Virus record (IMG/VR): IMGVR_UViG_3300028377_000005
Span: 1 to 64,000 of that record
Length of the DNA stretch: 64,000 nt
Direction: 5' to 3' (one strand)
Source of the DNA: a virus
The notes beneath the pieces are model-generated. The model worked only from the letters and a program-made list of their open reading frames with translations. It did not search any database and was not told where the DNA came from. Shown piece by piece: positions 1 to 64,000 of the stretch. Positions within the stretch are counted from its first letter, which is position 1, and the number at the start of each line of letters is the position of its first letter. Both the position numbers and the translations under genes were made by a program.

Positions 1-1
1 C

Positions 2-67
2 GTACTCCGTGTGGTAAACTACATCAAGGATCCTACGGGTAGCGGTATATCAAAGCATTACCAATGA
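2..67 (+). CDS. 3' end of an unidentified gene (cut by window start)
   Basis: An open frame enters from the left edge and ends at TGA 65-67, giving 21 residues that finish KDPTGSGISKHYQ. The stop overlaps the ATG of the next gene (ATGA), as in most gene pairs here, which supports it being a real gene end. Too little is left to identify it. It precedes a DNA-methyltransferase-like ORF, so it may belong to the same cluster, but nothing in these residues proves that. Confidence 0.5.
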   Translation, partial: VLRVVNYIKDPTGSGISKHYQ

Positions 68-732
68 ATTTTGACTTCGAACATATCGGTCCCGGTGATC
101 ACATTTGCGTAGTTGCAGAAGCCAGCAATACCGATGCCGTGGGCCTTCACCTGCGGCATCTTGGTTTCGAGATTCGTGATGTTATCACGATCTTGATGCC
201 GGGCCTTGAGCGGATGGCTATCCTTGCACGCCAGTCCAGTAATCATACCATCGCTGACATAATGGTTCGGTATGGGGCTGGGTCGGTTAACATCGACGCC
301 TGCCGGATCTCGACAATGGATTCGTTAGACGGCGGAGATACTACGCGGGGTAAACGTAGTGCCTTGTATGGGGATCGTCCTTACATGCACGATGAGGAGC
401 ATCTTGACCACCGGCGCAAGGAGGCCGTAGGGAAAGTTGCAAGGGCAGAAAAGCTAGGGAGGTTCCCCGCTAACCTTTTGGTGATCCACGGACCTGACTG
501 TTCACTTGCCGGTATCCGCGAGGTGAAGACCCGAACGGACACACGCCCTGACGTAGACGCTGGACGGTCCAGCAAAGTGCAGTGGCGTTACACTCCTACG
601 TCGGAAACAAAACGCGGCTATGGTGGTGCTGACGGCGTGGAAAAGGTTCCTGAGTGGAACTGTCAAAGCAATTGTCCTGTGTATCTGTTGGATTCCCATC
701 CTTTTGGAGGCTGCACATGTCTATCCCCATAA
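64..732 (+). CDS. DNA methyltransferase recognition-region paralogue A (3' truncated)
   Basis: This 222-residue protein matches the middle part of phage-type beta-class N6A/N4C DNA methyltransferases, between the catalytic DPPY motif and the C-terminal SAM-binding motif. Visible landmarks are GFEIRD, GAGSVNIDACRI, GRFPANLLVIHGPDC and WNCQSNCPV. The canonical counterparts are GFEIRD, GTGALNIDGCRV and GRWPANVIHDG. No DPPY motif and no FxGxG motif is present, so alone it should not be catalytic. It is a paralogue of the ORFs at 5479 and 6312, which extend well past WNCQ..CPV to a GGASRF block. This copy loses that tail at about base 694 and runs into an HNH core in another frame. The start is ATG 64, overlapping the upstream stop. 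The family match is firm; the function is inferred. Confidence 0.75.
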   Translation: MNFDFEHIGPGDHICVVAEASNTDAVGLHLRHLGFEIRDVITILMPGLERMAILARQSSNHTIADIMVRYGAGSVNIDACRISTMDSLDGGDTTRGKRSALYGDRPYMHDEEHLDHRRKEAVGKVARAEKLGRFPANLLVIHGPDCSLAGIREVKTRTDTRPDVDAGRSSKVQWRYTPTSETKRGYGGADGVEKVPEWNCQSNCPVYLLDSHPFGGCTCLSP

Positions 733-994
733 AGAAGGTGGGGACGACTCTACTCGCATAGGGAATATGCTCTTACTGAGTAGGAACGTCCATAGGCTTT
801 TCGACAACGGGAAGATTTCTATTTGTCCCCGCACATACGAGGTTCATGTGTCCGAGGACGTGGCGGACCGTCCACTAAGGTCGGGTGTTCCCTGTAGTAC
901 CCTTCAAGGAAAAGTTGCCGAGGTTGAACATGTCGATCAAAGCTCTTTGGAGTACCATTGGCGCAAGTTTCAGGAACAAAAGGAAAAGGTATGA
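701..994 (+). pseudogene. HNH_2-type endonuclease fragment without its N-terminus
   Basis: In the +1 frame relative to the preceding ORF, residues from about base 701 read LLEAAHVYP, then a GGDD turn, GNMLLLSRNVHRLFDNGKISI and an EVHVS strand. This is the HNH_2 core, in which LeAAHi.P, NgLlL and H.LFD carry the catalytic His-Asn-His set. The N-terminal half usual for the family is missing. The frame stays open upstream to ATG 620, but that stretch only shadows the methyltransferase ORF. Either the fragment is a relic joined to a truncated methyltransferase by recombination, or a frameshift makes a fusion. The stop TGA 992-994 overlaps the next ATG, so the downstream coupling is intact. No good start codon with a ribosome site is visible. 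Confidence 0.6.
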
Positions 995-1578
995 GCGATC
1001 TAGTACGTGTTATCAGCTATCGTGAACCTGTGCCCGAAGGGTACGAGGAAATCGTCACCACCTCCCGGTCAAAGAACTGGACGAAGGGTTTGAGTCCTTT
1101 CGTGTGTGGTCCGGTCGACCTGTACGATGGTTACGTGGCAAAGAACGTCGAGAACGGGTGGCAATTCAGTAAGGTCTACATGGAGCACATCGGCGACGAT
1201 GGGTGCCCCAACGATCTGTATTTCGAATGGGCTAAAGAGGGGTGGGCCGATAACTATGCTCACCGGTATCCGATGGGAAAAGGAGCCAAGCCAGAATTCT
1301 CTTGGTGGGATGGTGAGCGACTTACCTACGTAGAGGCACGCAAGAAAATCTACATGCGTATCTATTCGCAAGGCTTGCGAGATACCTACGCTTTCAAGCG
1401 TCTAGTGTCGATGGTGCAGTCGGGATCGAAGGTTGCGCTCCGGGACTTTGACGGGTACGATCACAAGGCCGAAGGCTTGACTTACAATGAGGTCGTGAAC
1501 AATCCCGACCGCAAAATGGGCCACGCTTTCGTGATCGCAATGTTGCTGGACAAGATTTTGGAGGCTAACGATGCTTGA
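991..1578 (+). CDS. Conserved hypothetical protein (possibly DUF6939-like)
   Basis: This is a 195-residue soluble protein. The start is ATG 991, overlapping the stop of the HNH fragment (ATGA); the frame is open further upstream to 958, but that part lies inside the previous gene. It is rich in aromatic residues, with the stretches NVENGWQFSKVY, EFSWWDGERLTYVEARKKIY and VALRDFDGYD. The order of a WQ..KV strand, a YxEAR helix and a DFDGYD strand resembles proteins grouped as DUF6939. That comparison is from memory and uncertain. No catalytic role can be assigned. Its last bases overlap the next gene by 8 nt, which suggests translational coupling. Confidence 0.7.
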   Translation: MSDLVRVISYREPVPEGYEEIVTTSRSKNWTKGLSPFVCGPVDLYDGYVAKNVENGWQFSKVYMEHIGDDGCPNDLYFEWAKEGWADNYAHRYPMGKGAKPEFSWWDGERLTYVEARKKIYMRIYSQGLRDTYAFKRLVSMVQSGSKVALRDFDGYDHKAEGLTYNEVVNNPDRKMGHAFVIAMLLDKILEANDA

Positions 1579-1858
1579 AGAGCTTGACTGTAAACCGCTA
1601 TCTCATGAGGACTTTGCTGAGATACTAGAACAGAAATACCACGAGGGTATCCGGGCGGTACAGATGCACCGCAACGACTATGCCTGTATCCGGGGAAAGG
1701 AGTTAGACCTTTGCCTCGATGGTGATCAGATACGTAAGGGCATCATGGGTACTATTCGGGATGTAACACTTCTTGTATTGCGTGATTCCAGTTTGCCGGA
1801 AGGTATGGTAGATTACCTTGATCAAGTGGCTTATCAACGATTTATGAATGCTAATTAA
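1571..1858 (+). CDS. Small hypothetical protein
   Basis: A 95-residue protein of unknown function, starting at ATG 1571, 8 nt inside the end of the upstream gene. It is acidic and mainly helical in appearance, with no signal peptide, membrane segment or metal motif. Its 3' end overlaps the next gene by 11 nt. The packing and the balanced base composition match neighbouring phage genes, so it is probably expressed. Confidence 0.6.
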   Translation: MLEELDCKPLSHEDFAEILEQKYHEGIRAVQMHRNDYACIRGKELDLCLDGDQIRKGIMGTIRDVTLLVLRDSSLPEGMVDYLDQVAYQRFMNAN

Positions 1859-2078
1859 CCACTTCAACGCACTGACTTTACTGCCACCAGATCACCGAAC
1901 AGCTAAGAGGATTTCGGTCCAGAAATCAATCACTCCGCGTTCACGTTACGAACCGGGTCGTGTCCTTGTCCTTGTGAACGGCTATACAGAATACGGCTTT
2001 CATTGTAATTTACGTTCCCCGTTTTTGACCTTTAGCGAATTCGACCGCTTGATGAAAGGCGATCGGTTTAACCAATAA
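1848..2078 (+). CDS. Small hypothetical protein
   Basis: A 76-residue basic protein of unknown function starting at ATG 1848. Its middle reads RYEPGRVLVLVNGYTEYGF, a likely beta hairpin, and it ends in a helical FSEFDRLMKG segment. It fills the space up to the topoisomerase gene, leaving a 9-nt gap. No homology was recognised. Confidence 0.5.
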   Translation: MLINHFNALTLLPPDHRTAKRISVQKSITPRSRYEPGRVLVLVNGYTEYGFHCNLRSPFLTFSEFDRLMKGDRFNQ

Positions 2079-2087
2079 GAGACTTCA

Positions 2088-4373
2088 ATGGCGCATTTGC
2101 ACGAAGAAATACGAACACGTTACTTGAACTACGCCATGTCCGTTATCATGAGCCGGGCTATCCCGGACGTGCGTGACGGTCTGAAACCTGTGCAGCGTAG
2201 GATTCTCTACGCCATGTATAAGAACCTCCGCCTTACCCCGAGCGCACGGTTTAGAAAGTCCGCTGCGATCGTCGGTGAGGTGATGGGTAAGTACCATCCC
2301 CACGGTGACTCTGCTATTTATGGGGCAATGGTTCGTATGGCACAGGACTTTTCGCTCCGCTACCCTCTGGTAGACGGACACGGCAACTTCGGTTCGATCG
2401 ACGGGGACAATGCGGCTGCCATGCGGTACACGGAGGCTAAACTCCTCCCCCTTGCCGAGCGTTTGCTCGATGAGTTGGGTGACGGAACGGTGGGTTACCG
2501 ACCCAATTACGACGGCACCGTGGAAGAACCCGACGTCCTACCCGCTCAGATCCCCAACCTCCTAGTCAATGGGGCCACGGGTATTGCGGTCGGAATGGCA
2601 ACCAACATCCCGCCTCACAACCTGAAAGAGTGTATCGACGCCTGTTGTGACTTGATCTCTAACCCGTCACGCAAGGTATCGACACTGGTCAAGAACCACA
2701 TCAAGGGGCCGGATTTCCCGACTGGCGGAGTGATCTTGGAGAGCCAAGATGAAATCGCTGAGTCTTACGAAACGGGTTCTGGTACGTTTACAATCCGGGC
2801 GCGGTGGCACCTCGAAAAGGTGAGCGCCAATGGGAAACAAGCTATTGTGGTGACGGAGATTCCGTACAGCACGAACAAAGATACGCTTGTCCAAAAGATC
2901 GCCGAGCACGTGGCGAACAATAAGGTGCCTCAGATTACCGACGTGCGTGACGAAAGCACCGATGAGATTCGGGTCGTCATGGACTTGAAACGCGGGTCCG
3001 ATGAGAACGCGGCCTTGGCTTATCTGTTCAAGCATACGCCATTGGAAGATCGTTTCCACTTGAACATGACGTGCCTCTTACCCTCTGACGACCTCAGCGT
3101 GCCGAAGCCGGATCAGGTAGACTTGAAGACGGTCTTGCAGGCGTTCCTAGACTTCCGTCTGGACGTCACGACCAAGCGGTTGCAAAACAAGCTCGACGGC
3201 CTTGAGTCACGCATCCATATCCTCGAAGCCTTTGAAGTGGTTTTCGGGGATATCCAAAAGGTGCTCAAAATCGTCCAGAAAGCCACGTCCAAAAAGGAAG
3301 CCCGCAAAGGTGTGATGAAAGGCTTTGGGTTCGATGAGGAACAAGCTGAGGCGATCATTTCGATCCCCCTATACCGACTTGCCAATACCGAGAAGGAAGG
3401 CGTCCTGAATGAACTGAAGGCCAAACGCGGGGAAGCCGAGCGTCTCCGTGAAGTCCTCAGCGACGAGGAGGCAAGGTGGTCGCTGGTTCGCACTGAGCTT
3501 AGGGAGATTGGCCGGGCTTATGGGGACGATCGACGTACATCGGTAGAGGTGGAAGTCGAAGATTACGAGTACAACGAAGAGGACTTCATCGAAGCCGAAG
3601 ACCTGTATGTCGTAGTGTCCCGTGACGGTTGGGTGCGCACACAAAAGAGCTACGGCGACCTGTCGAGTTTGCGGTGCCGAGATAACGATGAGATTGGGTG
3701 GGTACTTCCGGGCAACACAAAGGATACCGTCCTGTTCTTTACTTCGGCGGCCAAGTGTTATACGGCGCGCATCGTTGATCTCACCCTGACGACGGGGTAC
3801 GGCGACCCTATCCAGTCCATGTTTTCATTCGGGGACGGCGAAAAGATCGTGAACGTACTCACTCTGAGCGACCTTGTGGTGCCCGGCTCTCCAGACCCTG
3901 CAGATATCGAAATGGTGTCCGTCGCTAAGAGCGGGTTGGCCGTGCGATACAACCTCGATGGTTTTGATGAGCCTTCGACTGTCGTGGGCCGCACTTTCCA
4001 GCGCCTAGAGGATGGGGATAGCGTAGTCAATTGCTGTTACCGTCAAGACGGCGATCACGTCGTGCTCGCCACACACAACGGTAGAGGCACTACGTTCGAA
4101 GCCACCGAGGTCAAGAGTTACAAGGGTCCGGGGAAAGGCGTGAAGTCTATCAACATTCAAGATGGGGATCTGGTACTGGCCTTTACCCTTTGTGGGGATA
4201 ACCAGTCTGAAAACCTGTACGTCGAAACGAACCGGGGTGCGGAGCGGATGGTCACTCACCAGACGTACAAGCCCACCAAGCGTGGTAACAAAGGTTACAC
4301 GATCATCAAGCGCGGCCATTTGATTCGGTGGAAGCGCCAGCCTGTAGAAATCAACTATCCCGGAGACGAATGA
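2088..4373 (+). CDS. Type IIA DNA topoisomerase subunit A (GyrA/ParC-like)
   Basis: This 761-residue subunit should bind, cleave and rejoin DNA in a type II topoisomerase. The N-terminal winged-helix and tower part is strongly conserved: [19 protein letters not shown] at about residues 24-41, [12 protein letters not shown] at 68-79, and [17 protein letters not shown] at 100-116 with catalytic Tyr114. [20 protein letters not shown] follows. The C-terminal part from about residue 515 has beta-pinwheel-like repeats such as [10 protein letters not shown] and GKGVKSINI. It lacks a clear GyrA box (QRRGGKG type), so supercoiling ability is doubtful. The residue matching E. coli GyrA Asp87 is Gly79. 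No GyrB/ParE partner is in the window. Start ATG 2088 has AAGAG about 9 nt upstream. Phage type II topoisomerases usually support replication; that role is inferred. Confidence 0.97.
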
Positions 4374-4374
4374 T

Positions 4375-4702
4375 ATGATTGTTAATCATTCCAACACGAG
4401 TGGCTTGCCCTTAGATCATTTCCTCGACACCAGTTTGGCTGTGGACAACATGGTCTTTAGGATCATGTATCAAGTTGAGTCTACGGGTGATGTGGTAATC
4501 GCAGCCGACAATCCTCGCACGACAGCATCGGTTTCGTTGTGGGTGACATGCAGTATGAAATCAGTGTTTTTCAGGTGCGTGATAACATGTCCCCATGTCT
4601 GGATGATTTTTCAAAACAGCGCCGGAACGGCGACGTTTAGCGGAATTACTCACGAACGGAACGCTGTTGGACGAATTACGTAAAAGGGCAACGAATGACT
4701 GA
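4375..4702 (+). pseudogene. Small gene apparently broken by two frameshifts
   Basis: The plain ORF from ATG 4375 to 4683 gives 102 residues, but only its first 45 or so look protein-like, ending near VVIAADNPRTT. From about 4490-4540 the frame one base back reads SIGFVVGDMQYEISVFQVRD and on to TAG 4638-4640. After the T5/A4 run at about 4608-4617 a third frame reads AELLTNGTLLDELRKRATND and stops at TGA 4700-4702, overlapping the next start. Three segments in three frames suggest one gene of about 108 codons hit by two single-base changes, or base-calling errors. Function unknown. The judgement rests on amino-acid appearance only. Confidence 0.4.
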
Positions 4703-4988
4703 TCAATTAGATGAAGAGGGGTTGCTCGACGTTGAATGTGGGGCAGCTATCGAAGAGGCGCTGGAAAACGACAACCCCCTATTACAGCGGGCTTTGCGTC
4801 GTATCCGTGCCCTTGAGGGTGGTGTGAGGTATGCTGACGAGCGCGTGAACAGTTTGATCACAGAACTTAGCCGCATCCGGGATGTTGTTTTTCCACCGGG
4901 CAGTGGTATCCCTACCGGGGATGCCTTGTACTTGGCGATCAAGGAGACCTTCGAAGCTAAGACCCCGCCCGAAGAGGCCGAAGAATGA
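4695..4988 (+). CDS. Small acidic hypothetical protein
   Basis: A 97-residue acidic protein starting at ATG 4695. The central region (LLQRALRRIRALEGG, then a segment ending LITELSRIRDVVF) looks like a coiled coil, followed by a Pro/Gly linker and a short helix. It overlaps the next gene by 4 nt (ATGA). Function not recognised. Confidence 0.6.
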   Translation: MTDQLDEEGLLDVECGAAIEEALENDNPLLQRALRRIRALEGGVRYADERVNSLITELSRIRDVVFPPGSGIPTGDALYLAIKETFEAKTPPEEAEE

Positions 4989-5248
4989 TCCGCCCTGAAG
5001 AAGTGCTAGACCACAGGTTTTTAGTGTGGGAAACGACCATTGATGGTATTCTTCGCAGCCACGAATGGAGCCAATCCCGAACGTGTCCCGTACAGATCGG
5101 AACCCAACAGCCGGGACTAGATAAGTTGCTAGACGAATACCGTCGTATCGGTTGGATTGTTCATGCGGTCCAGAACGATCGCGGTACCCTTTGTCGGTTC
5201 ATGCCTGCAGAGTTACTGGAAACGGACGATTTCGATGAGCAAGCGTGA
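4985..5248 (+). CDS. Small hypothetical protein
   Basis: An 87-residue protein of unknown function starting at ATG 4985, which overlaps the upstream stop. It contains a HEWSQSRTCPVQIG segment and a helix LDKLLDEYRRIGW followed by a beta strand, suggesting a small alpha/beta fold. The last 14 nt overlap the next gene. Confidence 0.6.
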   Translation: MIRPEEVLDHRFLVWETTIDGILRSHEWSQSRTCPVQIGTQQPGLDKLLDEYRRIGWIVHAVQNDRGTLCRFMPAELLETDDFDEQA

Positions 5249-5489
5249 TCAAATAGCGGCCCGCTATCCAGAGGTCCTTTTCGCTGACGGTTTCGATGAT
5301 GCAATCGTAGGAGTGGCTTACAAAGGCGGACAAGGCATTTCTGTAGCTTATGATACGACATCGTGCATTTTGATTTTGATGGACGACATGACTGAAATGG
5401 AAGCTGTAGAGTATTTCGAATACAATGTGTTGGACGCTTTCGTAGGTGAGGCTACACCCGTATTTATCATGGAACCCGATGAGATTTGA
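5235..5489 (+). CDS. Conserved small phage protein (MTEMEAVEYFEYNV family)
   Basis: An 84-residue protein. I place the start at ATG 5235 inside the end of the upstream gene, because the longer frame from 5157 only shadows that gene. The segment MTEMEAVEYFEYNVLDAFVG followed by TPVFI is a pattern I recognise from many phage and some bacterial small proteins of unknown role, where a helical EEAxEYFEFN motif precedes GExTPVF. No enzyme activity is known to me. It overlaps the methyltransferase-like ORF at 5479. Confidence 0.7.
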   Translation: MSKRDQIAARYPEVLFADGFDDAIVGVAYKGGQGISVAYDTTSCILILMDDMTEMEAVEYFEYNVLDAFVGEATPVFIMEPDEI

Positions 5490-6315
5490 TCTAAAACCCG
5501 GCGAACACGCAGTTTTCGTGAGCGAGGCTGCAACCGTGGATGGTGCGGCTTTCCGTATACGTAAAGAGGGGCTAGAGATCCGGGACGCCGTGGCTATCCA
5601 GATGGTAGATCAATCGTTGGTGGCGATCCTTGTGCGTGCCGAGCTTAACGGTTCGATCGTTGAGAATACGGTACGGACCGGTGCGGGTACGATCAATATC
5701 GATGCGTGCCGTGTGTCGGTAGAGTCCAGTGAAGTCGTGGATCAAAGCTCCGGTGACTGGACGGTAGGTAACGCCCACGAAGGGTACAAAAGGCCGGGAC
5801 GTTCCATGTTTACGCACAGTCCGAAGGAGCGCAATGGCCCTGCTAACCCCGCTGGCCGTTGGCCGCCGAATCAGATCCTAGTCCACGGTCCCGACTGTGT
5901 GTGCAATGGTACTAAAAAAGTGCATCCCAAAGAGGGGCATCGTCCTAATCCGGTACAGCAACAAGCAGACGGGCGTATTCAGTTTAATACGAAAGAGCCG
6001 GGTTACCAGAAGATCAGCTACACTGCCGAAGACGGCAAAGAAACAGTAGCCGATTGGGATTGCCAGCCGGGATGCCCTGTGGTGGCCTTGGATCAACAAA
6101 GTGGTGACAGACCGGGCTGCACAAGTCCGTCTGACGCCCAACCCGAAAGTATTTTCAGGCCGGGGCAGGGTGGGTATCAGAAACAAGGTCCTATTTACGG
6201 TGACAAGGGCGGTGCATCGAGGTTCTATCGCCAGACTCAAAGCATAGACGACCTGATCTGGTACCTTGCGGATCTTGTGGGGTCGGTGGATCGTGTGGTG
6301 TGGGTGGACGCATGA
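5479..6315 (+). CDS. DNA methyltransferase recognition-region paralogue B
   Basis: A 278-residue paralogue of the ORF at 64. Landmarks in order are LKPGEHAVFVSEA, GLEIRDAV, GAGTINIDACRV, GRWPPNQILVHGPDC, WDCQPGCPV followed by ALDQQSGDRPG, and GGASRFYRQ. These follow the middle of beta-class phage methyltransferases up to the SRFFY block that normally precedes motif X. DPPY (motif IV) and FxGxG (motif I) are both absent. I start at ATG 5479 rather than 5446 because 5479 overlaps the previous stop in the usual way. The ORF ends in an ATGA overlap with paralogue C. By position it could be a target-recognition subunit for the catalytic half at 7156; that is inference. Confidence 0.75.
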   Translation: MRFDLKPGEHAVFVSEAATVDGAAFRIRKEGLEIRDAVAIQMVDQSLVAILVRAELNGSIVENTVRTGAGTINIDACRVSVESSEVVDQSSGDWTVGNAHEGYKRPGRSMFTHSPKERNGPANPAGRWPPNQILVHGPDCVCNGTKKVHPKEGHRPNPVQQQADGRIQFNTKEPGYQKISYTAEDGKETVADWDCQPGCPVVALDQQSGDRPGCTSPSDAQPESIFRPGQGGYQKQGPIYGDKGGASRFYRQTQSIDDLIWYLADLVGSVDRVVWVDA

Positions 6316-7163
6316 AAAACTGGCCTACTTTACAACCCGGTGAGTACGTGACGGTCTTGACTACCGAAACACAAGCGGACGCCGTAGGCTTTCGTGCCCT
6401 CCGTGCGGGCTTGGAAGTGCGGGACGTCGTGACGGCTCAGTTGCCGGGTGGTCAGGTGCAAGTGGCTCTCCTCTTGCGTCAAGACCCGGAGTCCTCAGTC
6501 GTAGAACGCATCGTGCGTTCGGGAACGGGCGCTGTAGACATTGATGGGAGCCGTGTGGCCTATGCGTCCGATAGCGACGAGGATAACGCTAGGGTGCCGC
6601 AGCCTGCTTTCGATTCACCAACCGGAAAAGTCTACAATTACAAAACAGGTGAAGGACGTTCCGGTGATATGTTTGATCCATCAAATGGGCGGTGGCCTGC
6701 CAATTTCATTTTCGTACATGCTTCGCAGTGTGAACGTAGAGGCACCAAAAAGGTTACGAACACTTCGGGGTCTGTAACAGGCAACGAACCCAGCGCCCTG
6801 ACTAAAAACGCCTATGGCGAATACAAGGGTCGCCCTAAATTCCAAGCCTACGGTGACGACGGTACCGAAGAGGTAGATGATTGGAACTGCCAACCCGACT
6901 GCCCCGTAGCCCTTGTCGATGCCCAGAGCGGCTACCTGAAAAGCCCTGCTCCCTATGTTAAAGCGACGTCTACCTACAATCGGGTCGCATTCGGTAAAGG
7001 CATTGGACAGGCGGCTGGCGAGGTCGTCAAGGGCTTTGGCGACGATGGCGGTGCGTCAAGGTTCTTTAAGCATGTAACTTCCCTTGACGAATTGGCCGAT
7101 TACCTGCACACTTTGATACGTAACGAATATGTATTGCACGACGAGGAAAAAACACATGAGTGA
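6312..7163 (+). CDS. DNA methyltransferase recognition-region paralogue C
   Basis: A 283-residue third member of the set. Landmarks are LQPGEYVTVL, GLEVRDVV, GTGAVDIDGSRV, GRWPANFIFVHASQC, WNCQPDCPVALVDAQSGY and GGASRFFKH. The last two blocks are closest to canonical methyltransferases (CP.A.LDxQSG and GGASRFFY). No DPPY is visible. The start is ATG 6312 (ATGA overlap); an in-frame GTG at 6300 is possible but lies inside the upstream gene. The 3' end overlaps the catalytic-half gene by 8 nt, so all four ORFs are probably co-translated. The variable stretches between landmarks are where target recognition would be expected. Confidence 0.75.
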   Translation: MKNWPTLQPGEYVTVLTTETQADAVGFRALRAGLEVRDVVTAQLPGGQVQVALLLRQDPESSVVERIVRSGTGAVDIDGSRVAYASDSDEDNARVPQPAFDSPTGKVYNYKTGEGRSGDMFDPSNGRWPANFIFVHASQCERRGTKKVTNTSGSVTGNEPSALTKNAYGEYKGRPKFQAYGDDGTEEVDDWNCQPDCPVALVDAQSGYLKSPAPYVKATSTYNRVAFGKGIGQAAGEVVKGFGDDGGASRFFKHVTSLDELADYLHTLIRNEYVLHDEEKTHE

Positions 7164-7665
7164 TAACCCTTATGAAGCGCCCTTTCTGTATACAGCAAAG
7201 GCGTCCCGATCCGAGCGTGATGCCGGTTGTGAGCATCTTTTCTGGAAATACGAGGGTTCCGATCCCGTCCAGATCACAAAGGAAGAATACGATGAACTCG
7301 AAGCCGCTGGAGAACGGGTGGCCGAGGGTAACATTCATCCCACGGTCAAGCCGGTCGAGGTGATGGAGTGGTTGGTCAATAGGCTCTGTCCCGAAGACGG
7401 CGTGGTACTGGACCCTTTCACGGGTTCGGGAACAACAGGTATCGCGGCAATCAAAGCCGGGCGTGATGCCCAGCTTATTGAGCTTAATGCGGACGGCTCT
7501 TACGCTCCGATTATCCGGGGCCGCCTTGAAGCTGCCAAGTATACCCATATCGAAGAGGTTCCGGTCTGGGAAGCGAAGCCTGAGATCACGGTACCTACCG
7601 ATGTGGATGAAACGCCGCAAGCGGAAGATGACCAAGAAGTCAATTTCGGCGACCTTTTTGGGTAA
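7156..7665 (+). CDS. DNA methyltransferase C-terminal half (motifs X and I)
   Basis: This 169-residue ORF carries the SAM-binding C-terminal part of a beta-class DNA methyltransferase. YTAKASRSERDAG at residues 12-24 corresponds to the canonical FYCAKAS.. block, HPTVKPVEVMEWL is motif X, and VVLDPFTGSGTTGIAA is motif I. After motif I it ends in an acidic tail (EDDQEVNFGDLFG). It starts exactly where a normal methyltransferase would continue after SRFFY, so this gene and paralogue C together make up most of one enzyme, minus the N-terminal DPPY region. Start ATG 7156 overlaps the upstream stop; the frame from 7129 is inside the previous gene. Activity would need a DPPY donor from outside the window, or the set may have another role. 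Confidence 0.88.
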   Translation: MSDNPYEAPFLYTAKASRSERDAGCEHLFWKYEGSDPVQITKEEYDELEAAGERVAEGNIHPTVKPVEVMEWLVNRLCPEDGVVLDPFTGSGTTGIAAIKAGRDAQLIELNADGSYAPIIRGRLEAAKYTHIEEVPVWEAKPEITVPTDVDETPQAEDDQEVNFGDLFG

Positions 7666-7711
7666 ATAATCTATTTGTGGCCCGCGTTAAATAGACACAT
7701 AGAGGGATCAG

Positions 7712-8152
7712 ATGCAATTTACTGCACCCAAATTCAGTACCGAAGTTAAGACCTTCCGGGACGCAAGTGACGTCCTCATGTCCCTGCTACATGCTCAAAA
7801 CCAGACGTACAACACCTGTATCATGCCGAGTTTCCATCACGGAAATGACATGGTTGAGGCGGTGATCAAGATGCTGGACACCGTAGAAAGTCCCGATGGC
7901 CTCGATCATATAGTGGTTCTAGCTCATAGCACTGTTTACTACCGTATCCGTAAAGAATGCCGTTCCGTGCTGGAAATGGAAAACCACGATCCCCGTGTAG
8001 GGTATTCAGGTACCCTCCTTGGTCATCGGTTTTTTGCACACCCCCGTCTTCGCCGAAACACGATTGTCGTCGGAGGTAAAAAGGGTAAAGCGGTACGGTT
8101 CATTGTAGGTGCTGAAACAGACTGGAACCCCAACCAGCCACTGGTGGTGTGA
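7712..8152 (+). CDS. Hypothetical protein
   Basis: A 146-residue protein of unknown function starting at ATG 7712, with AGAGGG about 8-13 nt upstream. It has an alternating helix/strand pattern (DHIVVLAHSTVYYRI, then RNTIVVGGKKG) suggesting an alpha/beta fold, but I see no recognisable active-site motif. It overlaps the thymidine kinase gene by a few bases if that uses GTG 8149. A 46-nt gap separates it from the methyltransferase cluster. Confidence 0.65.
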   Translation: MQFTAPKFSTEVKTFRDASDVLMSLLHAQNQTYNTCIMPSFHHGNDMVEAVIKMLDTVESPDGLDHIVVLAHSTVYYRIRKECRSVLEMENHDPRVGYSGTLLGHRFFAHPRLRRNTIVVGGKKGKAVRFIVGAETDWNPNQPLVV

Positions 8153-8154
8153 AC

Positions 8155-8718
8155 ATGGACATTCATCCGTCACAAAACAGAGGGTGGATCGAAGTCGTTA
8201 CGGGAACTATGTTTGGCGGCAAGTCCACTGAACTCCTGAGACGCATGGAGCGCGCCCTTATTGCGCACCAAGATGTTATCGCTTTCAGTAAAGACACCCG
8301 TTTCGAAAAGGGTGCGATCACAACCCACAGCGAACACTCCCTAACTGGTCATTACGTCGAGACGGCCCAAGATATCGACCGCATCTTGTCGGACAACGCG
8401 ACCATCCAAGTCATCGGCATCGACGAAATACAGTTTTTCGACCAAGACCTTGTGGACGTTTGTCGTGATTGGGCATTGGCGGGCAAACGGATCATCTGTG
8501 CCGGGTTGGACCAAGATTACCACGGTGAACCTTTCGAAACGACGTTAGGTTTGATTGCCGAAGCCGAGTACGTCGACAAGTTTTTGGCCATTTGCACCAA
8601 ATGTGGCAACCCTGCCGTGCGCAATCACCTTAAGATAACCAGTGATTCACGTATCGTGGAGGGGGCGGGTGATCTTTACGAGGCCCTGTGCCGCAACTGT
8701 TTCGCAGCTATCAGCTAA
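8155..8718 (+). CDS. tdk: Thymidine kinase
   Basis: A 187-residue type II thymidine kinase that phosphorylates thymidine to dTMP using ATP. The P-loop is GTMFGGKST near residues 17-25, the Walker B-like block is GIDEIQFF, and CAGLDQDY matches the family lasso region. Two CxxC pairs (CTKCG and CRNC) form the usual structural zinc site. Length is typical. ATG 8155 is chosen; an in-frame GTG at 8149 overlapping the upstream stop is possible and adds two residues. With the thymidylate kinase at 10191 it would supply dTTP precursors during infection. Confidence 0.96.
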   Translation: MDIHPSQNRGWIEVVTGTMFGGKSTELLRRMERALIAHQDVIAFSKDTRFEKGAITTHSEHSLTGHYVETAQDIDRILSDNATIQVIGIDEIQFFDQDLVDVCRDWALAGKRIICAGLDQDYHGEPFETTLGLIAEAEYVDKFLAICTKCGNPAVRNHLKITSDSRIVEGAGDLYEALCRNCFAAIS

Positions 8719-8729
8719 TGGAGTCAAAC

Positions 8730-8999
8730 ATGCCGAAAAGCAAGGAAATGAACAAGTACCGGGTTTCATTACCACTCAAGGTGGGGAAATACGTCGCTTG
8801 TGTATCCCCGGAAGCAGCGGTTCAGGCATGTTTTCCCGACGCTGAAATCGAAGAGCATTCGAAAGGTCCGAGGTGGGTTCGTTACAAGACCTCCGAAGAG
8901 TTGCCAAAAGGGTGGCCAAAGAAAACCGAAGGTGGCGGTGGCGGAACGATCATCGACCTTGAAGAAATCGGCAACGTATTGGTGGTATTCGATGAGTGA
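8730..8999 (+). CDS. Small hypothetical protein
   Basis: An 89-residue basic protein. The start is ATG 8730 because GGAG at 8720-8723 sits at the right distance; ATG 8718, overlapping the tdk stop, is in frame as a weaker option. The sequence begins MPKSKEMNKYRVSLPL and has a beta-rich front, a GWPKKTEGGGGG linker and a final strand. Unknown function. It overlaps the kptA-like gene by 8 nt. Confidence 0.65.
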   Translation: MPKSKEMNKYRVSLPLKVGKYVACVSPEAAVQACFPDAEIEEHSKGPRWVRYKTSEELPKGWPKKTEGGGGGTIIDLEEIGNVLVVFDE

Positions 9000-9543
9000 C
9001 CTGAGCACCAAAGAGCTGCGACGCAAGATGCTGGAGGCGTTGCGTCACGAACCGGAAGCGTTTGATTTAGCTTTGGATGATGAAGGGTTCGTTACGGTAG
9101 CGGACTTTGTATATGGGTTCGGTATTACCCAGCCTGTAGACGCCGATGAGGACGCCGTGCGTGATGTTCTAGGCCCCGATGGTGGTGCCTATTTCGATTG
9201 CGACGGGGATCGTTTCAGGGCCGTTACAGGACACACTACCGAAGATTTCGATTACCCTGCAGGACAGCCTACCTTTTACCTGTACTATTTGATCGACGAA
9301 AAAGACCTTTCTCATACTAAAGAGCACGGCTTGGTGGCGGTCAAGCAGCGGTACCTGCGCTTAGAACGGTCGCCCGAGGATGCAATTGCTTCCAAGGGTC
9401 GTCGGCGCATCAAAAAACCTGTGATTGCTACGATCGACATCGAAGCGTATGCACAGGGAGTTGCCTTTTATCATTATTGCGGGGCTTGGTATTGCGAAAG
9501 CGTGCCTCCCCATCTCATTAAATATGGACCAAGACATGCGTAA
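8992..9543 (+). CDS. kptA: RNA 2'-phosphotransferase, KptA/Tpt1-like
   Basis: A 183-residue protein of the Tpt1/KptA family, which moves the 2'-phosphate of a 2'-PO4,3'-5' RNA junction to NAD+, restoring a normal splice or repair junction. It opens LSTKELRRKMLEALRH, placing Arg18-His19 as in bacterial Tpt1. A winged-helix segment (FVTVADFVYG) follows, then RFRAVTGHT with Arg76 matching IRAxQGHS, and KQRYLRLERSPEDA with Arg120 matching the R..VHLS strand. AQGVAFYHYCGAWYCESVPP matches the family end. The family HGT motif after the linker is changed to YYLID. All four catalytic positions (R-H-R-R) appear kept. Start ATG 8992 overlaps the upstream stop; the longer frame from 8800 is a shadow. Confidence 0.88.
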   Translation: MSDLSTKELRRKMLEALRHEPEAFDLALDDEGFVTVADFVYGFGITQPVDADEDAVRDVLGPDGGAYFDCDGDRFRAVTGHTTEDFDYPAGQPTFYLYYLIDEKDLSHTKEHGLVAVKQRYLRLERSPEDAIASKGRRRIKKPVIATIDIEAYAQGVAFYHYCGAWYCESVPPHLIKYGPRHA

Positions 9544-9769
9544 GCAAATCGAAGATGTATTTTTGGAGTGGCAAACTTCACTCGAACGCAAGGATCAAGA
9601 GCGTGTTCATTACGAGGAATACGATGCCTCGCTCCAGACGGTGTTCGTCGAAAGGCTTGACGGTTTTGATAAGCTTAAGCTATCGGCTCTAGAAGCGATG
9701 CTGCAAGATCGGGTCTGTAAGACCGTTCTCGTATCGTCGCTACACACCGAAGGTTTTGACGGAAGTTAA
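9536..9769 (+). CDS. Small hypothetical protein
   Basis: A 77-residue protein of unknown function. ATG 9536 overlaps the end of the kptA-like gene; ATG 9524, four codons upstream in frame, is equally possible. The sequence looks helical (QIEDVFLEWQTSLERKDQER) with a short C-terminal strand pair. Its 3' end contains the -35 box of a predicted promoter. Confidence 0.55.
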   Translation: MRKQIEDVFLEWQTSLERKDQERVHYEEYDASLQTVFVERLDGFDKLKLSALEAMLQDRVCKTVLVSSLHTEGFDGS

Positions 9770-9784
9770 GTGTTATGGTATAAA
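9756..9784 (+). promoter_or_regulatory. Sigma-70-like promoter (TTGACG-N17-TATAAA)
   Basis: TTGACG at 9756-9761 and TATAAA at 9779-9784 are separated by exactly 17 bp, giving five of six matches in each box. The -10 box is preceded by GG, as at the sites near 18868 and 40503. It lies just upstream of the small gene at 9827. The longer string TATAAATA also resembles a T4-type late promoter core, so the polymerase class is open. Confidence 0.6.
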
Positions 9785-9826
9785 TAGATGAGGCAGGAAA
9801 TGCGCCTTTCAGTTAGGAGTGGCACA

Positions 9827-10027
9827 ATGCGAATCCCAGACTTCATCATATACGACGAACTCAAGAAAAAACGAGAACAAGAACGGCAGCGCCGTGAAGA
9901 GCGTCCAAGGGTTAATATCCCGGAGCCTTCGCCCGAACAAATCCGCTATATAGAAAAGCAAGAGCGGGAAAAGGAACGCGAAAAGAAGGACGACGTGGAC
10001 CGTGGCGTAGAGATATTTCATATGTGA
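9827..10027 (+). CDS. Small conserved phage protein, charged helix
   Basis: A 66-residue protein starting MRIPDFIIYDELKKKREQ and continuing as a highly charged Arg/Glu/Lys helix with a central PRVNIPEPSPEQ linker. Small proteins with an IPDxxIYDExxRRR start are common in large phages, but I know no function. ATG 9827 is chosen over 9788 because TAGGAG lies 9-14 nt upstream and the promoter at 9756 fits it. It is the last plus-strand gene before two terminator hairpins. Confidence 0.7.
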   Translation: MRIPDFIIYDELKKKREQERQRREERPRVNIPEPSPEQIRYIEKQEREKEREKKDDVDRGVEIFHM

Positions 10028-10095
10028 TACAGGTTCCGGGGGCGGGCCTAACGTAATTGGTAATACTGTGTCCCCCTATACCTAAAATTCCACCG

Positions 10096-10124
10096 ACCGG
10101 GCTATCTAATGCCCGGTTTTTCTA
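10096..10124 (+). terminator. Rho-independent terminator, plus strand
   Basis: Stem ACCGGGC (10096-10102) pairs with GCCCGGT (10111-10117) across an 8-nt loop and is followed by a T-rich run (TTTTTCTATTT). It ends the plus-strand block after the gene at 9827. Confidence 0.85.
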
Positions 10125-10138
10125 TTTGACCCACACAC

Positions 10139-10172
10139 AAAGGAGGCCCGGCTTTTACACCGGGCCTCCTTT
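10139..10172. terminator. Bidirectional terminator between convergent genes
   Basis: A perfect 13-bp stem, AAAGGAGGCCCGG (10139-10151) with CCGGGCCTCCTTT (10160-10172), encloses the 8-nt loop CTTTTACA. A-runs on one side and T-runs on the other let it act on both strands. It lies just past the stop of the minus-strand thymidylate kinase gene. Confidence 0.85.
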
Positions 10173-10190
10173 CGCATCCCCTCCGATCCC

Positions 10191-10889
10191 TCATACCAGA
10201 GACTGTTGATCTGGCCAGCCTATTTGCTTGACCTGTTGGAGCACATCTTCGAGGAGTGCGTCTGGCCCTGTATCCGTACTGTCCACCATGTAAAAATAGT
10301 AACGGTGCTGTGGGAACATCACGTTAATGTTCATGCGAACGTGGGCGTAACAAAGTTCGAGGCGGTCCTGTAACGTCGCCAGACGCTCCGTAAGGGCTTT
10401 GGGATCTGTTACCCGTTCAATGTCGTCTACGCGGTCTGTGGTACGCCCCAGCACCCTCTTAGACGCAACCTCCGGGTCACATTTGACGTAGATAAAGAAC
10501 ACGTCTTTATCGTCGGTCATGTCAGAAGGATTGCGGGTTGAAAGCAAGGCTTCGGCACCTAGCGACATAATCCCATGAAAGCGTGGATTGACAAGCTCTT
10601 GGCCCACGGTGTCGTTGTACCCTTGGTAAGCCATCGTCGTGATAAACGACCGGTCACAGATCCGAATGTCATTGAGCCTCTTGTGGTTCCGCATCGTTTC
10701 GTGAAAGTCGTTCAGGTGAAACATAGTCCGGCTGAAAGGGTCCGCTTTCTCTGCACCTTCCGGGATCCGGGTTGGAAAAGGGAAAGTGGTGACGGGACGG
10801 TCAACCGGTTCGGCTAAGATCCGATCAAACAAGTTAGTCACGAGGGTGCTTTTCCCCGTCCCGTCAATACCATCAATAAAAATCAACAT
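10191..10889 (-). CDS. tmk: Thymidylate kinase (dTMP kinase)
   Basis: A 232-residue P-loop kinase converting dTMP to dTDP. It starts MLIFIDGIDGTGKST, the standard thymidylate kinase P-loop. ICDRSFITTMAYQG corresponds to the DR(Y/S) motif with the following Thr/Ala-rich helix, FIYVKCDPEVASKR is the expected strand and lid entry, and the Arg-rich lid reads RVLGRTTDRVDD. Length is slightly above the family norm. It lies 33 nt downstream of the metallophosphoesterase gene on the same strand, ends at a bidirectional terminator, and complements the thymidine kinase at 8155. Confidence 0.93.
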   Translation of the reverse strand: MLIFIDGIDGTGKSTLVTNLFDRILAEPVDRPVTTFPFPTRIPEGAEKADPFSRTMFHLNDFHETMRNHKRLNDIRICDRSFITTMAYQGYNDTVGQELVNPRFHGIMSLGAEALLSTRNPSDMTDDKDVFFIYVKCDPEVASKRVLGRTTDRVDDIERVTDPKALTERLATLQDRLELCYAHVRMNINVMFPQHRYYFYMVDSTDTGPDALLEDVLQQVKQIGWPDQQSLV

Positions 10890-10922
10890 GTGTAATTCCT
10901 TTCGTGTTCGTGTGGGGTGACT

Positions 10923-11870
10923 TTAGACACCGTACCATTTGTTGTTCCAGATGAAAGATCCGTCGTAGTTTACCGGGATCAGGTTGGGCTGCATGACTTC
11001 ATTTTCATCGTCACGGTAGACCATACAGAACCCGTTCATCCAGTTCGGGTTTAGCATGTAATCGCACTGTTCGATGTCGAACAGGCCGCCATTCTCAATA
11101 GCCCACCGGTTACCTGTGTAGCCCTTGCGATGGTGGAAAGCGAGCCTGTGAACGTGTCCTGTGATGATGTATTTGAAGCCGCCACGTTCCAGTTCACGTT
11201 TCGCCGAGTAACCGGCGTGCCCACTGATATGGGTGCCGTGGTAAAGCGCCAGATCTCCAAGCCATACGATATCGCCATATTGCTTGTACTTGATCCCGAG
11301 GCGGTCGAATTCAAGCAACGACTCCAGTTCGAATGCCCGGAGGCCATAAAGGCCGTGCTGTTGTTTGATCAGGCGACGTAGACGTTCCTCATGGTTGCCT
11401 TCCGTGTACCAGATATCCGCCAGCGGACAGTAACGTCGTAGCTGGTCCAAGATCTCGAGTCCCTCATCAAGTTCCTCTTGGAGAGTGGGAGCACCCGGCT
11501 CTTTGTGGAAGCTACTGATCGAGTAGCAATCGAGAAAGTCGCCGTTGATCACGATCGTATCCGGCTGGTTGTCCCGACAAAATTCGAGGACTGCAGCCAC
11601 ACCATTTTTATTGTGGAAAGGAACATGGACGTCGTTGAACACGACGATCTTTTCAATTCCATCGGGCAGGGTACAGGTGCTTCGGAAAAGAGACTCGGCC
11701 TCATCCGAAGCAAGGTAGTTCGTAGGGGCCTCTAACCCGTGCCTTTTGAACGCCGAACCAAGTGAATTTGCGGACTCGTCTAGTTCTTCCAACGCTTGAC
11801 TATAGTCGTGTGATCTGGTAAGAATAGCAAGCGCTTCTTCGATACGATCTTCTGTCCATTTTTTGCTCAA
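10923..11870 (-). CDS. Calcineurin-like metallophosphoesterase with N-terminal HTH
   Basis: A 315-residue two-metal phosphoesterase of the calcineurin superfamily. Metal-binding blocks are FNDVHVP (D and H), INGDFLD, TEGNHEERLRR, and the pair HGTHISG and TGHVHRL. The first 70 or so residues are helical, with a resolvase-like pattern (WTEDRIEEALAIL), as in many phage metallophosphoesterases. The start is TTG 11870, supported by a strong GGAGGTTG site immediately upstream. The substrate is unknown; nucleic-acid or nucleotide ends are plausible. It leads a two-gene minus-strand operon with tmk. Confidence 0.9.
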   Translation of the reverse strand: MSKKWTEDRIEEALAILTRSHDYSQALEELDESANSLGSAFKRHGLEAPTNYLASDEAESLFRSTCTLPDGIEKIVVFNDVHVPFHNKNGVAAVLEFCRDNQPDTIVINGDFLDCYSISSFHKEPGAPTLQEELDEGLEILDQLRRYCPLADIWYTEGNHEERLRRLIKQQHGLYGLRAFELESLLEFDRLGIKYKQYGDIVWLGDLALYHGTHISGHAGYSAKRELERGGFKYIITGHVHRLAFHHRKGYTGNRWAIENGGLFDIEQCDYMLNPNWMNGFCMVYRDDENEVMQPNLIPVNYDGSFIWNNKWYGV

Positions 11871-11911
11871 AACAACCTCCTAGACTGACGGATTACATAA
11901 GGATGTACACC

Positions 11912-11957
11912 TATCAGCGACGGCGTGTCCCGTTAAGGTGTCTATACGTCGCTGATA
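11912..11957. repeat. Large inverted repeat between divergent genes
   Basis: TATCAGCGACG (11912-11922) and CGTCGCTGATA (11947-11957) are perfect 11-bp inverted copies around a 24-nt spacer. They sit between the divergent genes starting at 11870 (minus) and 12015 (plus). A competing short pairing, ACACCT just left of the first arm with AGGTGT inside the spacer, could form instead. No T-run follows, so an operator or leader-RNA switch is likelier than a terminator. Confidence 0.7.
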
Positions 11958-12014
11958 CAAATGAATTACACCCTTACTCGTCGGTTTTTGTGATCTGAAA
12001 AGGACTAACCCTTT

Positions 12015-12845
12015 ATGTCTGACCGCCAAATTCGTATTATTCCGTCGTTCACCGGTTACAAAGAGGGTGTGATTTGCTTCGAGACACAATGCGGTCCCGA
12101 AGAGGTTAATGATCTCTCTTTGTATGCTTTCGAGCATCATGGGGACGCTTATACGCCCTTTTCGCCCGGTGCTTTGAGGTTGTTTCATGAGCGTGTCTTA
12201 CTTGGTCAGGACATGCCTTCTATGCTGGTACTTACCCGATGGTTTCGTTACGACCAGATTATGGCCGCCGCTATTTTCATCCAGCCGAAGATCGTACTTG
12301 AACCCTCGTGTACCAGTCTTGTCAATTCCTTCGATCTCGTAGATCGCCTCGGGCCTCCAGCCTTCGGTCATGTGCCTTTCGAGCACAAGGAATTGGCCTA
12401 CATGCTACGCAACATTACCGAGCCATACGTATCGAGTCAAGCATCTGTGGAAAAAACCTTGGAGATCGTGACTAGATGCGCCATGCTGATCATAGATTAC
12501 GTACAGGACGGAGTGCTGCCGCCGATCGAATTACCGCTCCCCCATTATGAGGTCCTAGACGAGATGGGGCCGTTCGTGGCTTTCGAGTCTGAGGATTATG
12601 TGTGGGATGAGCTTTACCGGGAGGGTTATATGTGTGGCGTGTGGTTCCGGGAGGATGACACTGTGATAAGCCGCAAGAGCGCCCTCACGCCGTTCTTAGA
12701 GCCTGAAATGGTGCTAGGCCACCTCAAAGAGATCGACCCCGCAGGCGACTGGTCAATCGCTCACGGGGCCGTGGTAGGTACAGAGACAGGGTTAAAACGT
12801 GCGGAGTTACTAAAGGCTATATGTGACTTATCTCACTTTTCCTGA
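12015..12845 (+). CDS. Hypothetical protein
   Basis: A 276-residue soluble acidic protein. ATG 12015 has AAAAGGA about 10 nt upstream. It is the only plus-strand gene between two minus-strand blocks. I see no known motif; there are many aromatic and acidic residues (FFREDD-like loops, PLPHYEVLDEMGPFVAFE) and no signal peptide or membrane span. Its last 13 nt overlap the convergent tail gene at 12833. The inverted repeat at 11912 lies in its leader and may regulate it. Confidence 0.65.
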   Translation: MSDRQIRIIPSFTGYKEGVICFETQCGPEEVNDLSLYAFEHHGDAYTPFSPGALRLFHERVLLGQDMPSMLVLTRWFRYDQIMAAAIFIQPKIVLEPSCTSLVNSFDLVDRLGPPAFGHVPFEHKELAYMLRNITEPYVSSQASVEKTLEIVTRCAMLIIDYVQDGVLPPIELPLPHYEVLDEMGPFVAFESEDYVWDELYREGYMCGVWFREDDTVISRKSALTPFLEPEMVLGHLKEIDPAGDWSIAHGAVVGTETGLKRAELLKAICDLSHFS

Positions 12846-13216
12846 ATAGTAAGGTTGCCAGCTTTGATAGTGTAGGAGTCCCCTGATACCACGTCCAATC
12901 CTTGAGAGAATTGACCGTGGTAAAGGACATTACCGCCAGTTTCGGCGTCACAGATAGCGAAGTGCGTAATCGTCCCCCAACCCCCGGTAGCTTCTGTGAA
13001 CACAATTTCATTATTTGAGGTTTCTCCTCCAGAAGCCGTGGTGAATGTGATCTCTTCACGGACATATCCATTCCCAGAAACCTCCCCGCTAAGATCTCCA
13101 GCCTCTCCTACCTCAGTGGTTGATAGCGCCAAAAAGGGCGTCGGACTCGCTAGGGGAGTTGTGCCTGTGAGGTGATCCAAAATAGCATTTTCTAGGTAAT
13201 TAGATTTTTGGCTCAT
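12833..13216 (-). CDS. Tail-fibre-associated protein (Gp80-like family), copy 1
   Basis: A 127-residue protein of a widespread phage tail family that begins NYLE.(A/L)(I/L).DH and ends with a GNVLYHG..., then a D(S/T)..KAGNLTI strand. It is clearly homologous to the gene at 60386: both open MSQ..NYLENA and share the SN(N/S) linker, a GG.W.(T/I) block and GGN(V/M)L(Y/F)HG. The fold is probably all beta. By family and by position at the end of the fibre block it is likely a small fibre or baseplate-tip protein. Its start overlaps the upstream propeller ORF by 4 nt. Confidence 0.75.
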   Translation of the reverse strand: MSQKSNYLENAILDHLTGTTPLASPTPFLALSTTEVGEAGDLSGEVSGNGYVREEITFTTASGGETSNNEIVFTEATGGWGTITHFAICDAETGGNVLYHGQFSQGLDVVSGDSYTIKAGNLTIQEK

Positions 13217-13728
13217 GAGTTTCCTATGTTGAAGATGTACGGGACGCCGGGTAGGGACGTATTGTTATTATCTATATCAATTCTACGAACACTGCCGTCA
13301 GGATTCGAGTTGTAAGTAGCTTGGTAATAGGCGTGACCGTCTGGTGCCATTATGACCCACCCACTCAAGTTTGCATTGGCTTGGCCGTGATTTTGATTCC
13401 ACACTTCTACCCCATCCCCGTCCAAGCCCTTAACCCAGCCTCCAGAGGTTGAAGTAACACAAATGAAAGAACCATCTCTTGAAACTGCGATCTGTTCTAG
13501 CTGTGCTCCCAAGGCAGCACTCTCCCATATTTCGTCTCCGTTAGGGTCAAGTTTAATTACGGTTCTGTCATTATGCCCCACGTAAGTATTACCGTCACCG
13601 TCCACATCTACCGTCCATGCGTCTCCTGCCAAGTAAGATTCCCATACTTCATCTCCGGTGGGCGATATTTTGAATAGACTCGTACTATTACCCGCATAGA
13701 CAAATCCGTCCTTGTCTATGCAAATATA
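13213..13728 (-). CDS. Beta-propeller part of a tail fibre, frameshifted from the upstream ORF
   Basis: The open frame from about 13728 to 13213 encodes four blade-like repeats of roughly 42 residues. Each has a DG.. strand followed by a (I/L)xP(T/N)GDE(V/I)W-type end: CIDKDGFVYAGNS, DVDGDGNTYVGHN, VSRDGSFICVTS and MAPDGHAYYQAT. There is no ATG; the only usable start, TTG 13632, would cut into the first blade. A one-base backward shift at TTT (13722-13724) in the upstream fibre gene joins GDIF to CIDKDGFVYAG without a gap. I therefore read this as the C-terminal domain of the fibre at 13716-14690, separated by a programmed frameshift, a mutation or a sequence error. The propeller is probably a surface-exposed binding domain. 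Confidence 0.65.
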   Translation of the reverse strand, partial: YICIDKDGFVYAGNSTSLFKISPTGDEVWESYLAGDAWTVDVDGDGNTYVGHNDRTVIKLDPNGDEIWESAALGAQLEQIAVSRDGSFICVTSTSGGWVKGLDGDGVEVWNQNHGQANANLSGWVIMAPDGHAYYQATYNSNPDGSVRRIDIDNNNTSLPGVPYIFNIGNS

Positions 13729-14690
13729 TCACCTGTGGGGACAAGCCACGATCCCAGATACCATACGTCGATTCGGTGAACGTACACATCTCCTGTAAAT
13801 AGGTCTTCGGCTATGCTAGGGTCTCTGCGAAGAATGCCCCACCAAAATGTGCCGGGTCCTATTTGACTTGATGTGGTGATATCTAAGTATCCCAATTCGG
13901 AGTCACTAGAGGGTGTGCTTGTTCCTACCACACTAGGCGGTGGGGATGGTCCAAAGGACTCGCCGCTTTCCATACGGGAAATGAAAAGTTCAAAGGCGAA
14001 TTGATCTAAAGTAGCGCCCGTTTCGACCGTATACCATATACGAAAATGAATATTTGACCCCTCCTCCCTATTTCCCAGAGGGGGAAATTCAAAACTCCAA
14101 TCCCCAGACCCTGAGACGGGGAAAGTCACTGCGGGCACAATAGAGTCACCTGACCCTCTTACGGCACCATCTAGTTCCCCTTGGCTCGTATTGATGGACT
14201 TGAATAGTTTTGGATCGGCTGTTGTTTGGACGAGCGCTGGACCTGTGAATATTTCAGCACTTAGGTGGACATCCACACTTTCCAGCGCCTTTTGTACTGT
14301 CGACCCCGAGATTTTAGATAGATCAGATTCGTCAACACCTACCCTAGTTGCGCCCGGTTGGTGATAAACGGTAAGATCATCACCGCCAGACGAACTAGAA
14401 AGGTCCTCATTGACTTGGATTTCCGTGGCACTTGTGACTTGCGCTACGGTATAGTCCCCGGCATTGGGGCCACCTGCAAGCTCAACCACGTCCTCTGGTT
14501 CAATCCCCAACTGAGTGAAATCTATCCCGGATGAAGTGATCGTATTAGTGCTGGTATTGACACTATCCGTCGTTACCGGCCACGTCCCCGAAATTCCAAG
14601 GGCAAGGTCTTTGTAGCTCGCCCCAAGCTCGTCATTCGTGACCAAATCTTCATCTTTGATCCGGCCTTCTGTAAATTTAGTCCGTGCCAT
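13716..14690 (-). CDS. Tail fibre protein (N-terminal ORF of a frameshifted pair)
   Basis: A 324-residue fibre-like protein that starts MARTKFTEGRIKDEDLV, similar in style to the MARTLIRLETQ start of the larger fibre at 15231. A GIDFTQLGIEPEDVVELAGG module with a following GDYTVAQVTSATEIQV strand pair resembles modules in the 2322-residue protein at 42928 (GG.N.G.Y.V followed by I.V). A Ser/Gly-rich beta region comes next. It ends ...VPTGDIFA at TAG 13716-13718, where the beta-propeller frame takes over. The start overlaps the end of the coiled-coil gene by 14 nt. Probably host-binding; no catalytic motif. Confidence 0.75.
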   Translation of the reverse strand: MARTKFTEGRIKDEDLVTNDELGASYKDLALGISGTWPVTTDSVNTSTNTITSSGIDFTQLGIEPEDVVELAGGPNAGDYTVAQVTSATEIQVNEDLSSSSGGDDLTVYHQPGATRVGVDESDLSKISGSTVQKALESVDVHLSAEIFTGPALVQTTADPKLFKSINTSQGELDGAVRGSGDSIVPAVTFPVSGSGDWSFEFPPLGNREEGSNIHFRIWYTVETGATLDQFAFELFISRMESGESFGPSPPPSVVGTSTPSSDSELGYLDITTSSQIGPGTFWWGILRRDPSIAEDLFTGDVYVHRIDVWYLGSWLVPTGDIFA

Positions 14691-15156
14691 CTCTTAGTGC
14701 CTCTTCTTGGGTGGCCTTTGCCTGTTTTTGCTGCTTGCGCTGCAGCTCACCCTTGTGGATGAATGCACCGAACTCTTGGTCCGGGTTAGGCAGATTAAGG
14801 AGGTATTCGTCACTGTCTTCCGGGATACCGTATTTGGCTCTCAGTCCGTTTGCGGCGACCCGAATGGTCTTTGTCTTGTCCTCGATCTGCTGGAGCAGCT
14901 TTTTTTTCTCTGCCTCGAACTCTGCTAGCAACTGACCTAGCTTGTATTTAGTATCCGTGATCTCGTTGTTGGTCTGTTGGAGTCCACGGAGATTGTCAGC
15001 CGGAATTCTCACATAGGTCGGAGGCTTTTGAGCGAGTTCCTGCACCTTTTCGGTAGGTTCGGGCTCTTCTGGGAGGGGTTCAGGCTCTTCTACTTGCTGC
15101 TCCATACTATCCTCAACACGGGTGTGCTTCAAAATTGAACTCAAAAAATTTTTCAT
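14677..15156 (-). CDS. Coiled-coil protein of the tail-fibre operon
   Basis: A 159-residue charged protein. After a short hydrophobic N-terminus (MKNFLSSILKH) and a Pro/Glu-rich linker it forms a long predicted coiled coil (KYKLGQLLAEFEAEKKKLLQ and onward), followed by a GIPEDSDEYLLNLPNPD segment and a basic tail. It lies between two fibre genes on the same strand. A structural connector or fibre-assembly chaperone is plausible; neither is shown by the sequence. Confidence 0.6.
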   Translation of the reverse strand: MKNFLSSILKHTRVEDSMEQQVEEPEPLPEEPEPTEKVQELAQKPPTYVRIPADNLRGLQQTNNEITDTKYKLGQLLAEFEAEKKKLLQQIEDKTKTIRVAANGLRAKYGIPEDSDEYLLNLPNPDQEFGAFIHKGELQRKQQKQAKATQEEALRDGTD

Positions 15157-15190
15157 TTTTTCAATTCCAGTATGCTTATGGTGTCAGATG

Positions 15191-15222
15191 AAAGGGGGCG
15201 GTCGCAATTAGGGTGCCGCCCC
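15191..15222 (-). terminator. Possible terminator after the large fibre gene
   Basis: GGGGCGG (15195-15201) pairs with CCGCCCC (15216-15222). Read on the minus strand the stem is followed by CTTTCATCTG, a weak T-run. It lies 9 nt past the stop of the fibre gene at 15231 and may lower read-through into the next gene at 15156. Confidence 0.5.
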
Positions 15223-15230
15223 TAGCTACT

Positions 15231-17003
15231 TTACTGTGCGTAGGCCACTTGGATGGTCGCGCCGGGCCGTGGCGTGTATTGAAAAGTGATAGAAGTTCCC
15301 GAGATCGTGTAGTCGTTACCAGCTCCCCTGGCTTGGAACTGACCATTGACGTATACGAGTTCGGAGTCCGAGGCCGGTGTGTTACTGAGAGTAAAGACGG
15401 TGGTCCCCCCACTGCCCGTAAAGGCGTCTCTGGCGAACGTGGTGAGATCACCCGTTCGTGCTACCGTGTTATCGACGGCAATAGCCCCGGTCTGGAACTC
15501 AAGGCCGTCACCGATATTAGCAACGACATCGTTAGCGTTGACCGTGATACCGTTGCCGCCTACCACGTCAATGCCCGTCTCGTCGCCTGTAAGACCCGCA
15601 CCTGCAATGTTGGTGGTGTCTGTGTGGGTAACAACTACCGTGTCGTCAATGGCGATGTCAGCACCACTGACGGTAATGCCTGTGCCGCCTGTGAGGTTAA
15701 CAGCTACGGTATCGGTATCAATCTGAATACCGGTGCCGGGATTAACATCGAAAGCGCCGGAGGTGCCATTCAGGACAAGACCCGCACCTGCATCGGAGTC
15801 GCGGATAACCGTGGTACTTACCGAGAAGCCGGTGTTGTCACCTGTGAGTCCGTCACCGATAGCAGTGTCAAACTCAGTTTTGGTGTACATATCCGAAATG
15901 TCGGAATCACGCACAACGTCGGCTGTGACCGCAACAGCGTCGCCCACGATCTGGATACCGTCACCGGGATTCACATCAAGAGCCGACCCTCCTACAATAA
16001 GGCCATCACCTGCGTTTACGCTTACGCCAGAAGCGCCCACACCGATAGAGACGTCAGCCGCCTGCACACTGAATCCAGACGTGCCTCCAGTGAGGCCGTC
16101 ACCAACGTCGGAGCCTTCAAGATAAATACCCGCAAGGTACGTGTTGTCGAGGCTTACGGTTCCTGTAGTGACCGTAAGGCCCGTCCCCATATCGCCTTCG
16201 AGAAGCACGTCAGAGGCGGTGCTGATAGTCGCACCACTAACATCAATGCCCGTACCACCTGTCAGGTTAACGGACACTCCGTTACCATCAACCGTGATAC
16301 CTGTGTGGGAATTTACCTCTAGACCGGTACCAACCGTAAGCCCATTACCGGCATTCACGGCAACATTGTTTGCGCCGACTGTCAGTGAACTATCAGCGGC
16401 TACAAAGTCAATGGAGTTACCGTTTTTGACAAGTCCATCACCTGCTGTGATGCTCCCCGCACCTGAGAACTGAGAGAACGTAACCGAATCCGTACCGGGG
16501 ACAAGGCTTCCGTTAGCCGTAACCACCCAACCAGAGTTAGCCTGTCCACCACCTTCTTCGACGAAGGCGAAGGTGCCGCCAGACAATTCATCGGTCTCGT
16601 CCGCATCATTCGAGCGGGTCATGCCCCCACTGTTATAGATGTAGAAACCGTTTTCGGTGTCGTCCGTCTGGTTTTTAACCAGCACGCGCTCACCGTTCGC
16701 CATTGTCACCCCGTCAATGGTGGCGGGCGGGGTGGAAAGGCTGATATTTTGTGTGGTGGCAACCCGGACCGATTCCTTTACATCCAGACCTTGGATGTAA
16801 TCTGAGATCTGAGAGTTAACCCACCCTTTATTGGCGGCGTCACCATCGAGAGACGGGTCAGGGAGGTTAGTGATGGTATGGGTGTTAGCCGCACTAAGGT
16901 CGCCCTCAAGGGCCACGCTACCATCAGCTCTCAGGAACCAATTTGTTCCCGAGGAATTGTCGTTGTTAGTCTGGGTTTCCAGACGAATCAATGTTCTAGC
17001 CAT
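15231..17003 (-). CDS. Large tail fibre with repeated glycine-rich beta modules
   Basis: A 590-residue fibre. The N-terminal 200 residues resemble tail-fibre attachment regions (SLDGDAANKGWVNSQI, then GERVLVKNQTDDTENGFYIY). From about residue 205 to 520 many short repeats follow the pattern G-(D/N)-G-(L/I)-x-V-x-(G/A)-x-x-(L/V)-x-V-N, such as NAGNGLTVGTGLEVN and LTGGTGIDVSGA, suggesting a trimeric beta-helical shaft. The last 60 residues (VFTLSNTPASDSELVYVNGQ, then GATIQVAY) form a module shared with the end of the protein at 17076. Start ATG 17003 has AGGAGAC at a good distance. The opposite strand stays open for 369 codons here, caused by base bias. Confidence 0.9.
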   Translation of the reverse strand: MARTLIRLETQTNNDNSSGTNWFLRADGSVALEGDLSAANTHTITNLPDPSLDGDAANKGWVNSQISDYIQGLDVKESVRVATTQNISLSTPPATIDGVTMANGERVLVKNQTDDTENGFYIYNSGGMTRSNDADETDELSGGTFAFVEEGGGQANSGWVVTANGSLVPGTDSVTFSQFSGAGSITAGDGLVKNGNSIDFVAADSSLTVGANNVAVNAGNGLTVGTGLEVNSHTGITVDGNGVSVNLTGGTGIDVSGATISTASDVLLEGDMGTGLTVTTGTVSLDNTYLAGIYLEGSDVGDGLTGGTSGFSVQAADVSIGVGASGVSVNAGDGLIVGGSALDVNPGDGIQIVGDAVAVTADVVRDSDISDMYTKTEFDTAIGDGLTGDNTGFSVSTTVIRDSDAGAGLVLNGTSGAFDVNPGTGIQIDTDTVAVNLTGGTGITVSGADIAIDDTVVVTHTDTTNIAGAGLTGDETGIDVVGGNGITVNANDVVANIGDGLEFQTGAIAVDNTVARTGDLTTFARDAFTGSGGTTVFTLSNTPASDSELVYVNGQFQARGAGNDYTISGTSITFQYTPRPGATIQVAYAQ

Positions 17004-17075
17004 GACGTCTCCTTAGAGGTAGATTAAGGTTTATTTATTCAATTACGCGATATACAAAAGCAATACCGATATTTT

Positions 17076-17873
17076 TCAGGCGCTATATTGGTAATTGATC
17101 GTCACTTGATCACCCGGATGTAGTTGGATTTCCTGGGTAAGTTTGATCGTTTCTTCGGTGAGTGTATAATCCTTAGTGGTACCTTTGGTAAGCCACACAC
17201 CATTCCAGTAAACGCCTTCGCTACCCTCTATAGGTGTGTTTTGTAGCGTAAAAGTCGCCGCCGCCGCCGGGTTCGTGACGTCAAAAACCTCTTCTTGATA
17301 GGGTCGTTGTGTTATGTCAGAAGGTAAGGGGTACTCGGATACGATCCACCACCCACTGGCAGCACTGCGAAGCTCGAAGGCCCCGAAATTGGCGGTTGTA
17401 ACAATAGCAAGCGAATTTCGGTCAATACGATCAGGGCTTTGCGTCTGCAAAATGAGTTGATTAGGGTCCGCAGTGGTCTTTTTGATAAAAAGTTCACGTC
17501 CCTGTGGCTGGTTAATAAGTTCAGGGAGGGTGATTGTAACATCATGCGCGCTGGTATCCACGAGGACGATTTCAGAATCTCCCCGGACGGTGTATTCCGT
17601 CATCCCAGTAATATCGGCGACGCTTTGGTTCGAGAAAATAAAGGCTTCGATTAACCCGTTCTCAGCGTGCCGGTGGAGGGACCCTCGATTGTGGGAAATC
17701 AACACTGAGTCGATCAACGGGATATCAACCGTACCACCGTAAGGCACGTACACCGGGATCTTGAGATGCTGGTTGTGGTTTTCCAGCGTATCCAGATCGT
17801 TCAGGTAAATGGACCCCGTGCTTTTCTTGAGGTGTCTTACCCTCACGAATAAAGAATTTGGGGGGATTGCCAT
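17076..17873 (-). CDS. Tail fibre/adhesin protein
   Basis: A 265-residue fibre-type protein. ATG 17873 is chosen because AGG lies just upstream; a TTG 24 nt further up is the only longer start. It contains a module common in phage fibres (HDVTITLPELINQPQGRELF, then a GWWIVSEYPLP end). Its C-terminus, FTLQNTPIEGSEGVYWNGVW followed by GDQVTINYQY, matches the end module of the larger fibre at 15231. It is the first long gene of the minus-strand fibre operon. Likely a receptor-binding or shaft component. Confidence 0.82.
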   Translation of the reverse strand: MAIPPNSLFVRVRHLKKSTGSIYLNDLDTLENHNQHLKIPVYVPYGGTVDIPLIDSVLISHNRGSLHRHAENGLIEAFIFSNQSVADITGMTEYTVRGDSEIVLVDTSAHDVTITLPELINQPQGRELFIKKTTADPNQLILQTQSPDRIDRNSLAIVTTANFGAFELRSAASGWWIVSEYPLPSDITQRPYQEEVFDVTNPAAAATFTLQNTPIEGSEGVYWNGVWLTKGTTKDYTLTEETIKLTQEIQLHPGDQVTINYQYSA

Positions 17874-17967
17874 CGTCGACCTGTTTCGGGACTTCAAAAT
17901 TTTGGATATACAGCAGTAACCATCAACCCCACAATATAAACAGAATACGAAAGCGGTGGATTCGCCG

Positions 17968-18216
17968 TTAGTTATCGTCAGAATCCCAGAGGTCTAACTC
18001 TAAGGTGTCTGGTTCGGGGACAGGTAAACGGGTGTCTGGGTCTTTAGGGATCTCTTCTGTTATTGAATCCTCTTTACGTAACCCTTCAGCTAACTCTTCG
18101 CTGCGCTCCGACAGGGGTGTTTTTTCCCGGACCCAAAAAGGATGTTTCTTGGTGTCTTGGACTTGCCAAGGAGCAGGTATGAGAATCGCACAAAGCGGTA
18201 CTTTATCGTCACTCAT
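17968..18216 (-). CDS. Small acidic proline-rich hypothetical protein
   Basis: An 82-residue protein leading the fibre operon. It begins MSDDKVPLCAILIPAPWQVQ and has a disordered-looking acidic, Pro-rich end (PDTRLPVPEPDTLELDLWD). GGAGGGACC lies just upstream of the ATG on the minus strand, a good ribosome site. Function unknown. It is transcribed divergently from the RlpA-like gene at 18339. Confidence 0.6.
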   Translation of the reverse strand: MSDDKVPLCAILIPAPWQVQDTKKHPFWVREKTPLSERSEELAEGLRKEDSITEEIPKDPDTRLPVPEPDTLELDLWDSDDN

Positions 18217-18271
18217 GTTCGGTCCCTCCGTTAAGTTAATTGCCTCGAATTTTTATAGACAGAATATGATC

Positions 18272-18300
18272 TTGACAGAGGTGGGAACTTCTGGTATGGC
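18272..18300 (+). promoter_or_regulatory. Candidate sigma-70 promoter of the RlpA-like gene
   Basis: A perfect TTGACA (18272-18277) is followed after 17 bp by TATGGC (18295-18300), a poor -10 box. It lies in the 122-nt divergent gap between 18216 and 18339, at the start of the long plus-strand virion block. A TATAGACA string at 18254-18261 lies just upstream. Confidence 0.45.
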
Positions 18301-18338
18301 TTTCACCACTTAATTGATCTTGCTACGGAGTGATACGT

Positions 18339-18848
18339 ATGAGTGTGATAAAGCTACTTGTATTGACGACCATGTTTGTCTCTTACCAGTCCGGGGAGGT
18401 CCCCGAGGTTCCAGTCGTGGAAGTTCCACCAGTGGCACAAGTGGGACTGGCTTCGTGGTATGGTTCGGGTGACGGCACCAATGACGGCGGCCTTCACGGG
18501 GCTATCACAGCTACCGGTGAACGCTTTGACCCTTCCCTGCAGACCTGTGCGTCCCGACACATCCCGCTCAACACGATGGTTCTGGTCGAAGACGTCAAAA
18601 GCGGTCGCCGGGCTTGGTGTCGGGTAAATGACCGTGGGCCTTATGGGGCTATGTTTGAAGGGGAATGGGTTCTGAAGATTCGAAGGTCCGACCCCGGACG
18701 TTGGCGTGGTGTTATGGACCTTTCACGAGGCACTGCAAAAGCTCTGGGATTTAATTTCCGGTCGGGACTTAACCGTGTGCGTTTGCGCTACCACCGTGAC
18801 CCTACGCCTGCGAGGTACGCTTTTGCTCGGAGGCCACTTTCTTTTTGA
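18339..18848 (+). CDS. RlpA-like double-psi beta-barrel protein with signal peptide
   Basis: A 169-residue protein with a hydrophobic start (MSVIKLLVLTTMFVSYQ), likely a signal peptide or anchor, a Pro/Val spacer and a complete RlpA-type double-psi beta barrel: GLASWYGSGDG, TATGERFDPS, ASRHIPLNTMV, RVNDRGPY and DLSRGTAKALGF. In bacterial RlpA this barrel cleaves peptidoglycan strands lacking stem peptides. Here it may help wall opening at lysis or infection; that is inference. No lipobox Cys follows the signal. ATG 18339 is preferred over GTG 18330 because GGAG lies about 10 nt upstream. Its TGA stop lies inside the -35 box of the next promoter. Confidence 0.88.
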   Translation: MSVIKLLVLTTMFVSYQSGEVPEVPVVEVPPVAQVGLASWYGSGDGTNDGGLHGAITATGERFDPSLQTCASRHIPLNTMVLVEDVKSGRRAWCRVNDRGPYGAMFEGEWVLKIRRSDPGRWRGVMDLSRGTAKALGFNFRSGLNRVRLRYHRDPTPARYAFARRPLSF

Positions 18849-18873
18849 CGTGGCCAACCTTTTAGGGTATAAG
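18845..18873 (+). promoter_or_regulatory. Sigma-70-like promoter (TTGACG-N17-TATAAG)
   Basis: TTGACG (18845-18850) and TATAAG (18868-18873) are 17 bp apart, five of six matches in each box; the -10 is preceded by AGGG. The -35 box contains the TGA stop of the RlpA-like gene. A small CCCC/GGGG hairpin at 18885-18898 would lie at the 5' end of the transcript, upstream of the HTH gene at 18957. Confidence 0.65.
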
Positions 18874-18956
18874 GTAATGTGTATCCCCTTTGTAGGGGTG
18901 CAATTAGCGACGGACATGGAGGTTATGCGTGAGAAGCACTCTGAGGAGAAAAACCA

Positions 18957-19529
18957 ATGGGAAGACGCATTACCGAAGAAGACAAAGAGGTCATCCGCCA
19001 AATGATTTCCATTGATGGCGCAAGCCTTCAGGAGACAGCGGATGTTTTGAGCGGGGATTCAAATGACCCCGTTTCCAAACAAGCGGTACATTACCACGTC
19101 CAGAAAATGGGCTTGGAGCCGCCTGACGACGACGAACGCGAAGAGCGTCTATTACAGGCCAACGAGTTGCTTTCTGAGGACTCGGACATGAACATAAAGG
19201 AATTGTCCGAACACTTGGATTGCTCGTGGGCATGTGCCAAATCTGTGATGGAAGAGTTGGGCTATTACGAGGAAGCCGTGCCGTTTATCGACAAGGTAGA
19301 CTCGACCCGGCTTATCCGGCTGTACGTGGTTGAGGACATGAGCTTGGCAGACCTTAACAGGGTCTTTCCAGACGTGTCCGAGATGACTATCAGCAAGACC
19401 CTAAAGGAATTAGGTGTCCCGATGCGACCGCAAGGCGCATCGACCGGCAAATTGCGCCGAGATTGGCGTAAAGAGGCTATCGTTAAGATGGGCCTCGGCA
19501 AAGACCTCGCACGTTCCGAAGCCTCCTAA
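18957..19529 (+). CDS. Helix-turn-helix DNA-binding protein
   Basis: A 190-residue protein made of successive HTH-like segments: ITEEDKEVIRQMISIDGASL then ETADVL near the start, NIKELSEHLDCSWACAKSVM in the middle and SLADLNRVFPDVSEMTISKT later. This tandem arrangement resembles phage transcription regulators or small-terminase-type DNA binders; the sequence does not decide which. GAGGAG lies 11-16 nt before ATG 18957. It is bracketed by its own promoter (18845) and a strong terminator (19554), so it is probably a separate unit, fitting a regulator of the late block. Confidence 0.72.
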   Translation: MGRRITEEDKEVIRQMISIDGASLQETADVLSGDSNDPVSKQAVHYHVQKMGLEPPDDDEREERLLQANELLSEDSDMNIKELSEHLDCSWACAKSVMEELGYYEEAVPFIDKVDSTRLIRLYVVEDMSLADLNRVFPDVSEMTISKTLKELGVPMRPQGASTGKLRRDWRKEAIVKMGLGKDLARSEAS

Positions 19530-19553
19530 ATATACCTACAATTCATTTTCAGG

Positions 19554-19584
19554 ACCCGGCCTATTTTGTGGGCCGGGTTTTTCT
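19554..19584 (+). terminator. Rho-independent terminator
   Basis: ACCCGGCC (19554-19561) pairs with GGCCGGGT (19571-19578) and is followed by TTTTTCTCTTTC. It lies 25 nt after the HTH gene stop and separates it from the virion genes. Confidence 0.88.
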
Positions 19585-19625
19585 CTTTCTTGCCCCCGCC
19601 GCAACGCCCCACGAATAATCCTTTG

Positions 19626-19664
19626 ATAGTCCACTCTAAATGTCCGCACACACCCAAGGACTAT
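19626..19664. repeat. Short inverted repeat upstream of the virion block
   Basis: ATAGTCC (19626-19632) and GGACTAT (19658-19664) are perfect 7-bp inverted copies 25 nt apart, in the 152-nt gap before the gene at 19682. They could form an operator or a 5' leader hairpin. The match is short, so chance is not excluded. Confidence 0.4.
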
Positions 19665-19681
19665 ACATTCGGAGTAGGCAC

Positions 19682-20551
19682 ATGAGTGAGTTCAAAAAGA
19701 TTAGTCGTTGGATCTCTGAGGTCGAGCAAAACATCAAGGATATGCACAAGCGTCGTGCATCAACCGAAGCTCGTATCGCCAAGAAGATCAACCGACTCGT
19801 AATTGATGCTGTGAAAAACGAATTTTGGTTGCCGCAGGACAAGGTGGCTCTTTGTAACCAGCTTGACCGCATGTCGCGCCTTCTGGAGTCGGAAGACGCA
19901 ACCCAGACTTCCCTTGAGCAAGTCGAAAAGGAAGTCGACAAGATTTACGGCAACCAGAGTGACAACAGTTCGTACTATTTCGGTCGCAAGTCAGCGGGCG
20001 AAAAAGAGCGGAAGCAGATGGAAGAGCTTTCGACTTTCGATCACAACAGTCCTGAAAGCCGTGACGTCAACCCCGAGTTCAATGACGACGGAATGCGTCA
20101 GTTGGTTGAAAAGGGCGGCGGCAAGAAGAAGGACGCCAATCTTGTGTTTCAAAAGCGTGGCTTGATGATGCTTTTGAAGCAAAGTCACGGTTCGAAGTGC
20201 CTCGACAATACCGACGATGTATTGGCCGTTGCTTCGGACATTGTGAAGACTTTCAAGCTCCCCCGAAAGGATGTGGATAAAGTCAGCAGCATCCTGAATC
20301 AGCACAGCCACCTGTGTTTGGATAACAGTCGTGGCGTTCGTGACGTGGTTCAAGCACTGATCGACGGGTTTGCTAAGACTTCAAGCTGGTCGGATTTCGC
20401 ACAGAGCGAAGTGGACTTCGAGGATATGGAACAGGCTGCTCGCCTCGAAGACGATGGCCAATACATCGACGACGGCGACCTATTGGACGTCGATGTACCC
20501 GACAATTACGACTACGAGCAGCAAGATCCGCTTAATGATCGGGATTTTTGA
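19682..20551 (+). CDS. Hypothetical virion-block protein
   Basis: A 289-residue charged protein. ATG 19682 has CGGAG 8-12 nt upstream and is preferred over 19640. The first 110 residues look like coiled coil (SEVEQNIKDMHKRRASTEAR). A Lys/Gly turn (EKGGGKKKDAN) and a helical domain follow, ending in a very acidic tail (DLLDVDVPDNYDYEQQDP). It directly precedes the tail-tube-like gene and follows a strong terminator, so it probably begins a virion transcription unit. A neck, completion or scaffold role is possible but not shown. Confidence 0.6.
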   Translation: MSEFKKISRWISEVEQNIKDMHKRRASTEARIAKKINRLVIDAVKNEFWLPQDKVALCNQLDRMSRLLESEDATQTSLEQVEKEVDKIYGNQSDNSSYYFGRKSAGEKERKQMEELSTFDHNSPESRDVNPEFNDDGMRQLVEKGGGKKKDANLVFQKRGLMMLLKQSHGSKCLDNTDDVLAVASDIVKTFKLPRKDVDKVSSILNQHSHLCLDNSRGVRDVVQALIDGFAKTSSWSDFAQSEVDFEDMEQAARLEDDGQYIDDGDLLDVDVPDNYDYEQQDPLNDRDF

Positions 20552-20602
20552 AGTGTTAATGGCTCCGTAATGTTTCCCCCTAACCTAGCGTAAGAGGTTG
20601 TC

Positions 20603-21280
20603 ATGCAAGACAATAATAATTATATCTACCGCAAAGGCACCACGCCGAATACGCGGATTGCCGTTAGCCAGAAGAACAAGATTTATTCTGTTTCGACCGG
20701 CAAGGCGGCCTTTAGTCAGATCGGCGTCGTGTCCTCATTCGGTATCTCGGAAAGTCGTACCATTGAAGAGGTTCGTGGACTTGGTTACGGTGATCAGCTT
20801 GCCGAACTCGTTCCCGGTACGACTCCTTCGATGAGCATTTCGATCAGCCGTACCTTGCTTTACCTGTCCAACATCTATCAGGTGTTCGGATACAAAGCGG
20901 GCACGGACGGTCTGGTCAGATCGCTCAAACATCACCAATGGCCCTTCGATATGAAGCAGGAGTTGGTGTTCAGCCGTATCGCTACAGGTGATTCGGTATC
21001 CCCGAAGCTCATTGCCCCATCTTCGGATGGTACCAATGATGCGCTCTTGACGTTCTACGAGGCTTGTTGGTTGGAGTCGTACAGCGCTAACTACGCTTCC
21101 GATTCCGCTATGATCTCGGAAGATGTGGGTGTCAAAGTAACCGACATTATTGACGGTTCCAGCACCTATGGTGAGCTTGCTTCGGATGCTGAAAGCACGG
21201 GTAACAACCCGTTCTCGGATTCGAGTAACTCGATCCGATATAGCACGGGCGGCACCGGCGTTGCAACTGGCTTGATCTAA
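20603..21280 (+). CDS. Probable tail tube protein
   Basis: A 225-residue protein with the layout of myovirus tail tube subunits. It has a strand FSQIGVVSSFGISESRTIEE, then RGLGYGDQLAELVPGTTPSM and SISRTLLYLSNIYQVFGYKA, followed by an EACWLESYSANYASDSAMI strand pair. The pattern of I(G)VV..F, R...RGLG....E.VPG and (I/V)SR..LY recurs in phage tube proteins. It sits upstream of the chaperone and tape measure genes, as tube genes usually do. AAGAGG lies about 10 nt before ATG 20603. A stable UUCG hairpin follows. The assignment rests on pattern and position, not on an alignment. Confidence 0.68.
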   Translation: MQDNNNYIYRKGTTPNTRIAVSQKNKIYSVSTGKAAFSQIGVVSSFGISESRTIEEVRGLGYGDQLAELVPGTTPSMSISISRTLLYLSNIYQVFGYKAGTDGLVRSLKHHQWPFDMKQELVFSRIATGDSVSPKLIAPSSDGTNDALLTFYEACWLESYSANYASDSAMISEDVGVKVTDIIDGSSTYGELASDAESTGNNPFSDSSNSIRYSTGGTGVATGLI

Positions 21281-21287
21281 GCCTAAT

Positions 21288-21307
21288 GGGGGACCTTCGG
21301 GTCCCCC
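21288..21307 (+). promoter_or_regulatory. cUUCGg tetraloop hairpin after the tube gene
   Basis: GGGGGACC (21288-21295) and GGTCCCCC (21300-21307) form a perfect 8-bp stem capped by TTCG, an exceptionally stable RNA hairpin. No T-run follows, so it is more likely to protect the 3' end of the tube message or lower downstream expression than to end transcription fully. Confidence 0.75.
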
Positions 21308-21326
21308 GTAGCCCCACGAGAATTCA

Positions 21327-23534
21327 ATGAACCCTGACGAACTAAAACGTGTCCTCCTGATCATGGGTGTCAAAGCCCCTTCCCTGAAGTTGGCGATCCG
21401 CCAGATCCTCGACCACATGGTTGAAGATGGCGATGACATCGTGAAGTCTGCGAAGGTTGCCAAAGACCTCCCTAAAACGGTGGAGCGGTACGTCAAGGAG
21501 CACAAAGAACAGGGGATGGACGAGGACAAGGCATGGGCGATCGCATGGTCCCGTTACTGTGTGGCAGGCAACACCTTAGTGCCTACACAGAACGGACTTA
21601 AAAGTGTGGAGGAGTTATACAACGAAGCTGCGGGTCAAAAGGTAATGCACTCCGATGGGGTAGAAGCTAAACCAACCCGTGTAAGACTGGCCTCCCGATA
21701 TGGAGAGGCCGCTTCTAGCCATATCATTTATACAGGTACCAAGTCCACGGTGTCCGTAAACACTAAACATGGTTATTCCCTCACCTGTACCCCGGACCAC
21801 CAGATCCTCGTACTTAACGAGAATGATTACAGTACGGAATGGGTAGAGGCTCAGGAAGCTCTAGGACGCTATGCAGTGCTACCTACGCATGGTGTATGGG
21901 GAGCACGTACCACACTACCTGAGATCGGGTATGAAACCAACACATGGAACAATGTCATTCCATTTAGGCAGCCACGAGAACTATCTCCTGCTCTAGCGAG
22001 ATTGCTGGGCTACTTAGTTGCTGAAGGATCTGTAACGGAAGAAGGTGTGGAGTTCTCCAACACCGATCCCCGACTCATTAGGGATTTTGTTCGCTGCTCA
22101 AAAGAGGTATTTGGACAGGAGCCTATCGTAGAGTGGCGAGATAGGTCCGAGGAAGGGTGGAAAGATTGCGGGAAGGTTCGTCTCAGAACACGCTGGTATA
22201 GAGAGTTTTTTGAGGCTTTAGGTCTACCTCCGGGAACAGCTCACGACAAGCAGGTACCTTCCATTATTATGGAAGCGCCTCGTGAGATGGTGAGGGAATT
22301 CTTGGTAGGTTTCGTCGAGGGTGATGGGTACACTGGAGACTCCGACCACCTGAACCGTGTTGACTTGTCTACCTCCTCTGAGCCTCTAGCCCGTCAGCTA
22401 CACCTGCTTCTACTGAACTTTGGTATACCTGCCAGTCTCGAATGTAACGCTCGTGGCTATTTTAATGTCCGGGTACACAGTAAGCCTATGGTGGTGAAAT
22501 ACCGAGATCAGATAGGAACGGCATTTAAGAAGGTGGCCGTATCTGGAGATCGCCAGCGTCAGAGGGGGTCCGAGTTTGAGATGATCCCGGCTGAGTCCCT
22601 TCTTAAATTAGGTAGCAAGGTTAGGTCAGCATTTCCCGGCACCAAAAGGGTGAGCCTCTCACGTCTACTCCGCAAGTGGGACGCCTTAGAATCCTGTAGA
22701 GGCACCGAAGGTGTTGTTGATAATATTCGTGAGCTTATGAATCATGGGTATTACTTTGATAGAGTCACACAGGTAGAGGCTCAAGGGGAGACTGATGTGT
22801 ATGACGTTAGTGTTCCCGAAGATGTATCTTTTGTGGCAAATGGAATGATTGCCCATAACTGCAAATACAAAAACCCCGGTTCGCCGAGGTGCAAACAAGA
22901 TGGCTATTTCAAAGGTCGGGACAGTTCGATCGCCAAACGTGTTGCATCCAAATTCATCCGGCTATCCTATCTACCCAACATCCCTAATCGGTTCCGTCAA
23001 GAGATGGAAAGCAAGCTCATGAGCTTCATTCGAGCCGGGCTTTCCCCTTTCCCGACCGAAGATCCTCAGCGAGTCGAATCACTTCTTGCCGGGGATATTT
23101 TCAAGTTTTTGCAAAAAGAACTGCCCCCTCACGTGTCTGTTTCCAATGCTGACGTCCACCAGTTCATCGGACACGTGGCTCGTCAAGTGGACGTGTCGTT
23201 GCGGTCGTCTGTGATCGAAGATGCGATGAGCGACGTTCTGGGGGAATCCTACGCGGTCGATAACCGCACTGTCGGGATGCTTGCAGCGCAGATCGAGATG
23301 ATGATTGATGGACTGGCTGAGGACGCTTCGCGGGGTGCCATGAAAGCACAACGAAAAGCCGTCTCCCTGCTTGCTAGGGGGCTTGGTGTTGACGATTACG
23401 CGGCACAGCAAATCCTCGACTATGTGGTGTCGGAAGCCAAGATGGTGCTTCCCCTTACGTCGGATCAAATTAACTCATTGCTTGGTTCCTATTTGGACGA
23501 AGCAGCACGTGCAGCATCAAGCGAGGTATTTTAA
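21327..23534 (+). CDS. Virion-block protein interrupted by an intein
   Basis: This 735-residue precursor contains a 434-residue intein (residues 78-511). The mature extein would be 301 residues: a helical N-part (LKRVLLIMGVKAPSLKLAIR, then GMDEDKAWAIAWSRY) joined to CKYKNPGSPRCKQDGYFKGR and a long helical C-part ending SYLDEAARAASSEVF. The KAW.IAWSRYCKYK.PGSP.C stretch is Cys-bearing and looks conserved, as intein insertion sites usually are. It lies between the tube and chaperone genes, so a structural role is likely; its exact function is unknown. Splicing is required for a contiguous extein. ATG 21327 has CACGAGAA upstream, a weak ribosome site. Confidence 0.85.
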   Translation: MNPDELKRVLLIMGVKAPSLKLAIRQILDHMVEDGDDIVKSAKVAKDLPKTVERYVKEHKEQGMDEDKAWAIAWSRYCVAGNTLVPTQNGLKSVEELYNEAAGQKVMHSDGVEAKPTRVRLASRYGEAASSHIIYTGTKSTVSVNTKHGYSLTCTPDHQILVLNENDYSTEWVEAQEALGRYAVLPTHGVWGARTTLPEIGYETNTWNNVIPFRQPRELSPALARLLGYLVAEGSVTEEGVEFSNTDPRLIRDFVRCSKEVFGQEPIVEWRDRSEEGWKDCGKVRLRTRWYREFFEALGLPPGTAHDKQVPSIIMEAPREMVREFLVGFVEGDGYTGDSDHLNRVDLSTSSEPLARQLHLLLLNFGIPASLECNARGYFNVRVHSKPMVVKYRDQIGTAFKKVAVSGDRQRQRGSEFEMIPAESLLKLGSKVRSAFPGTKRVSLSRLLRKWDALESCRGTEGVVDNIRELMNHGYYFDRVTQVEAQGETDVYDVSVPEDVSFVANGMIAHNCKYKNPGSPRCKQDGYFKGRDSSIAKRVASKFIRLSYLPNIPNRFRQEMESKLMSFIRAGLSPFPTEDPQRVESLLAGDIFKFLQKELPPHVSVSNADVHQFIGHVARQVDVSLRSSVIEDAMSDVLGESYAVDNRTVGMLAAQIEMMIDGLAEDASRGAMKAQRKAVSLLARGLGVDDYAAQQILDYVVSEAKMVLPLTSDQINSLLGSYLDEAARAASSEVF
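21558..22859 (+). mobile_element. Intein with LAGLIDADG homing endonuclease
   Basis: A 434-residue in-frame intein. Block A is CVAGNTLVPT with the nucleophile Cys1 (TGT 21558). Block B contains YSLTCTPDHQILV. The endonuclease repeats are LLGYLVAEGSV and LVGFVEGDGYTG, with Glu and Asp at the acidic positions. Blocks F and G are TDVYDVSVPEDVSFVANGMI followed by AHN, with the terminal Asn codon at 22857-22859 and Cys as the +1 residue. All class 1 splicing residues are present. The DNA looks richer in A/T and in CTA, AGA and GAG codons than its flanks, which fits later arrival. Confidence 0.96.
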
Positions 23535-24190
23535 TGGGCGACCTATTACAGCCGGGCCAGTATTCAATCCCCAATGAAAACCAACAGCGCATGGATTACG
23601 CTAAAAAAATGGCGTGGACCGGTGGGCTTATCCTATTGCTTTTCATTGTGGCTACGTTTGCTGTGGCCTTTGGTATGGATAACGTGGGCCTTGTGTGGGC
23701 GATGCTAGGCTTGAACGTACTTCCCGCCGCAGCGATCGTTTCGTGGGCGCTCTATTGGTACCACAAGCACGCACATTTCGTATACGAAGTGTTGGGGACT
23801 ACGATCACATTTGATAGCCCTGACTATTACGTACCTTCGTCATTGATGCTCCGCCTTGTCCGCTCCGTGCATAAGGCTTGGAAGCCGCACCTTGACGTTG
23901 ATCCGAAAGAAGTGTATAGTAGAGTATCACTTACGATCATGAAAAACCGACCTATTGACCCTGCTGGACGCACGGACAAAGTAGTCGGCCTTACCTACCA
24001 CAGACTACATCACAGCCAAGTATGGGGACCTTATGCTCTTGATCCGGGCGGAGCGGGGTATGAACTCCTCCTCCACGGGGCGGAGTACAAATGGCCCGGC
24101 TCTGACGAGGGTGACAAGATCGCCCGCATGAAAGAGCTAGGTGTTTTCGATGCTTTGCGTGAAGCCTACAAGTTAGAGTTCAACGAATAA
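23534..24190 (+). CDS. Membrane protein of unknown function
   Basis: A 218-residue protein with two adjacent transmembrane segments, GGLILLLFIVATFAVAFGM and VWAMLGLNVLPAAAIVSWAL, after a 28-residue polar N-terminus. A YWYHKHAHFVYEVLG stretch follows, then a soluble C-terminal domain of about 120 residues with GLTYHRLHHSQVWGPYALDP. The TAA stop of the intein gene overlaps its ATG. A membrane protein in a tail block is unusual; injection or superinfection roles are possible but unsupported. Confidence 0.75.
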   Translation: MGDLLQPGQYSIPNENQQRMDYAKKMAWTGGLILLLFIVATFAVAFGMDNVGLVWAMLGLNVLPAAAIVSWALYWYHKHAHFVYEVLGTTITFDSPDYYVPSSLMLRLVRSVHKAWKPHLDVDPKEVYSRVSLTIMKNRPIDPAGRTDKVVGLTYHRLHHSQVWGPYALDPGGAGYELLLHGAEYKWPGSDEGDKIARMKELGVFDALREAYKLEFNE

Positions 24191-24230
24191 CCCGTCAGTA
24201 AAAAGTATCCACGGTAATTGGGAGTAATAC

Positions 24231-25415
24231 ATGTCGAACGTCCTATCTTTCGACCTGCTTCAGCAGGGTCTCAGCAAGATCGCAGATCTCGGCCTTATCG
24301 AAGATGAGGTTGAGATCTATGATACCCGCATTTGCATCCGCACTTTGCGTGCCTCTGAACACAAGATGGTCAACGCTTACGTAGCGTCCTATATGAACAA
24401 GTACGAGGATGAGGATGCGTCCTTTCCCCTCGACGCTACGATGGACTTTTTCACGGTCCGTAAGATCGAGCCCTTGACGTATGCCATTCAGGAATTCGGG
24501 GACATGAATCTCCGGGGCATTGAATTCATCGAAACCGGTGATGTGGATAAAAACGGCAACCCGGTCAAGATCGAAAAGAACGTGTTCCTGCGGCGTATGC
24601 TGTCTGATATGGACCTTGCGGTAGTAGATGCTTTGCATCGCAAGTACGTCGATATCTTGTCTGACTCAGAGGAACGTGCGGTCGAAAAGATCCAATTCCG
24701 CAACCCGGAAGAAGAGTTGGAGCGTATTGAAAGTCGGCGTCGTGAACTCTTAGAGGAATTGGGCCGCCTTGACGAGATCGAAGGCACCGAAAATGAAAGT
24801 GCCGAAGATGAGAATAACCCGAGCGGCCTTGAAGGTGAAAAGATCGCTGAAGAACTGCGCAACGCTGCGTTCGGTAATGTAGATGAAACCGAAGCAGAGC
24901 GGCTTCTCAGGGAGCGTGAAGATGGGGCGCGGCAAGAAACACAGGATGAAGCACCGTCCAAGCCTGTTCAAGAAGAAAAGCCGGATGAGATCGAAGTAGG
25001 TAATGAGAAATTTATCCGTCTTGATGATCCCGACACGCCGTATAGCGAAGAAGAACAGATGTACCTCGAAGAGCAGGAGCGCCTGTTCCAAGAGCAAAAT
25101 GGTGGACCCGTGGAGGATGAAGATCCACGGGCCGAAGATGCTCAGGCAAGGTTGCGCAAACGTCGCCAACCTTTGAATCAAGTAGCTCCCCAAGTTCAAG
25201 AGGGGGAGCTGCCTTCGAAACAGAACTTGCACAGGGCACCCGTGGTGCGCAAGTCCCAAGTAGATATGTCAGATATCCCGCTAGCCGATGGATACGAAGA
25301 TCACGAGCCAGAGCGCCTCAACCGGGCTGGCGGTGATCAAAAAGGGTCCGATGGCGGTCAAGTAAATCCAAACCCCGAGGGCGGAGTCAACCCGCATTTC
25401 AAGGGTAACAAGTGA
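24231..25415 (+). CDS. Probable tail assembly chaperone 1
   Basis: A 394-residue protein with a globular first 140 residues (IYDTRICIRTLRASEHKMVN, then MLSDMDLAVVDALHRKYVDI) and a long, very acidic, probably disordered tail. This form and its place two genes before the tape measure fit the large chaperones of SPO1-like and other myoviruses. GGGAG lies 7-11 nt before ATG 24231. Its stop overlaps the GTG start of an HNH endonuclease gene that separates it from the second chaperone-like gene. Assignment is by context and resemblance. Confidence 0.65.
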   Translation: MSNVLSFDLLQQGLSKIADLGLIEDEVEIYDTRICIRTLRASEHKMVNAYVASYMNKYEDEDASFPLDATMDFFTVRKIEPLTYAIQEFGDMNLRGIEFIETGDVDKNGNPVKIEKNVFLRRMLSDMDLAVVDALHRKYVDILSDSEERAVEKIQFRNPEEELERIESRRRELLEELGRLDEIEGTENESAEDENNPSGLEGEKIAEELRNAAFGNVDETEAERLLREREDGARQETQDEAPSKPVQEEKPDEIEVGNEKFIRLDDPDTPYSEEEQMYLEEQERLFQEQNGGPVEDEDPRAEDAQARLRKRRQPLNQVAPQVQEGELPSKQNLHRAPVVRKSQVDMSDIPLADGYEDHEPERLNRAGGDQKGSDGGQVNPNPEGGVNPHFKGNK

Positions 25416-25855
25416 GTGACCTTTACAAAAATAAAGAGTGGCTTGTTAATCAATATGTAGATCGAGGAAAAAAGCTAGTTGAAATAGCCGATATCTGTGG
25501 AGTTCACGAAGTAACTATTCGTTACTGGAGAGATAAATTCTCTATACCTCCAAGATCAAGAAAAGCTGCACAAAGACTTAATTCAGACCCCCGTCTTAAA
25601 GACCGTGCGTGGCTGTATGATAAAAACGACTATGCGTTTGTGAAGTGCGGAGACAATACCGGAAGAAACCTCAATGCGGACCACATAGTGCCTTTTGCCT
25701 ACATCCTAAAAAAGAACAACATTGAGACCGTAAATGAAGCCCTTAACTGTTCGGACCTCTGGGAATTATCCAATGGACGTACCTTGTGTGAGACTTGCCA
25801 CCAAAAAACTACCACTTATGGGGTGAAGGCCGCTGAATATGATGAGTCCCCGTAA
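25412..25855 (+). mobile_element. Free-standing HNH homing endonuclease
   Basis: A 147-residue endonuclease starting at GTG 25412, inside the stop of the upstream gene (GTGA). An N-terminal HTH (KLVEIADICGVHEVTIRYWR) is followed by the HNH core: CGDNTGRNLNADHIVPFAYI, then SDLWELSNGRTLCETCHQKT. The H, N and H catalytic residues and zinc-ligand-type Cys residues are visible. The gene is A/T-richer than its neighbours, with many AGA, TTA and ATA codons. It separates two tail-chaperone-like genes that are normally adjacent, so I read it as a homing endonuclease inserted at an intergenic site. Confidence 0.92.
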
Positions 25856-25872
25856 TTTTCTGTGGAGGGGCT

Positions 25873-27078
25873 ATGTCAAAACAAGATTACGAATCACTTG
25901 AAAACATGCTTTATAGGGGCTTCCTCACCTCTGAGGTAGTGGTCGGTGGGGTGCCTATTGTCCTGAAGACCCTCAACCGAGTCGAATACAATTTACTGGA
26001 CCTGCATTCGTTTTCCATGTCGGATGAATGGGAAGATACGGCTAGCTATTTCTTAGCGTACTCTACCCTGTTTTTCAACCACACGAATGTCTTGCCTAAC
26101 CGCCACGAGGTGATCCCCACCTTGGCGGAACACTATCGGTACATGCCTAAGTCCGTGTTGGTGGCCTTGCTTGTTGTCGCCAACCGTATCAACGGTAAGG
26201 CTGCCGAATGCCTCAAACAGGTGCAGGGGTACAGTTATGGTCCTCGGAGCCGCCAGATGTGGCAAATGACAAAAGGGTCTAACCTTTGTGACCCAAAGAT
26301 CACGGGGTTTACGGGTACTGACCAGATGGGCCTTAATATGCACCAGCGGTTGTGGACCTATTTCAACGCGACCGAAGATGATGAAGTTAGTTACCTTCAG
26401 ATGTATGGTTTGGCTAAGTTCGTCGTAAGTCCCCATGCACCCAAAGACGTCAAAAAAATGGACCAGAAGGATCGCAAAAAGATCCGTACACGGGACAAGA
26501 GACGTAAAGCACTGTTTGAAGGGCGGAGTCCGAACCTTATCCAAGAGGACAACCAGATCAAGATTACCAACGAAACAGCGGACGAACTTCTCGACCAGAT
26601 GGAGCGTTCCATTCAGGGAGGTAAAGACTACCACGATTTGGTGATTGAACAGCACCGTAAAAAGATCCACGAGTCTTATGTTCGCCGCCGTGAAGAAGAG
26701 AAAGCCCGGCGTGAAGAAGCCCGCCGCAAGCGGATGGCACAGTATCAGCAAGAACTCGAAAGCGAAATCGACTTTGACGGGTACACCCCGGAAGAGATCG
26801 AACATTACCTCCGTGTGTCAGACCAGAGACGCCGTGAGAATCGCGCTGTTGCCGCCGAGCATACACCTGTCGAAGAACGCGAACGCAACCTTATCCGGTG
26901 GGGATTCATTGATGAGCAAGACGTTCCCGAAACCAGACGCCATTACTATCGTGAAGGTAGTGAGACGGCTGAACGGGGCAATGAGATCGAGAATCCACTC
27001 ATAAAGGATAATTATGAAAGGGTATCCAACGATCTAAATCACCTGCGCCCACCTCGGTGGGACGACGAAGAATCGTGA
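25873..27078 (+). CDS. Probable tail assembly chaperone 2
   Basis: A 401-residue protein. The first 200 residues are globular (LENMLYRGFLTSEVVVGGVP, then YMPKSVLVALLVVANRINGK). They are followed by a very charged helical region (RRREEEKARREEARRKRM) and a polar tail. It lies 8 nt before the tape measure gene, the usual chaperone position, and has a globular-plus-charged-tail design like its neighbour at 24231. GGAGGGG lies 7-13 nt before ATG 25873. No frameshift between the two chaperones is needed, and the HNH insertion would prevent one. Confidence 0.65.
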   Translation: MSKQDYESLENMLYRGFLTSEVVVGGVPIVLKTLNRVEYNLLDLHSFSMSDEWEDTASYFLAYSTLFFNHTNVLPNRHEVIPTLAEHYRYMPKSVLVALLVVANRINGKAAECLKQVQGYSYGPRSRQMWQMTKGSNLCDPKITGFTGTDQMGLNMHQRLWTYFNATEDDEVSYLQMYGLAKFVVSPHAPKDVKKMDQKDRKKIRTRDKRRKALFEGRSPNLIQEDNQIKITNETADELLDQMERSIQGGKDYHDLVIEQHRKKIHESYVRRREEEKARREEARRKRMAQYQQELESEIDFDGYTPEEIEHYLRVSDQRRRENRAVAAEHTPVEERERNLIRWGFIDEQDVPETRRHYYREGSETAERGNEIENPLIKDNYERVSNDLNHLRPPRWDDEES

Positions 27079-27086
27079 TCTAACTT

Positions 27087-30000
27087 ATGGCAAATGACGA
27101 TTTCACAAAGCTGATATTCGAGGTTGAGCAGCAGGGTGCTGCCCGAGTCGAACGGAGTTTCCGAAACATCGAAGGTGGTATCACCTCGGCGCTTCAGGAA
27201 TATAAAAAATTCAATGTAGCTGCAGATCAATCTAGTGATGCTCTTCAGAAAAACACCACGGGGATGCGGAAATCCCTCGGCGCTCTTGAAAAAGTGATCG
27301 TCAAGACACGTGATAAATACTCTGGAATGTTCACGGGAGGTAAGCTCCGCCGCCAAGAAAAGCGAGTCCGGGAAATCACAAAGGAGATGGACAAGCTGTC
27401 AAAGGTCATGGCTTCGGGTAGTGAAGAGCAAAAAAAAATGGCCCGTGAACGTTTAGAGGACCTCAAGAAGGCTGCTGATTTTGAAGCGGCACAGACCGGA
27501 AAAGTGTTTCAGGAGCACAAAAAAGAATTCGATAAACTTGTCAACACGGAAAAGAAATCCCTTGCTTCATTGAGCAAAGAGGCAATGGGCGGGGGACTCC
27601 GGGGAATCAACCAGCTTCGTCAAGGCAATATATCCGGTTTCGCAGACACAGTTAAGGGTGGGGTTAGAAAAGGCGGTGAGCAAGCACGTAAACGTTCGTT
27701 TGACGCCGAGATGATGGGGGGTAAAGGGGCCGGAAAAGCTAACAAAAAACTCATGAAACTCCTAAAGACCTTCGGGAAAATGGCTGGGGGTATCGCTTTA
27801 TTTGTGGGTGCGGCTGCGGCACTGGTCAAGATGTTCCTCGCCCTTGATCAAAAAATTGCGGACGTCAATAAATCAATGCTCAAGAACGTGTCATTGGTCG
27901 AAATGTCGAGTAGTCAATACTCAAGCATGGGTGAACGGATAGCCGACGCCGAATCGGCTATGCAAGATTTCCGGGATACGGTAATGACCAATGCTGATCT
28001 CCGTATGCTTGGCATGAAAGAAGAGGATATGGCTAGCACCCTGCAATCCCTTAACGAACAGGGGATGTTGTTGGGGGACCTTCGGGCACAGGGACATGAC
28101 GCTGTCGACGCATTGGAAACCGCACAAGTGGCCGCTTTGAACCTCGGGGTGGACGCAAGCGAAACAGCATCTTTGATCGGAAAGTTGGCAGACGTATCCT
28201 CTGAATCCTTTGAGGAGGCAAAAGCGTCACTCACCCAAGTTATTTCGTTTGCACATGAAGCCGGTGTCGCGCCCAAAAAACTTTTCAGCGTTGTATCGGA
28301 CCTTATCCCTCAAATGGGCCTGTTCAATTACAGGATCGAAGATACGGCGGCCTTGTTCAGTAAGCTGTCGAACGTAATGGACGCCAAGAGCGCCGAAGAG
28401 TTTACCAATTCGCTTTCAACTGCCCTTAAAGACGCTTCGGCACTGGAACGCTCTACTACGGTGGTTGTCAACGGGTTGGGTAAGGTCGGTGAGATGGCTG
28501 ACCGCACTCAGAAAAGACTGGCAAAGGCGCTTGATACTGACGAAATGAAAAAGGCGTTTAAGAAGCTCGGCCAAGGGGACATATACGAGGAACTAGGTTT
28601 CGAAGGTGCAATGAAAAAGCTCTCTACGGACCAGAAGAACCGGTTGCAATCTTTGGTCAATGATATGAGTAAGGCCGCTGGCACGGCTACAGGTGAAGAG
28701 CTTAGGAAATTCAGGGGGATCCTCGAAGCTAACCGTAATAGCGTTATGGAGATGCAAGGCATTACGATGGACTTCGCTCTTGGTGACCAGATCGCTTTGC
28801 AGATTGGGGAACTCGAAGGCAAGCTCCGAATGCCTCTTGAAAATATGAACTCTGTATTGGCTGAAAGTCAAGGTGTCAGCGAAGCCCAACTTCGTATGAT
28901 GAAAGCAATGAAAAGTGATCTTAGCGGGGATCTAAGTCGCCTCCGTGCAGCCGCTGAGGAAAACGAGGATGATCCTGAATCATTCAAAAAGGTCGCTGAG
29001 TCAATGGGGTATAGCGTTGAACTCAGTGAGGTTCAAAACGGTAAGCTCGATGAATGGACCGACCTTCTTGGGGTCATGACAAAAGACAAGCAAGACAAGA
29101 TAATCGAGGAACAAGAAAAGCAAAAGACCCATGCTGAAAAGTCGGCGGAGATGCAACGCTCCATCCTCGACACGATAAAATATAAATTGCTTGATTTTGT
29201 GTCCGGGATGTACAAGACCCTTCTGGGCATTTACGACTTTTTGCTCAGCACTCCGTGGGGCGGTTCGGACGAAGAAAGAGCACGGGTGGCGGCTCAAAGA
29301 CGTGAAATGGAATTGAAAAATGAACTCAACAACAGGGAAAAGACCCTTGATAAAGCCAAGGAGTCTGGCGATAAAGAAAAAATTAGAACAGCGAAACTAG
29401 ATCTCGAAGAAATTGAAATGCAACTTGCCGGGAAAGGAGCTAAAGAGGCCCAGAAAAAGGTTGCTGAAGCAAAGGCCATCCCCACGGTAAGTTCGGTTGA
29501 TGAATACGAAGATGTGAAGTTCGCGGGGGAGCAACAAGCCAAGGCCAGCGGGAAACTCGGTGGAAAGCATTTCCGGTATGAGGGAAGTCCTAACCTTGAA
29601 AACTTTCAGGGTATGGAAAGTGCTGATTACGGGAAGCTCAAATCGGCAGTCCATGACGGAAAAGTCATTAAAGATCCCGTAGAGCTTAAAAAGTTTGTAG
29701 AGCAACTTTCTAAAGATGGGGTTGCCCGAACCAAGCTAGAAGAGAAGCTCAAAGCGGAAGCCGAAAAAGGAAACATCACAGCAACGCAACAGAAAAAAAT
29801 CCTCGATGATACGTACCAGACGTTAGCAAAGGACGGGATCAAGGTTGATAAGTCTACTCTTCGAGAGTGGGCAAAAACGTTTGTTGATGAACAGCGGTAT
29901 GCGGAGATGATCAACGAACTGATGCGTGTTGGCGGGTACAGAAAAGATGAAGCCCAGAATTTCGTTTCAAAGTACAAAGCGGGAGATAAGGATTTCTTAG

Positions 30001-30389
30001 CGGCGGCAAAGAAAAAGGGAAGCACCGGCATTGCGATGGAAACGGTCATGGAGCACTATGGCGTCCAACCGGGATCAACGAAACAAGTAAAACCGAAAAA
30101 AGGTTATGATGCGAAAATGGTCACGGCAGGTATTCCTTTCTTGGACCTCCAAGAAGGGGATATCATTGTAGATCAGGAATCCCTTGCCACCACTTTGGCA
30201 GGTGGTAAAGGGGACTATGTGCCAGACCTTATCCGCAAAAGCGCTGGAGGAAAGGGTGGGGGCGGTGGTGCTGGGGGCGGTAATACGATGCACGCAAACT
30301 TCAACATTTACGGTGGCGACGTTTCAAAAATCCGCGAATCCATCCTGAAAGTGATCGAAGAATGGGAGCGGAAGCGTTCTACGTCGTAA
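27087..30389 (+). CDS. Tail tape measure protein
   Basis: A 1100-residue, mainly helical protein that sets tail length. It starts with a coiled-coil region (FEVEQQGAARVERSFRNIEG), has a hydrophobic segment near residues 230-255 (GGIALFVGAAAALVKMFLAL) as is typical of tape measures, and then long charged helices. A Gly-rich linker (GGKGGGGGAGGG) precedes the C-terminal HANFNIYGGDVSKIRESILK motif found at the end of many myovirus tape measures. By the usual relation of about 0.15 nm per residue, the tail would be roughly 165 nm. Its place after the chaperones and before the baseplate genes fits. Confidence 0.93.
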   Translation: MANDDFTKLIFEVEQQGAARVERSFRNIEGGITSALQEYKKFNVAADQSSDALQKNTTGMRKSLGALEKVIVKTRDKYSGMFTGGKLRRQEKRVREITKEMDKLSKVMASGSEEQKKMARERLEDLKKAADFEAAQTGKVFQEHKKEFDKLVNTEKKSLASLSKEAMGGGLRGINQLRQGNISGFADTVKGGVRKGGEQARKRSFDAEMMGGKGAGKANKKLMKLLKTFGKMAGGIALFVGAAAALVKMFLALDQKIADVNKSMLKNVSLVEMSSSQYSSMGERIADAESAMQDFRDTVMTNADLRMLGMKEEDMASTLQSLNEQGMLLGDLRAQGHDAVDALETAQVAALNLGVDASETASLIGKLADVSSESFEEAKASLTQVISFAHEAGVAPKKLFSVVSDLIPQMGLFNYRIEDTAALFSKLSNVMDAKSAEEFTNSLSTALKDASALERSTTVVVNGLGKVGEMADRTQKRLAKALDTDEMKKAFKKLGQGDIYEELGFEGAMKKLSTDQKNRLQSLVNDMSKAAGTATGEELRKFRGILEANRNSVMEMQGITMDFALGDQIALQIGELEGKLRMPLENMNSVLAESQGVSEAQLRMMKAMKSDLSGDLSRLRAAAEENEDDPESFKKVAESMGYSVELSEVQNGKLDEWTDLLGVMTKDKQDKIIEEQEKQKTHAEKSAEMQRSILDTIKYKLLDFVSGMYKTLLGIYDFLLSTPWGGSDEERARVAAQRREMELKNELNNREKTLDKAKESGDKEKIRTAKLDLEEIEMQLAGKGAKEAQKKVAEAKAIPTVSSVDEYEDVKFAGEQQAKASGKLGGKHFRYEGSPNLENFQGMESADYGKLKSAVHDGKVIKDPVELKKFVEQLSKDGVARTKLEEKLKAEAEKGNITATQQKKILDDTYQTLAKDGIKVDKSTLREWAKTFVDEQRYAEMINELMRVGGYRKDEAQNFVSKYKAGDKDFLAAAKKKGSTGIAMETVMEHYGVQPGSTKQVKPKKGYDAKMVTAGIPFLDLQEGDIIVDQESLATTLAGGKGDYVPDLIRKSAGGKGGGGGAGGGNTMHANFNIYGGDVSKIRESILKVIEEWERKRSTS

Positions 30390-30402
30390 GGGAGTTTGAC
30401 CT

Positions 30403-30954
30403 ATGCCAAATGGATATCCAGTTGCCTCTGTGCCGAGCGCATTTAACGGGCCAAACGACCAGCGTGGGAAAATACCTCTGTTGTTTCAGGTATTGTCGAT
30501 CGACCACGAGTCCTTGCTTTTACCCGAAGCGATGTACCTCCACGTCAACCCCACCTCACTGAGCTTCAGCTATACCAAGATCATTGAGCGGTTCCAGACG
30601 AAAGGTGGGTGGCAAGAGCAGCATTTCGGGGATCAAATGAGTGAGATATCGGCAGACGTGACCTCCGGTGGTTTCGTGAATGTGGACACGGGGATGGCGG
30701 TCCAAAATCGCCGGGACACGATCGCTTACGAGAAATTTCAGCACTTGGTTGAACTGTTCCACAACAACGGGTTGGTTTTCGATACCCGTGGCAACGTACA
30801 GTACCGAGGCCGCATCCGCCTCATGTTCGAAGGTGGCATTTACGACGGGTCTTTCCGAAGCCTTAACATCAACGAAACCGCCTCTTCACCGTTCCAATTC
30901 ACGGCGGATTTTTCTTTCCGAGTGGAGAAGGAAGTTACCAGCTTGCTCGTGTAA
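30403..30954 (+). CDS. Baseplate/tail protein, short paralogue
   Basis: A 183-residue protein starting at ATG 30403 behind GGGAG. It contains MYLHVNPTSLSFSYTKIIER, GGWQEQHFGDQMSEISADVT, a KFQHLVELFHNNG helix and YDGSFRSLNINE with final beta strands. The same blocks recur in the last 170 residues of the next gene. The TKGGW.EQH(F/W)G pattern is common in tail proteins of large myoviruses, where members lie between tape measure and hub and help build the inner baseplate. The specific role here is inferred from that context. Confidence 0.72.
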   Translation: MPNGYPVASVPSAFNGPNDQRGKIPLLFQVLSIDHESLLLPEAMYLHVNPTSLSFSYTKIIERFQTKGGWQEQHFGDQMSEISADVTSGGFVNVDTGMAVQNRRDTIAYEKFQHLVELFHNNGLVFDTRGNVQYRGRIRLMFEGGIYDGSFRSLNINETASSPFQFTADFSFRVEKEVTSLLV

Positions 30955-30964
30955 GGGAACCCCT

Positions 30965-32203
30965 ATGGCGGATAATGAAAACCAAGACGTATTACGGGTC
31001 CTGTTAGATGAGCCGATCACCCCGGACACCGAGGCAAAGGTAACGTCGAAATTCACTAAAGCCCGCTCCACGGTGGGCGACTTTGCCCGGTTGGTGTCGG
31101 GTAACGGCTATGACTTCCGGGCGTTCCCCTCCCCCGTTCAAGCCGTGGCTCATGCCCGAACTCCGCTGATCCCGATGCTTATCTCAGTGGTGCCCCCGGA
31201 CAATTTCCCCACCGGCGAAACCTCTACGAAAAAAGTCCATGCGCCAATGGAACAGGATGTGGCGCTCACGACCATGACCGAGCGTTTCCGGCCCCAAGCC
31301 GGTGGTGCCAGAAACATCACACGCATCATCCCCACGAGTCCTGAACGGGCGGAGCGAATTGACGCCTTGCGCCAACAGCTTGAGGACGATGAAAATCTGA
31401 GCGCTGAGGATAAAGCAGAGATCCGAAGGGAAGTTACCGATCTCCAGCGCGCCGCACGGTACATTGAAGTCGAAGTGCCGGAAAGCACTCCAGCCGGTCA
31501 AGAGCAACAAATCGAACGCACCGATGAGTATTTGCGTGGGATGCGGAACCGGTACGAAGATTTCCAGCGGTCGTCCCGTGAATCACGCAGTCGTATCGCT
31601 ACTTTGAACACCCCAATCACAGGGCCTAATCGTCGTGAACGCAAAGACCCTTTTGCCGACAACCACGAGATCAAAGACGCCCGTAAACGGCAAGTAGCCG
31701 ACGACCTTGATTACCTTCGGGAGCAAGCTCTTAGGATGCGGGAGATGCCGCCCCTGTTTATGTACGTCAACCCTACGACCTTTTCCCGGACCTACGAACA
31801 TATCGTATCCGACGCAAACAAAGTGCGTCACGGCTTCAGTATCGAAAACTGGGGCGAACAAATGCCCAAGATCCAAGCTACTGGACAAGTGGGAGCCTTC
31901 TACGTCAACGATAAGGACAAGCTAGGGCGAGGGTCTGGCGGTCTTGCTGTAGGGTCACGTAAGGGGTCTTACGCTTACCAGCAGTTCCTCTCCCTCTATC
32001 AAGTGTACCGAAGCAACGGTTACATTTACAACACGCAACAAAGGATCTCCCTTGTGGGGGCGATCTCCATTTTTTACGACGGCACTATTTACACGGGTTC
32101 TTTCGACTCTTTTTCGATCACGCAATCCGAAGACAAGCCGTTCACGTTCGATTACAATTTCGCTTTCACCGTCCGTTTCGAACAATCCATGAAGAGCATT
32201 TAA
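30965..32203 (+). CDS. Baseplate/tail protein, long paralogue
   Basis: A 412-residue protein. ATG 30965 follows AAGGGAA; the longer frame back to 30680 shadows the previous gene. About 240 N-terminal residues are unique and include a coiled coil (RAERIDALRQQLEDDENLSA). The C-terminal part repeats the domain of the upstream gene: MYVNPTTFSRTYEHIVSDAN, NWGEQMPKIQATGQVGAFYV, YQQFLSLYQVYRSNGYIYN and YDGTIYTGSFDSFSITQSED. This is probably a tandem duplication followed by gain of an N-terminal extension in this copy. Confidence 0.75.
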   Translation: MADNENQDVLRVLLDEPITPDTEAKVTSKFTKARSTVGDFARLVSGNGYDFRAFPSPVQAVAHARTPLIPMLISVVPPDNFPTGETSTKKVHAPMEQDVALTTMTERFRPQAGGARNITRIIPTSPERAERIDALRQQLEDDENLSAEDKAEIRREVTDLQRAARYIEVEVPESTPAGQEQQIERTDEYLRGMRNRYEDFQRSSRESRSRIATLNTPITGPNRRERKDPFADNHEIKDARKRQVADDLDYLREQALRMREMPPLFMYVNPTTFSRTYEHIVSDANKVRHGFSIENWGEQMPKIQATGQVGAFYVNDKDKLGRGSGGLAVGSRKGSYAYQQFLSLYQVYRSNGYIYNTQQRISLVGAISIFYDGTIYTGSFDSFSITQSEDKPFTFDYNFAFTVRFEQSMKSI

Positions 32204-32619
32204 TGCCCCTCCTCTTGTCCAAAGAGCATTACCGGCCCGGCGAACTTCTTGTGTATGGGTTTGCAACCTATGAGCATTGGGAAGGTGAGCTTGAGCCGTC
32301 ATTCATGTTTCGCCTTGGTACCTATGAAAAGTCGGAAACCTTGTCCGACACGGGAAAGACCCGACACCTCATAGCCATGAAAGCTAGCATGTACTGCAAG
32401 GCGTCCAGTTACGCCGGTAATCGGTTTTACGTACCTACGGGAGCGCTTAGTCAAGTGGGGTGTGAAAGTCTTTTAGGGGCCGTGTGCGGGCCTCTGAACT
32501 GTGACGACCCTTACGAGATGAAAGCCTACCTCAAGCAAGTGATCAAAAAGTACCGTTCCCGCTTCCGAGACGATATTATGCAATTAGCCCTTTGCCTTGT
32601 GAGTAGCGAGGACGAGTGA
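32203..32619 (+). CDS. Tandem paralogue 1 of a four-gene small-protein family
   Basis: A 138-residue protein of unknown function, the first of four consecutive diverged copies. Shared features are a start like MPLL......(R/K).GELLVY, a central beta region, and an end with DPYEMKAYLKQVIKKYRSRF. Its ATG overlaps the previous stop (TAATG). No signal peptide, membrane span or catalytic motif is visible. It lies within the tail block, yet the family does not resemble a known tail component. Confidence 0.65.
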   Translation: MPLLLSKEHYRPGELLVYGFATYEHWEGELEPSFMFRLGTYEKSETLSDTGKTRHLIAMKASMYCKASSYAGNRFYVPTGALSQVGCESLLGAVCGPLNCDDPYEMKAYLKQVIKKYRSRFRDDIMQLALCLVSSEDE

Positions 32620-32620
32620 T

Positions 32621-33103
32621 ATGCCTCTGATCCGCAAAAAAGAACGGTTTCGCAAAGGCGACTTGATCGTCTGGTATTCCATCGACTTTGAAGAGGTCGA
32701 AGAAAGTATCGGTAGCCCTTTGCAGGTCTATCCGTTCTGTGAGGTGTCGGTCGGTATTTACCAAGGGGTTGTTCTGGGCAATCCACACCCATTTTGGGTG
32801 GGCTTGGGGACTACAGAGGGGCTTACCTTTATCCGGGCGGACGAACGTGGTTCGTTATATTTCGAAGCAAAAGATTATGCCGGTGCTTTATTTTACCCCC
32901 ACCCTGACCAAAGTAAGTGGTCGTTTTTAGAGGTCATTGATTCCGAACTGATCTTGGGCACCGTGTGTGGTACTTTAGAATGCTCAGATCCTTATGAGGT
33001 GCGGTCTTACCTCAAGCAAGTGATCCAACAGTACCGACCGTTTTTCATCGAAGAAATGACGCTGATGCTTCGGGATATTTGGGACGAGGACGAGGAGATC
33101 TGA
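32621..33103 (+). CDS. Tandem paralogue 2 of the four-gene family
   Basis: A 160-residue copy, closest to paralogue 1. It starts MPLIRKKERFRKGDLIVWYS and ends with CSDPYEVRSYLKQVIQQYRP followed by an acidic tail. Between these it has a beta-rich region with Trp/Phe-rich strands. It begins 1 nt after the previous stop, so the genes are co-transcribed and probably coupled. Function unknown. Confidence 0.65.
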   Translation: MPLIRKKERFRKGDLIVWYSIDFEEVEESIGSPLQVYPFCEVSVGIYQGVVLGNPHPFWVGLGTTEGLTFIRADERGSLYFEAKDYAGALFYPHPDQSKWSFLEVIDSELILGTVCGTLECSDPYEVRSYLKQVIQQYRPFFIEEMTLMLRDIWDEDEEI

Positions 33104-33104
33104 T

Positions 33105-33533
33105 ATGTCAATACTCATCGACAAGTCGAAGGTCCAAGTAGATGATTTCCTCGTCGAAGTCTACATCATGTGTATCCCCAAAGAGGGTGATCCCGTCCCA
33201 CGTATCGTCGAACTCACCCTGTTGCAGTTTGTCGGCTTTGATGATTTCATAACGGATAAAGATCACGTCGTCACGAGGTTGGGTACGTTACATTTCACCC
33301 CATACCGAGGGGGTGGGTTCAGCGGCGTGCATTACGTTTCACATTCGGGCGTGTATAGGCACTATGCGACGGAAGAACGCATCATGGGTGTGATTCCGGG
33401 CGGTATAGATCATCTTGACACGTATACCGTTAAGCAGTACCTTCGCCGGGTTGCAAAAGGGTACCATTCTTACCTGTACGATCTTTCGATGAAAAAATGG
33501 TACGATCGCTATTGCGAGACTGAGGATCAATAA
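33105..33533 (+). CDS. Tandem paralogue 3 of the four-gene family
   Basis: A 142-residue copy. The start has diverged (MSILIDKSKVQVDDFLVEVY), but the end keeps the family pattern as HLDTYTVKQYLRRVAKGYHS followed by YDLSMKKWYDRY. DPYE has become DTYT. It begins 1 nt after the previous stop. The C-terminal part is closest to paralogue 4, so copies 3 and 4 may be the later duplication. Function unknown. Confidence 0.62.
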   Translation: MSILIDKSKVQVDDFLVEVYIMCIPKEGDPVPRIVELTLLQFVGFDDFITDKDHVVTRLGTLHFTPYRGGGFSGVHYVSHSGVYRHYATEERIMGVIPGGIDHLDTYTVKQYLRRVAKGYHSYLYDLSMKKWYDRYCETEDQ

Positions 33534-33977
33534 ATGCCTTTACTAGTGCAAGGGAAAATCAGACCCTGCGATTGGGTGGTTGAGGTGTTTCCCGTCCATT
33601 CAGGGAGGGAACTAGGCAACGGCATGATCCGGTTTACTTCCGATCATAGGGTCCAACTCCTTTTGACTTACATAACCCGTAAATGTATCCCCCGCAGTCC
33701 GAGCGAACGGGGCATGTTGGTAGGGGATCGAAAAGGGAGCATTGAAGTGATGCCTTGCAGTGGTGGGATACGGGGCTACGAGGCTAAGTCCTATGTGCGG
33801 GATGCTCAGTTGATAAACCCCAAGAATTGTTTGGGGAAAATGCTAGGTAAACCCCCTGCGGACCCTTACGAAATGTCGTGTTACCTGAAAAGGGTCGCTT
33901 CCTATTATCACAGCGTATTGTATGATATAGCTTCCAAAGATTGGTTTGACGACTTTCAAAAGCGGGAAGACGCATGA
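33534..33977 (+). CDS. Tandem paralogue 4 of the four-gene family
   Basis: A 147-residue copy starting MPLLVQGKIRPCDWVVEVFP directly after the previous stop. It ends with PADPYEMSCYLKRVASYYHS, then YDIASKDWFDDF. The middle is Arg/Gly-rich and basic, unlike the other copies. It overlaps the cyclic-phosphate receiver gene by 4 nt (ATGA). Function unknown. Confidence 0.62.
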   Translation: MPLLVQGKIRPCDWVVEVFPVHSGRELGNGMIRFTSDHRVQLLLTYITRKCIPRSPSERGMLVGDRKGSIEVMPCSGGIRGYEAKSYVRDAQLINPKNCLGKMLGKPPADPYEMSCYLKRVASYYHSVLYDIASKDWFDDFQKREDA

Positions 33978-34273
33978 GCTACGCCCTTTACATCGACGAC
34001 GAGCGCAGCCCTAAGACCGAGCGTGATTGGGTGGTGGTTCGTACCTATAATGCGTTTGTAACGACTATCGAGGAACGGGGGATGCCTGAACACATTTCCT
34101 TCGACCACGACCTCGGTGAAGACGAGCCAACTGGATACGACTGTGCTAAATGGCTGGTGGAGCAGGGTTACGTTCCGCAAAGCTATAATGTCCACAGTGC
34201 AAATCCAGTTGGTGCGGAAAACATTCGCGGGTTGTTGGATAATTGGATCCGTTTCAACCGGGAAAACGATTAA
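33974..34273 (+). CDS. Cyclic-phosphate-processing receiver-domain protein
   Basis: A 99-residue stand-alone receiver-like domain. The motifs YIDDERSPKT, HISFDHDLGEDEPTGYDCAK and NVHSANPVGAENI match the cyclic-phosphate-processing receiver family (cREC), which others have predicted from gene neighbourhoods to act on cyclic-phosphate RNA ends. Its DDER and DHDLG acidic residues could bind a metal. It is not a two-component response regulator: the phospho-acceptor context differs and no output domain exists. It lies within the tail block, coupled to the four-paralogue cluster. With KptA, RNA ligase and the Pnkp-like phosphatase it suggests an RNA-repair toolkit. Confidence 0.82.
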   Translation: MSYALYIDDERSPKTERDWVVVRTYNAFVTTIEERGMPEHISFDHDLGEDEPTGYDCAKWLVEQGYVPQSYNVHSANPVGAENIRGLLDNWIRFNREND

Positions 34274-34457
34274 CCAGTTAGCCGCCTTGCTCTTGATTGA
34301 ATCAATCGCCCTCGCCCTCCTTGGCCCCGCATCAACTGGCATTCTCATCGCAGGAAAAGCATGGCCTAACAGCACGTTTTCCAAGGTGCTGTTCTATTTT
34401 TTGGTGCTGTTTTTGGGGTGGGCGTCTTTCGAGCTTCACCTGATCTCGATCACATAA
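34188..34457 (+). CDS. Possible small two-span membrane protein (holin-like)
   Basis: In the frame overlapping the cREC gene end, a product ends with two hydrophobic segments: LAALLLIESIALALLGPAST and, after a short basic-polar turn (AGKAWPNSTFSK), VLFYFLVLFLGWASFELHLI. Two spans with a short loop would suit a holin, and the next gene encodes a hub with a lytic domain. The start is unclear: ATG 34188 gives 89 residues but lies inside cREC and has no clear ribosome site. Only the part after 34273 is free of the other gene. Moderate to low certainty. Confidence 0.38.
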   Translation: MSTVQIQLVRKTFAGCWIIGSVSTGKTINQLAALLLIESIALALLGPASTGILIAGKAWPNSTFSKVLFYFLVLFLGWASFELHLISIT

Positions 34458-34459
34458 TG

Positions 34460-34485
34460 CGTCTATATGTTGCTCCGTATAGACG
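34460..34485. repeat. Inverted repeat CGTCTATA/TATAGACG
   Basis: CGTCTATA (34460-34467) and TATAGACG (34478-34485) form a perfect 8-bp inverted repeat with a 10-nt loop in the gap before the hub gene. TATAGAC also occurs in the gaps near 18254 and, on the minus strand, 11940-11946, so it may be a shared regulatory string. No T-run follows. Confidence 0.5.
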
Positions 34486-34519
34486 AACATGAACGGTTGA
34501 GTTTAGTGAGTGGAGCAGC

Positions 34520-37500
34520 ATGTTTCAAGGTACGTACAAGGCTAACAGGCGTCCAGTAGTTACTACTGCACCGGACTGTCTGGTCTATATCAACGGCGAA
34601 CTGAGCCTTCCTAGCGGTTCGAACCCCAACCGCCGTGTTGATCTACAACCCATGCTGGTTTCCGTAAGTGTCAACGTCGGCACGCAAGGCGGCTCCGGGT
34701 CTGCTTCCCTCGAACTCCATATCCCCGAACATTATCTGGACGATATTTACGTGGGCGGCAAGCTGACTCTGACGACCATGATGGAAGTCCAGATTTACAT
34801 GAAAGGCCACTTCACAGTTGGTGGTGCGCCACAGTTTTACCCTGTGTTCTGGGGTATCGTGACGTCGGTCAACGAATCTTACAGCGCCGGTGAACATACC
34901 GTATCCCTTTCGTGTAGCGATATTCTGTATTGGTGGGAGATCCAACAGATTGCGCACAACCCTTCTTGGATGGCGTCACGAGACGACCAGCAACAGCGAT
35001 TCAACTTGGAGGGTAGTGTCTTCACCCGGAAAAACCCTTTCGCGGTCCTGTATTCGCTTGCTCGGAACGTGTACGGCGATTCGATGAACATGCGGAACCT
35101 GAGCCTCACGGGGCAAGACGAACGTTCCGAACCTTCCCCCGAAGAAAACCGTCGCTTAATGGCGTATTGGTCTTTGCGTTGGGGCCGTATTGCTAACTCC
35201 CTTCGAATGTACGGTCCGACCGGCGAAGTTTTGCAGGGGGATGCTCTTGATTTCGCGATCAACCCTAGAAAGTTTCTGAAAGGCAAAAGGGGTCAAGCCG
35301 CCAAAAATGAAGGCACCTTTTTCGATGCTTTCAAACAAGGGGACATTGACTTCGCCAATATCACACCCTTTGCGTTGGTCTTTTCCAAGATGCAATCAAT
35401 GGAGATGACCAACTCGGAGTTCGAAACCAAGCTCAATGTAGCAAACCAAGTCAAGGAGGCCATCGGTTACGAGTTCTTCATGGACGTGACGGGTGAGTTG
35501 ATCTTCAAGCCTCCATTCTACAATATGGACGTGCGGCCCAATTATCCCGTATCGTGGATCCGTGACCTTGATGTGATCTCGTGGAACTTCGCGGAAAACC
35601 CCCCGGACGCCACATTTGTCGAAGCGACCGGTTTTCGTTTCCGGGGCCAGCAAGTGGGAATGGGCGACGAGATCCAACCCAAAGCTACGTATGTGGACTA
35701 CCGCCTCGTGCAAAAGTTCGGGTGGAAGCCCGGTAGCTTTTCATCTGAATTCGTTGGTGGGGATGCTTACGGCGGTCCCAAGGCTTTGTTCTACTACCTC
35801 GTGGATGTCCTCGACCGCCAGAACTCACGGGTCAACAATGGTACCGTGACGATCCCTTTACGCCCGGAGCTTCGGTTGGGATACCCGGTGTATGTCGAAG
35901 GCCGTGACGCCTATTACTACATCGAGTCCCTGACACATACCTTTTCTTACGGGTCCAGATGTACAACACAGGCCACTTTGATGGCCCGGCGTCAGAAGTT
36001 TTACGGGGATTTCGGTCGATGGGAAACGGAAAATCAAGAGCCGCAACCGGGCGATATTGCTGATCCGGGCACTGTCCCCCAGAACATGTACAAGCGTAAC
36101 ATTGATCCGGTGTCGGGTACGCCCGAAGGGGACCGCAACGTCATCCTGACCTATTTCCCGGAAAAGGCCCTTGACGAATACGGCAAAGTCGAGACGTTTG
36201 AGGATCAAGCAGCCAAAGCGGACGATACCGAGGTCTTGATGCGCAACCTCGTGAACCTCCGGTCACAGTTTGGCACCAACGGGCCGAACAAATACATGTA
36301 CATGGTTGATCCGAACCGTGACACACCCCACGATTCCGACGACAATGGCAAGCGTAATCGGGGACCCCTCATGCATATCGAAGCGGACCCCAAGATTGAC
36401 ATTGATGAGGAAGGCCGTAAAATAGAAGTGAACGCTACGACTTTCCCGGTGTCCGATGAACGTGGGTACGAGGTTGTGGGGACTTATGAATATGGTCGCC
36501 GCGTCTCACTTAATTCGAAAGGTTTCATTTTCGACAAGCAAGAGGATGATATCCGGGCGGAAGGGCTACTCAGTATGGAGCCTGATCACCAACGTGGAGG
36601 AACCACGACCCCCAACCAGTCTGAAGACCGTAGCAACCAAGCAGCTTCGGCACACAAGGTAGATCCGAGTAAAGACAAGAACTTTATGGTCGATCCCAAC
36701 AACTACGGGCGGATGCTTACGGAAGTGCGTCCTCCTAGTCTGGGGGCCGCAGACCTTGCGGGTATGGCCCAGACCGAGGCGGCCCGTCTTGCGGACGCTT
36801 TCAAGGGTTCGGTAGGTCCCGGTACACCTTCTGGGGATACAGGCACCTCTTCGAATTGGGAGGGCTATAACGGTGAACAGCCGGGAGTGACTCGAACCCC
36901 CACAACGGCCCAAAGTAAATGGGGCCGTACCTTTGCGTACAACAGTAACGTGGGGCGTTGGCGGGGGACAATCCGTTCGGTGCGTGAACGCTTGGGCTAT
37001 TCCGAAGAGACTTACCCAGATGAAGTGATCCTCGCCTTTATCCACACAGAAAGCGCCGGTGATGCGAGTGCCCGGCGTACAAATGTGGATAAAGATGGGA
37101 ACGAATCGTTGTCACAATTCGTGGGCTTGTTGCAGATCGGAAAAGATAACGCCGCCGATCATGGGCGTAAGAATACGGATTTCATGGGCAACCCGGAACT
37201 GTCAATCCAACATTTCCTAGAATATCAGGATGAATACAAAGATCGCCACAATGGTGATCCCAGAAAACAGGCCATCCTCTGGAAAGGCGGTCCGGGTACG
37301 CTGAAAGCCTACAACCGTCAAGAGGCGGCGGGGCAGACCGACCAACAGTTGGAGCATTGGTTGGCGAATTACCCTCCGGGTAAGACGAAGATCAATAAAG
37401 CGGGTGAGGAAGTAGCTGTCAATTGGGGCGTTGATGAGTACGCAAGCCGTGTAAAGGCGGCCAGCCGGGTGTGGAATACAGCACTTGAAAAAGAACCGGC

Positions 37501-38125
37501 AGGGCCTACCGAAGAAGAAACCGAAGATGCCAGTGCCGCAGGCGGATCAGCAGCGGATAGTGTGGCGGCACAGGCCGCAAACCTTATTGATGAGGCGAAC
37601 GATCCGGTGGCTTCCAAAAGAATTAACCGGGTGGGCCTCCCTTCGGAAGAGAATGAGGCCCGTGTACAGTTGGAACTGTTTGGACAACGACTCCAAGAAA
37701 ACAGGTCACAAGGGATCAATGCGCTTCCGTCCGACCTTAAACCACCTCGTGATCCCTCAGTGATTCCGGTCGTCACGACGTTCCTTCGGGACTTGTATCA
37801 GAGCGCATTTCAGAAAGGTAAGACCCGTGAGGCTGAGTTACGCGGTGAAACAAAGCAGGTTCCTCGGGTGCCCGATGCCGCGTCAATCCCGACGTCTACC
37901 CCCTCGGAAAAGGAATTTGTAGACTCGCCCCTCAGTCGTAAAGAGGTGAAGGACGCCTTGGACAGTGGTGAGACCGTGTCCAGCCTTTTCCGCGAGGATG
38001 GAGCCGTTGAGCAGCTCCGCGAAAAATTTAGGAATTCTAAGAACACCGCCGAACAATCGATCGAAGATGCTGGATCCGCACTTTCGAATCTTACTCCTAA
38101 CCCCACTACGGATGACGACGAATGA
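34520..38125 (+). CDS. Baseplate hub protein with lytic transglycosylase domain
   Basis: A 1201-residue hub. The first 480 residues are gp27/late-control-D-like: PVFWGIVTSVNESYSAGEHT, then SLSCSDILYWWEIQQI and later YPVYVEGRDAYYYIESLTHT. The middle, about 480-810, is a polar linker. Around residues 815-970 a lysozyme-like (SLT) fold appears: DEVILAFIHTESAGDASARR with Glu844 as the likely catalytic acid, QFVGLLQIGKDNAADHG, and EYASRVKAASRVWN. The last 200 residues are acidic and probably disordered. It would sit at the tail tip and cut peptidoglycan during DNA entry. It ends in an ATGA overlap with the small gene at 38122. Confidence 0.9.
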   Translation: MFQGTYKANRRPVVTTAPDCLVYINGELSLPSGSNPNRRVDLQPMLVSVSVNVGTQGGSGSASLELHIPEHYLDDIYVGGKLTLTTMMEVQIYMKGHFTVGGAPQFYPVFWGIVTSVNESYSAGEHTVSLSCSDILYWWEIQQIAHNPSWMASRDDQQQRFNLEGSVFTRKNPFAVLYSLARNVYGDSMNMRNLSLTGQDERSEPSPEENRRLMAYWSLRWGRIANSLRMYGPTGEVLQGDALDFAINPRKFLKGKRGQAAKNEGTFFDAFKQGDIDFANITPFALVFSKMQSMEMTNSEFETKLNVANQVKEAIGYEFFMDVTGELIFKPPFYNMDVRPNYPVSWIRDLDVISWNFAENPPDATFVEATGFRFRGQQVGMGDEIQPKATYVDYRLVQKFGWKPGSFSSEFVGGDAYGGPKALFYYLVDVLDRQNSRVNNGTVTIPLRPELRLGYPVYVEGRDAYYYIESLTHTFSYGSRCTTQATLMARRQKFYGDFGRWETENQEPQPGDIADPGTVPQNMYKRNIDPVSGTPEGDRNVILTYFPEKALDEYGKVETFEDQAAKADDTEVLMRNLVNLRSQFGTNGPNKYMYMVDPNRDTPHDSDDNGKRNRGPLMHIEADPKIDIDEEGRKIEVNATTFPVSDERGYEVVGTYEYGRRVSLNSKGFIFDKQEDDIRAEGLLSMEPDHQRGGTTTPNQSEDRSNQAASAHKVDPSKDKNFMVDPNNYGRMLTEVRPPSLGAADLAGMAQTEAARLADAFKGSVGPGTPSGDTGTSSNWEGYNGEQPGVTRTPTTAQSKWGRTFAYNSNVGRWRGTIRSVRERLGYSEETYPDEVILAFIHTESAGDASARRTNVDKDGNESLSQFVGLLQIGKDNAADHGRKNTDFMGNPELSIQHFLEYQDEYKDRHNGDPRKQAILWKGGPGTLKAYNRQEAAGQTDQQLEHWLANYPPGKTKINKAGEEVAVNWGVDEYASRVKAASRVWNTALEKEPAGPTEEETEDASAAGGSAADSVAAQAANLIDEANDPVASKRINRVGLPSEENEARVQLELFGQRLQENRSQGINALPSDLKPPRDPSVIPVVTTFLRDLYQSAFQKGKTREAELRGETKQVPRVPDAASIPTSTPSEKEFVDSPLSRKEVKDALDSGETVSSLFREDGAVEQLREKFRNSKNTAEQSIEDAGSALSNLTPNPTTDDDE

Positions 38126-38313
38126 GCCTTTGGACTACAGACCCCAAGACTAAAAGCGCCCTCGAAGATATTGACCCAAACTCTTTCGACCCGGATGCGG
38201 TGACAAAAGCACTAGAGGACGGCGGTGCGGAGGAGCTTGAGCGCAAGATCAAGGCTGCGCAAGAGCCTTACCAACGTAAGCATAATCAATGGCCACACAA
38301 GCGGAGATATTGA
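38122..38313 (+). CDS. Small hypothetical protein between hub and spike
   Basis: A 63-residue polar protein (TDPKTKSALEDIDPNSFDPD, then a Glu/Lys-rich helix) overlapping the hub stop and ending 3 nt before the spike gene. Its size and position suggest a small hub-spike connector, but no homology was recognised. Confidence 0.6.
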   Translation: MSLWTTDPKTKSALEDIDPNSFDPDAVTKALEDGGAEELERKIKAAQEPYQRKHNQWPHKRRY

Positions 38314-38316
38314 CCG

Positions 38317-40482
38317 ATGGCTAAACGTTTTGGACCACCAACACCTATTGGGGAAAGACCACTCCGAAGCAAAATGCTCGGACATAAAGGTCCTTTGCGT
38401 TTTGCCCTCCGCCTTGGTGAGATCCAGCGGGTGGACTATGAGCACATGGTCTGTGATATCCACTGGCTACAGGGTGCGACCCCTCCCGCAAAAGAGGTCC
38501 CGCTCACCAGCGGCTACTGGTCCAAGCGTGGTTTTCTCGGCGCGATGCCCGAAGAAGGTAGTGTCGTCGTGTGTGGTTTTTCTGCTGCCCATACTGATCA
38601 AGCAGTCAAGCCTTATATTCTGGCCTATTTGCCGAACGGCTACCTGACGGCTTTAGGTTTCGACCCCCTCGGTGTGGCTGAACGTAACGCTGAAGGGATC
38701 GACAAGCCTCTAGAAACGCTTCAGAGGGAATTACAGGGCCTCTATGGTCCGACCCGACACAAGATGCGTAAGCTGTATCCCGGAGACATTTACGGCGCTT
38801 CTGATAAGGGTGCGGAGCTTATTCTGGATCGGGATGCCCGACTACTTAACAGTGGTGGTGCTGAGTTGTGGTTGCGGACCGAAGACCAGTCTTTGATCAC
38901 AACGACTCTGGACGCCTATGCTACCACGGCTGCCGCCCGGCGTCGTTCGGGCCGTATCACTCGGAGCGCTCTTACGTTGCCTTCGGATATGACTTTTGGG
39001 GAAGACGGTCGTATCAAGCCGGGCACTCTACTGTTCGAACACCTCGTAGATGCTGGTTTGATTTTCGAGGATGGCGACATACCGCCAGACATTAACCGCC
39101 TCCCCTTCATCACCTTGGAAAGCGGGGAGCGCCTTGCCCTCGTGACGGAAAACCTTGCAGACGTGACGGACCCGGACGTTCAGGTGTATGCTGAAGATCG
39201 GGTGGAGATTCAAGAGTTTACCGACCAACGTCTACCGTTCCCGGACCACTACGGCTTTGATGGGGACTTGATTGGCGACAACCCCCAATGGAACCCGTTC
39301 ATCGAAAAGGTGAGCGGTACCGTGGTGGGGAACAACCCATATACAGCACGGGGCCGGTCTAACTATGGTAAGCTCCTGAAACCTGTTCTTTTCGATTCGC
39401 CTTCGTCCACGTCTGGACGTGTTCGTATGGAGCCGGTCAAGAACGAACAGGGTGAAAAAGAAAAGTCGCTAGTGGCGGCCCACCTATATCGGATGAACCG
39501 TCCCGATGGGCTTGGTGAACTGTTCCTTGCTCACGATAAAGAAGGGCATGTTTTCCTTTCGATCCCGGCTTCCACGTCGAAAAAATCCAACCTCGGTGCT
39601 GGTCGATCTATCGAAGCCGATGTGAAGGGGTCTATCAAAGCAGTGATCGGAGCGAACAAAAACGACCATACCTCGCTCGACATATTTGCCACCGGTGGAG
39701 CCAAGTGGACGCTTGGCTCCATTGACACCACGGGTCGATCCCTAGACCTCATTGCGAAAGGTGGCCTCGGCGTGAAGGTCACCGGTTCCGACCGGGATGG
39801 CTCGGCAATCACCGGTGAGCTTTCCGGGGACGTGGGCCTCGCCATTGAAGGTAGCTTCGGCCTTTCCACCACCGAAGACCATATCGAAGAGATCAACGGG
39901 AAAAAACAGGTGTCCTCCGAAGGTCGTGAGGCTAGCGTCGGTACCGGTGATGATGCTTTGACCGTCCTCAGTAACCAGAGCCACACGATCAAGGGGAATG
40001 TGTCCAATAGCATCGGCGAAGGGCGCACCACCACCATCGTCAAGCCCAGCACCACGAGTGCGAATGCTGAGGAACTCAAGATCCTTGCGGGCAACCGCCA
40101 GACGACATTTGGCGCTCCAGCTACGGACACCATTACGTATGCCTCAACCGGCACTAAGACCGTACAGGCGGGCGGCCCCCTTACGTGTTCATGGCAAAGC
40201 CCGACTACTGGAAACTTTACTTTCCAAGCCTCAAGCGGTACCTATTCGGTGACGTTGGGTGCGGGCACGATCTCTTTAACGGGAGCTAATGTAAATGTTT
40301 CCGCGTCCACAGCAATCAACATCCAAGCTCCCACCGTCAATGTGACAGGCAAGGTCGCGCTAGGTACGGCGGCAGCCGCTCTGGCAGTTGTGGGAGGCTC
40401 CCCCGGACCTAGCCCTTATATTGATCCACTCACAGGCTTACCGTTGACAGGGAACCCTCTGGTCAATGTACCTTCCGTTTGA
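38317..40482 (+). CDS. Baseplate spike protein (gp5/gpV-like OB fold)
   Basis: A 721-residue central spike. Near residues 25-105 an OB-fold typical of gpV and gp5 proteins is visible: LGEIQRVDYEHMVCDIHWLQ, VPLTSGYWSKRGFLGAMPEE, GSVVVCGFSAAHTDQAVKPY and ILAYLPNGY. A long beta region follows, and the end is a repetitive beta-helix (SLTGANVNVSASTAINIQAP, then TVNVTGKVALGT), the usual membrane-piercing needle shape. It has no lysozyme domain; that function lies in the hub at 34520. Its TGA stop lies inside the -35 box of the promoter at 40479. Confidence 0.88.
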   Translation: MAKRFGPPTPIGERPLRSKMLGHKGPLRFALRLGEIQRVDYEHMVCDIHWLQGATPPAKEVPLTSGYWSKRGFLGAMPEEGSVVVCGFSAAHTDQAVKPYILAYLPNGYLTALGFDPLGVAERNAEGIDKPLETLQRELQGLYGPTRHKMRKLYPGDIYGASDKGAELILDRDARLLNSGGAELWLRTEDQSLITTTLDAYATTAAARRRSGRITRSALTLPSDMTFGEDGRIKPGTLLFEHLVDAGLIFEDGDIPPDINRLPFITLESGERLALVTENLADVTDPDVQVYAEDRVEIQEFTDQRLPFPDHYGFDGDLIGDNPQWNPFIEKVSGTVVGNNPYTARGRSNYGKLLKPVLFDSPSSTSGRVRMEPVKNEQGEKEKSLVAAHLYRMNRPDGLGELFLAHDKEGHVFLSIPASTSKKSNLGAGRSIEADVKGSIKAVIGANKNDHTSLDIFATGGAKWTLGSIDTTGRSLDLIAKGGLGVKVTGSDRDGSAITGELSGDVGLAIEGSFGLSTTEDHIEEINGKKQVSSEGREASVGTGDDALTVLSNQSHTIKGNVSNSIGEGRTTTIVKPSTTSANAEELKILAGNRQTTFGAPATDTITYASTGTKTVQAGGPLTCSWQSPTTGNFTFQASSGTYSVTLGAGTISLTGANVNVSASTAINIQAPTVNVTGKVALGTAAAALAVVGGSPGPSPYIDPLTGLPLTGNPLVNVPSV

Positions 40483-40508
40483 CGGTGAGGGTATTCTTGT
40501 GGTATACA
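40479..40508 (+). promoter_or_regulatory. Sigma-70-like promoter (TTGACG-N18-TATACA)
   Basis: TTGACG (40479-40484) and TATACA (40503-40508) are 18 bp apart. The -35 box again contains a TGA stop codon (40480-40482), as at 18845. It would drive the genes from 40534 onward. Confidence 0.5.
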
Positions 40509-40533
40509 CTACGTACCAACATACGAGGTAATT

Positions 40534-40941
40534 ATGAGTGAAGAAAACACGCCGGAAGACTCCTCCGAAGAGGCGGGTATCAAGACCTTGCCCCGGATGG
40601 AAGACGACGAAATTCGTGAGTTCGTGGACGCCCTTTTGTCCGGGAACCTTTTCACGAGCGAACAGGTCCAAAACGAAAGCGACATTCCGATGGTCTTTAT
40701 GCCCCTGATGCTTGGGGCCTCTGAGCATTTGGAACCGATTATCGACGATATCGGTTGCCTGTACGAGTACATGAGCAAAGCCGGACCCCGTGGCATTAAC
40801 GGTCAGCCGGTTTTCTATTCGTTCAATGTGCTCCACAAAGACGACTGGTCAATCGTTTTGGACACTTTGAAATACGAGGAAACGCGCCGTCAAACCATGC
40901 CGGTCATTCGTCGTAATAACGATGAGGAAGAAAGCACCTGA
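40534..40941 (+). CDS. Hypothetical baseplate-cluster protein
   Basis: A 135-residue acidic protein with a disordered N-terminus (MSEENTPEDSSEEAG), a helical core (DDEIREFVDALLSGNLF, then MVFMPLMLGASEHLEPIIDD) and a Tyr/Trp-rich end. GAGG lies about 9 nt before the ATG. It is followed directly (TGATG) by another virion-type gene. Function not recognised; a baseplate-assembly role is possible by context. Confidence 0.6.
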   Translation: MSEENTPEDSSEEAGIKTLPRMEDDEIREFVDALLSGNLFTSEQVQNESDIPMVFMPLMLGASEHLEPIIDDIGCLYEYMSKAGPRGINGQPVFYSFNVLHKDDWSIVLDTLKYEETRRQTMPVIRRNNDEEEST

Positions 40942-41528
40942 TGCCTGTTACCGCCCTACAGTTAGCTCCCGCAATACAAGCCCAGCTTAACTCCCAAGGC
41001 TTGGTTGGATCCTTTGTGACCAACCTCGCTTCGGGTGTGGGTATTGGTATTCAGAATTTCGTCCAGACCTTGGTCGTACAGGCTCAGGCTTTCGGGACTC
41101 TGGGTGCCGGTGAGGGTACAGGTAAATGGACACTGGACCCGCTATCGGGTATGCAGATCCTAGACACCAACATCATGGCATCGGCATTACCCGGAACGGA
41201 CAAGTCCAAGATAGCCAATGGTGTAGCGTTTGGTACGGCTCAGGTGATCAATAGCTCGGCGGTTGTTCAGACTGCGGTCGCTGGTGTTGCTGTAGGCAGT
41301 GAGACTGGCGCTGTGATTAACGCGGACCCTACGGCGGCCACGAGCTTTATCTATTCGGGCTTAACCTCTTACGGAATCGTAGGGCCTAAAGCGGCTAACC
41401 TTGCGTCGGGACTCGGCCAAGGTATTGCTATTTGGTTTGCTTCCGGGGTGGTTACAAACGCTGTCGTGGGTAGCCCGGTCTTCCCTTTCAACCCCACTAC
41501 CGGTTTGGGTACGGGTAAAATCACATGA
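40941..41528 (+). CDS. Gly/Ala-rich baseplate-cluster protein
   Basis: A 195-residue protein rich in Gly, Ala, Val and Thr with few charges (LASGVGIGIQNFVQTLVVQA, AVVQTAVAGVAVGSETGAVI, GLGQGIAIWFASGVVTNAVV). Several segments are hydrophobic enough to suggest tight packing or membrane contact. Its ATG overlaps the previous stop, and it overlaps the SLOG gene by 4 nt. Proteins of this kind occur near spike genes of large myoviruses; the exact role is unknown to me. Confidence 0.6.
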   Translation: MPVTALQLAPAIQAQLNSQGLVGSFVTNLASGVGIGIQNFVQTLVVQAQAFGTLGAGEGTGKWTLDPLSGMQILDTNIMASALPGTDKSKIANGVAFGTAQVINSSAVVQTAVAGVAVGSETGAVINADPTAATSFIYSGLTSYGIVGPKAANLASGLGQGIAIWFASGVVTNAVVGSPVFPFNPTTGLGTGKIT

Positions 41529-41962
41529 GCGAGATCAGTTTTGATGATCTTTTCACGGCTCCCGAACCCAAAGTTATGGGCGTCGTAGGTTCGCGAGAAT
41601 GGCCCGATCGTGATTTTGTATTTGACACGATCACGTCTTATCTGGAAAAATACCCTACGGTAGATACGATCGTCTCAGGCGGTCAGCCTCTGGGTGTTGA
41701 TGGTTGGGCAAAAGATTACGCCGAACAGCACGATATGGGTTATATCGAACACCCACCGGCGCACTGGCTGGATAAAGACGACCCACGGTATCGGCCTTTC
41801 GCCTACAGTAACTATTTCGAGCGCAACACTTTGATTGCCGATGATGCGGATGTGCTTTTGGCCTTTTGCTATCAAGGGTCAAACGGGACTATGGACACTT
41901 TCAAAAAGGCTCGGCGTCGGATCAAGAGGCGGGCCAACCTTTACACGGAAGACGATTTATGA
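41525..41962 (+). CDS. SLOG-superfamily (YspA/DUF2493-like) nucleotide-binding protein
   Basis: A 145-residue Rossmann-like protein. KVMGVVGSREWPDRDFV forms the first strand and loop, TIVSGGQPLGVDGWAKDYAE is the SGG.xGvD.wA ligand loop, HPPAHWL follows, and YFERNTLIADDADVLLAFCY with the later GTMDTFKKA completes the pattern. SLOG proteins bind nucleotides or derivatives and are predicted sensors or processors in conflict and metabolic systems. It lies in the tail block with thioredoxin and a small unknown gene, all linked by ATGA overlaps, so this group may be an accessory insertion among virion genes. Confidence 0.85.
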   Translation: MSEISFDDLFTAPEPKVMGVVGSREWPDRDFVFDTITSYLEKYPTVDTIVSGGQPLGVDGWAKDYAEQHDMGYIEHPPAHWLDKDDPRYRPFAYSNYFERNTLIADDADVLLAFCYQGSNGTMDTFKKARRRIKRRANLYTEDDL

Positions 41963-42204
41963 AACAGACGCGAGCTTTGGTGACGTTCACGATTGACGAC
42001 TGTGTTGATCTACCCGATGAATACCTCGAAAAAGGGCAAGAGGATGTTTTGCGGGGCGCGGTACTTAACCATTTGGAATACCCTTATTTGGAAGTCGTTA
42101 GACGTGCTTCCCACGTATGCTTTGAAACCCCGGATGGCCGTACCCTCGGACTTAAAAACCGAGCGGACCTTCCCCAGACCCTAGACAAAGGAATGATCCT
42201 ATGA
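41959..42204 (+). CDS. Small hypothetical protein
   Basis: An 81-residue protein with ATG 41959 overlapping the SLOG stop. It begins MKQTRALVTFTIDDCVDLPD, which resembles the N-terminal strand and acidic loop of small host-interaction proteins, followed by a Leu-rich helix and a final basic segment. It overlaps the thioredoxin gene by 4 nt. Function unknown. Confidence 0.6.
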   Translation: MKQTRALVTFTIDDCVDLPDEYLEKGQEDVLRGAVLNHLEYPYLEVVRRASHVCFETPDGRTLGLKNRADLPQTLDKGMIL

Positions 42205-42509
42205 AAGAATTGACACAATCTGATTACGAAGAAATGGTAGGCAACAGTGAAGGAATCGTAGTGATCGATTTCTGGGCCGAATGGTGCGGACCTTGTAAGG
42301 TCGCCTTGCCTAAGCTCGAAGCCTTGTCGGAAGATTTTGGTGACGACGTGGCTTTTTACAAGGTCAACGTGGATGATGAAGGTGCGTTGGCTGCACAGTT
42401 CAGCGTCCGCAGCATCCCGACCTTTGTGGTGCTAGTGGATGGTGACGTGAACGAAACCATCATCGCCAATGTGGGTGAGCTTAAAGACCACCTTGAAAAT
42501 CTAGTATAG
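42201..42509 (+). CDS. trxA: Thioredoxin
   Basis: A 102-residue thioredoxin with the full active site FWAEWCGPCK near residues 27-36, the VNVDDE strand and the cis-Pro loop RSIPTFVV. It can reduce disulfides using host thioredoxin reductase. Phage thioredoxins can support ribonucleotide reductase or act as polymerase processivity factors; neither partner is in the window. It is the last gene of the ATGA-coupled group starting at the SLOG gene. Confidence 0.97.
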   Translation: MKELTQSDYEEMVGNSEGIVVIDFWAEWCGPCKVALPKLEALSEDFGDDVAFYKVNVDDEGALAAQFSVRSIPTFVVLVDGDVNETIIANVGELKDHLENLV

Positions 42510-42520
42510 GAGTAGTTGTT

Positions 42521-42853
42521 ATGTCAAAGTTAAAAGATCCGGTACGCCGTTTGCACAAAAGAACAGGTACTGATGCCGAGATATTTGAAAGAGAGGACCT
42601 CGTAGTTATATGCGGACATGTGAATGTAGCCGTTCGCAAAGCAGAGTATGATGAAGACGGCGAAGTTATTCAGTTAGAGGGTCCTGATCAATTCAACCGA
42701 ACAACGGTATTAGAGCCCTCAGTAGATCATGAGGGTCACATAAGAAAGGGTTTCCGGCTTTATAATGATAGGGGCCGCCTTACTATGATATGGAGAGGTA
42801 CTTACCTACATGTCCATGATGAGCACGGCCACATCCCCTACGACGATATTTAG
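42521..42853 (+). CDS. Small hypothetical protein of distinct composition
   Basis: A 110-residue protein behind TAGGAG, about 12 nt before ATG 42521. It is beta-rich (REDLVVICGHVNVAVRKAEY, GRLTMIWRGTYLHVHDEHG) and basic at the start. Its DNA is A/T-richer and uses more AGA, TTA and ATA codons than the flanking genes, like the HNH gene at 25412, so it may be a recent arrival. It is followed by a terminator hairpin. Function unknown. Confidence 0.65.
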   Translation: MSKLKDPVRRLHKRTGTDAEIFEREDLVVICGHVNVAVRKAEYDEDGEVIQLEGPDQFNRTTVLEPSVDHEGHIRKGFRLYNDRGRLTMIWRGTYLHVHDEHGHIPYDDI

Positions 42854-42874
42854 CCTGCTCGGTACTCCATTTGT

Positions 42875-42908
42875 GCCCTGCCCCTTACAGTAGAGGCAGG
42901 GCATTTGC
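42875..42908 (+). terminator. Hairpin terminator before the giant virion gene
   Basis: GCCCTGCC (42875-42882) pairs with GGCAGGGC (42895-42902) across a 12-nt loop, followed by ATTTGCGTTT. The T-run is interrupted, so termination may be partial. Confidence 0.65.
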
Positions 42909-42927
42909 GTTTAGGTAGGTATTTAGT

Positions 42928-45900
42928 ATGAGTGTTCCCTTCGACGGCTTCGTTCTTCGCAAGCCTCGCATCGCAGCTTCCAACAGTCCGTTCACGGCGG
43001 AAGGCGACGTTTTTGTTCGCCAACAGGATCGCTCTACCTACCTCACCAATTTCGTGAACAATAGTAGTGCGCCTACGACCGAATATTTGGTGCAAGTCCA
43101 CGAAACCGCTGACTTGGTGGTGCCTTCTGAGATCACGGAGACCGCGAAGAAAGTAAGCGAATGGGTATACCAGTTTAACAGCGAAGGCCGGGCTATTGAG
43201 TCGGTTTCTAGTGTGACTCCTACCCCGGATTCGACCGATGCACAGTCCGGGTTGGTCAAGTACAGTAGTGATCCGGGCCAAGACGTCGTGGTCGTGTGGG
43301 AACCTGCCCGCCTCAAGATCAACTGGACCAAAAACGACGAGCGCACACGTTTCGGATTCGATGACCGTTTCCAACGATGGACCCCACTTCCGGGCGGTGC
43401 CCCCGAGAACCTCGGCACCCTACCTGACACTCCGAACGGACAGACGCCCCTAGCTCTGCCAGTGGTGGAGGGCGGCGAACCCCTTGTGGTGATCGGTACA
43501 CCCGACCAGAATACAGGCACAGTGGTACCGGTCCCGGAAGCGAACCGCCTGACTGACGGGCAATTTCAAGCGTACATCAACGGTACCTCCTCGGTCCCCA
43601 GCGGCGAAGCGGTCCTGAACGTGGACAACGGGACCGTCCTCTTTGCTAATGATCTGGTCAATACCTATCTGAGCCAACCGGTTTACTTTTACCGGAAAAA
43701 TTTCTTCGCTTACGACGCTTCGACCGGCCAGATCGGTCATGTGGGCGACGCACTTTACATGAACCCTATCCCGGACGCTACGGAGGTGCCCCGTATCCGG
43801 GTCAAGTATCGCACGTATCTCCGGGGTGAACAGTCGACTTCAACAACCACGCCGTCGACCGGTTACGACTTCGTGTGGAACCCCAACACGGGAGCAGTCC
43901 ATCTTGATAGCTCGGTGGAAGCTGACTTTGAGGGCGAGGCCATCTATTATGATGGGGTCTTTTCAAATGCTGATCCTATCGAAAGCTATGCCCACACGAA
44001 TCTAGGGTCGATCGAAGATGCGAACCCTTTTACCACGGCGGGCCTATCAGACATCGATTTCACTGCTTACGACCACGATAGCATCATCCTGTACGTCACG
44101 GAGACCGGTGAAGCTATTCGTGATCTTGAATTCGTAGAGGACACCGGCGACTTTACCGATTCGCTCAACTTGCCGTCTACCAAGGCACAGGTGGTCCGGT
44201 CGGGTACCGACGCGGGTAAGATCCAGTTGTCGCACACTTTCCGTAGGGAAAAGGCGGACAATAACTATTCGCTGTCCGTGGGAACAAGCGACTTCCCGGT
44301 GGAGAAAGGTATTACTTTTCGCATGGAACAGTCCCCGGTTGATCCGACAAACAACCGTGGCCTCCCGGACGGAAAAGGAGTGTCCCGTGTGGCCAATGAA
44401 ATCCTGTCTACAAGTCTACCGGCAGGTCCGTCTTTCCTCTTGAATCAGTTGCCCCTACAAGACGTGGCGGGCTATGACGACAATGTGTTTTACCAGCTAG
44501 AGCAGGGAGCCAAGCGTAAGATCCTGCAGCCGGGCCTCGATGTGATGTATGACTTCGACAACCGGCAGCTTCAGTGGGCGCAGCAGGCTTCCCATAGTTC
44601 GGTGATCCCAAGTAGCTCGTACTCGGTCCAATTACCGCACCAAATTATCCACAACGAAAACTATTCGTTTGAACTCAATGAGGGTGGGGGCTTTGTTCCG
44701 CTGGAACCAGACGATGACGTGCTCATCAATTTCGACACGGGCACCATCACATTCATTGAGGACGTCGGAGACGTACTTTTCGAAGACATTGGAGTCCTAA
44801 CCAACCCTGATACGCTCCAAGCCGCTACGGCCAATCTGAGCGGCCTTACAGTCCCTTCTGACTCTCTGCGAGCGCCCCTTCTCCTTGTCGGCGAAGATGC
44901 TTATCGCATCGTGTCTACAACAGCGAATACGGTCACGGTCGATCGGAACATTGACCTGTCGGGAAACATCACTGAATTCACGATCATAGAGGTGCCCGAA
45001 ATCGTGTTCCGCTATGCGATGCAATCGGTGGACCTCCGGGAACGTACCGTGTTTCCGTATGTCGTTTCAGATGTAGACACGCACGCCCCGGACGGTGAAG
45101 CCCTTGAATTCGTTTCGGACGGGTCGGTAGTGCCACATATACTCCTTGAGCCGGAAACCCTCGGAGCCCTTGGGAGTACGATCACCCTCCCAGCCTATTA
45201 TCAAGCCTCGGAAGCCAACTATCGGATTTTCCGCGAAGGCGTAGAGTTGTTTTTCACGACCTCATCCCCCAACACAGGGGAGTATTCGCTCAGTGGAAAC
45301 ACGCTGGTGTTCAACAGCACCGATGAAGCCGATAACGTGGGGACCGACATTATTCTGGACCCTGACCTCAGTAGCACGAGGAGTACGGGTCCTATCGAAG
45401 TGCTTGTTTCTTCGCGTGAACTTAATGTCCCTACGGACCTACAAGGGACCGACCTTGAAGTGCGTGCTCTGGTACCAGAAGATCAGTATACCCTCCAAGG
45501 TTTGGTGCTTTTCCTTGATAAGCCTTTCCGGTCGGGACAGCGGTTGTTCGTGCGGTATACGGATAGCGACGGCACCGAAATCGAAGAGGATGTTGGTTTC
45601 AGGGTCGTCGATACCCTCGGAAACGTGGGGTCCGGTGCCTCCGACACTTTCGGTGCCGGGCGTACCGTTGACCTCCAGCGTCCTACTCAGGTGCTTGTTA
45701 ATGGTGCGCGTAGTGCCCTCGAAATCAATACCACTACGAAAACTGTATCCCTAGATTCGGTGCGGAGAGGGCGACGGGTGCAGGTGTCTTACTATGCACT
45801 CGATGCTGATGGCGGGGAGACGACGGTATCACTTTTGGAACGTCCGATGGGGTCCCCTGTTCTATTTGAAGAGGGAAGTACCCAGACGTTCAGGGGTGAT

Positions 45901-48900
45901 CATACAGATGTGCTTGAAGCGGATGTGTTTTTGCAGGCGAACGACCAGAGCTTCACGGTATTGGCGGCGGCTTATAACTCCACGACAAATGAAACGACGG
46001 TAGAGGTTTCACCGGCGGCCACCGGAGCTTTGCGCAACCCGAACGTGCTGGTATCGACAACACCCATCACGAACACCGAAACGGTGATGGTAGAGGTTGA
46101 GGATAATAGCGCCGGGGAACAACAGCTTCGGTTGATTGGGAACTTTACGGACAAGATCAGTGAGTCTAAGATCATCTATTTGGACGACGACCCCTATTAC
46201 GTGCAGGGCGCGGAGTTCAACGAAAACAGTGGCTTCACGAGGGTCACTCTGGCGTCTGCCTTGATGCAAGAGTATACGGATCCTACGGTTGTGGTATCTA
46301 CCTACGAGGTCTATGCCCCCGAAACCCAGATCCTACATGCTTCGAAATTTGGTATCCCGGAACGCACTGTTCGTCTGGTACGCTTTGATAAAACAGGCAA
46401 CGGGTCTGTTTTGGAAAAGGATTTCGCATATACGTTCGAAGCGGGTGGGCGTATCATCCTCGAACCTACAGTTACGACCCCGCCAAATCCCGAAGAGGTG
46501 TGGTACCTCGCTTACACGGCATTGCGTGAAGTGGGGCCACGATCTATCGCCGGGCAAACGTTCTTGCCCCGGTTCAAAGCGTCGTACACAAGACGGGTTA
46601 ACGCCACGGAAGATAACGGTATCAAAGGGGCTATGCTCCGGGCGTCGTTCGATTTTTCGTCCCCCGACACGTTTTATTTCAGGGCCGTGCGTATGGAGGA
46701 GTACGCCTTTGAGGTGGCCGAAGAGATCAACTCCAAGGCCAGACAGAGCGCCCCTTCGGGAGGGCCTGTCTTGTCCACCGCGCAGAGTCAAGACCTGTTC
46801 AAGAAAGGTAATGAAGGCTTGATTTTCGAAGGTGGTAACTTGCGGGACCAAGACCGTGCAGGTCGGGTGTTCCTAGAATTCTACAACCAGATCATCCTCA
46901 AGTTCGAAGAGGTCTTGGAAGTTATCGACGGACGGGTGGTGGGTGACCGTGACAGTAAGTTTGTTTTCCGTTTGCGTAATGACAACACGCCGGGCGGTAT
47001 TGACCCTGTGACGGGAGAACTCATCCCGTTCTACGCCAACCCGCAAAGCCCCGGCACCAAGCCCACGCCCACAGAGATCGCCAACACTAAAAACCTTTCC
47101 AGCCAGATGGGTGCCGTCGAAAATTACATCGACGACCTTGTGATGGTGAGCAAGAAGCCTTTCAAGCTGGAGATCGGGTTGCCCCTCGATTTCAAGTTTC
47201 AGGGGACTTTCAGGCCGGTATGGAAGCCTTCGAAATTTAGCCGACTGTACCCGGAGCAAAAGCAAAGTTTCTCGATCACTGTCCCGCAAATAGACGGGGA
47301 CCAGGAGTATGAATTCCCAGATGATTTCTTACATATCTTGGCGGACCCCCAACAGGAAAGCATCCTTTCGCTTGAAAACGTCCGCAAACGTGCTGCCAAA
47401 GCCCGTGTGCGGGAAGGTGGAACTTTCTCAGCTTCCACAGGTGATGTGCGTATCCATGTGGCGATGGAGTACGATCCGGTTACTGGCGATTTCAGTAACA
47501 CAACCTACGATCCCACGGGACCCGTACCGGAACTGTATATCCCGGCCTTTGAAGTGGGCGACCACGTGAACCTTGGCCGGGTGACTTATTCGGTTTCAGG
47601 TGGTGTGATTGACCAGACGACTACCCTCTACGGACAGAACCTCATTGTTGCTGCGGTAGGTGCCGATTACATCGAAGTCAGCACGAACCCTGAAAATGGC
47701 AACTCAGATTTCAACGATCTGACGATGACCGACGCAACGACCTTGAGTCCTCAGAAAGGGGACACGATCTATACAGTGCCCCCGGTGGCGGATTCGGGGT
47801 TTGTACTCGGGGAAAGCACGCCGCCATACTATCGAACGCCCCTTGACATGTTCGTCAATTCATCGGAAGGCGAATTGATCAACACAACGCTCCCCGGCTT
47901 CATTGCGAAGCTGTTAGGCCAGTCCCCTATCAGTCCGGGTACATTCCTCGACATGACGGTGAATTTCCGCAATCAACGCACAGAACCGTTTAGATTCCCG
48001 GCACTTGACGGTGGTGTGGTAGACGACGATGGTGATCAGCCGCCGCCGTTTGTTACCCCATTCAAGGACAGTGAGATCCAACGTCTCAATGCGGAGTTAG
48101 TCGCCAACCAGACGGTCATAGACGACACCGATGGTGGCACAGTAATCGAAGGCACCCTTGTCGATGCTGTGACCCTTTCGGTATCTACCGACCTGACAGC
48201 AATCGCTAACCCACCGGACGAGTTCGATCTTGTGGTGGCGGATAGCATTACGGAATTAGGCGACTCAGTAGAGTTCGATGTTGGTAGCATTGATCCGTCC
48301 AATGTGCGTTTGGCGTCCTTTGTGACCCCGGATACCGTGAACTTCACGGTAGAGAAACTTTATGAGGGTACAGATGGCGAACGCGATACTGTAACTACGA
48401 GGTGGAATGACGGTACCAAAGACTTTACTGATTTCAGTGGTTTCGATACGATGACCCTCCACGTTTCAGATGGGGCCGGGGGCTATAGCGCATACGATGT
48501 GGATTCAGTGTTCGATGGGTATCTCATAACGTCAAACCCGATCGCTGAATCTGGACCCACCGACTATTATCTGTCCCTTTCAGATAGCGGCAGCATCCCG
48601 GCTACCATTGACCGGATCAACTCAACGGGCATTGATTTCAGCGATGCTACAGGTGATGTGACGGTAAGTGGTGGTGGTCCCAACAATGGGACCTCGTACA
48701 CAGCTAAAGGTGGTGGACCCGGATTTTTGCATATCGAAACGATCCCTTTAAGTATCGGGGATCAGGTCGTCATTGGTATTTCCAATGCTTCGGTCGTCGC
48801 TTCGGGTACGGGTTCGGTGGACGCCGCAGGTTCGGTGATGCAAACCGCCGATTCTGTCGCCAATATTGAGCCGGGCCAAACATTGATCGTGGGTTCGAGT

Positions 48901-49896
48901 ACAGTCAATGGTGGGCGCTACAAGGTATCTTCGGTTGATGATTCAGGTGCGGTCAACACGATCACAATCGAAGAGACGTTCTATTCGCCGCTGGGTGATT
49001 CGGGTCTCGCCAATTACCCAATGTCTTGGAGGGTAACAAGGCCGCGCCGCTTTGCCCCTGAAATCGACGCTTTGCGTGATGAGTTGGTGGAGCAACGTGT
49101 CACCTATACTTTGAATTCGGATGCGCCAGTGGACATCCAGCCGCTCTTGACGGCAACCTCTGGCAACCCGTCGACCACTTTGAAAGAGCGGTTGACGGAT
49201 TTGCGCGAAGTTCTTTTCGGGCCGCCCATCCTTTCAGTGACGGGTGGGGATGCTGTTGCTTCCGTTACGGGATTCGAAGGTGCTGATTTCGTAGCCGAAG
49301 ACATAAGGCAGGGTGATATTGTCGTGGTCGAAGAGGGGATCAACCGTGGTTTCTATACGGTAGCCTCGATAGACGACTCGGTGTCTCCGCAACAGTTGAT
49401 CGTGTTCGAAAACAACAGCTACACCACTTATGTCCTGTCGAATGAGGTCGGTGTAGACTTCGACATTTACCGAAGCGACGTGTTGCAGCCAAGGTCTAAC
49501 CAGTTGGTATTGTATGAATATTTCAATGTGTTTGAGGTCATCGAACGGATTGATGATGGGATCAGGATGTGTACCCATGACCCCCTCAACCTTTTAGGTG
49601 CGTTAGGTGCGTTAACCGAACGTCCGGGCGACCCTGCGGATTACACGCTGTTGGATCACCAATCAGAGGTGAACGACCGCTTTAGTTGGATTCGGGACGC
49701 CAGCCCTGACTTGCGACAAGAGATCGTCGCTCTCTTGAAAGGGGTGGAGGCGCTCTATGACATTCGGTATGCGTGGATTGATTTCCGCACGAACCTCGAA
49801 GATGGAACGTTAGCGAAAATCGAACGGTACAAAAGCAATTTAGCGAAACGCAAACGTAAGCGGAAGCGCGAACTCACCAAGTTACTGTCGAGTTGA
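42928..49896 (+). CDS. Giant multi-domain virion protein (2322 residues)
   Basis: The largest gene of the window, 2322 residues, almost all beta-rich and acidic. Several modules recur: strands ending VLVNG or AYING, then an I.L or V.LDS strand and V.V.Y (examples FQAYINGTSSVPSGEAVLNV and PTQVLVNGARSALEIN). Later modules have a G.N.G.Y.V turn (NGGRYKVSSVDDSG, NRGFYTVASIDDS). It has no signal peptide. The C-terminus becomes helical and very basic (AKRKRKRKRELTKLLSS). It lies directly before the baseplate wedge genes, so a baseplate or tail-periphery scaffold made of repeated Ig-like domains is the best reading. No enzyme motif was seen. Confidence 0.82.
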   Translation: MSVPFDGFVLRKPRIAASNSPFTAEGDVFVRQQDRSTYLTNFVNNSSAPTTEYLVQVHETADLVVPSEITETAKKVSEWVYQFNSEGRAIESVSSVTPTPDSTDAQSGLVKYSSDPGQDVVVVWEPARLKINWTKNDERTRFGFDDRFQRWTPLPGGAPENLGTLPDTPNGQTPLALPVVEGGEPLVVIGTPDQNTGTVVPVPEANRLTDGQFQAYINGTSSVPSGEAVLNVDNGTVLFANDLVNTYLSQPVYFYRKNFFAYDASTGQIGHVGDALYMNPIPDATEVPRIRVKYRTYLRGEQSTSTTTPSTGYDFVWNPNTGAVHLDSSVEADFEGEAIYYDGVFSNADPIESYAHTNLGSIEDANPFTTAGLSDIDFTAYDHDSIILYVTETGEAIRDLEFVEDTGDFTDSLNLPSTKAQVVRSGTDAGKIQLSHTFRREKADNNYSLSVGTSDFPVEKGITFRMEQSPVDPTNNRGLPDGKGVSRVANEILSTSLPAGPSFLLNQLPLQDVAGYDDNVFYQLEQGAKRKILQPGLDVMYDFDNRQLQWAQQASHSSVIPSSSYSVQLPHQIIHNENYSFELNEGGGFVPLEPDDDVLINFDTGTITFIEDVGDVLFEDIGVLTNPDTLQAATANLSGLTVPSDSLRAPLLLVGEDAYRIVSTTANTVTVDRNIDLSGNITEFTIIEVPEIVFRYAMQSVDLRERTVFPYVVSDVDTHAPDGEALEFVSDGSVVPHILLEPETLGALGSTITLPAYYQASEANYRIFREGVELFFTTSSPNTGEYSLSGNTLVFNSTDEADNVGTDIILDPDLSSTRSTGPIEVLVSSRELNVPTDLQGTDLEVRALVPEDQYTLQGLVLFLDKPFRSGQRLFVRYTDSDGTEIEEDVGFRVVDTLGNVGSGASDTFGAGRTVDLQRPTQVLVNGARSALEINTTTKTVSLDSVRRGRRVQVSYYALDADGGETTVSLLERPMGSPVLFEEGSTQTFRGDHTDVLEADVFLQANDQSFTVLAAAYNSTTNETTVEVSPAATGALRNPNVLVSTTPITNTETVMVEVEDNSAGEQQLRLIGNFTDKISESKIIYLDDDPYYVQGAEFNENSGFTRVTLASALMQEYTDPTVVVSTYEVYAPETQILHASKFGIPERTVRLVRFDKTGNGSVLEKDFAYTFEAGGRIILEPTVTTPPNPEEVWYLAYTALREVGPRSIAGQTFLPRFKASYTRRVNATEDNGIKGAMLRASFDFSSPDTFYFRAVRMEEYAFEVAEEINSKARQSAPSGGPVLSTAQSQDLFKKGNEGLIFEGGNLRDQDRAGRVFLEFYNQIILKFEEVLEVIDGRVVGDRDSKFVFRLRNDNTPGGIDPVTGELIPFYANPQSPGTKPTPTEIANTKNLSSQMGAVENYIDDLVMVSKKPFKLEIGLPLDFKFQGTFRPVWKPSKFSRLYPEQKQSFSITVPQIDGDQEYEFPDDFLHILADPQQESILSLENVRKRAAKARVREGGTFSASTGDVRIHVAMEYDPVTGDFSNTTYDPTGPVPELYIPAFEVGDHVNLGRVTYSVSGGVIDQTTTLYGQNLIVAAVGADYIEVSTNPENGNSDFNDLTMTDATTLSPQKGDTIYTVPPVADSGFVLGESTPPYYRTPLDMFVNSSEGELINTTLPGFIAKLLGQSPISPGTFLDMTVNFRNQRTEPFRFPALDGGVVDDDGDQPPPFVTPFKDSEIQRLNAELVANQTVIDDTDGGTVIEGTLVDAVTLSVSTDLTAIANPPDEFDLVVADSITELGDSVEFDVGSIDPSNVRLASFVTPDTVNFTVEKLYEGTDGERDTVTTRWNDGTKDFTDFSGFDTMTLHVSDGAGGYSAYDVDSVFDGYLITSNPIAESGPTDYYLSLSDSGSIPATIDRINSTGIDFSDATGDVTVSGGGPNNGTSYTAKGGGPGFLHIETIPLSIGDQVVIGISNASVVASGTGSVDAAGSVMQTADSVANIEPGQTLIVGSSTVNGGRYKVSSVDDSGAVNTITIEETFYSPLGDSGLANYPMSWRVTRPRRFAPEIDALRDELVEQRVTYTLNSDAPVDIQPLLTATSGNPSTTLKERLTDLREVLFGPPILSVTGGDAVASVTGFEGADFVAEDIRQGDIVVVEEGINRGFYTVASIDDSVSPQQLIVFENNSYTTYVLSNEVGVDFDIYRSDVLQPRSNQLVLYEYFNVFEVIERIDDGIRMCTHDPLNLLGALGALTERPGDPADYTLLDHQSEVNDRFSWIRDASPDLRQEIVALLKGVEALYDIRYAWIDFRTNLEDGTLAKIERYKSNLAKRKRKRKRELTKLLSS

Positions 49897-49898
49897 TT

Positions 49899-50054
49899 AT
49901 GTCTGACGAAAAGCCGAAATGGAAAAAGACTAAGTTGCGCCCTTACAAGGGGTTGGTAGATAAGCTCCAAGAGGTACGGGACAAACTGGTCGAAGAACGT
50001 GATCGTCTGGAAAGGGAAATACAGGAAAAGGAACAAAAACAGGATGATGCTTGA
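49899..50054 (+). CDS. Small coiled-coil protein (51 residues)
   Basis: ATG 49899 opens two bases after the previous stop and runs to TGA 50052-50054. The product starts with a basic segment (KPKWKKTKLRPYKGL) followed by a heptad-like helix (VDKLQEVRDKLVEERDRLER). It overlaps the next gene by 11 nt, so the three genes are tightly packed. Its helix resembles the basic helical end of the giant protein upstream, suggesting interaction. Function unknown. Confidence 0.62.
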   Translation: MSDEKPKWKKTKLRPYKGLVDKLQEVRDKLVEERDRLEREIQEKEQKQDDA

Positions 50055-50250
50055 GGTTTGGTACACATTAAACGAACGCCGGATGGACCTTGTGCTCAAG
50101 AAAGAAGCCACCGGGTTGACGGAAGAGGAGTCGCGAGAGCTTGAAAACCTTCACGAGGTGATCGACTTTTACACCGACTTTTACCAGAAGACCTATCGGC
50201 TTTTAGAATCTGACTTTGACCGACTCGTATCCAAATCGGGAACCAATTAA
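50044..50250 (+). CDS. Small helical protein
   Basis: A 68-residue protein starting at ATG 50044 (ATG 50047 is equivalent); the longer frame from 49999 lies inside the coiled-coil gene. It is helical (LTEEESRELENLHEVIDFYT) with aromatic residues in the second helix. It is adjacent to the next baseplate gene without a gap. Probably a small baseplate assembly component by context only. Confidence 0.6.
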   Translation: MMLEVWYTLNERRMDLVLKKEATGLTEEESRELENLHEVIDFYTDFYQKTYRLLESDFDRLVSKSGTN

Positions 50251-52425
50251 ATGGCTGAGTGGAAGACATTTGACTTATCAGACGTCCTGCCGGGCGCTGA
50301 GAACCTTGAGGAACTTCAGACGGTAGTCGATGCGCTTGTCGCCGTTGGGGACGTGGCAGTCACCGTTTTGGAAGTCCTGAAAGCATTTTTGGTCGCTCTT
50401 CCGAACCCGGTCAGTGCATCCATTTCATTGCTACTGGCTGAAATTCAGACCATCCTCGATAACCTGCGGGAAACAGGGGCCTTCGGGTTGTTCTTGATCC
50501 CCACTACGCTGGAAGAAGTGCAAGCCTATAAGGGCGGGTATCCCAAGTTCAAGCAACTGTTTTTACAGAGCCTGTTTGACGTTGAAGATCCCAACCGTCC
50601 CCAGATCGGACCGGACGGACACCTTGGAGCATTCTTTTTGTTCGTCAATAAGGATTCGGTTGCTGACTTTTTGCGGCAGGTAATGTCCCTCGCAAACCTG
50701 TTCCGGCAGCCAGATTTACACGTCCAATATCCGCCGCCTATAAACGTAACTGTCGAACCCGCTGATGCTGATGGTGATACAGCGGGAAGTATCATCAACC
50801 TGTTCGAAGAGGATGACGACCTTACGTCGTTGGTCTTTTCATGGGAAGAGCCAAAGTTTTCCCAGAGCCTTTTTTACGATATTTTTGCGAGCAATAAATT
50901 TTACCTTGAACGCTCCAAATCCCGTGAAGGCACCCTCCTAACTCGCGATAAAACTCGGAAAGTACAAGAGAATCCGATCCAAAAGAAACGCAAAGAGGAC
51001 GGCCAAGACTCACAGATCAAGGAGCCGGTGCTTAATCGGTTGGGCGAACCGATTTATGTGTGGGAACCCGCTTTCCCAAACGACCCTTTTTTCAAGTTGG
51101 GTGACGATGACGTTAGTCAGAATTTCATTGCGGGCAGTTATTCGTATGTGATGCGGGACGTGGAAAAGGGGATCGAAAACGGGTATTACTATCGCATCCG
51201 GTCTGTGCCTTCGGATACAGGTTTAAGCTACGTCACAGGGCCAAACGGGGAAACAGTATATACCTTGGTGCGCAACGGTAAAGAGTGGTTAGGGTCACAG
51301 CCCTCCATGCCTGTGTTCGGGCACCTGCCGGATGTGGATACCAGTTTCGACATGCCTACGGCCCTCCTAAATGTTTATCGGGCCGCTTATCTATTGCGTT
51401 TTGATACAGACGCTACCGATCATTCAGATTCGAACCTTTTCATTGGTAGTAGTAGCATCGAACCCGGAATACCTACACGTATTCTTGACGCCGAAGCCGA
51501 GGGTGCTCGTGAACCCGAATTCGTGACTGCGTACAGCGACACACTTATCCAAGAGGACCGAGGCGATATCAATTTCGAAATTCTCGAAGGCGGTCTGTTC
51601 GAAGACGCTGCGGCTATCGAAGATTATGCCACCTCGCGGCGTTACGTATCTGTTGTCGGATCAATCACGTCTTCGGATACACTAGAAAAGGACCCCTTTG
51701 CGGGTGCTCGGGAGTTATTTGATGGTGTTTTTGGTATGTCTCCCCACCAACAATTCAGGATCTGGGTGGACAAGGTAGCCCTTGAACGGGTAGACGAGAT
51801 CTTACCCACCTTGACACAAAACGAAAGCCTGTACGAGATGGTGAAGAGTTTTTACGAGGATGCGGAAAGCTCCATCGTTGACCTCTTGACCTCAGACGGT
51901 TTCAACACGTCCAAAGATTTGATCACAGACGATACAGTCAGGACCAAGGTACATCTGCTGATTCAGACGGTAGATAAATACGTGGTTCTTGGGCAGCCGC
52001 CTAATTGGCAATCACTCCGTCTCTTTGAAGATCTCATCCCGGAAGGCGACCAGTTGCTTGACCGCCTATTTCGTATGATGAAGTCGTTTGAAAACGTGTT
52101 CGCCGACATAAACGCCGCGATTGAGAACACCATTGACGGCTTGCGGGCAAGGCTTGGAATCCTCAACGATATTGTGGATTTCCTTGACACGATCATTTCG
52201 TTTTACGCAAGTCTGGACGCTCTTGACTTTTCGGTGTCGGTGTTGTTCATCCCGCCGAATGTGGGAGGCACTCCGTACTTAGCGCGGGAGTTCATGGAAG
52301 CTGAATCGCCTCCCGATACTTCGCCAGATGATTTCTCTGCGGGTGTGGTCCTTGCGTTCGGTGGCGCTGGACGCGGCGATGTCGAAGCCTCTGAAAATGC
52401 CATCCGGTTCATTTTTGGCCTGTGA
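50251..52425 (+). CDS. Baseplate-cluster structural protein (724 residues)
   Basis: A 724-residue protein starting directly after the previous stop. A hydrophobic helical N-terminal region (LEVLKAFLVALPNPVSASIS, LLLAEIQTILDNLRETGAFG) is followed by a mixed region with a fibronectin-like strand set around VFSWEEPKFSQSLFYDIFAS and YYYRIRSVPSDTG, then helices (VFADINAAIENTIDGLRARL). It lies between the giant protein and the wedge genes. No specific family was recognised; a structural baseplate role is inferred from position. Confidence 0.7.
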   Translation: MAEWKTFDLSDVLPGAENLEELQTVVDALVAVGDVAVTVLEVLKAFLVALPNPVSASISLLLAEIQTILDNLRETGAFGLFLIPTTLEEVQAYKGGYPKFKQLFLQSLFDVEDPNRPQIGPDGHLGAFFLFVNKDSVADFLRQVMSLANLFRQPDLHVQYPPPINVTVEPADADGDTAGSIINLFEEDDDLTSLVFSWEEPKFSQSLFYDIFASNKFYLERSKSREGTLLTRDKTRKVQENPIQKKRKEDGQDSQIKEPVLNRLGEPIYVWEPAFPNDPFFKLGDDDVSQNFIAGSYSYVMRDVEKGIENGYYYRIRSVPSDTGLSYVTGPNGETVYTLVRNGKEWLGSQPSMPVFGHLPDVDTSFDMPTALLNVYRAAYLLRFDTDATDHSDSNLFIGSSSIEPGIPTRILDAEAEGAREPEFVTAYSDTLIQEDRGDINFEILEGGLFEDAAAIEDYATSRRYVSVVGSITSSDTLEKDPFAGARELFDGVFGMSPHQQFRIWVDKVALERVDEILPTLTQNESLYEMVKSFYEDAESSIVDLLTSDGFNTSKDLITDDTVRTKVHLLIQTVDKYVVLGQPPNWQSLRLFEDLIPEGDQLLDRLFRMMKSFENVFADINAAIENTIDGLRARLGILNDIVDFLDTIISFYASLDALDFSVSVLFIPPNVGGTPYLAREFMEAESPPDTSPDDFSAGVVLAFGGAGRGDVEASENAIRFIFGL

Positions 52426-52503
52426 TCTCTAATCTTGTTGGCCCTAATCTACTTGTAAGCCTACCTCAGTAGAGATTCTCTGTTTGTCTGGCAGGGTAAA
52501 GGT

Positions 52504-53121
52504 ATGGCTTACGATTTTCTAGGTACATTCAAACGGTCGCAGTTCGAACTGTTGGCTGATTACGCGGAAGCGTCCCTGCAGGACGTGGATCCCCGTATAA
52601 CGTACCTTAAAAGTGAGATTGAGCGGCTGGGGTGGATCGAATATGAATTCGATGAGGAGGGGCGTCGAATTGATTATAACATCCAACCGCTCAATAGTCA
52701 ACTGGCAAAGTACGCTCTAGCCTTCGAATATTATGGTGGATCTTTAACAGAGCTTCAGATTCGAAGCCGTGGTGATTGGATTTATATCACCAAGGGCGAG
52801 TTCAACTTAGACGATGCTGCGCCTTACGCTGGAGGTAAACCTTCGGAGGGTAATTACAGTGAAGGTTCGAGGCATTACGACGATACCGTGCCCGGCAATT
52901 ATGTGGCGGGCGTAAAGGATTGGATAACACCTAAGATCAAGCGTCAATTGGAAGACCTTGAATTCCGCATCAAGAGGACAATCGACCTTTCGGATCAGTA
53001 CATCGAAGAGGTGGTTTTGTTGGTGAAGCGTAGTACCGGCGCGGAGACGCTTGAGGACCTCCGCAAAGATATCGACTTTTTCATCACCAGCGAAGATTTT
53101 CACTCGGCCACGGACCGCTGA
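52504..53121 (+). CDS. Baseplate-cluster structural protein (205 residues)
   Basis: A 205-residue protein with AGGGTAAAGG before ATG 52504. It has a short N-terminal helix (TFKRSQFELLADYAEASLQD), a mixed middle and a charged helical end (RQLEDLEFRIKRTIDLSDQY). It ends 1 nt before the gp25-like gene. Function unknown; probable virion component. The 78-nt gap upstream shows only a weak ATCTCT/AGAGAT pair. Confidence 0.62.
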   Translation: MAYDFLGTFKRSQFELLADYAEASLQDVDPRITYLKSEIERLGWIEYEFDEEGRRIDYNIQPLNSQLAKYALAFEYYGGSLTELQIRSRGDWIYITKGEFNLDDAAPYAGGKPSEGNYSEGSRHYDDTVPGNYVAGVKDWITPKIKRQLEDLEFRIKRTIDLSDQYIEEVVLLVKRSTGAETLEDLRKDIDFFITSEDFHSATDR

Positions 53122-53122
53122 T

Positions 53123-54205
53123 ATGTCCAAGGATCTCCGCCTAAAGCACAAATGCCCGCACCACGTGGTCGAAGAGTGGTTGTCTATCGAAGACGATCGG
53201 GAAACACTCCGTACCGTGCGTTACCCCTCCAGCCAACAAATAAAGGTCCTGTGGAACCGCATTGAAGTTCCTCGGGATGGTCTGGCTTCTTCCATCGAAG
53301 TTACAGGTCTGAAAGCGGAGCCTTTTGAGATCGAAACAGGTGATAACGATACCTTGGCTTTCAGTGTGGATGGTCAGTCAACCCAAACTATCACCCTCCC
53401 CAAGGGTCGCAAAATCAAAGCTGCTTACCTTGCCCGGACCATCAACGAGCAAGCCACGGGAATTACAGCGTCGGTAAAGAATGGCCGCCTTACGATCGAG
53501 CATAACAAGGGTGGCGCACAGTCGTCACTCAAGATGGAGGGTGGGAATGCTCACGCCACGTTAGGTTTCTCGGCACTCAGGTATTACCGTGGCCGTATTA
53601 TAGTGCCCGGTTGGGAGATCATCAAGGATAAAAACAACATGGACCCCCACGCTCGGGTGATTCGTTTCCACGAACCCTTGCGTACCGATGACGATATTTT
53701 TGAGGTGTCGTACCACACCGTCCGGGGTGTCTGTCGCCGGTGTATGGGTCTTGGGATAGAGAACGATTTCCGGCACGACCGGAAAGGCGATCCTATCTTT
53801 GTGGAAAACCAACGCCTCCTTTTGCAGGAGGTAGAAAAGATCGTATTCACGGTGAAAGGGTCCAACCTTTTTCACCGCTGGTACGGCACGTCTATTAGTG
53901 AGTTGATCGGCACCAAGATCGTAGGCGGCGGCCAGTATGTAGAGACACAGTTGGTCACAGAGGTTTCCGATGCGCTCGAACGGTACAAGCAAATCAAAGA
54001 GCAGCAATCGCGTTACCAGCCGGTGTCGCGAAAGGAGATGCTGCAGCGGATTGTTTCAATCGAAGTGAAGCAAGACAAATACGACGCCACGGTATTCGAT
54101 GTATCTATCGTGTTGGAAAGCCAGTCGGGTGAACTCGAACAGATCACGGATACCCTGCTTGTGGGCGATGCTAGTTTCGCGCAAGGCTTTCAGCGGGTAA
54201 AGTAA
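53123..54205 (+). CDS. Baseplate wedge protein, gp25/GPW-like with N-terminal extension
   Basis: A 360-residue protein from ATG 53123; the frame from 53051 lies in the previous gene. The C-terminal 130 residues follow the gp25/GPW pattern: NQRLLLQEVEKIVFTVKGSN, FHRWYGTSISELIGTKIVGG, a helix ALERYKQIKEQQSRYQ and a KEMLQRIVSIEVKQDKYD strand set. Gp25 is the conserved core of contractile-tail baseplate wedges. The N-terminal 200 residues are extra; they include a beta domain and a CRRCMGLGIEND segment, with CPHH at residues 10-13, that could hold a metal. It is followed by the gpJ-like wedge gene, the usual order. Confidence 0.82.
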   Translation: MSKDLRLKHKCPHHVVEEWLSIEDDRETLRTVRYPSSQQIKVLWNRIEVPRDGLASSIEVTGLKAEPFEIETGDNDTLAFSVDGQSTQTITLPKGRKIKAAYLARTINEQATGITASVKNGRLTIEHNKGGAQSSLKMEGGNAHATLGFSALRYYRGRIIVPGWEIIKDKNNMDPHARVIRFHEPLRTDDDIFEVSYHTVRGVCRRCMGLGIENDFRHDRKGDPIFVENQRLLLQEVEKIVFTVKGSNLFHRWYGTSISELIGTKIVGGGQYVETQLVTEVSDALERYKQIKEQQSRYQPVSRKEMLQRIVSIEVKQDKYDATVFDVSIVLESQSGELEQITDTLLVGDASFAQGFQRVK

Positions 54206-54220
54206 AGGTGGTAGAGGATT

Positions 54221-57200
54221 ATGCCTGTAGAACCCCCAAAATTTGTAACGCCTAACGGACAGACAAAAACCACGACCCTAGACTTGGTAACGTCAGTACG
54301 TGATCAAGTGCTCACGGGTGAGTTGTCTTCGGATATTGTTGATGTTCAGGTGAAGGTCAACAACGAACCGTTCAAGAGCGACTCAAACCTCGTCTCGTTC
54401 GATCAGGATTCGTTTACGGTACCTAACCCTAATGTCTTCCCGGAAGGGCTACGCTTGGACTACGGGGCCAACAAGATCCAAATTCGCATCATTGATGTGA
54501 CGGGTGGTGTATCTACACCGGCTGTAGCTTCGATTAATGTGATACGGGATTCGGACCTCGATCTGGTGGTATCGCCTCCTTCGGGACTGAGGGTACGTCG
54601 CCGGTCAAATGAAGTCGAGATCGTGTGGGCACAAAACGACCTCCCCAATGTCATCGGCTACAATGTATACGGAGCGATTGATAGCGGAGGTGGTACCCAA
54701 GGTTACATCAAGCTCAATAAAAACCTCATCACCGAGGTGGCGTTCGAAGAAACTGAGCTTACGGGTGTCGCTGAAGACTCCACGTTCTATACGAGCGAAG
54801 GCGGCCAGTTGCGCATTCTCTTGGTGGAAGAGGATTTCAATGACAACCCGGTCAAGACGGTAGGGGAAAGCGTCGTCACCACAAGCCTCCGGGCGACCAA
54901 TGAGATCAAAGTCACGACCTCCCTTGATGGGGTGGAAACCCGTGACTACCTCCATTTCGTACACGACCGGGTGGCGACTGAAGATGATGGCGTCATTAAC
55001 AATGAGTTTTTCGCCGACGTCCCGAATGATGAACCTCTGTTTTATGTAATCACTACAGTTGCTTACGACCCGGACACAAATCGGCAGATCGAAAGTACAT
55101 ATAGCTCTGAGCTTGTGGGCTTGCCACTGGTAATCACTACGGGCCTCCAAGAGATTCCGTCCAAGTCTCAGAACGATATTGTCCGGGACTACCTGTCTTC
55201 GATCACCCGTACCGACAACCAAGTAAGCGCGATTCCCGGCTCGGTGGTTCGAGATGTGTTCATTGAACCGTTTGCGTCTGAAACCGAACGGCTCCATTTC
55301 ATCGCCGGGTTCATTCGTCGCTCCCAGAGTTTCTCGACCTTGTTGGCCATTGACGACCTCGATGGTGATGGTGAGTCAGATCCGGTAGCTCAAAACCCCT
55401 ATAAACAAGCCCTGAAATCGGCGCTTGGTATTGACCGTGATTCCGATGTTCAGGCGCTGATTGACGACTCCTTTGAAAAACTGGCGAGTAATGTCCAGAA
55501 AGCTCGTGGGGGCGCAGGTTTTGCGATTGGGCAAGCAATCTTTTACACGACGACGGAACCGACAACGGACCTTGTGGTGGAAGAGGGAACGATTATATCG
55601 ACCGAATCCAGCCAAGACAATCCTTCGGTATCGTTCACAACGACTTCCCGTGTTGTGCTTCCGTTCGATGTGAAGGATTCGTATTACAATTTGCGTAAGA
55701 AGCGCTGGGAGATCCAAGCCAACATCCGAGCAACTGAAGCGGGCGAAGACGGTAACGTAGTTGCCGGGGGAATCAACCGGGTACTTGGCGGTGCTTCCTC
55801 CATGCAAGTAGAGAACCTTGAAGCTACACGGTTCGGGCGGGACCGGGAAAGCAACGCCCGGCTTGCCGAACGTGCTATCCTTGCGTACTCCAGCGTGGAT
55901 GTTGGTACGGAAGGTGGCTATCTATCCACAGCCCTGAAACAACAGGGTGTGTTCCGGGCCAAGGTGGTCAAGTCCGAAAGCGAATTTATGATGCGAGACT
56001 ATGACGATCTCCGCGAAAAACATATCGGAGGCAAAGTAGACGTATGGTTGCAAGGTCTTGAAGAAGTGCAGGTTACTGACACCTTTGCTTTGCGTTTCAG
56101 GGTGGCTCGGAACATCCAGTTCATTCTGGACTCCAACCCCTCCGACCTCATTTTTGTAGCGGACGACCCCCGCCTGTCTCCCGATAATCCGATCACGGAA
56201 TTACTCGGAGCTACTAGCCAACAACAGGCCCAAGGGTTTGGTTTCCGTAACGTATCGACCGGTGAAGATTTCGATCTCACTAATTACACGATCTTAGATT
56301 ACAACCGAATCAAGTTGGATGCAAGCCTAACACAGCCTTCCGTCAGTACCAATGACATCGTGGCTGGTGATTTCCGATTCCAAGAAACGAGTCAATACGT
56401 CTTTAGTCGGCAGCCTGCGTTCGGGGTGGAAAGTATCTCGTCACTCAACACAGGTGCGGTCCTCGAAGAGGGTACAAACTACCAACTTTATCGGGTCGAA
56501 GACCCGTTGCTGGACGGCTATTCGACGCAAGCCCAAGATTACATCGAGATCACTCAGAGCGGGGGCGTGCCCTCCGGGAACACTTTCGTAGTCAATGATG
56601 AAAATCATGTCTTAGTGGGTGAAGCTCCTGAACCCCTTGAAAACTTGGGTGTTAATCCGATCAGTGTTCGTGTCTTTAGTTTGGACCGCCTCACAGAATA
56701 CGATGGCCCTAACTCAGCTTCACCTGATTTCTTGATCCAAGAGGGTGACGAAACGACACCCCTCGAAATTTTCCGGGTACCGTCCGGGTCAATCGGTAAC
56801 GGTGAAGAGGTGAGCGTCGATTACGAGCACGACGAAAACTTTGAAGTGGAGTACACGATCAACAACCTACTTGATCGTGTTCAGGGGGCTATCAACAAAC
56901 AGCGGCATATCACGGCGGACGTCTTAGTCAAGCAAGCCATTTCAAATGAAGTGGAACTTGAAATGACCGTCGTCTTGGAGCCGGGTTCCTCCAGAGCCCA
57001 AGTGGATGCGGACCTCCGAACCAACGTAAGTCAACTGCTCAACAGCAAAGCGATCGGCGAACCCGTTTACCAATCGGATGTGGTGCAAGCGATCGAAAAC
57101 ACGACCGGTGTTATATACGTGGTTATGCCTTTTGCCCGTATGGCTCTTGCCGATGGGTCGCTGATTATCCGGGAGCCGGTTAACAACGATGCCACGTTCC

Positions 57201-57646
57201 TAGAGCAGCAAGGCAACGCTAAGGTTTACGTCCTCAAAGACGGCCTCAATTACCCCACGGTGGCCGGTGGTGGAGATGTTTCCCAACACCACGGGGTCTT
57301 CGAAGATACGCAAATGATGGATCTCGTAAGCTCGTACAACGACCTATTTAATGAGGCAGGCAAAGCATTAGTCGTGGGGGCCGATGGTCTTAATATCGCC
57401 GGGTATAGCGACGACGCCACGTTGACGGCTGCGGGCTATGCTACAGCCACTGAGCGGGAAGCCCGGCGCAAAACACTGACAGCTAACCGCATCTTCTTCA
57501 GTGTGGATGGCAATGATTCCCCGGAAAACCACACGTATGCCGCCACTTACGCCGTGAACAGAGATAGTGGTTCCAAATCTATCATGGTCACTGACGTAAC
57601 CTATCTCGAACTCGGAAACTTTACGATCACATACCAGCAGAGTTAA
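54221..57646 (+). CDS. Baseplate wedge protein, gpJ/gp6-like
   Basis: A 1141-residue wedge protein. After about 110 beta-rich residues, a fibronectin III-like domain appears (PSGLRVRRRSNEVEIVWAQN, then GYNVYGAIDSGG). The baseplate J core starts near residue 320: SAIPGSVVRDVFIEPFASET and RLHFIAGFIRRSQSFS. It continues through QAIFYTTTEPT-like strands to DVVQAIENTTGVIYVVMPFA. AGGTGG lies about 8-13 nt before ATG 54221. Together with the gp25-like and gpI-like neighbours it forms the contractile-tail wedge. The family is usually 350-660 residues; here extra domains extend it. Confidence 0.87.
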   Translation: MPVEPPKFVTPNGQTKTTTLDLVTSVRDQVLTGELSSDIVDVQVKVNNEPFKSDSNLVSFDQDSFTVPNPNVFPEGLRLDYGANKIQIRIIDVTGGVSTPAVASINVIRDSDLDLVVSPPSGLRVRRRSNEVEIVWAQNDLPNVIGYNVYGAIDSGGGTQGYIKLNKNLITEVAFEETELTGVAEDSTFYTSEGGQLRILLVEEDFNDNPVKTVGESVVTTSLRATNEIKVTTSLDGVETRDYLHFVHDRVATEDDGVINNEFFADVPNDEPLFYVITTVAYDPDTNRQIESTYSSELVGLPLVITTGLQEIPSKSQNDIVRDYLSSITRTDNQVSAIPGSVVRDVFIEPFASETERLHFIAGFIRRSQSFSTLLAIDDLDGDGESDPVAQNPYKQALKSALGIDRDSDVQALIDDSFEKLASNVQKARGGAGFAIGQAIFYTTTEPTTDLVVEEGTIISTESSQDNPSVSFTTTSRVVLPFDVKDSYYNLRKKRWEIQANIRATEAGEDGNVVAGGINRVLGGASSMQVENLEATRFGRDRESNARLAERAILAYSSVDVGTEGGYLSTALKQQGVFRAKVVKSESEFMMRDYDDLREKHIGGKVDVWLQGLEEVQVTDTFALRFRVARNIQFILDSNPSDLIFVADDPRLSPDNPITELLGATSQQQAQGFGFRNVSTGEDFDLTNYTILDYNRIKLDASLTQPSVSTNDIVAGDFRFQETSQYVFSRQPAFGVESISSLNTGAVLEEGTNYQLYRVEDPLLDGYSTQAQDYIEITQSGGVPSGNTFVVNDENHVLVGEAPEPLENLGVNPISVRVFSLDRLTEYDGPNSASPDFLIQEGDETTPLEIFRVPSGSIGNGEEVSVDYEHDENFEVEYTINNLLDRVQGAINKQRHITADVLVKQAISNEVELEMTVVLEPGSSRAQVDADLRTNVSQLLNSKAIGEPVYQSDVVQAIENTTGVIYVVMPFARMALADGSLIIREPVNNDATFLEQQGNAKVYVLKDGLNYPTVAGGGDVSQHHGVFEDTQMMDLVSSYNDLFNEAGKALVVGADGLNIAGYSDDATLTAAGYATATEREARRKTLTANRIFFSVDGNDSPENHTYAATYAVNRDSGSKSIMVTDVTYLELGNFTITYQQS

Positions 57647-57647
57647 G

Positions 57648-60326
57648 ATGGCCAACGGATTTAACAACGGAAAGCAAGACCCGTATCCTTTGGTAGAGGA
57701 GGGGAAAGGGTACCAGAAACTTCTCATATCGAGAAGTCAAGCGGTCCTCAACGCTTTAATCAACCTGCTGCCCTCCAACTATGAGTCTAGCGTCGTAGGC
57801 CCGAATTACACGGTCTACATGAAAGCAATGGCTACGGAGTTGGCACGCATTACGATCATCCTAGAGCGCCTCGGCACAGACGTGTCTTTTGATGAGGTGC
57901 GATCTGAGTTTCTCTGGGAGACGGTCGGGTACCTTGTTTTCCTGAACCAACAGTTGCCAGACCTCGAATTCGACGACGAGAGCTTTCGGGATTTCCTCAA
58001 AGCGGTCATCGAAATTTACTTTGAAGGGTCAACACCTGCGGCAATTCGCAAAGGCGTCGAGCTATTCACTTCCGAAGAATTCACCATTCGTGAGAACTTC
58101 GAAGATGCACGCCAAGAGGGCAGCCCGCTTGATGTTAGTGATCAGTTTGGGTTTTCGCTGGACTTTGACCTCCAAGCGAAGTTCCCGAAAGACGTTTTCC
58201 GTTTCGACAAGAACCTCCGGTTGTTGATCGAGATCATCCGCCCGGCGCATACACTTTACCGCCTCCGCTTTATGTTCGGTGAGGACGCGGATCTCCTGAA
58301 CAATGTGACCGACGAAATGCGGATGCACCTCCGCAACTATTACTATGACGATGCTCGTGGGTATTGCGCGGGTATGGCGGGTTTCGATAGTACATCCGGG
58401 TATATCGAATTAGGTAGCCTCAGTGTACTCAAAGACGACGCCACAGACAAGCCCTTGGCTTCCGTTTCGGAAGGCGCAACCCTCTTGATTGAAACCTGCC
58501 TTAACAGTGGGCGTTACACCGTCGTTGGGCACCCTACCTCCAATTCGATCAAGGTCTTTCCGAAATTCGAAGGGGCGGAGGACCCGGTATCTTACCACGT
58601 CGAAGTGGACCGCCTCGGACGCAAAAAAGAGCTACTGGTCGAAGAAGATGTGTCCAGCCAGTTCTACGATACATCCCGGCTTACCGTAGATGGAGGTGGG
58701 CCTTATACCGTCACCGAAATGACGGACACCACACTAACCGCCTCGTCCAACGGTAGCGACGTAGAGTACGTCTGGGACCTTGATGGGGATAACGTATATG
58801 ATGATGCGTCGGGAGCCTCTGTGACGTACACAGCGCCTTCTGGACCCGCTGAGATAACGGTATGGGTAAAGGGGACCGACCAGCGGGGACGTAAGGCCAA
58901 AGATAGTGCCGTTATTGTAGTACTCGATCAGCATCAAGTTCAGATGCTCGGCACAGGTACGTTGACGATCAACGATGTTACGTGGTCCACGTCAGCTTCG
59001 GCCTTGATGAACGGTTCAGGTACCCTTGCCCCTTCGCCTACGGTAGAACACCTCGCCTCTGTTTCAATGGAAGGTGATTCTCTCATGGAAGTGATCCTCG
59101 GGCGCAACCCAGAGGACCCTTGCGCTATCTCAATGTATGGCTTGGCTTTCGTGGAAGTTGAAGCGTTTTTGGATCACAAAGGAGACGCTGATTTAACAGG
59201 AACGGCCTCCTTGGGTTCAACCCCCGTCATGGAAATGTTCAGTGCTGTAGATATGGTGGGGGCAGCTATTACGGATATAGGTGTCACCCAAGTGTTAAGG
59301 GTCTCGGCGGCTATGACGGGATCCGCTACCACCGTAACCAGCCCAACAGCCATCGCCTCGGCAACGGTAACTATGGCGGGGTCTGCCACGACCTCGGTGG
59401 AAAGCGAAGAAATTTCCACAGCATCCGTCTCTATGGTGGGATCCGCATCTATAACAACAGGTGCTCAGGCGTCTACGCCAATAACCACCTCCATGACGGG
59501 GACCGCAACGATTTCCGTCGATTCGACTGTAACACAAGACGTTTCCGTTTCTATGACGGGCACAGCAACGACAACAATCGATTCAACCTACACAATGGAT
59601 CCAACCTCCATTGCCGGGTTGGTTTATTGGATCGACCCCAGCGACAAAGATACCATATACCAAGATCAAGGGGGTACGGTAGCTGTAACTACAGATGGAG
59701 ATCCCGTAGAGCGGATCGAAGATAAGTCGGGTAATGCTAACCACTTTACGAACGAATCCGTAGTACCTTATTGGTCAGAAACAGGGCTCAATAGCATTGG
59801 TAGTTTGGGGTGGGATGCCACTACCCGATACCTGTATGCTAACAGTGTAACGCAAGTGGATACAGGCGCTCCCATTTCAACCTTTGCTGTAGCCATCACA
59901 AATGTTGAGGATGAAAACTACATCCTCAACCACAGCTATTCAGACGGATCCCCGGAAAGCCAGCGCCTTTTGCAATTGGGAGCGAGTTCCGGGGACTGGA
60001 ACCTAACAGGTTTCGACTCGCTAGGCACAGGGCACACGGCCACGATTTCGGGACAAGTCGGAAAAGCCTACGTTGTGAACATTGAATGGGATACTTCCAA
60101 CAATCTGTATGCCCGTACCAGACTCGGCACCGGGTCTAACCTCGGTAATGCCGACGCATCACCTACCTCAAACACGTACATCGAGCTGGGTATGGCCCGT
60201 GATGGAACCAACACAAGGGTGGGATATTTCGATGGACTATCTGGGGAGATCATTTGCTATGCAAGTTCCCTATCAACCTTAGATGAAACCCGATTGCGCC
60301 AGTACCTGTCCGATAAATGGCTCTGA
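57648..60326 (+). CDS. Tail protein I-like protein fused to PKD, repeat and lectin-like domains
   Basis: An 892-residue chimera. Residues 1-230 resemble tail protein I and related wedge proteins (LISRSQAVLNALINLLPSNY, then FRDFLKAVIEIYFEGSTPAA). A PKD-like domain follows (TLTASSNGSDVEYVWDLDGD). Residues 420-650 hold repeats near 30 residues long with a V(S/T)M.G(S/T)A core (AAMTGSATTV, TVTMAGSATT, SVSMVGSASI, SVSMTGTATT). The last 240 residues form a LamG/concanavalin-like module (GLVYWIDPSDKDTIYQDQGG, later RLRQYLSDKWL) that commonly binds glycans. So a wedge protein carries a surface-adhesion arm; the host-binding role is inferred. Confidence 0.82.
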   Translation: MANGFNNGKQDPYPLVEEGKGYQKLLISRSQAVLNALINLLPSNYESSVVGPNYTVYMKAMATELARITIILERLGTDVSFDEVRSEFLWETVGYLVFLNQQLPDLEFDDESFRDFLKAVIEIYFEGSTPAAIRKGVELFTSEEFTIRENFEDARQEGSPLDVSDQFGFSLDFDLQAKFPKDVFRFDKNLRLLIEIIRPAHTLYRLRFMFGEDADLLNNVTDEMRMHLRNYYYDDARGYCAGMAGFDSTSGYIELGSLSVLKDDATDKPLASVSEGATLLIETCLNSGRYTVVGHPTSNSIKVFPKFEGAEDPVSYHVEVDRLGRKKELLVEEDVSSQFYDTSRLTVDGGGPYTVTEMTDTTLTASSNGSDVEYVWDLDGDNVYDDASGASVTYTAPSGPAEITVWVKGTDQRGRKAKDSAVIVVLDQHQVQMLGTGTLTINDVTWSTSASALMNGSGTLAPSPTVEHLASVSMEGDSLMEVILGRNPEDPCAISMYGLAFVEVEAFLDHKGDADLTGTASLGSTPVMEMFSAVDMVGAAITDIGVTQVLRVSAAMTGSATTVTSPTAIASATVTMAGSATTSVESEEISTASVSMVGSASITTGAQASTPITTSMTGTATISVDSTVTQDVSVSMTGTATTTIDSTYTMDPTSIAGLVYWIDPSDKDTIYQDQGGTVAVTTDGDPVERIEDKSGNANHFTNESVVPYWSETGLNSIGSLGWDATTRYLYANSVTQVDTGAPISTFAVAITNVEDENYILNHSYSDGSPESQRLLQLGASSGDWNLTGFDSLGTGHTATISGQVGKAYVVNIEWDTSNNLYARTRLGTGSNLGNADASPTSNTYIELGMARDGTNTRVGYFDGLSGEIICYASSLSTLDETRLRQYLSDKWL

Positions 60327-60385
60327 TCGGTTTTCTGTTTGTAACCTCGAAGTAATGGAAACCGGAACTTTCAAGGAGAATAGTT

Positions 60386-60778
60386 ATGTCCCAAATGACC
60401 AATTATTTGGAAAATGCACTGGTCAATCACGTGCTTCGCAACACGGCATTGACTTCGCCCACAACCGTGTACCTAGCACTTTACGATGCTTCCCCTACCG
60501 ATACAGGTACGGGTGGTACTGAGATCACAGGTACGGGCTATAGTAGGCAGAGCGTAACGTTTACGGCACCTACTAACGGATCCACTTCAAACTCCAGCAC
60601 ACTTAGTTTCACGAACGGTAGCGGCGGTAACTGGACGATTGCCGCTGTTGGTATTATGGATGCCAGTAGTGGTGGTAACATGCTCTTTCACGGCACCCTA
60701 ACCGGAGGCAGTAAAACCGTTGCAGACGGTGATACCATCACGTTCAACGCTGGTGATCTCGACATCACGCTTGCTTAA
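60386..60778 (+). CDS. Tail-fibre-associated protein (Gp80-like family), copy 2
   Basis: A 130-residue paralogue of the gene at 12833, starting MSQMTNYLENALVNHVL behind a strong AAGGAG. It keeps the family signs: SPTTVYLALYD, GTGYSRQSVTF, GGNMLFHGTL and the final DGDTITFNAGDLDITL. It closes the plus-strand virion block, and its stop overlaps that of the convergent gene at 60775. The two copies lie about 47 kb apart, each at the end of an adhesin-containing cluster, and may attach to different fibres. Confidence 0.77.
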   Translation: MSQMTNYLENALVNHVLRNTALTSPTTVYLALYDASPTDTGTGGTEITGTGYSRQSVTFTAPTNGSTSNSSTLSFTNGSGGNWTIAAVGIMDASSGGNMLFHGTLTGGSKTVADGDTITFNAGDLDITLA

Positions 60779-61365
60779 TTGAGCGTTTCGGGCTTGATGG
60801 GTTCTTGGCGGTTCACTTCGTCCATCACGTAATCGCCCCACATGAGGACCACTTTGTTACGGTCCGTATCGTGGGATACCAGAGCAACTTCGGTTTCCGC
60901 ATCCACCGTCGTAACCAACACTGACCTCCCATTATAGGGTGGCGGATCTCCCGGAAGAAGGGGCACGGTCGCAATTGTGATCGCGTCCCTTTTTTCTATG
61001 GTGCTCAGGTCGACGGGTGGTTCTTCGAACCCTACGTACATGAAATCGTCATGCTGCCGGATCACGGGAAGCATCATGCCCGGCTCATATCCCGGAACCG
61101 CAAGTGCCGTCAAAAAATTGACTTCCAGCATCGAGTTTTTGAGAAGGCCAATGTCCCGGAGCATTAGGAACATTTGCTGGTAGCGGTGGATATGGGTGGT
61201 GAACCCTTCCATAAAAACGGCCCTATCCACCTTGAGGGTTTTATCGTCCTCGGCGATAGGGCCGGTCAAAAGTTCGTCTACTTGGTTTTCGAACTCGTCT
61301 TGGAGTTCAGTGAACAGACCACCTAGACGGTCGGATGGAAAAAAGATCGCACTATCGTCAGACAT
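60775..61365 (-). CDS. Hypothetical protein, last gene of the RNA-repair operon
   Basis: A 196-residue acidic soluble protein, with GGGAG about 7 nt before the ATG on the minus strand. It has an N-terminal helix (LGGLFTELQDEFENQVDELL), a His/Tyr-containing helix (HIHRYQQMFLMLRDIGLLKN) and a beta-rich end (VLVTTVDAETEVALVSHDTD). No family was recognised. It lies 63 nt downstream of the RNA ligase gene on the same strand, so it is probably co-transcribed; a repair-related role is only a suggestion. Its stop overlaps the plus-strand gene at 60386 by 4 nt. Confidence 0.62.
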   Translation of the reverse strand: MSDDSAIFFPSDRLGGLFTELQDEFENQVDELLTGPIAEDDKTLKVDRAVFMEGFTTHIHRYQQMFLMLRDIGLLKNSMLEVNFLTALAVPGYEPGMMLPVIRQHDDFMYVGFEEPPVDLSTIEKRDAITIATVPLLPGDPPPYNGRSVLVTTVDAETEVALVSHDTDRNKVVLMWGDYVMDEVNRQEPIKPETLN

Positions 61366-61428
61366 ACAGACTCCCTGTAATTCAGATGGGCAGCCGATCG
61401 TGTACGTCTTAGTAGTACGTCGTGTCAG

Positions 61429-62709
61429 TTATTCTGACTGCTCTTTTGCTTTTTGTTTCGCGTCGAGGATTTCACCCTTGATGCCACTGTACAACTCATG
61501 TTGCCACATGACGTCGAAGAGGATCACACTTTCACTGTTATAACAATTCATTATCAATGCAAAGTCCGCTCTAGTATACTGATCTTTAGCGTACAAAGCA
61601 AGGGCCTTTTGTTCCTCTGAAGGGTCCACGGGATGTACCTCTTCGAGGCATTCGGCCAACATGTCACGCACCTCATCCGCACGGGAACGACATTTCGCAA
61701 GCCAATCTAGGTATTGCGTGTGGTACTTTTTGTAGTACTCCAGCGTTTCCTCAGACGTCGAACCCTCGTCGATCAAGTAGGTCTTGAGGGCTTCCCATTT
61801 TTCGAACTCAGGCTTGCCGAAACATATTTTGGTGACAGTTTTAATCGAACAACTGTACCGGAGCGCGAACTCCCACCGCCACCGTTCTGTTTTAGCCTTG
61901 ACCCGGTGAACGATACGCCCGTCCTTTTCGAAGCAGATCACACCCCCTTCCGGCAACCAATCAGCATCCTCTAGGCCCAACACTGTTTCCACCGCCTCCG
62001 CCAGTGTTGTATTCTTGGCAAGGTATTCCACCGGCTTACAGTTGTTATCCTCGGCCCACTCCATCACGCGGTCGTTGGTCCAATACGTGTGGGTGTCCAA
62101 GTCAAACACCGAAAGCACAATCAGATCTTCTCGGTCCCCATATTTAGTGACGCCCGATTCGCATTCCGGGTGCAGAGCTTCACAAACGATGGTTTTACCG
62201 CGAATCACCTCGGGATCGAGCAACGCGGGGTACTGGTCCTCAGCGATGCGTCGAATAGCCCCGACATAATCGAAATCCGCGCCGTGGACATTGATATCCA
62301 CACCTTCGAGCATACTACGGGTCGATACGTAAACCTCACCGTCGTACTCGAAGATTTGCGCCATGTAACCGTCGTCTTTGAACGGCAAACTTACGCGCAG
62401 CGCTTCATCTTGCGCAAGGGCATGGGTTACCTCGTCGACCTTACCCTTTTCGCCGTGGTTGTAAATCTTGAGCAAGGGCAACGACACCACCTCATAAGGA
62501 TCACGTCGGTAAACGATGCCCTTGGCGTAAAGCTGGTGCTCCCATTCCGGCGTGAACAGGATGCTGGAAGCATTCGCAATCACAAGCCCATTGTCGTGAT
62601 CTCGCTGGTTAAGCATTTCATCGCCGTCGATAAGCGACAAGACCTCCTCCGGGTTGTCCCGGAGCTTACCCAAGAGGTAATCGATATGTACGTTCGTTAC
62701 AGCTTTCAT
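61429..62709 (-). CDS. RNA ligase, T4 Rnl1-like
   Basis: A 426-residue predicted ATP-dependent RNA ligase. The motif order matches T4 Rnl1 (374 residues): KGIVYRRD and LPLLKIYNHGE before the active site (Rnl1 RGIMFE and PMEKFFNLNE), motif I KDDGY with Lys111 as the likely AMP-accepting residue (Rnl1 KEDGS), motif III VYVSTRSMLEG, motif IIIa VCEALHPE with Glu177, motif IV PEGGVICF with Glu254, and motif V VHRVKAKTERW with Lys271/Lys273. The C-terminal part is helical, as in Rnl1, which repairs cut tRNA anticodon loops. ATG 62709 is chosen because GGAG lies 8 nt upstream and the ATG overlaps the previous stop (ATGA). The motif match is by eye. Confidence 0.82.
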   Translation of the reverse strand: MKAVTNVHIDYLLGKLRDNPEEVLSLIDGDEMLNQRDHDNGLVIANASSILFTPEWEHQLYAKGIVYRRDPYEVVSLPLLKIYNHGEKGKVDEVTHALAQDEALRVSLPFKDDGYMAQIFEYDGEVYVSTRSMLEGVDINVHGADFDYVGAIRRIAEDQYPALLDPEVIRGKTIVCEALHPECESGVTKYGDREDLIVLSVFDLDTHTYWTNDRVMEWAEDNNCKPVEYLAKNTTLAEAVETVLGLEDADWLPEGGVICFEKDGRIVHRVKAKTERWRWEFALRYSCSIKTVTKICFGKPEFEKWEALKTYLIDEGSTSEETLEYYKKYHTQYLDWLAKCRSRADEVRDMLAECLEEVHPVDPSEEQKALALYAKDQYTRADFALIMNCYNSESVILFDVMWQHELYSGIKGEILDAKQKAKEQSE

Positions 62710-62969
62710 GCTATTTTCTCCGCCACCCATATCAAGGGGTGGTAAATCCACAACACAGTATCATTGATGCGGTCGAATATGCCCTCTCTCAAATCCCACA
62801 TGTGGTAGATTGCACCCACGAAAATGAGGGGCAACGTGACCGGCAGCACTAACAGGCAATAGGCCGCCAGTGCAAGGAGCCCAATCACATAAACAAAGGG
62901 CGTAAGCGTAAGCAGCACAACCGCCAGTGCCTTTTTCCAGAGGGGTGAACGATTAATGGCTATCCGCAT
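62706..62969 (-). CDS. Small membrane protein in the RNA-repair operon
   Basis: An 87-residue protein with one long or two adjacent membrane spans (KALAVVLLTLTPFVYVIGLL, LAAYCLLVLPVTLPLIFVGA) and an amphipathic end (LWIYHPLIWVAEKIA). The N-terminus MRIAINRSPLWKK is basic, so the N-terminus is probably cytoplasmic. It overlaps the phosphatase gene by 17 nt and the ligase gene by 4 nt, so it is translationally coupled to both. A membrane protein between two RNA-repair enzymes is unexpected; it could be unrelated or could anchor them. Confidence 0.72.
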   Translation of the reverse strand: MRIAINRSPLWKKALAVVLLTLTPFVYVIGLLALAAYCLLVLPVTLPLIFVGAIYHMWDLREGIFDRINDTVLWIYHPLIWVAEKIA

Positions 62970-63660
62970 AGTATACCTCTTTCGCTTCCACCTGTACCAC
63001 TTCCCGCTCAGGCCACCTCAGAGCCGCCAAGGTGTTTCCCTTGACGCAAGACGTATCCACGCAACAGTAGTGCTCATGAACGGTCGGGTCGTCCATCCAG
63101 TAGTGTCCAAAGACAACAAACTCGGGGCCTTCGTAATCCCTCCACCATTCGATTCGGGAATTATCCGGGCCGCCACGGAGGCCGTACATACGCAATTTGG
63201 CCTTGCCATTGAACGCATGGACAGCAACGGCTTCACCACCGTCCAGTTCGATCTTGGTAGGCACTTCCTCTAAGAGGAATTCACCTAGCTCGGTTCTGGG
63301 GCTATCGAACGGCCACCCTTGCTCAAGCTCGGAAACCGTTTTCTGTAACCCGTGTGCGATGGAAACGGGGTTGCCTTTCATCCATCGGAACAGCTTGTTG
63401 TCGTGGTTGCCTTGCACCCACAGGGCTTTGCCCGCTATCCAATGGAAATAGGCAAACTGCAGGGCGAGGCTGTTATAATACCCACGATCTGTGATATCCC
63501 CCACCAGCACAAGCATCCGCCCTTCGGGGTGTTCGTACAGGCCATCTTCACCCATAACGTAACCGAGCTTTTCAACGAGTGCGATTAGTTCGTAGTAACA
63601 CCCGTGGACGTCGCCTACGGCGTCGAAGTGGGTAACGTGTTTTGCGTCGAGTGTCGTCAT
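62953..63660 (-). CDS. Pnkp-type metallophosphatase
   Basis: A 235-residue binuclear metallophosphatase closest in pattern to the phosphatase domain of bacterial Pnkp. Metal and catalytic blocks are AVGDVHGCYYELIALVEKLG (Asp17, His19), GDITDRG (Asp55), VQGNHDNKLFRWMKGNPVSI (Asn85, His86) followed by AHGLQKTVSEL, and FGHYWMDDP. The end, CVDTSCVKGNTLAALRWPER then EVVQVEA, mirrors the IDTGCVxGGxLTALRxPE.ExVxVxA of Pnkp. In Pnkp this domain removes 2',3'-cyclic and 2'-phosphates at broken RNA ends. No kinase or ligase domain is fused here, but an RNA ligase gene follows. A general PP2A-like or Ap4A-hydrolase activity is the alternative. Confidence 0.85.
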   Translation of the reverse strand: MTTLDAKHVTHFDAVGDVHGCYYELIALVEKLGYVMGEDGLYEHPEGRMLVLVGDITDRGYYNSLALQFAYFHWIAGKALWVQGNHDNKLFRWMKGNPVSIAHGLQKTVSELEQGWPFDSPRTELGEFLLEEVPTKIELDGGEAVAVHAFNGKAKLRMYGLRGGPDNSRIEWWRDYEGPEFVVFGHYWMDDPTVHEHYCCVDTSCVKGNTLAALRWPEREVVQVEAKEVYYADSH

Positions 63661-63714
63661 GGTTGCACACTATTCCATTTATAGTTCGTATCAAGTGATA
63701 TCCTTAGACGTATG

Positions 63715-63743
63715 CTTATACCCTACTTATCGGATGTAGTCAA
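63715..63743 (-). promoter_or_regulatory. Sigma-70 promoter of the RNA-repair operon
   Basis: On the minus strand TTGACT (63743-63738) and TATAAG (63720-63715) are exactly 17 bp apart, with five of six matches in each box; the -10 is preceded by AGGG as at 18868. Transcription would start near 63707, giving a leader of about 47 nt before ATG 63660. The -35 box abuts the start codon of the divergent gene at 63744. Confidence 0.7.
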
Positions 63744-64000
63744 ATGAAAGACCTTAAAGATCGTCTCATCAAGCTCGGCAAGGTGCGTAAGGATTTGCGC
63801 CCCCACCTTCGGCCTGTTTTGGCGGAGTTAAAAAAGCAAGCTGCGTCGGTGCGGGTGCCGGTCACTATGTCTCAGACCTTCCGTCAGATGGAGTGGGAAT
63901 ACATGCACGAGCTTGGGCAGGTGATCATGGCCGAGTTCAACAAACAGGTATCCCGTGAGTCGCAACTCCACAACATCGAGCCTGCTATGGATTCCCGGTT
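63744..64000 (+). CDS. 5' part of a phage gene cut by the window end
   Basis: An open frame from ATG 63744 runs off the right edge after 85 codons. The start MKDLKDRLIKLGKVRKDLRPHLRPVLAEL follows a pattern (LIxLG, then LRPHLRPxL) seen at the N-terminus of several phage proteins of unknown function and common in large marine phages. A Met/Gln-rich helix follows (MSQTFRQMEWEYMHELGQVI). No clear ribosome site is visible. Function unknown. Confidence 0.7.
   Translation, partial: MKDLKDRLIKLGKVRKDLRPHLRPVLAELKKQAASVRVPVTMSQTFRQMEWEYMHELGQVIMAEFNKQVSRESQLHNIEPAMDSR

Follow-up and report, generated by a model that had tools for sequence, protein, structure and literature searches.

A probable RNA end-healing and sealing kit on separate proteins in a phage record of about 116 kb

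The 115,647-bp virus record IMGVR_UViG_3300028377_000005 (G000), from an uncultured phage, probably encodes a complete kit for the healing and sealing of RNA ends, with the activities placed on separate proteins. The case is built by computation on the gene identities, the active-site motifs, a gene order found again in a second lineage and fusions of all three modules in other viruses. An initial annotation, which covered bases 1-64000 of the record (the window, 64,000 nucleotides in length), had read the locus as one for RNA repair in which Pnkp-like activities reside on separate polypeptides, and both parts of this reading are supported by the separate kinase and phosphatase genes and the Rnl1-type ligase described below.

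Organization of the locus

The order of transcription on the minus strand is phosphatase, small membrane protein, RNA ligase and a 196-aa protein (Table 1), with the gene positions, the membrane-protein gene between phosphatase and ligase and the trailing gene all as originally described. The membrane-protein gene overlaps the phosphatase gene by 17 nt and the ligase gene by 4 nt, as in translationally coupled operons. The ligase open reading frame extends over 61429-62751(-), and its start was assigned to the ATG at 62709 based on the 4-nt overlap with the upstream stop codon and the alignment with the start of its relative, which gives a protein of 426 rather than 440 aa. No family match was obtained for the 196-aa protein with the Pfam, PHROG or NCBIfam profiles. 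At its ligase side, the operon adjoins and converges with the tail genes at 54221-60778.

The near-consensus sigma-70 promoter that had been proposed to drive the set is a fair call, given the 10 matches to the 12 consensus positions, the counterpart TTGACA-17-TATAGG at the same position in the related contig L008 (see below) and a low background, with sites as good as TTGACT-17-TATAAG occurring about 0.125 times per kb per strand (about 1 per 8 kb per strand). A generic promoter scan missed the site because it requires a T at the last -10 position.

Elsewhere in the window, a second calcineurin-like phosphoesterase of 315 aa (10923-11870(-); PF00149, E 4e-11) is found in an arrangement unrelated to the repair genes, and a phage-encoded type II topoisomerase subunit is located at 2088-4373(+) (PHROG 551, E 1e-137). 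ARAGORN identified 0 tRNA genes in the whole 115,647-bp record.

Table 1. Predicted RNA-repair genes and associated features (positions in G000; those up to 64,000 are also window positions)
Feature	Position	Strand	Evidence
Sigma-70-like promoter TTGACT-17-TATAAG, 5' of phosphatase	63715..63743	-	10/12 consensus matches
Calcineurin-like phosphatase, 235 aa, Pnkp-phosphatase-like	62953..63660	-	TIGR04075, PDB 4j6o, CthPnkp alignment
Small membrane protein, 87 aa	62706..62969	-	Hydropathy peak 2.5 over 19 residues
Predicted Rnl1-type ATP-dependent RNA ligase, 426 aa, nucleophile Lys111	61429..62709	-	PF09511, PHROG 562, motifs, AF2 model
196-aa protein after ligase	60775..61365	-	49% identity in relative contig
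Predicted stand-alone Pnkp-type polynucleotide kinase, 172 aa	67634-68152 (L003:4634-5152)	-	TIGR04075, 4jst
Predicted 2H (LigT-like) cyclic phosphodiesterase	70629-71186 (L003:7629-8186)	-	Two HMT motifs, PF13563

The RNA ligase

Sequence comparisons and a structure model support the assignment of the ligase to the Rnl1 (T4 RNA ligase 1) family. The protein is matched by the Pfam family RNA_lig_T4_1 (PF09511) with an E-value of 1.5e-8 and a score of 35.2 bits, above the curated cut-off of 28.3, and by PHROG 562, 'RNA ligase' (E 1.6e-16); its relative in L008 falls below the PF09511 cut-off. Residues that are invariant across 11 aligned phage ligases include K111, D113 and G114 of motif I, E177 of motif III, E254 and G255 of motif IV and K271 and K273 of motif V. 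Of the upstream RG...K..N..E element, K81, N84 and E87 are kept, while the arginine of 'RG' is replaced by lysine in both members of the lineage.

An AlphaFold2 model inferred from the 11-row alignment reached a pLDDT of 80 and a pTM of 0.74, as compared to a pLDDT of 34 from a two-sequence alignment. The model predicts a nucleotidyltransferase fold with a helical C-terminal domain, the C-terminal third being all-helical. Its best match in the PDB is T4 RNA ligase 1 (2c5u; E 1e-11, TM 0.40-0.46), followed by the ligase domains of fungal Trl1 (TM 0.47-0.53), and the top ranks are taken by RNA ligases or further proteins of the nucleotidyltransferase superfamily. Thus, the intact motifs I, III, IV and V, the PF09511 score and the top structural match uphold the earlier assignment to the Rnl1 type, and the worry that Lys111 might lie outside a nucleotidyltransferase pocket is answered by its location in motif I of a protein with a predicted fold closest to that of T4 Rnl1.

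The ligase is divergent in sequence. A tblastn search at E 1e-5 gave no match among 50,697 phage records, and relaxed thresholds brought up only weak similarity to Pseudomonas-phage RNA ligases. A profile built from only the two closest ligases missed T4 Rnl1 and every other ligase in the PDB, for which reason we do not count the match of a five-member profile to T4 Rnl1 as independent evidence on this particular protein.

A kinase and a 2H enzyme beyond the window

The initial annotation stated that no 5' kinase gene was visible, which does not hold for the genome as a whole: a stand-alone gene for a predicted Pnkp-type kinase is located 4 kb beyond the phosphatase gene on the same strand, and it was missed because the window ends at 64,000, before the gene is reached. 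Translation from an alternative ATG further upstream, at 68179, would extend the protein to 181 aa. Its match to the TIGR04075 profile is confined to the kinase part (E 4.5e-27, 94.6 bits), and it aligns with the solved kinase of CthPnkp (PDB 4jst, E 4.3e-24), being 44% identical to the Clostridium thermocellum Pnkp kinase domain. The motifs GSSGSGKST, SSD..RG and DATN are all kept. Identity to bacterial Pnkp (41%) exceeds that to the kinase modules of known phage fusion proteins (27-32%), and bacterial Pnkp sequences are also nearest in the kinase tree, but on a long branch. Directly after the kinase gene, with an ATGA overlap, follows a gene whose small product contains two hydrophobic segments.

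Since three genes on the plus strand separate the kinase from the phosphatase, the kinase does not belong to one operon with the phosphatase and the ligase. On visual inspection, the C-terminal half of a protein encoded between the two, at 64542-65549(+), is similar to a tyrosine recombinase or a type IB topoisomerase (DIRGYHANRLM ... VGHEAATLKSNYL). We also considered a methyltransferase-like gene in the same interval, at 65934-66470(-), as an analogue of Hen1, because bacterial Hen1 is a partner of Pnkp1 and Rnl (PMC4411300). This candidate, which had weak Pfam hits only, was rejected with 0 relatives in the PDB.

Another 2.5 kb beyond the kinase is a gene for a putative 2H cyclic phosphodiesterase with two HxT motifs (HMT, HMT). 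It matches PF13563 with an E-value of 1.3e-10 (41.9 bits, cut-off 27) and the RNA 2',3'-cyclic phosphodiesterase profile TIGR02258 with an E-value of 2.3e-9 (37.4 bits, below the cut-off of 65.7). No relatives of this gene were detected in the searched viral contigs or in known phages. Position and function are what tie the enzyme to the repair kit, to which it could be unrelated.

Conservation and module arrangements in other viruses

The contig IMGVR 3300039190_000120 (L008) contains the genes in the same order, with sequence identities of 86% for the kinase, 80% for the phosphatase, 54% for the ligase and 49% for the trailing gene, and it also keeps most of the genes between the kinase and the phosphatase. 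In this contig, two small membrane-protein genes are located in tandem between the phosphatase and the ligase. The kinase, phosphatase and ligase have diverged unequally yet retain all catalytic motifs, a pattern that speaks for selection on each of them. In another contig, the four genes from the phosphatase through the membrane protein and the ligase to the trailing gene show 100% identity, and narrow-pattern scans of viral sequences returned only the same two lineages.

We inspected 63 loci of viruses that encode a related kinase. The kinase is fused to a calcineurin-like phosphatase in about two dozen of these and forms the C-terminus of a protein of about 270-480 aa in most of the others, while a stand-alone kinase is found in a handful. 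A separate kinase together with a separate phosphatase at one locus is seen only in the lineage of this phage. Of the virus records with a related kinase, fused or stand-alone, 33 were checked, and 20 of these contain a PF09511 Rnl1 ligase. In one locus (L022), the Rnl1 gene is overlapped by the gene for a fused kinase-phosphatase, and in another (L083:7992-10493(+)) the kinase, the calcineurin-like phosphatase and Rnl1 form a single chain of 834 aa, a member of PHROG 8238. That the three separate proteins of this phage form one pathway is most strongly supported by such fusions in other viruses.

Some further observations were made in these records. The island L022:5613-10509(+) contains in a row a HAD-like protein (by eye), an OB-fold RNA ligase (PF21189+PF09414), the kinase-phosphatase and Rnl1, and thereby places two ligase types side by side. 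In the L051 record (G017:92405-92944), the frame for the Rnl1 ligase contains one in-frame TAG, possibly due to stop-codon recoding in that phage. The entry MT836289.1 (L013, 'Bacteriophage sp.'), in which a Pnkp-like kinase is fused to an oxidoreductase-like domain, was set aside since it looks bacterial.

Affiliation of the phosphatase

The phosphatase matches Pfam Metallophos (E 1.5e-11), is about 41% identical to C. thermocellum Pnkp and keeps the aligned metal and catalytic residues of CthPnkp (D17, H19, D55, R59, N85, H86, H148, H186 and D202). The initial annotation classified it as Pnkp-type. In a rival reading, it would be an Ap4A hydrolase (PrpE/ApaH-like) or a protein phosphatase acting on nucleotide signals, in which case the ligase and the kinase would be the only RNA-repair enzymes. 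The NCBIfam profiles score 165.5 bits for Pnkp (TIGR04075) versus 144.6 bits for PrpE, and home-made profiles 184 versus 178, such that Pnkp is the best profile in both sets with a lead of 6-21 bits; the 144.6 bits for PrpE are in themselves a point for the hydrolase, despite being below the PrpE/ApaH equivalog cut-off of 340 bits (NF010148). The PDB search gave E-values of 1.6e-34 for the Pnkp phosphatase domain (4j6o) and 1.6e-8 for ApaH, and the protein has the motif GNHD rather than the GNHC of PrpE. In a tree of 85 domains, however, the pair of phage phosphatases is placed on a long branch (2.3) that joins a PrpE-like stand-alone group with weak support (87/74), and among 10 columns that discriminate Pnkp from PrpE, 2 are of the Pnkp type, 4 of the PrpE type and 4 of neither. 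The best PHROG match carries the name 'NinI-like serine-threonine phosphatase', but PHROG 246 itself includes kinase-phosphatase fusions. With profiles slightly in favour of Pnkp and a mixed signal from the tree and the columns, we call the phosphatase Pnkp-like only, a weaker statement than the one first made. Taking into account the kinase of the Pnkp type and the Rnl1 ligase encoded nearby in two lineages, we consider the hydrolase or signalling role unlikely.

Proposed function

We infer that the kit acts on host tRNA to counter a host defence, in the following order of steps. A host ribonuclease, for example an anticodon nuclease triggered by the infection, would generate one end with a 2',3'-cyclic phosphate and one with a 5'-OH. 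The 3' end would be cleared to a 2',3'-OH by the phosphatase, possibly aided by the 2H cyclic phosphodiesterase, and the Pnkp-type kinase would phosphorylate the 5'-OH, whereafter the Rnl1-type ligase, adenylated on Lys111, would seal the break and so restore translation.

Two other functions were weighed against this proposal. The kit may repair phage or host mRNA, or process RNA for regulation, rather than mend tRNA cut by a nuclease; no sequence feature fixes the substrate and the ligase domains of fungal Trl1 rank among the nearest structural matches, but the precedents from T4 and jumbo phages concern tRNA cut by host defence (PMC7824862, PMC6277466), and we find this quite unlikely. It is very improbable that the ligase is mainly a tail-fibre attachment factor, as is T4 gp63, rather than an RNA-repair enzyme. 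Its gene does adjoin and converge with the tail genes, and the full name of PHROG 562 is 'RNA ligase and tail fiber protein attachment catalyst', but this name is inherited from T4, every catalytic motif of the ligase is kept, the operon arrangement is shared with the phosphatase, and the same ligase family adjoins or is fused to Pnkp-like modules in other viruses.

For the RNA-repair kit, the small membrane-protein genes after the phosphatase and after the kinase are an unexplained addition. With the Pnkp-type system split into a kinase and a phosphatase, and with a membrane-protein gene translationally coupled to each, the repair enzymes could be tethered to the membrane as a complex of several proteins, a speculative idea to which we give little credence.

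Comparison with known repair systems

Phage T4 mends PrrC-cut tRNA with a kinase-phosphatase and a ligase, and its kinase is fused to a HAD-type phosphatase. The set described here is similar to T4 Pnkp and RNA ligase 1 in consisting of a predicted Rnl1-type ligase, a 5' kinase and a 3' phosphatase with a presumed role against the cleavage of host tRNA, but its kinase is a protein separate from the phosphatase, which in turn is of the calcineurin-like type. Cleavage by PrrC and similar anticodon nucleases of the host results in a 5' tRNA half that ends in a 2',3'-cyclic phosphate, and the T4 phosphatase takes off cyclic and linear phosphates alike (PMC6277466).

The kinase and the phosphatase are related to bacterial Pnkp, as judged from the identities to the C. 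thermocellum protein (44% and 41%, respectively). However, bacterial Pnkp is one protein of about 850 aa, whereas here there are three proteins and the ligase is Rnl1-type rather than a Pnkp ligase; accordingly, neither of the separate kinase (94.6 bits) and phosphatase (165.5 bits) genes reaches the TIGR04075 cut-off of 750 bits for the one-chain Pnkp. The same set of modules is found in phages with PHROG 246 kinase-phosphatase fusions and a separate Rnl1 (Atu_ph07, Phosso), and in Atu_ph07 a T4-like RnlA is located 3 kb from the fusion. In the PHROG 246 phages the two healing modules are fused, and they are 19-32% identical to the phosphatase and kinase of this phage. The fusion of the PHROG 8238 type (L083) likewise combines the same three activities, but on one polypeptide.

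A survey of 224 jumbo phages reported Rnl1 and Rnl2 ligases along with kinases, 2H enzymes and, in a few cases, calcineurin-like phosphatases, and interpreted such kits as RNA repair that counters defence (PMC7824862). That survey concerned jumbo phages, whereas the present record is about 116 kb in size. Since RNA repair by phages has thus been described before, the novelty is limited to the separate Pnkp kinase and phosphatase and to the presence of the kit in a record of this size.

The arrangement shows that the catalytic modules of bacterial Pnkp function, or have at any rate been maintained, as individual proteins beside Rnl1 in a mid-sized phage, and with the modules on separate proteins, the healing and sealing steps can be tested singly. 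The finding adds to the evidence that phages widely carry kits that would reverse the cleavage of host RNA, here in a record without tRNA genes of its own as a fallback.
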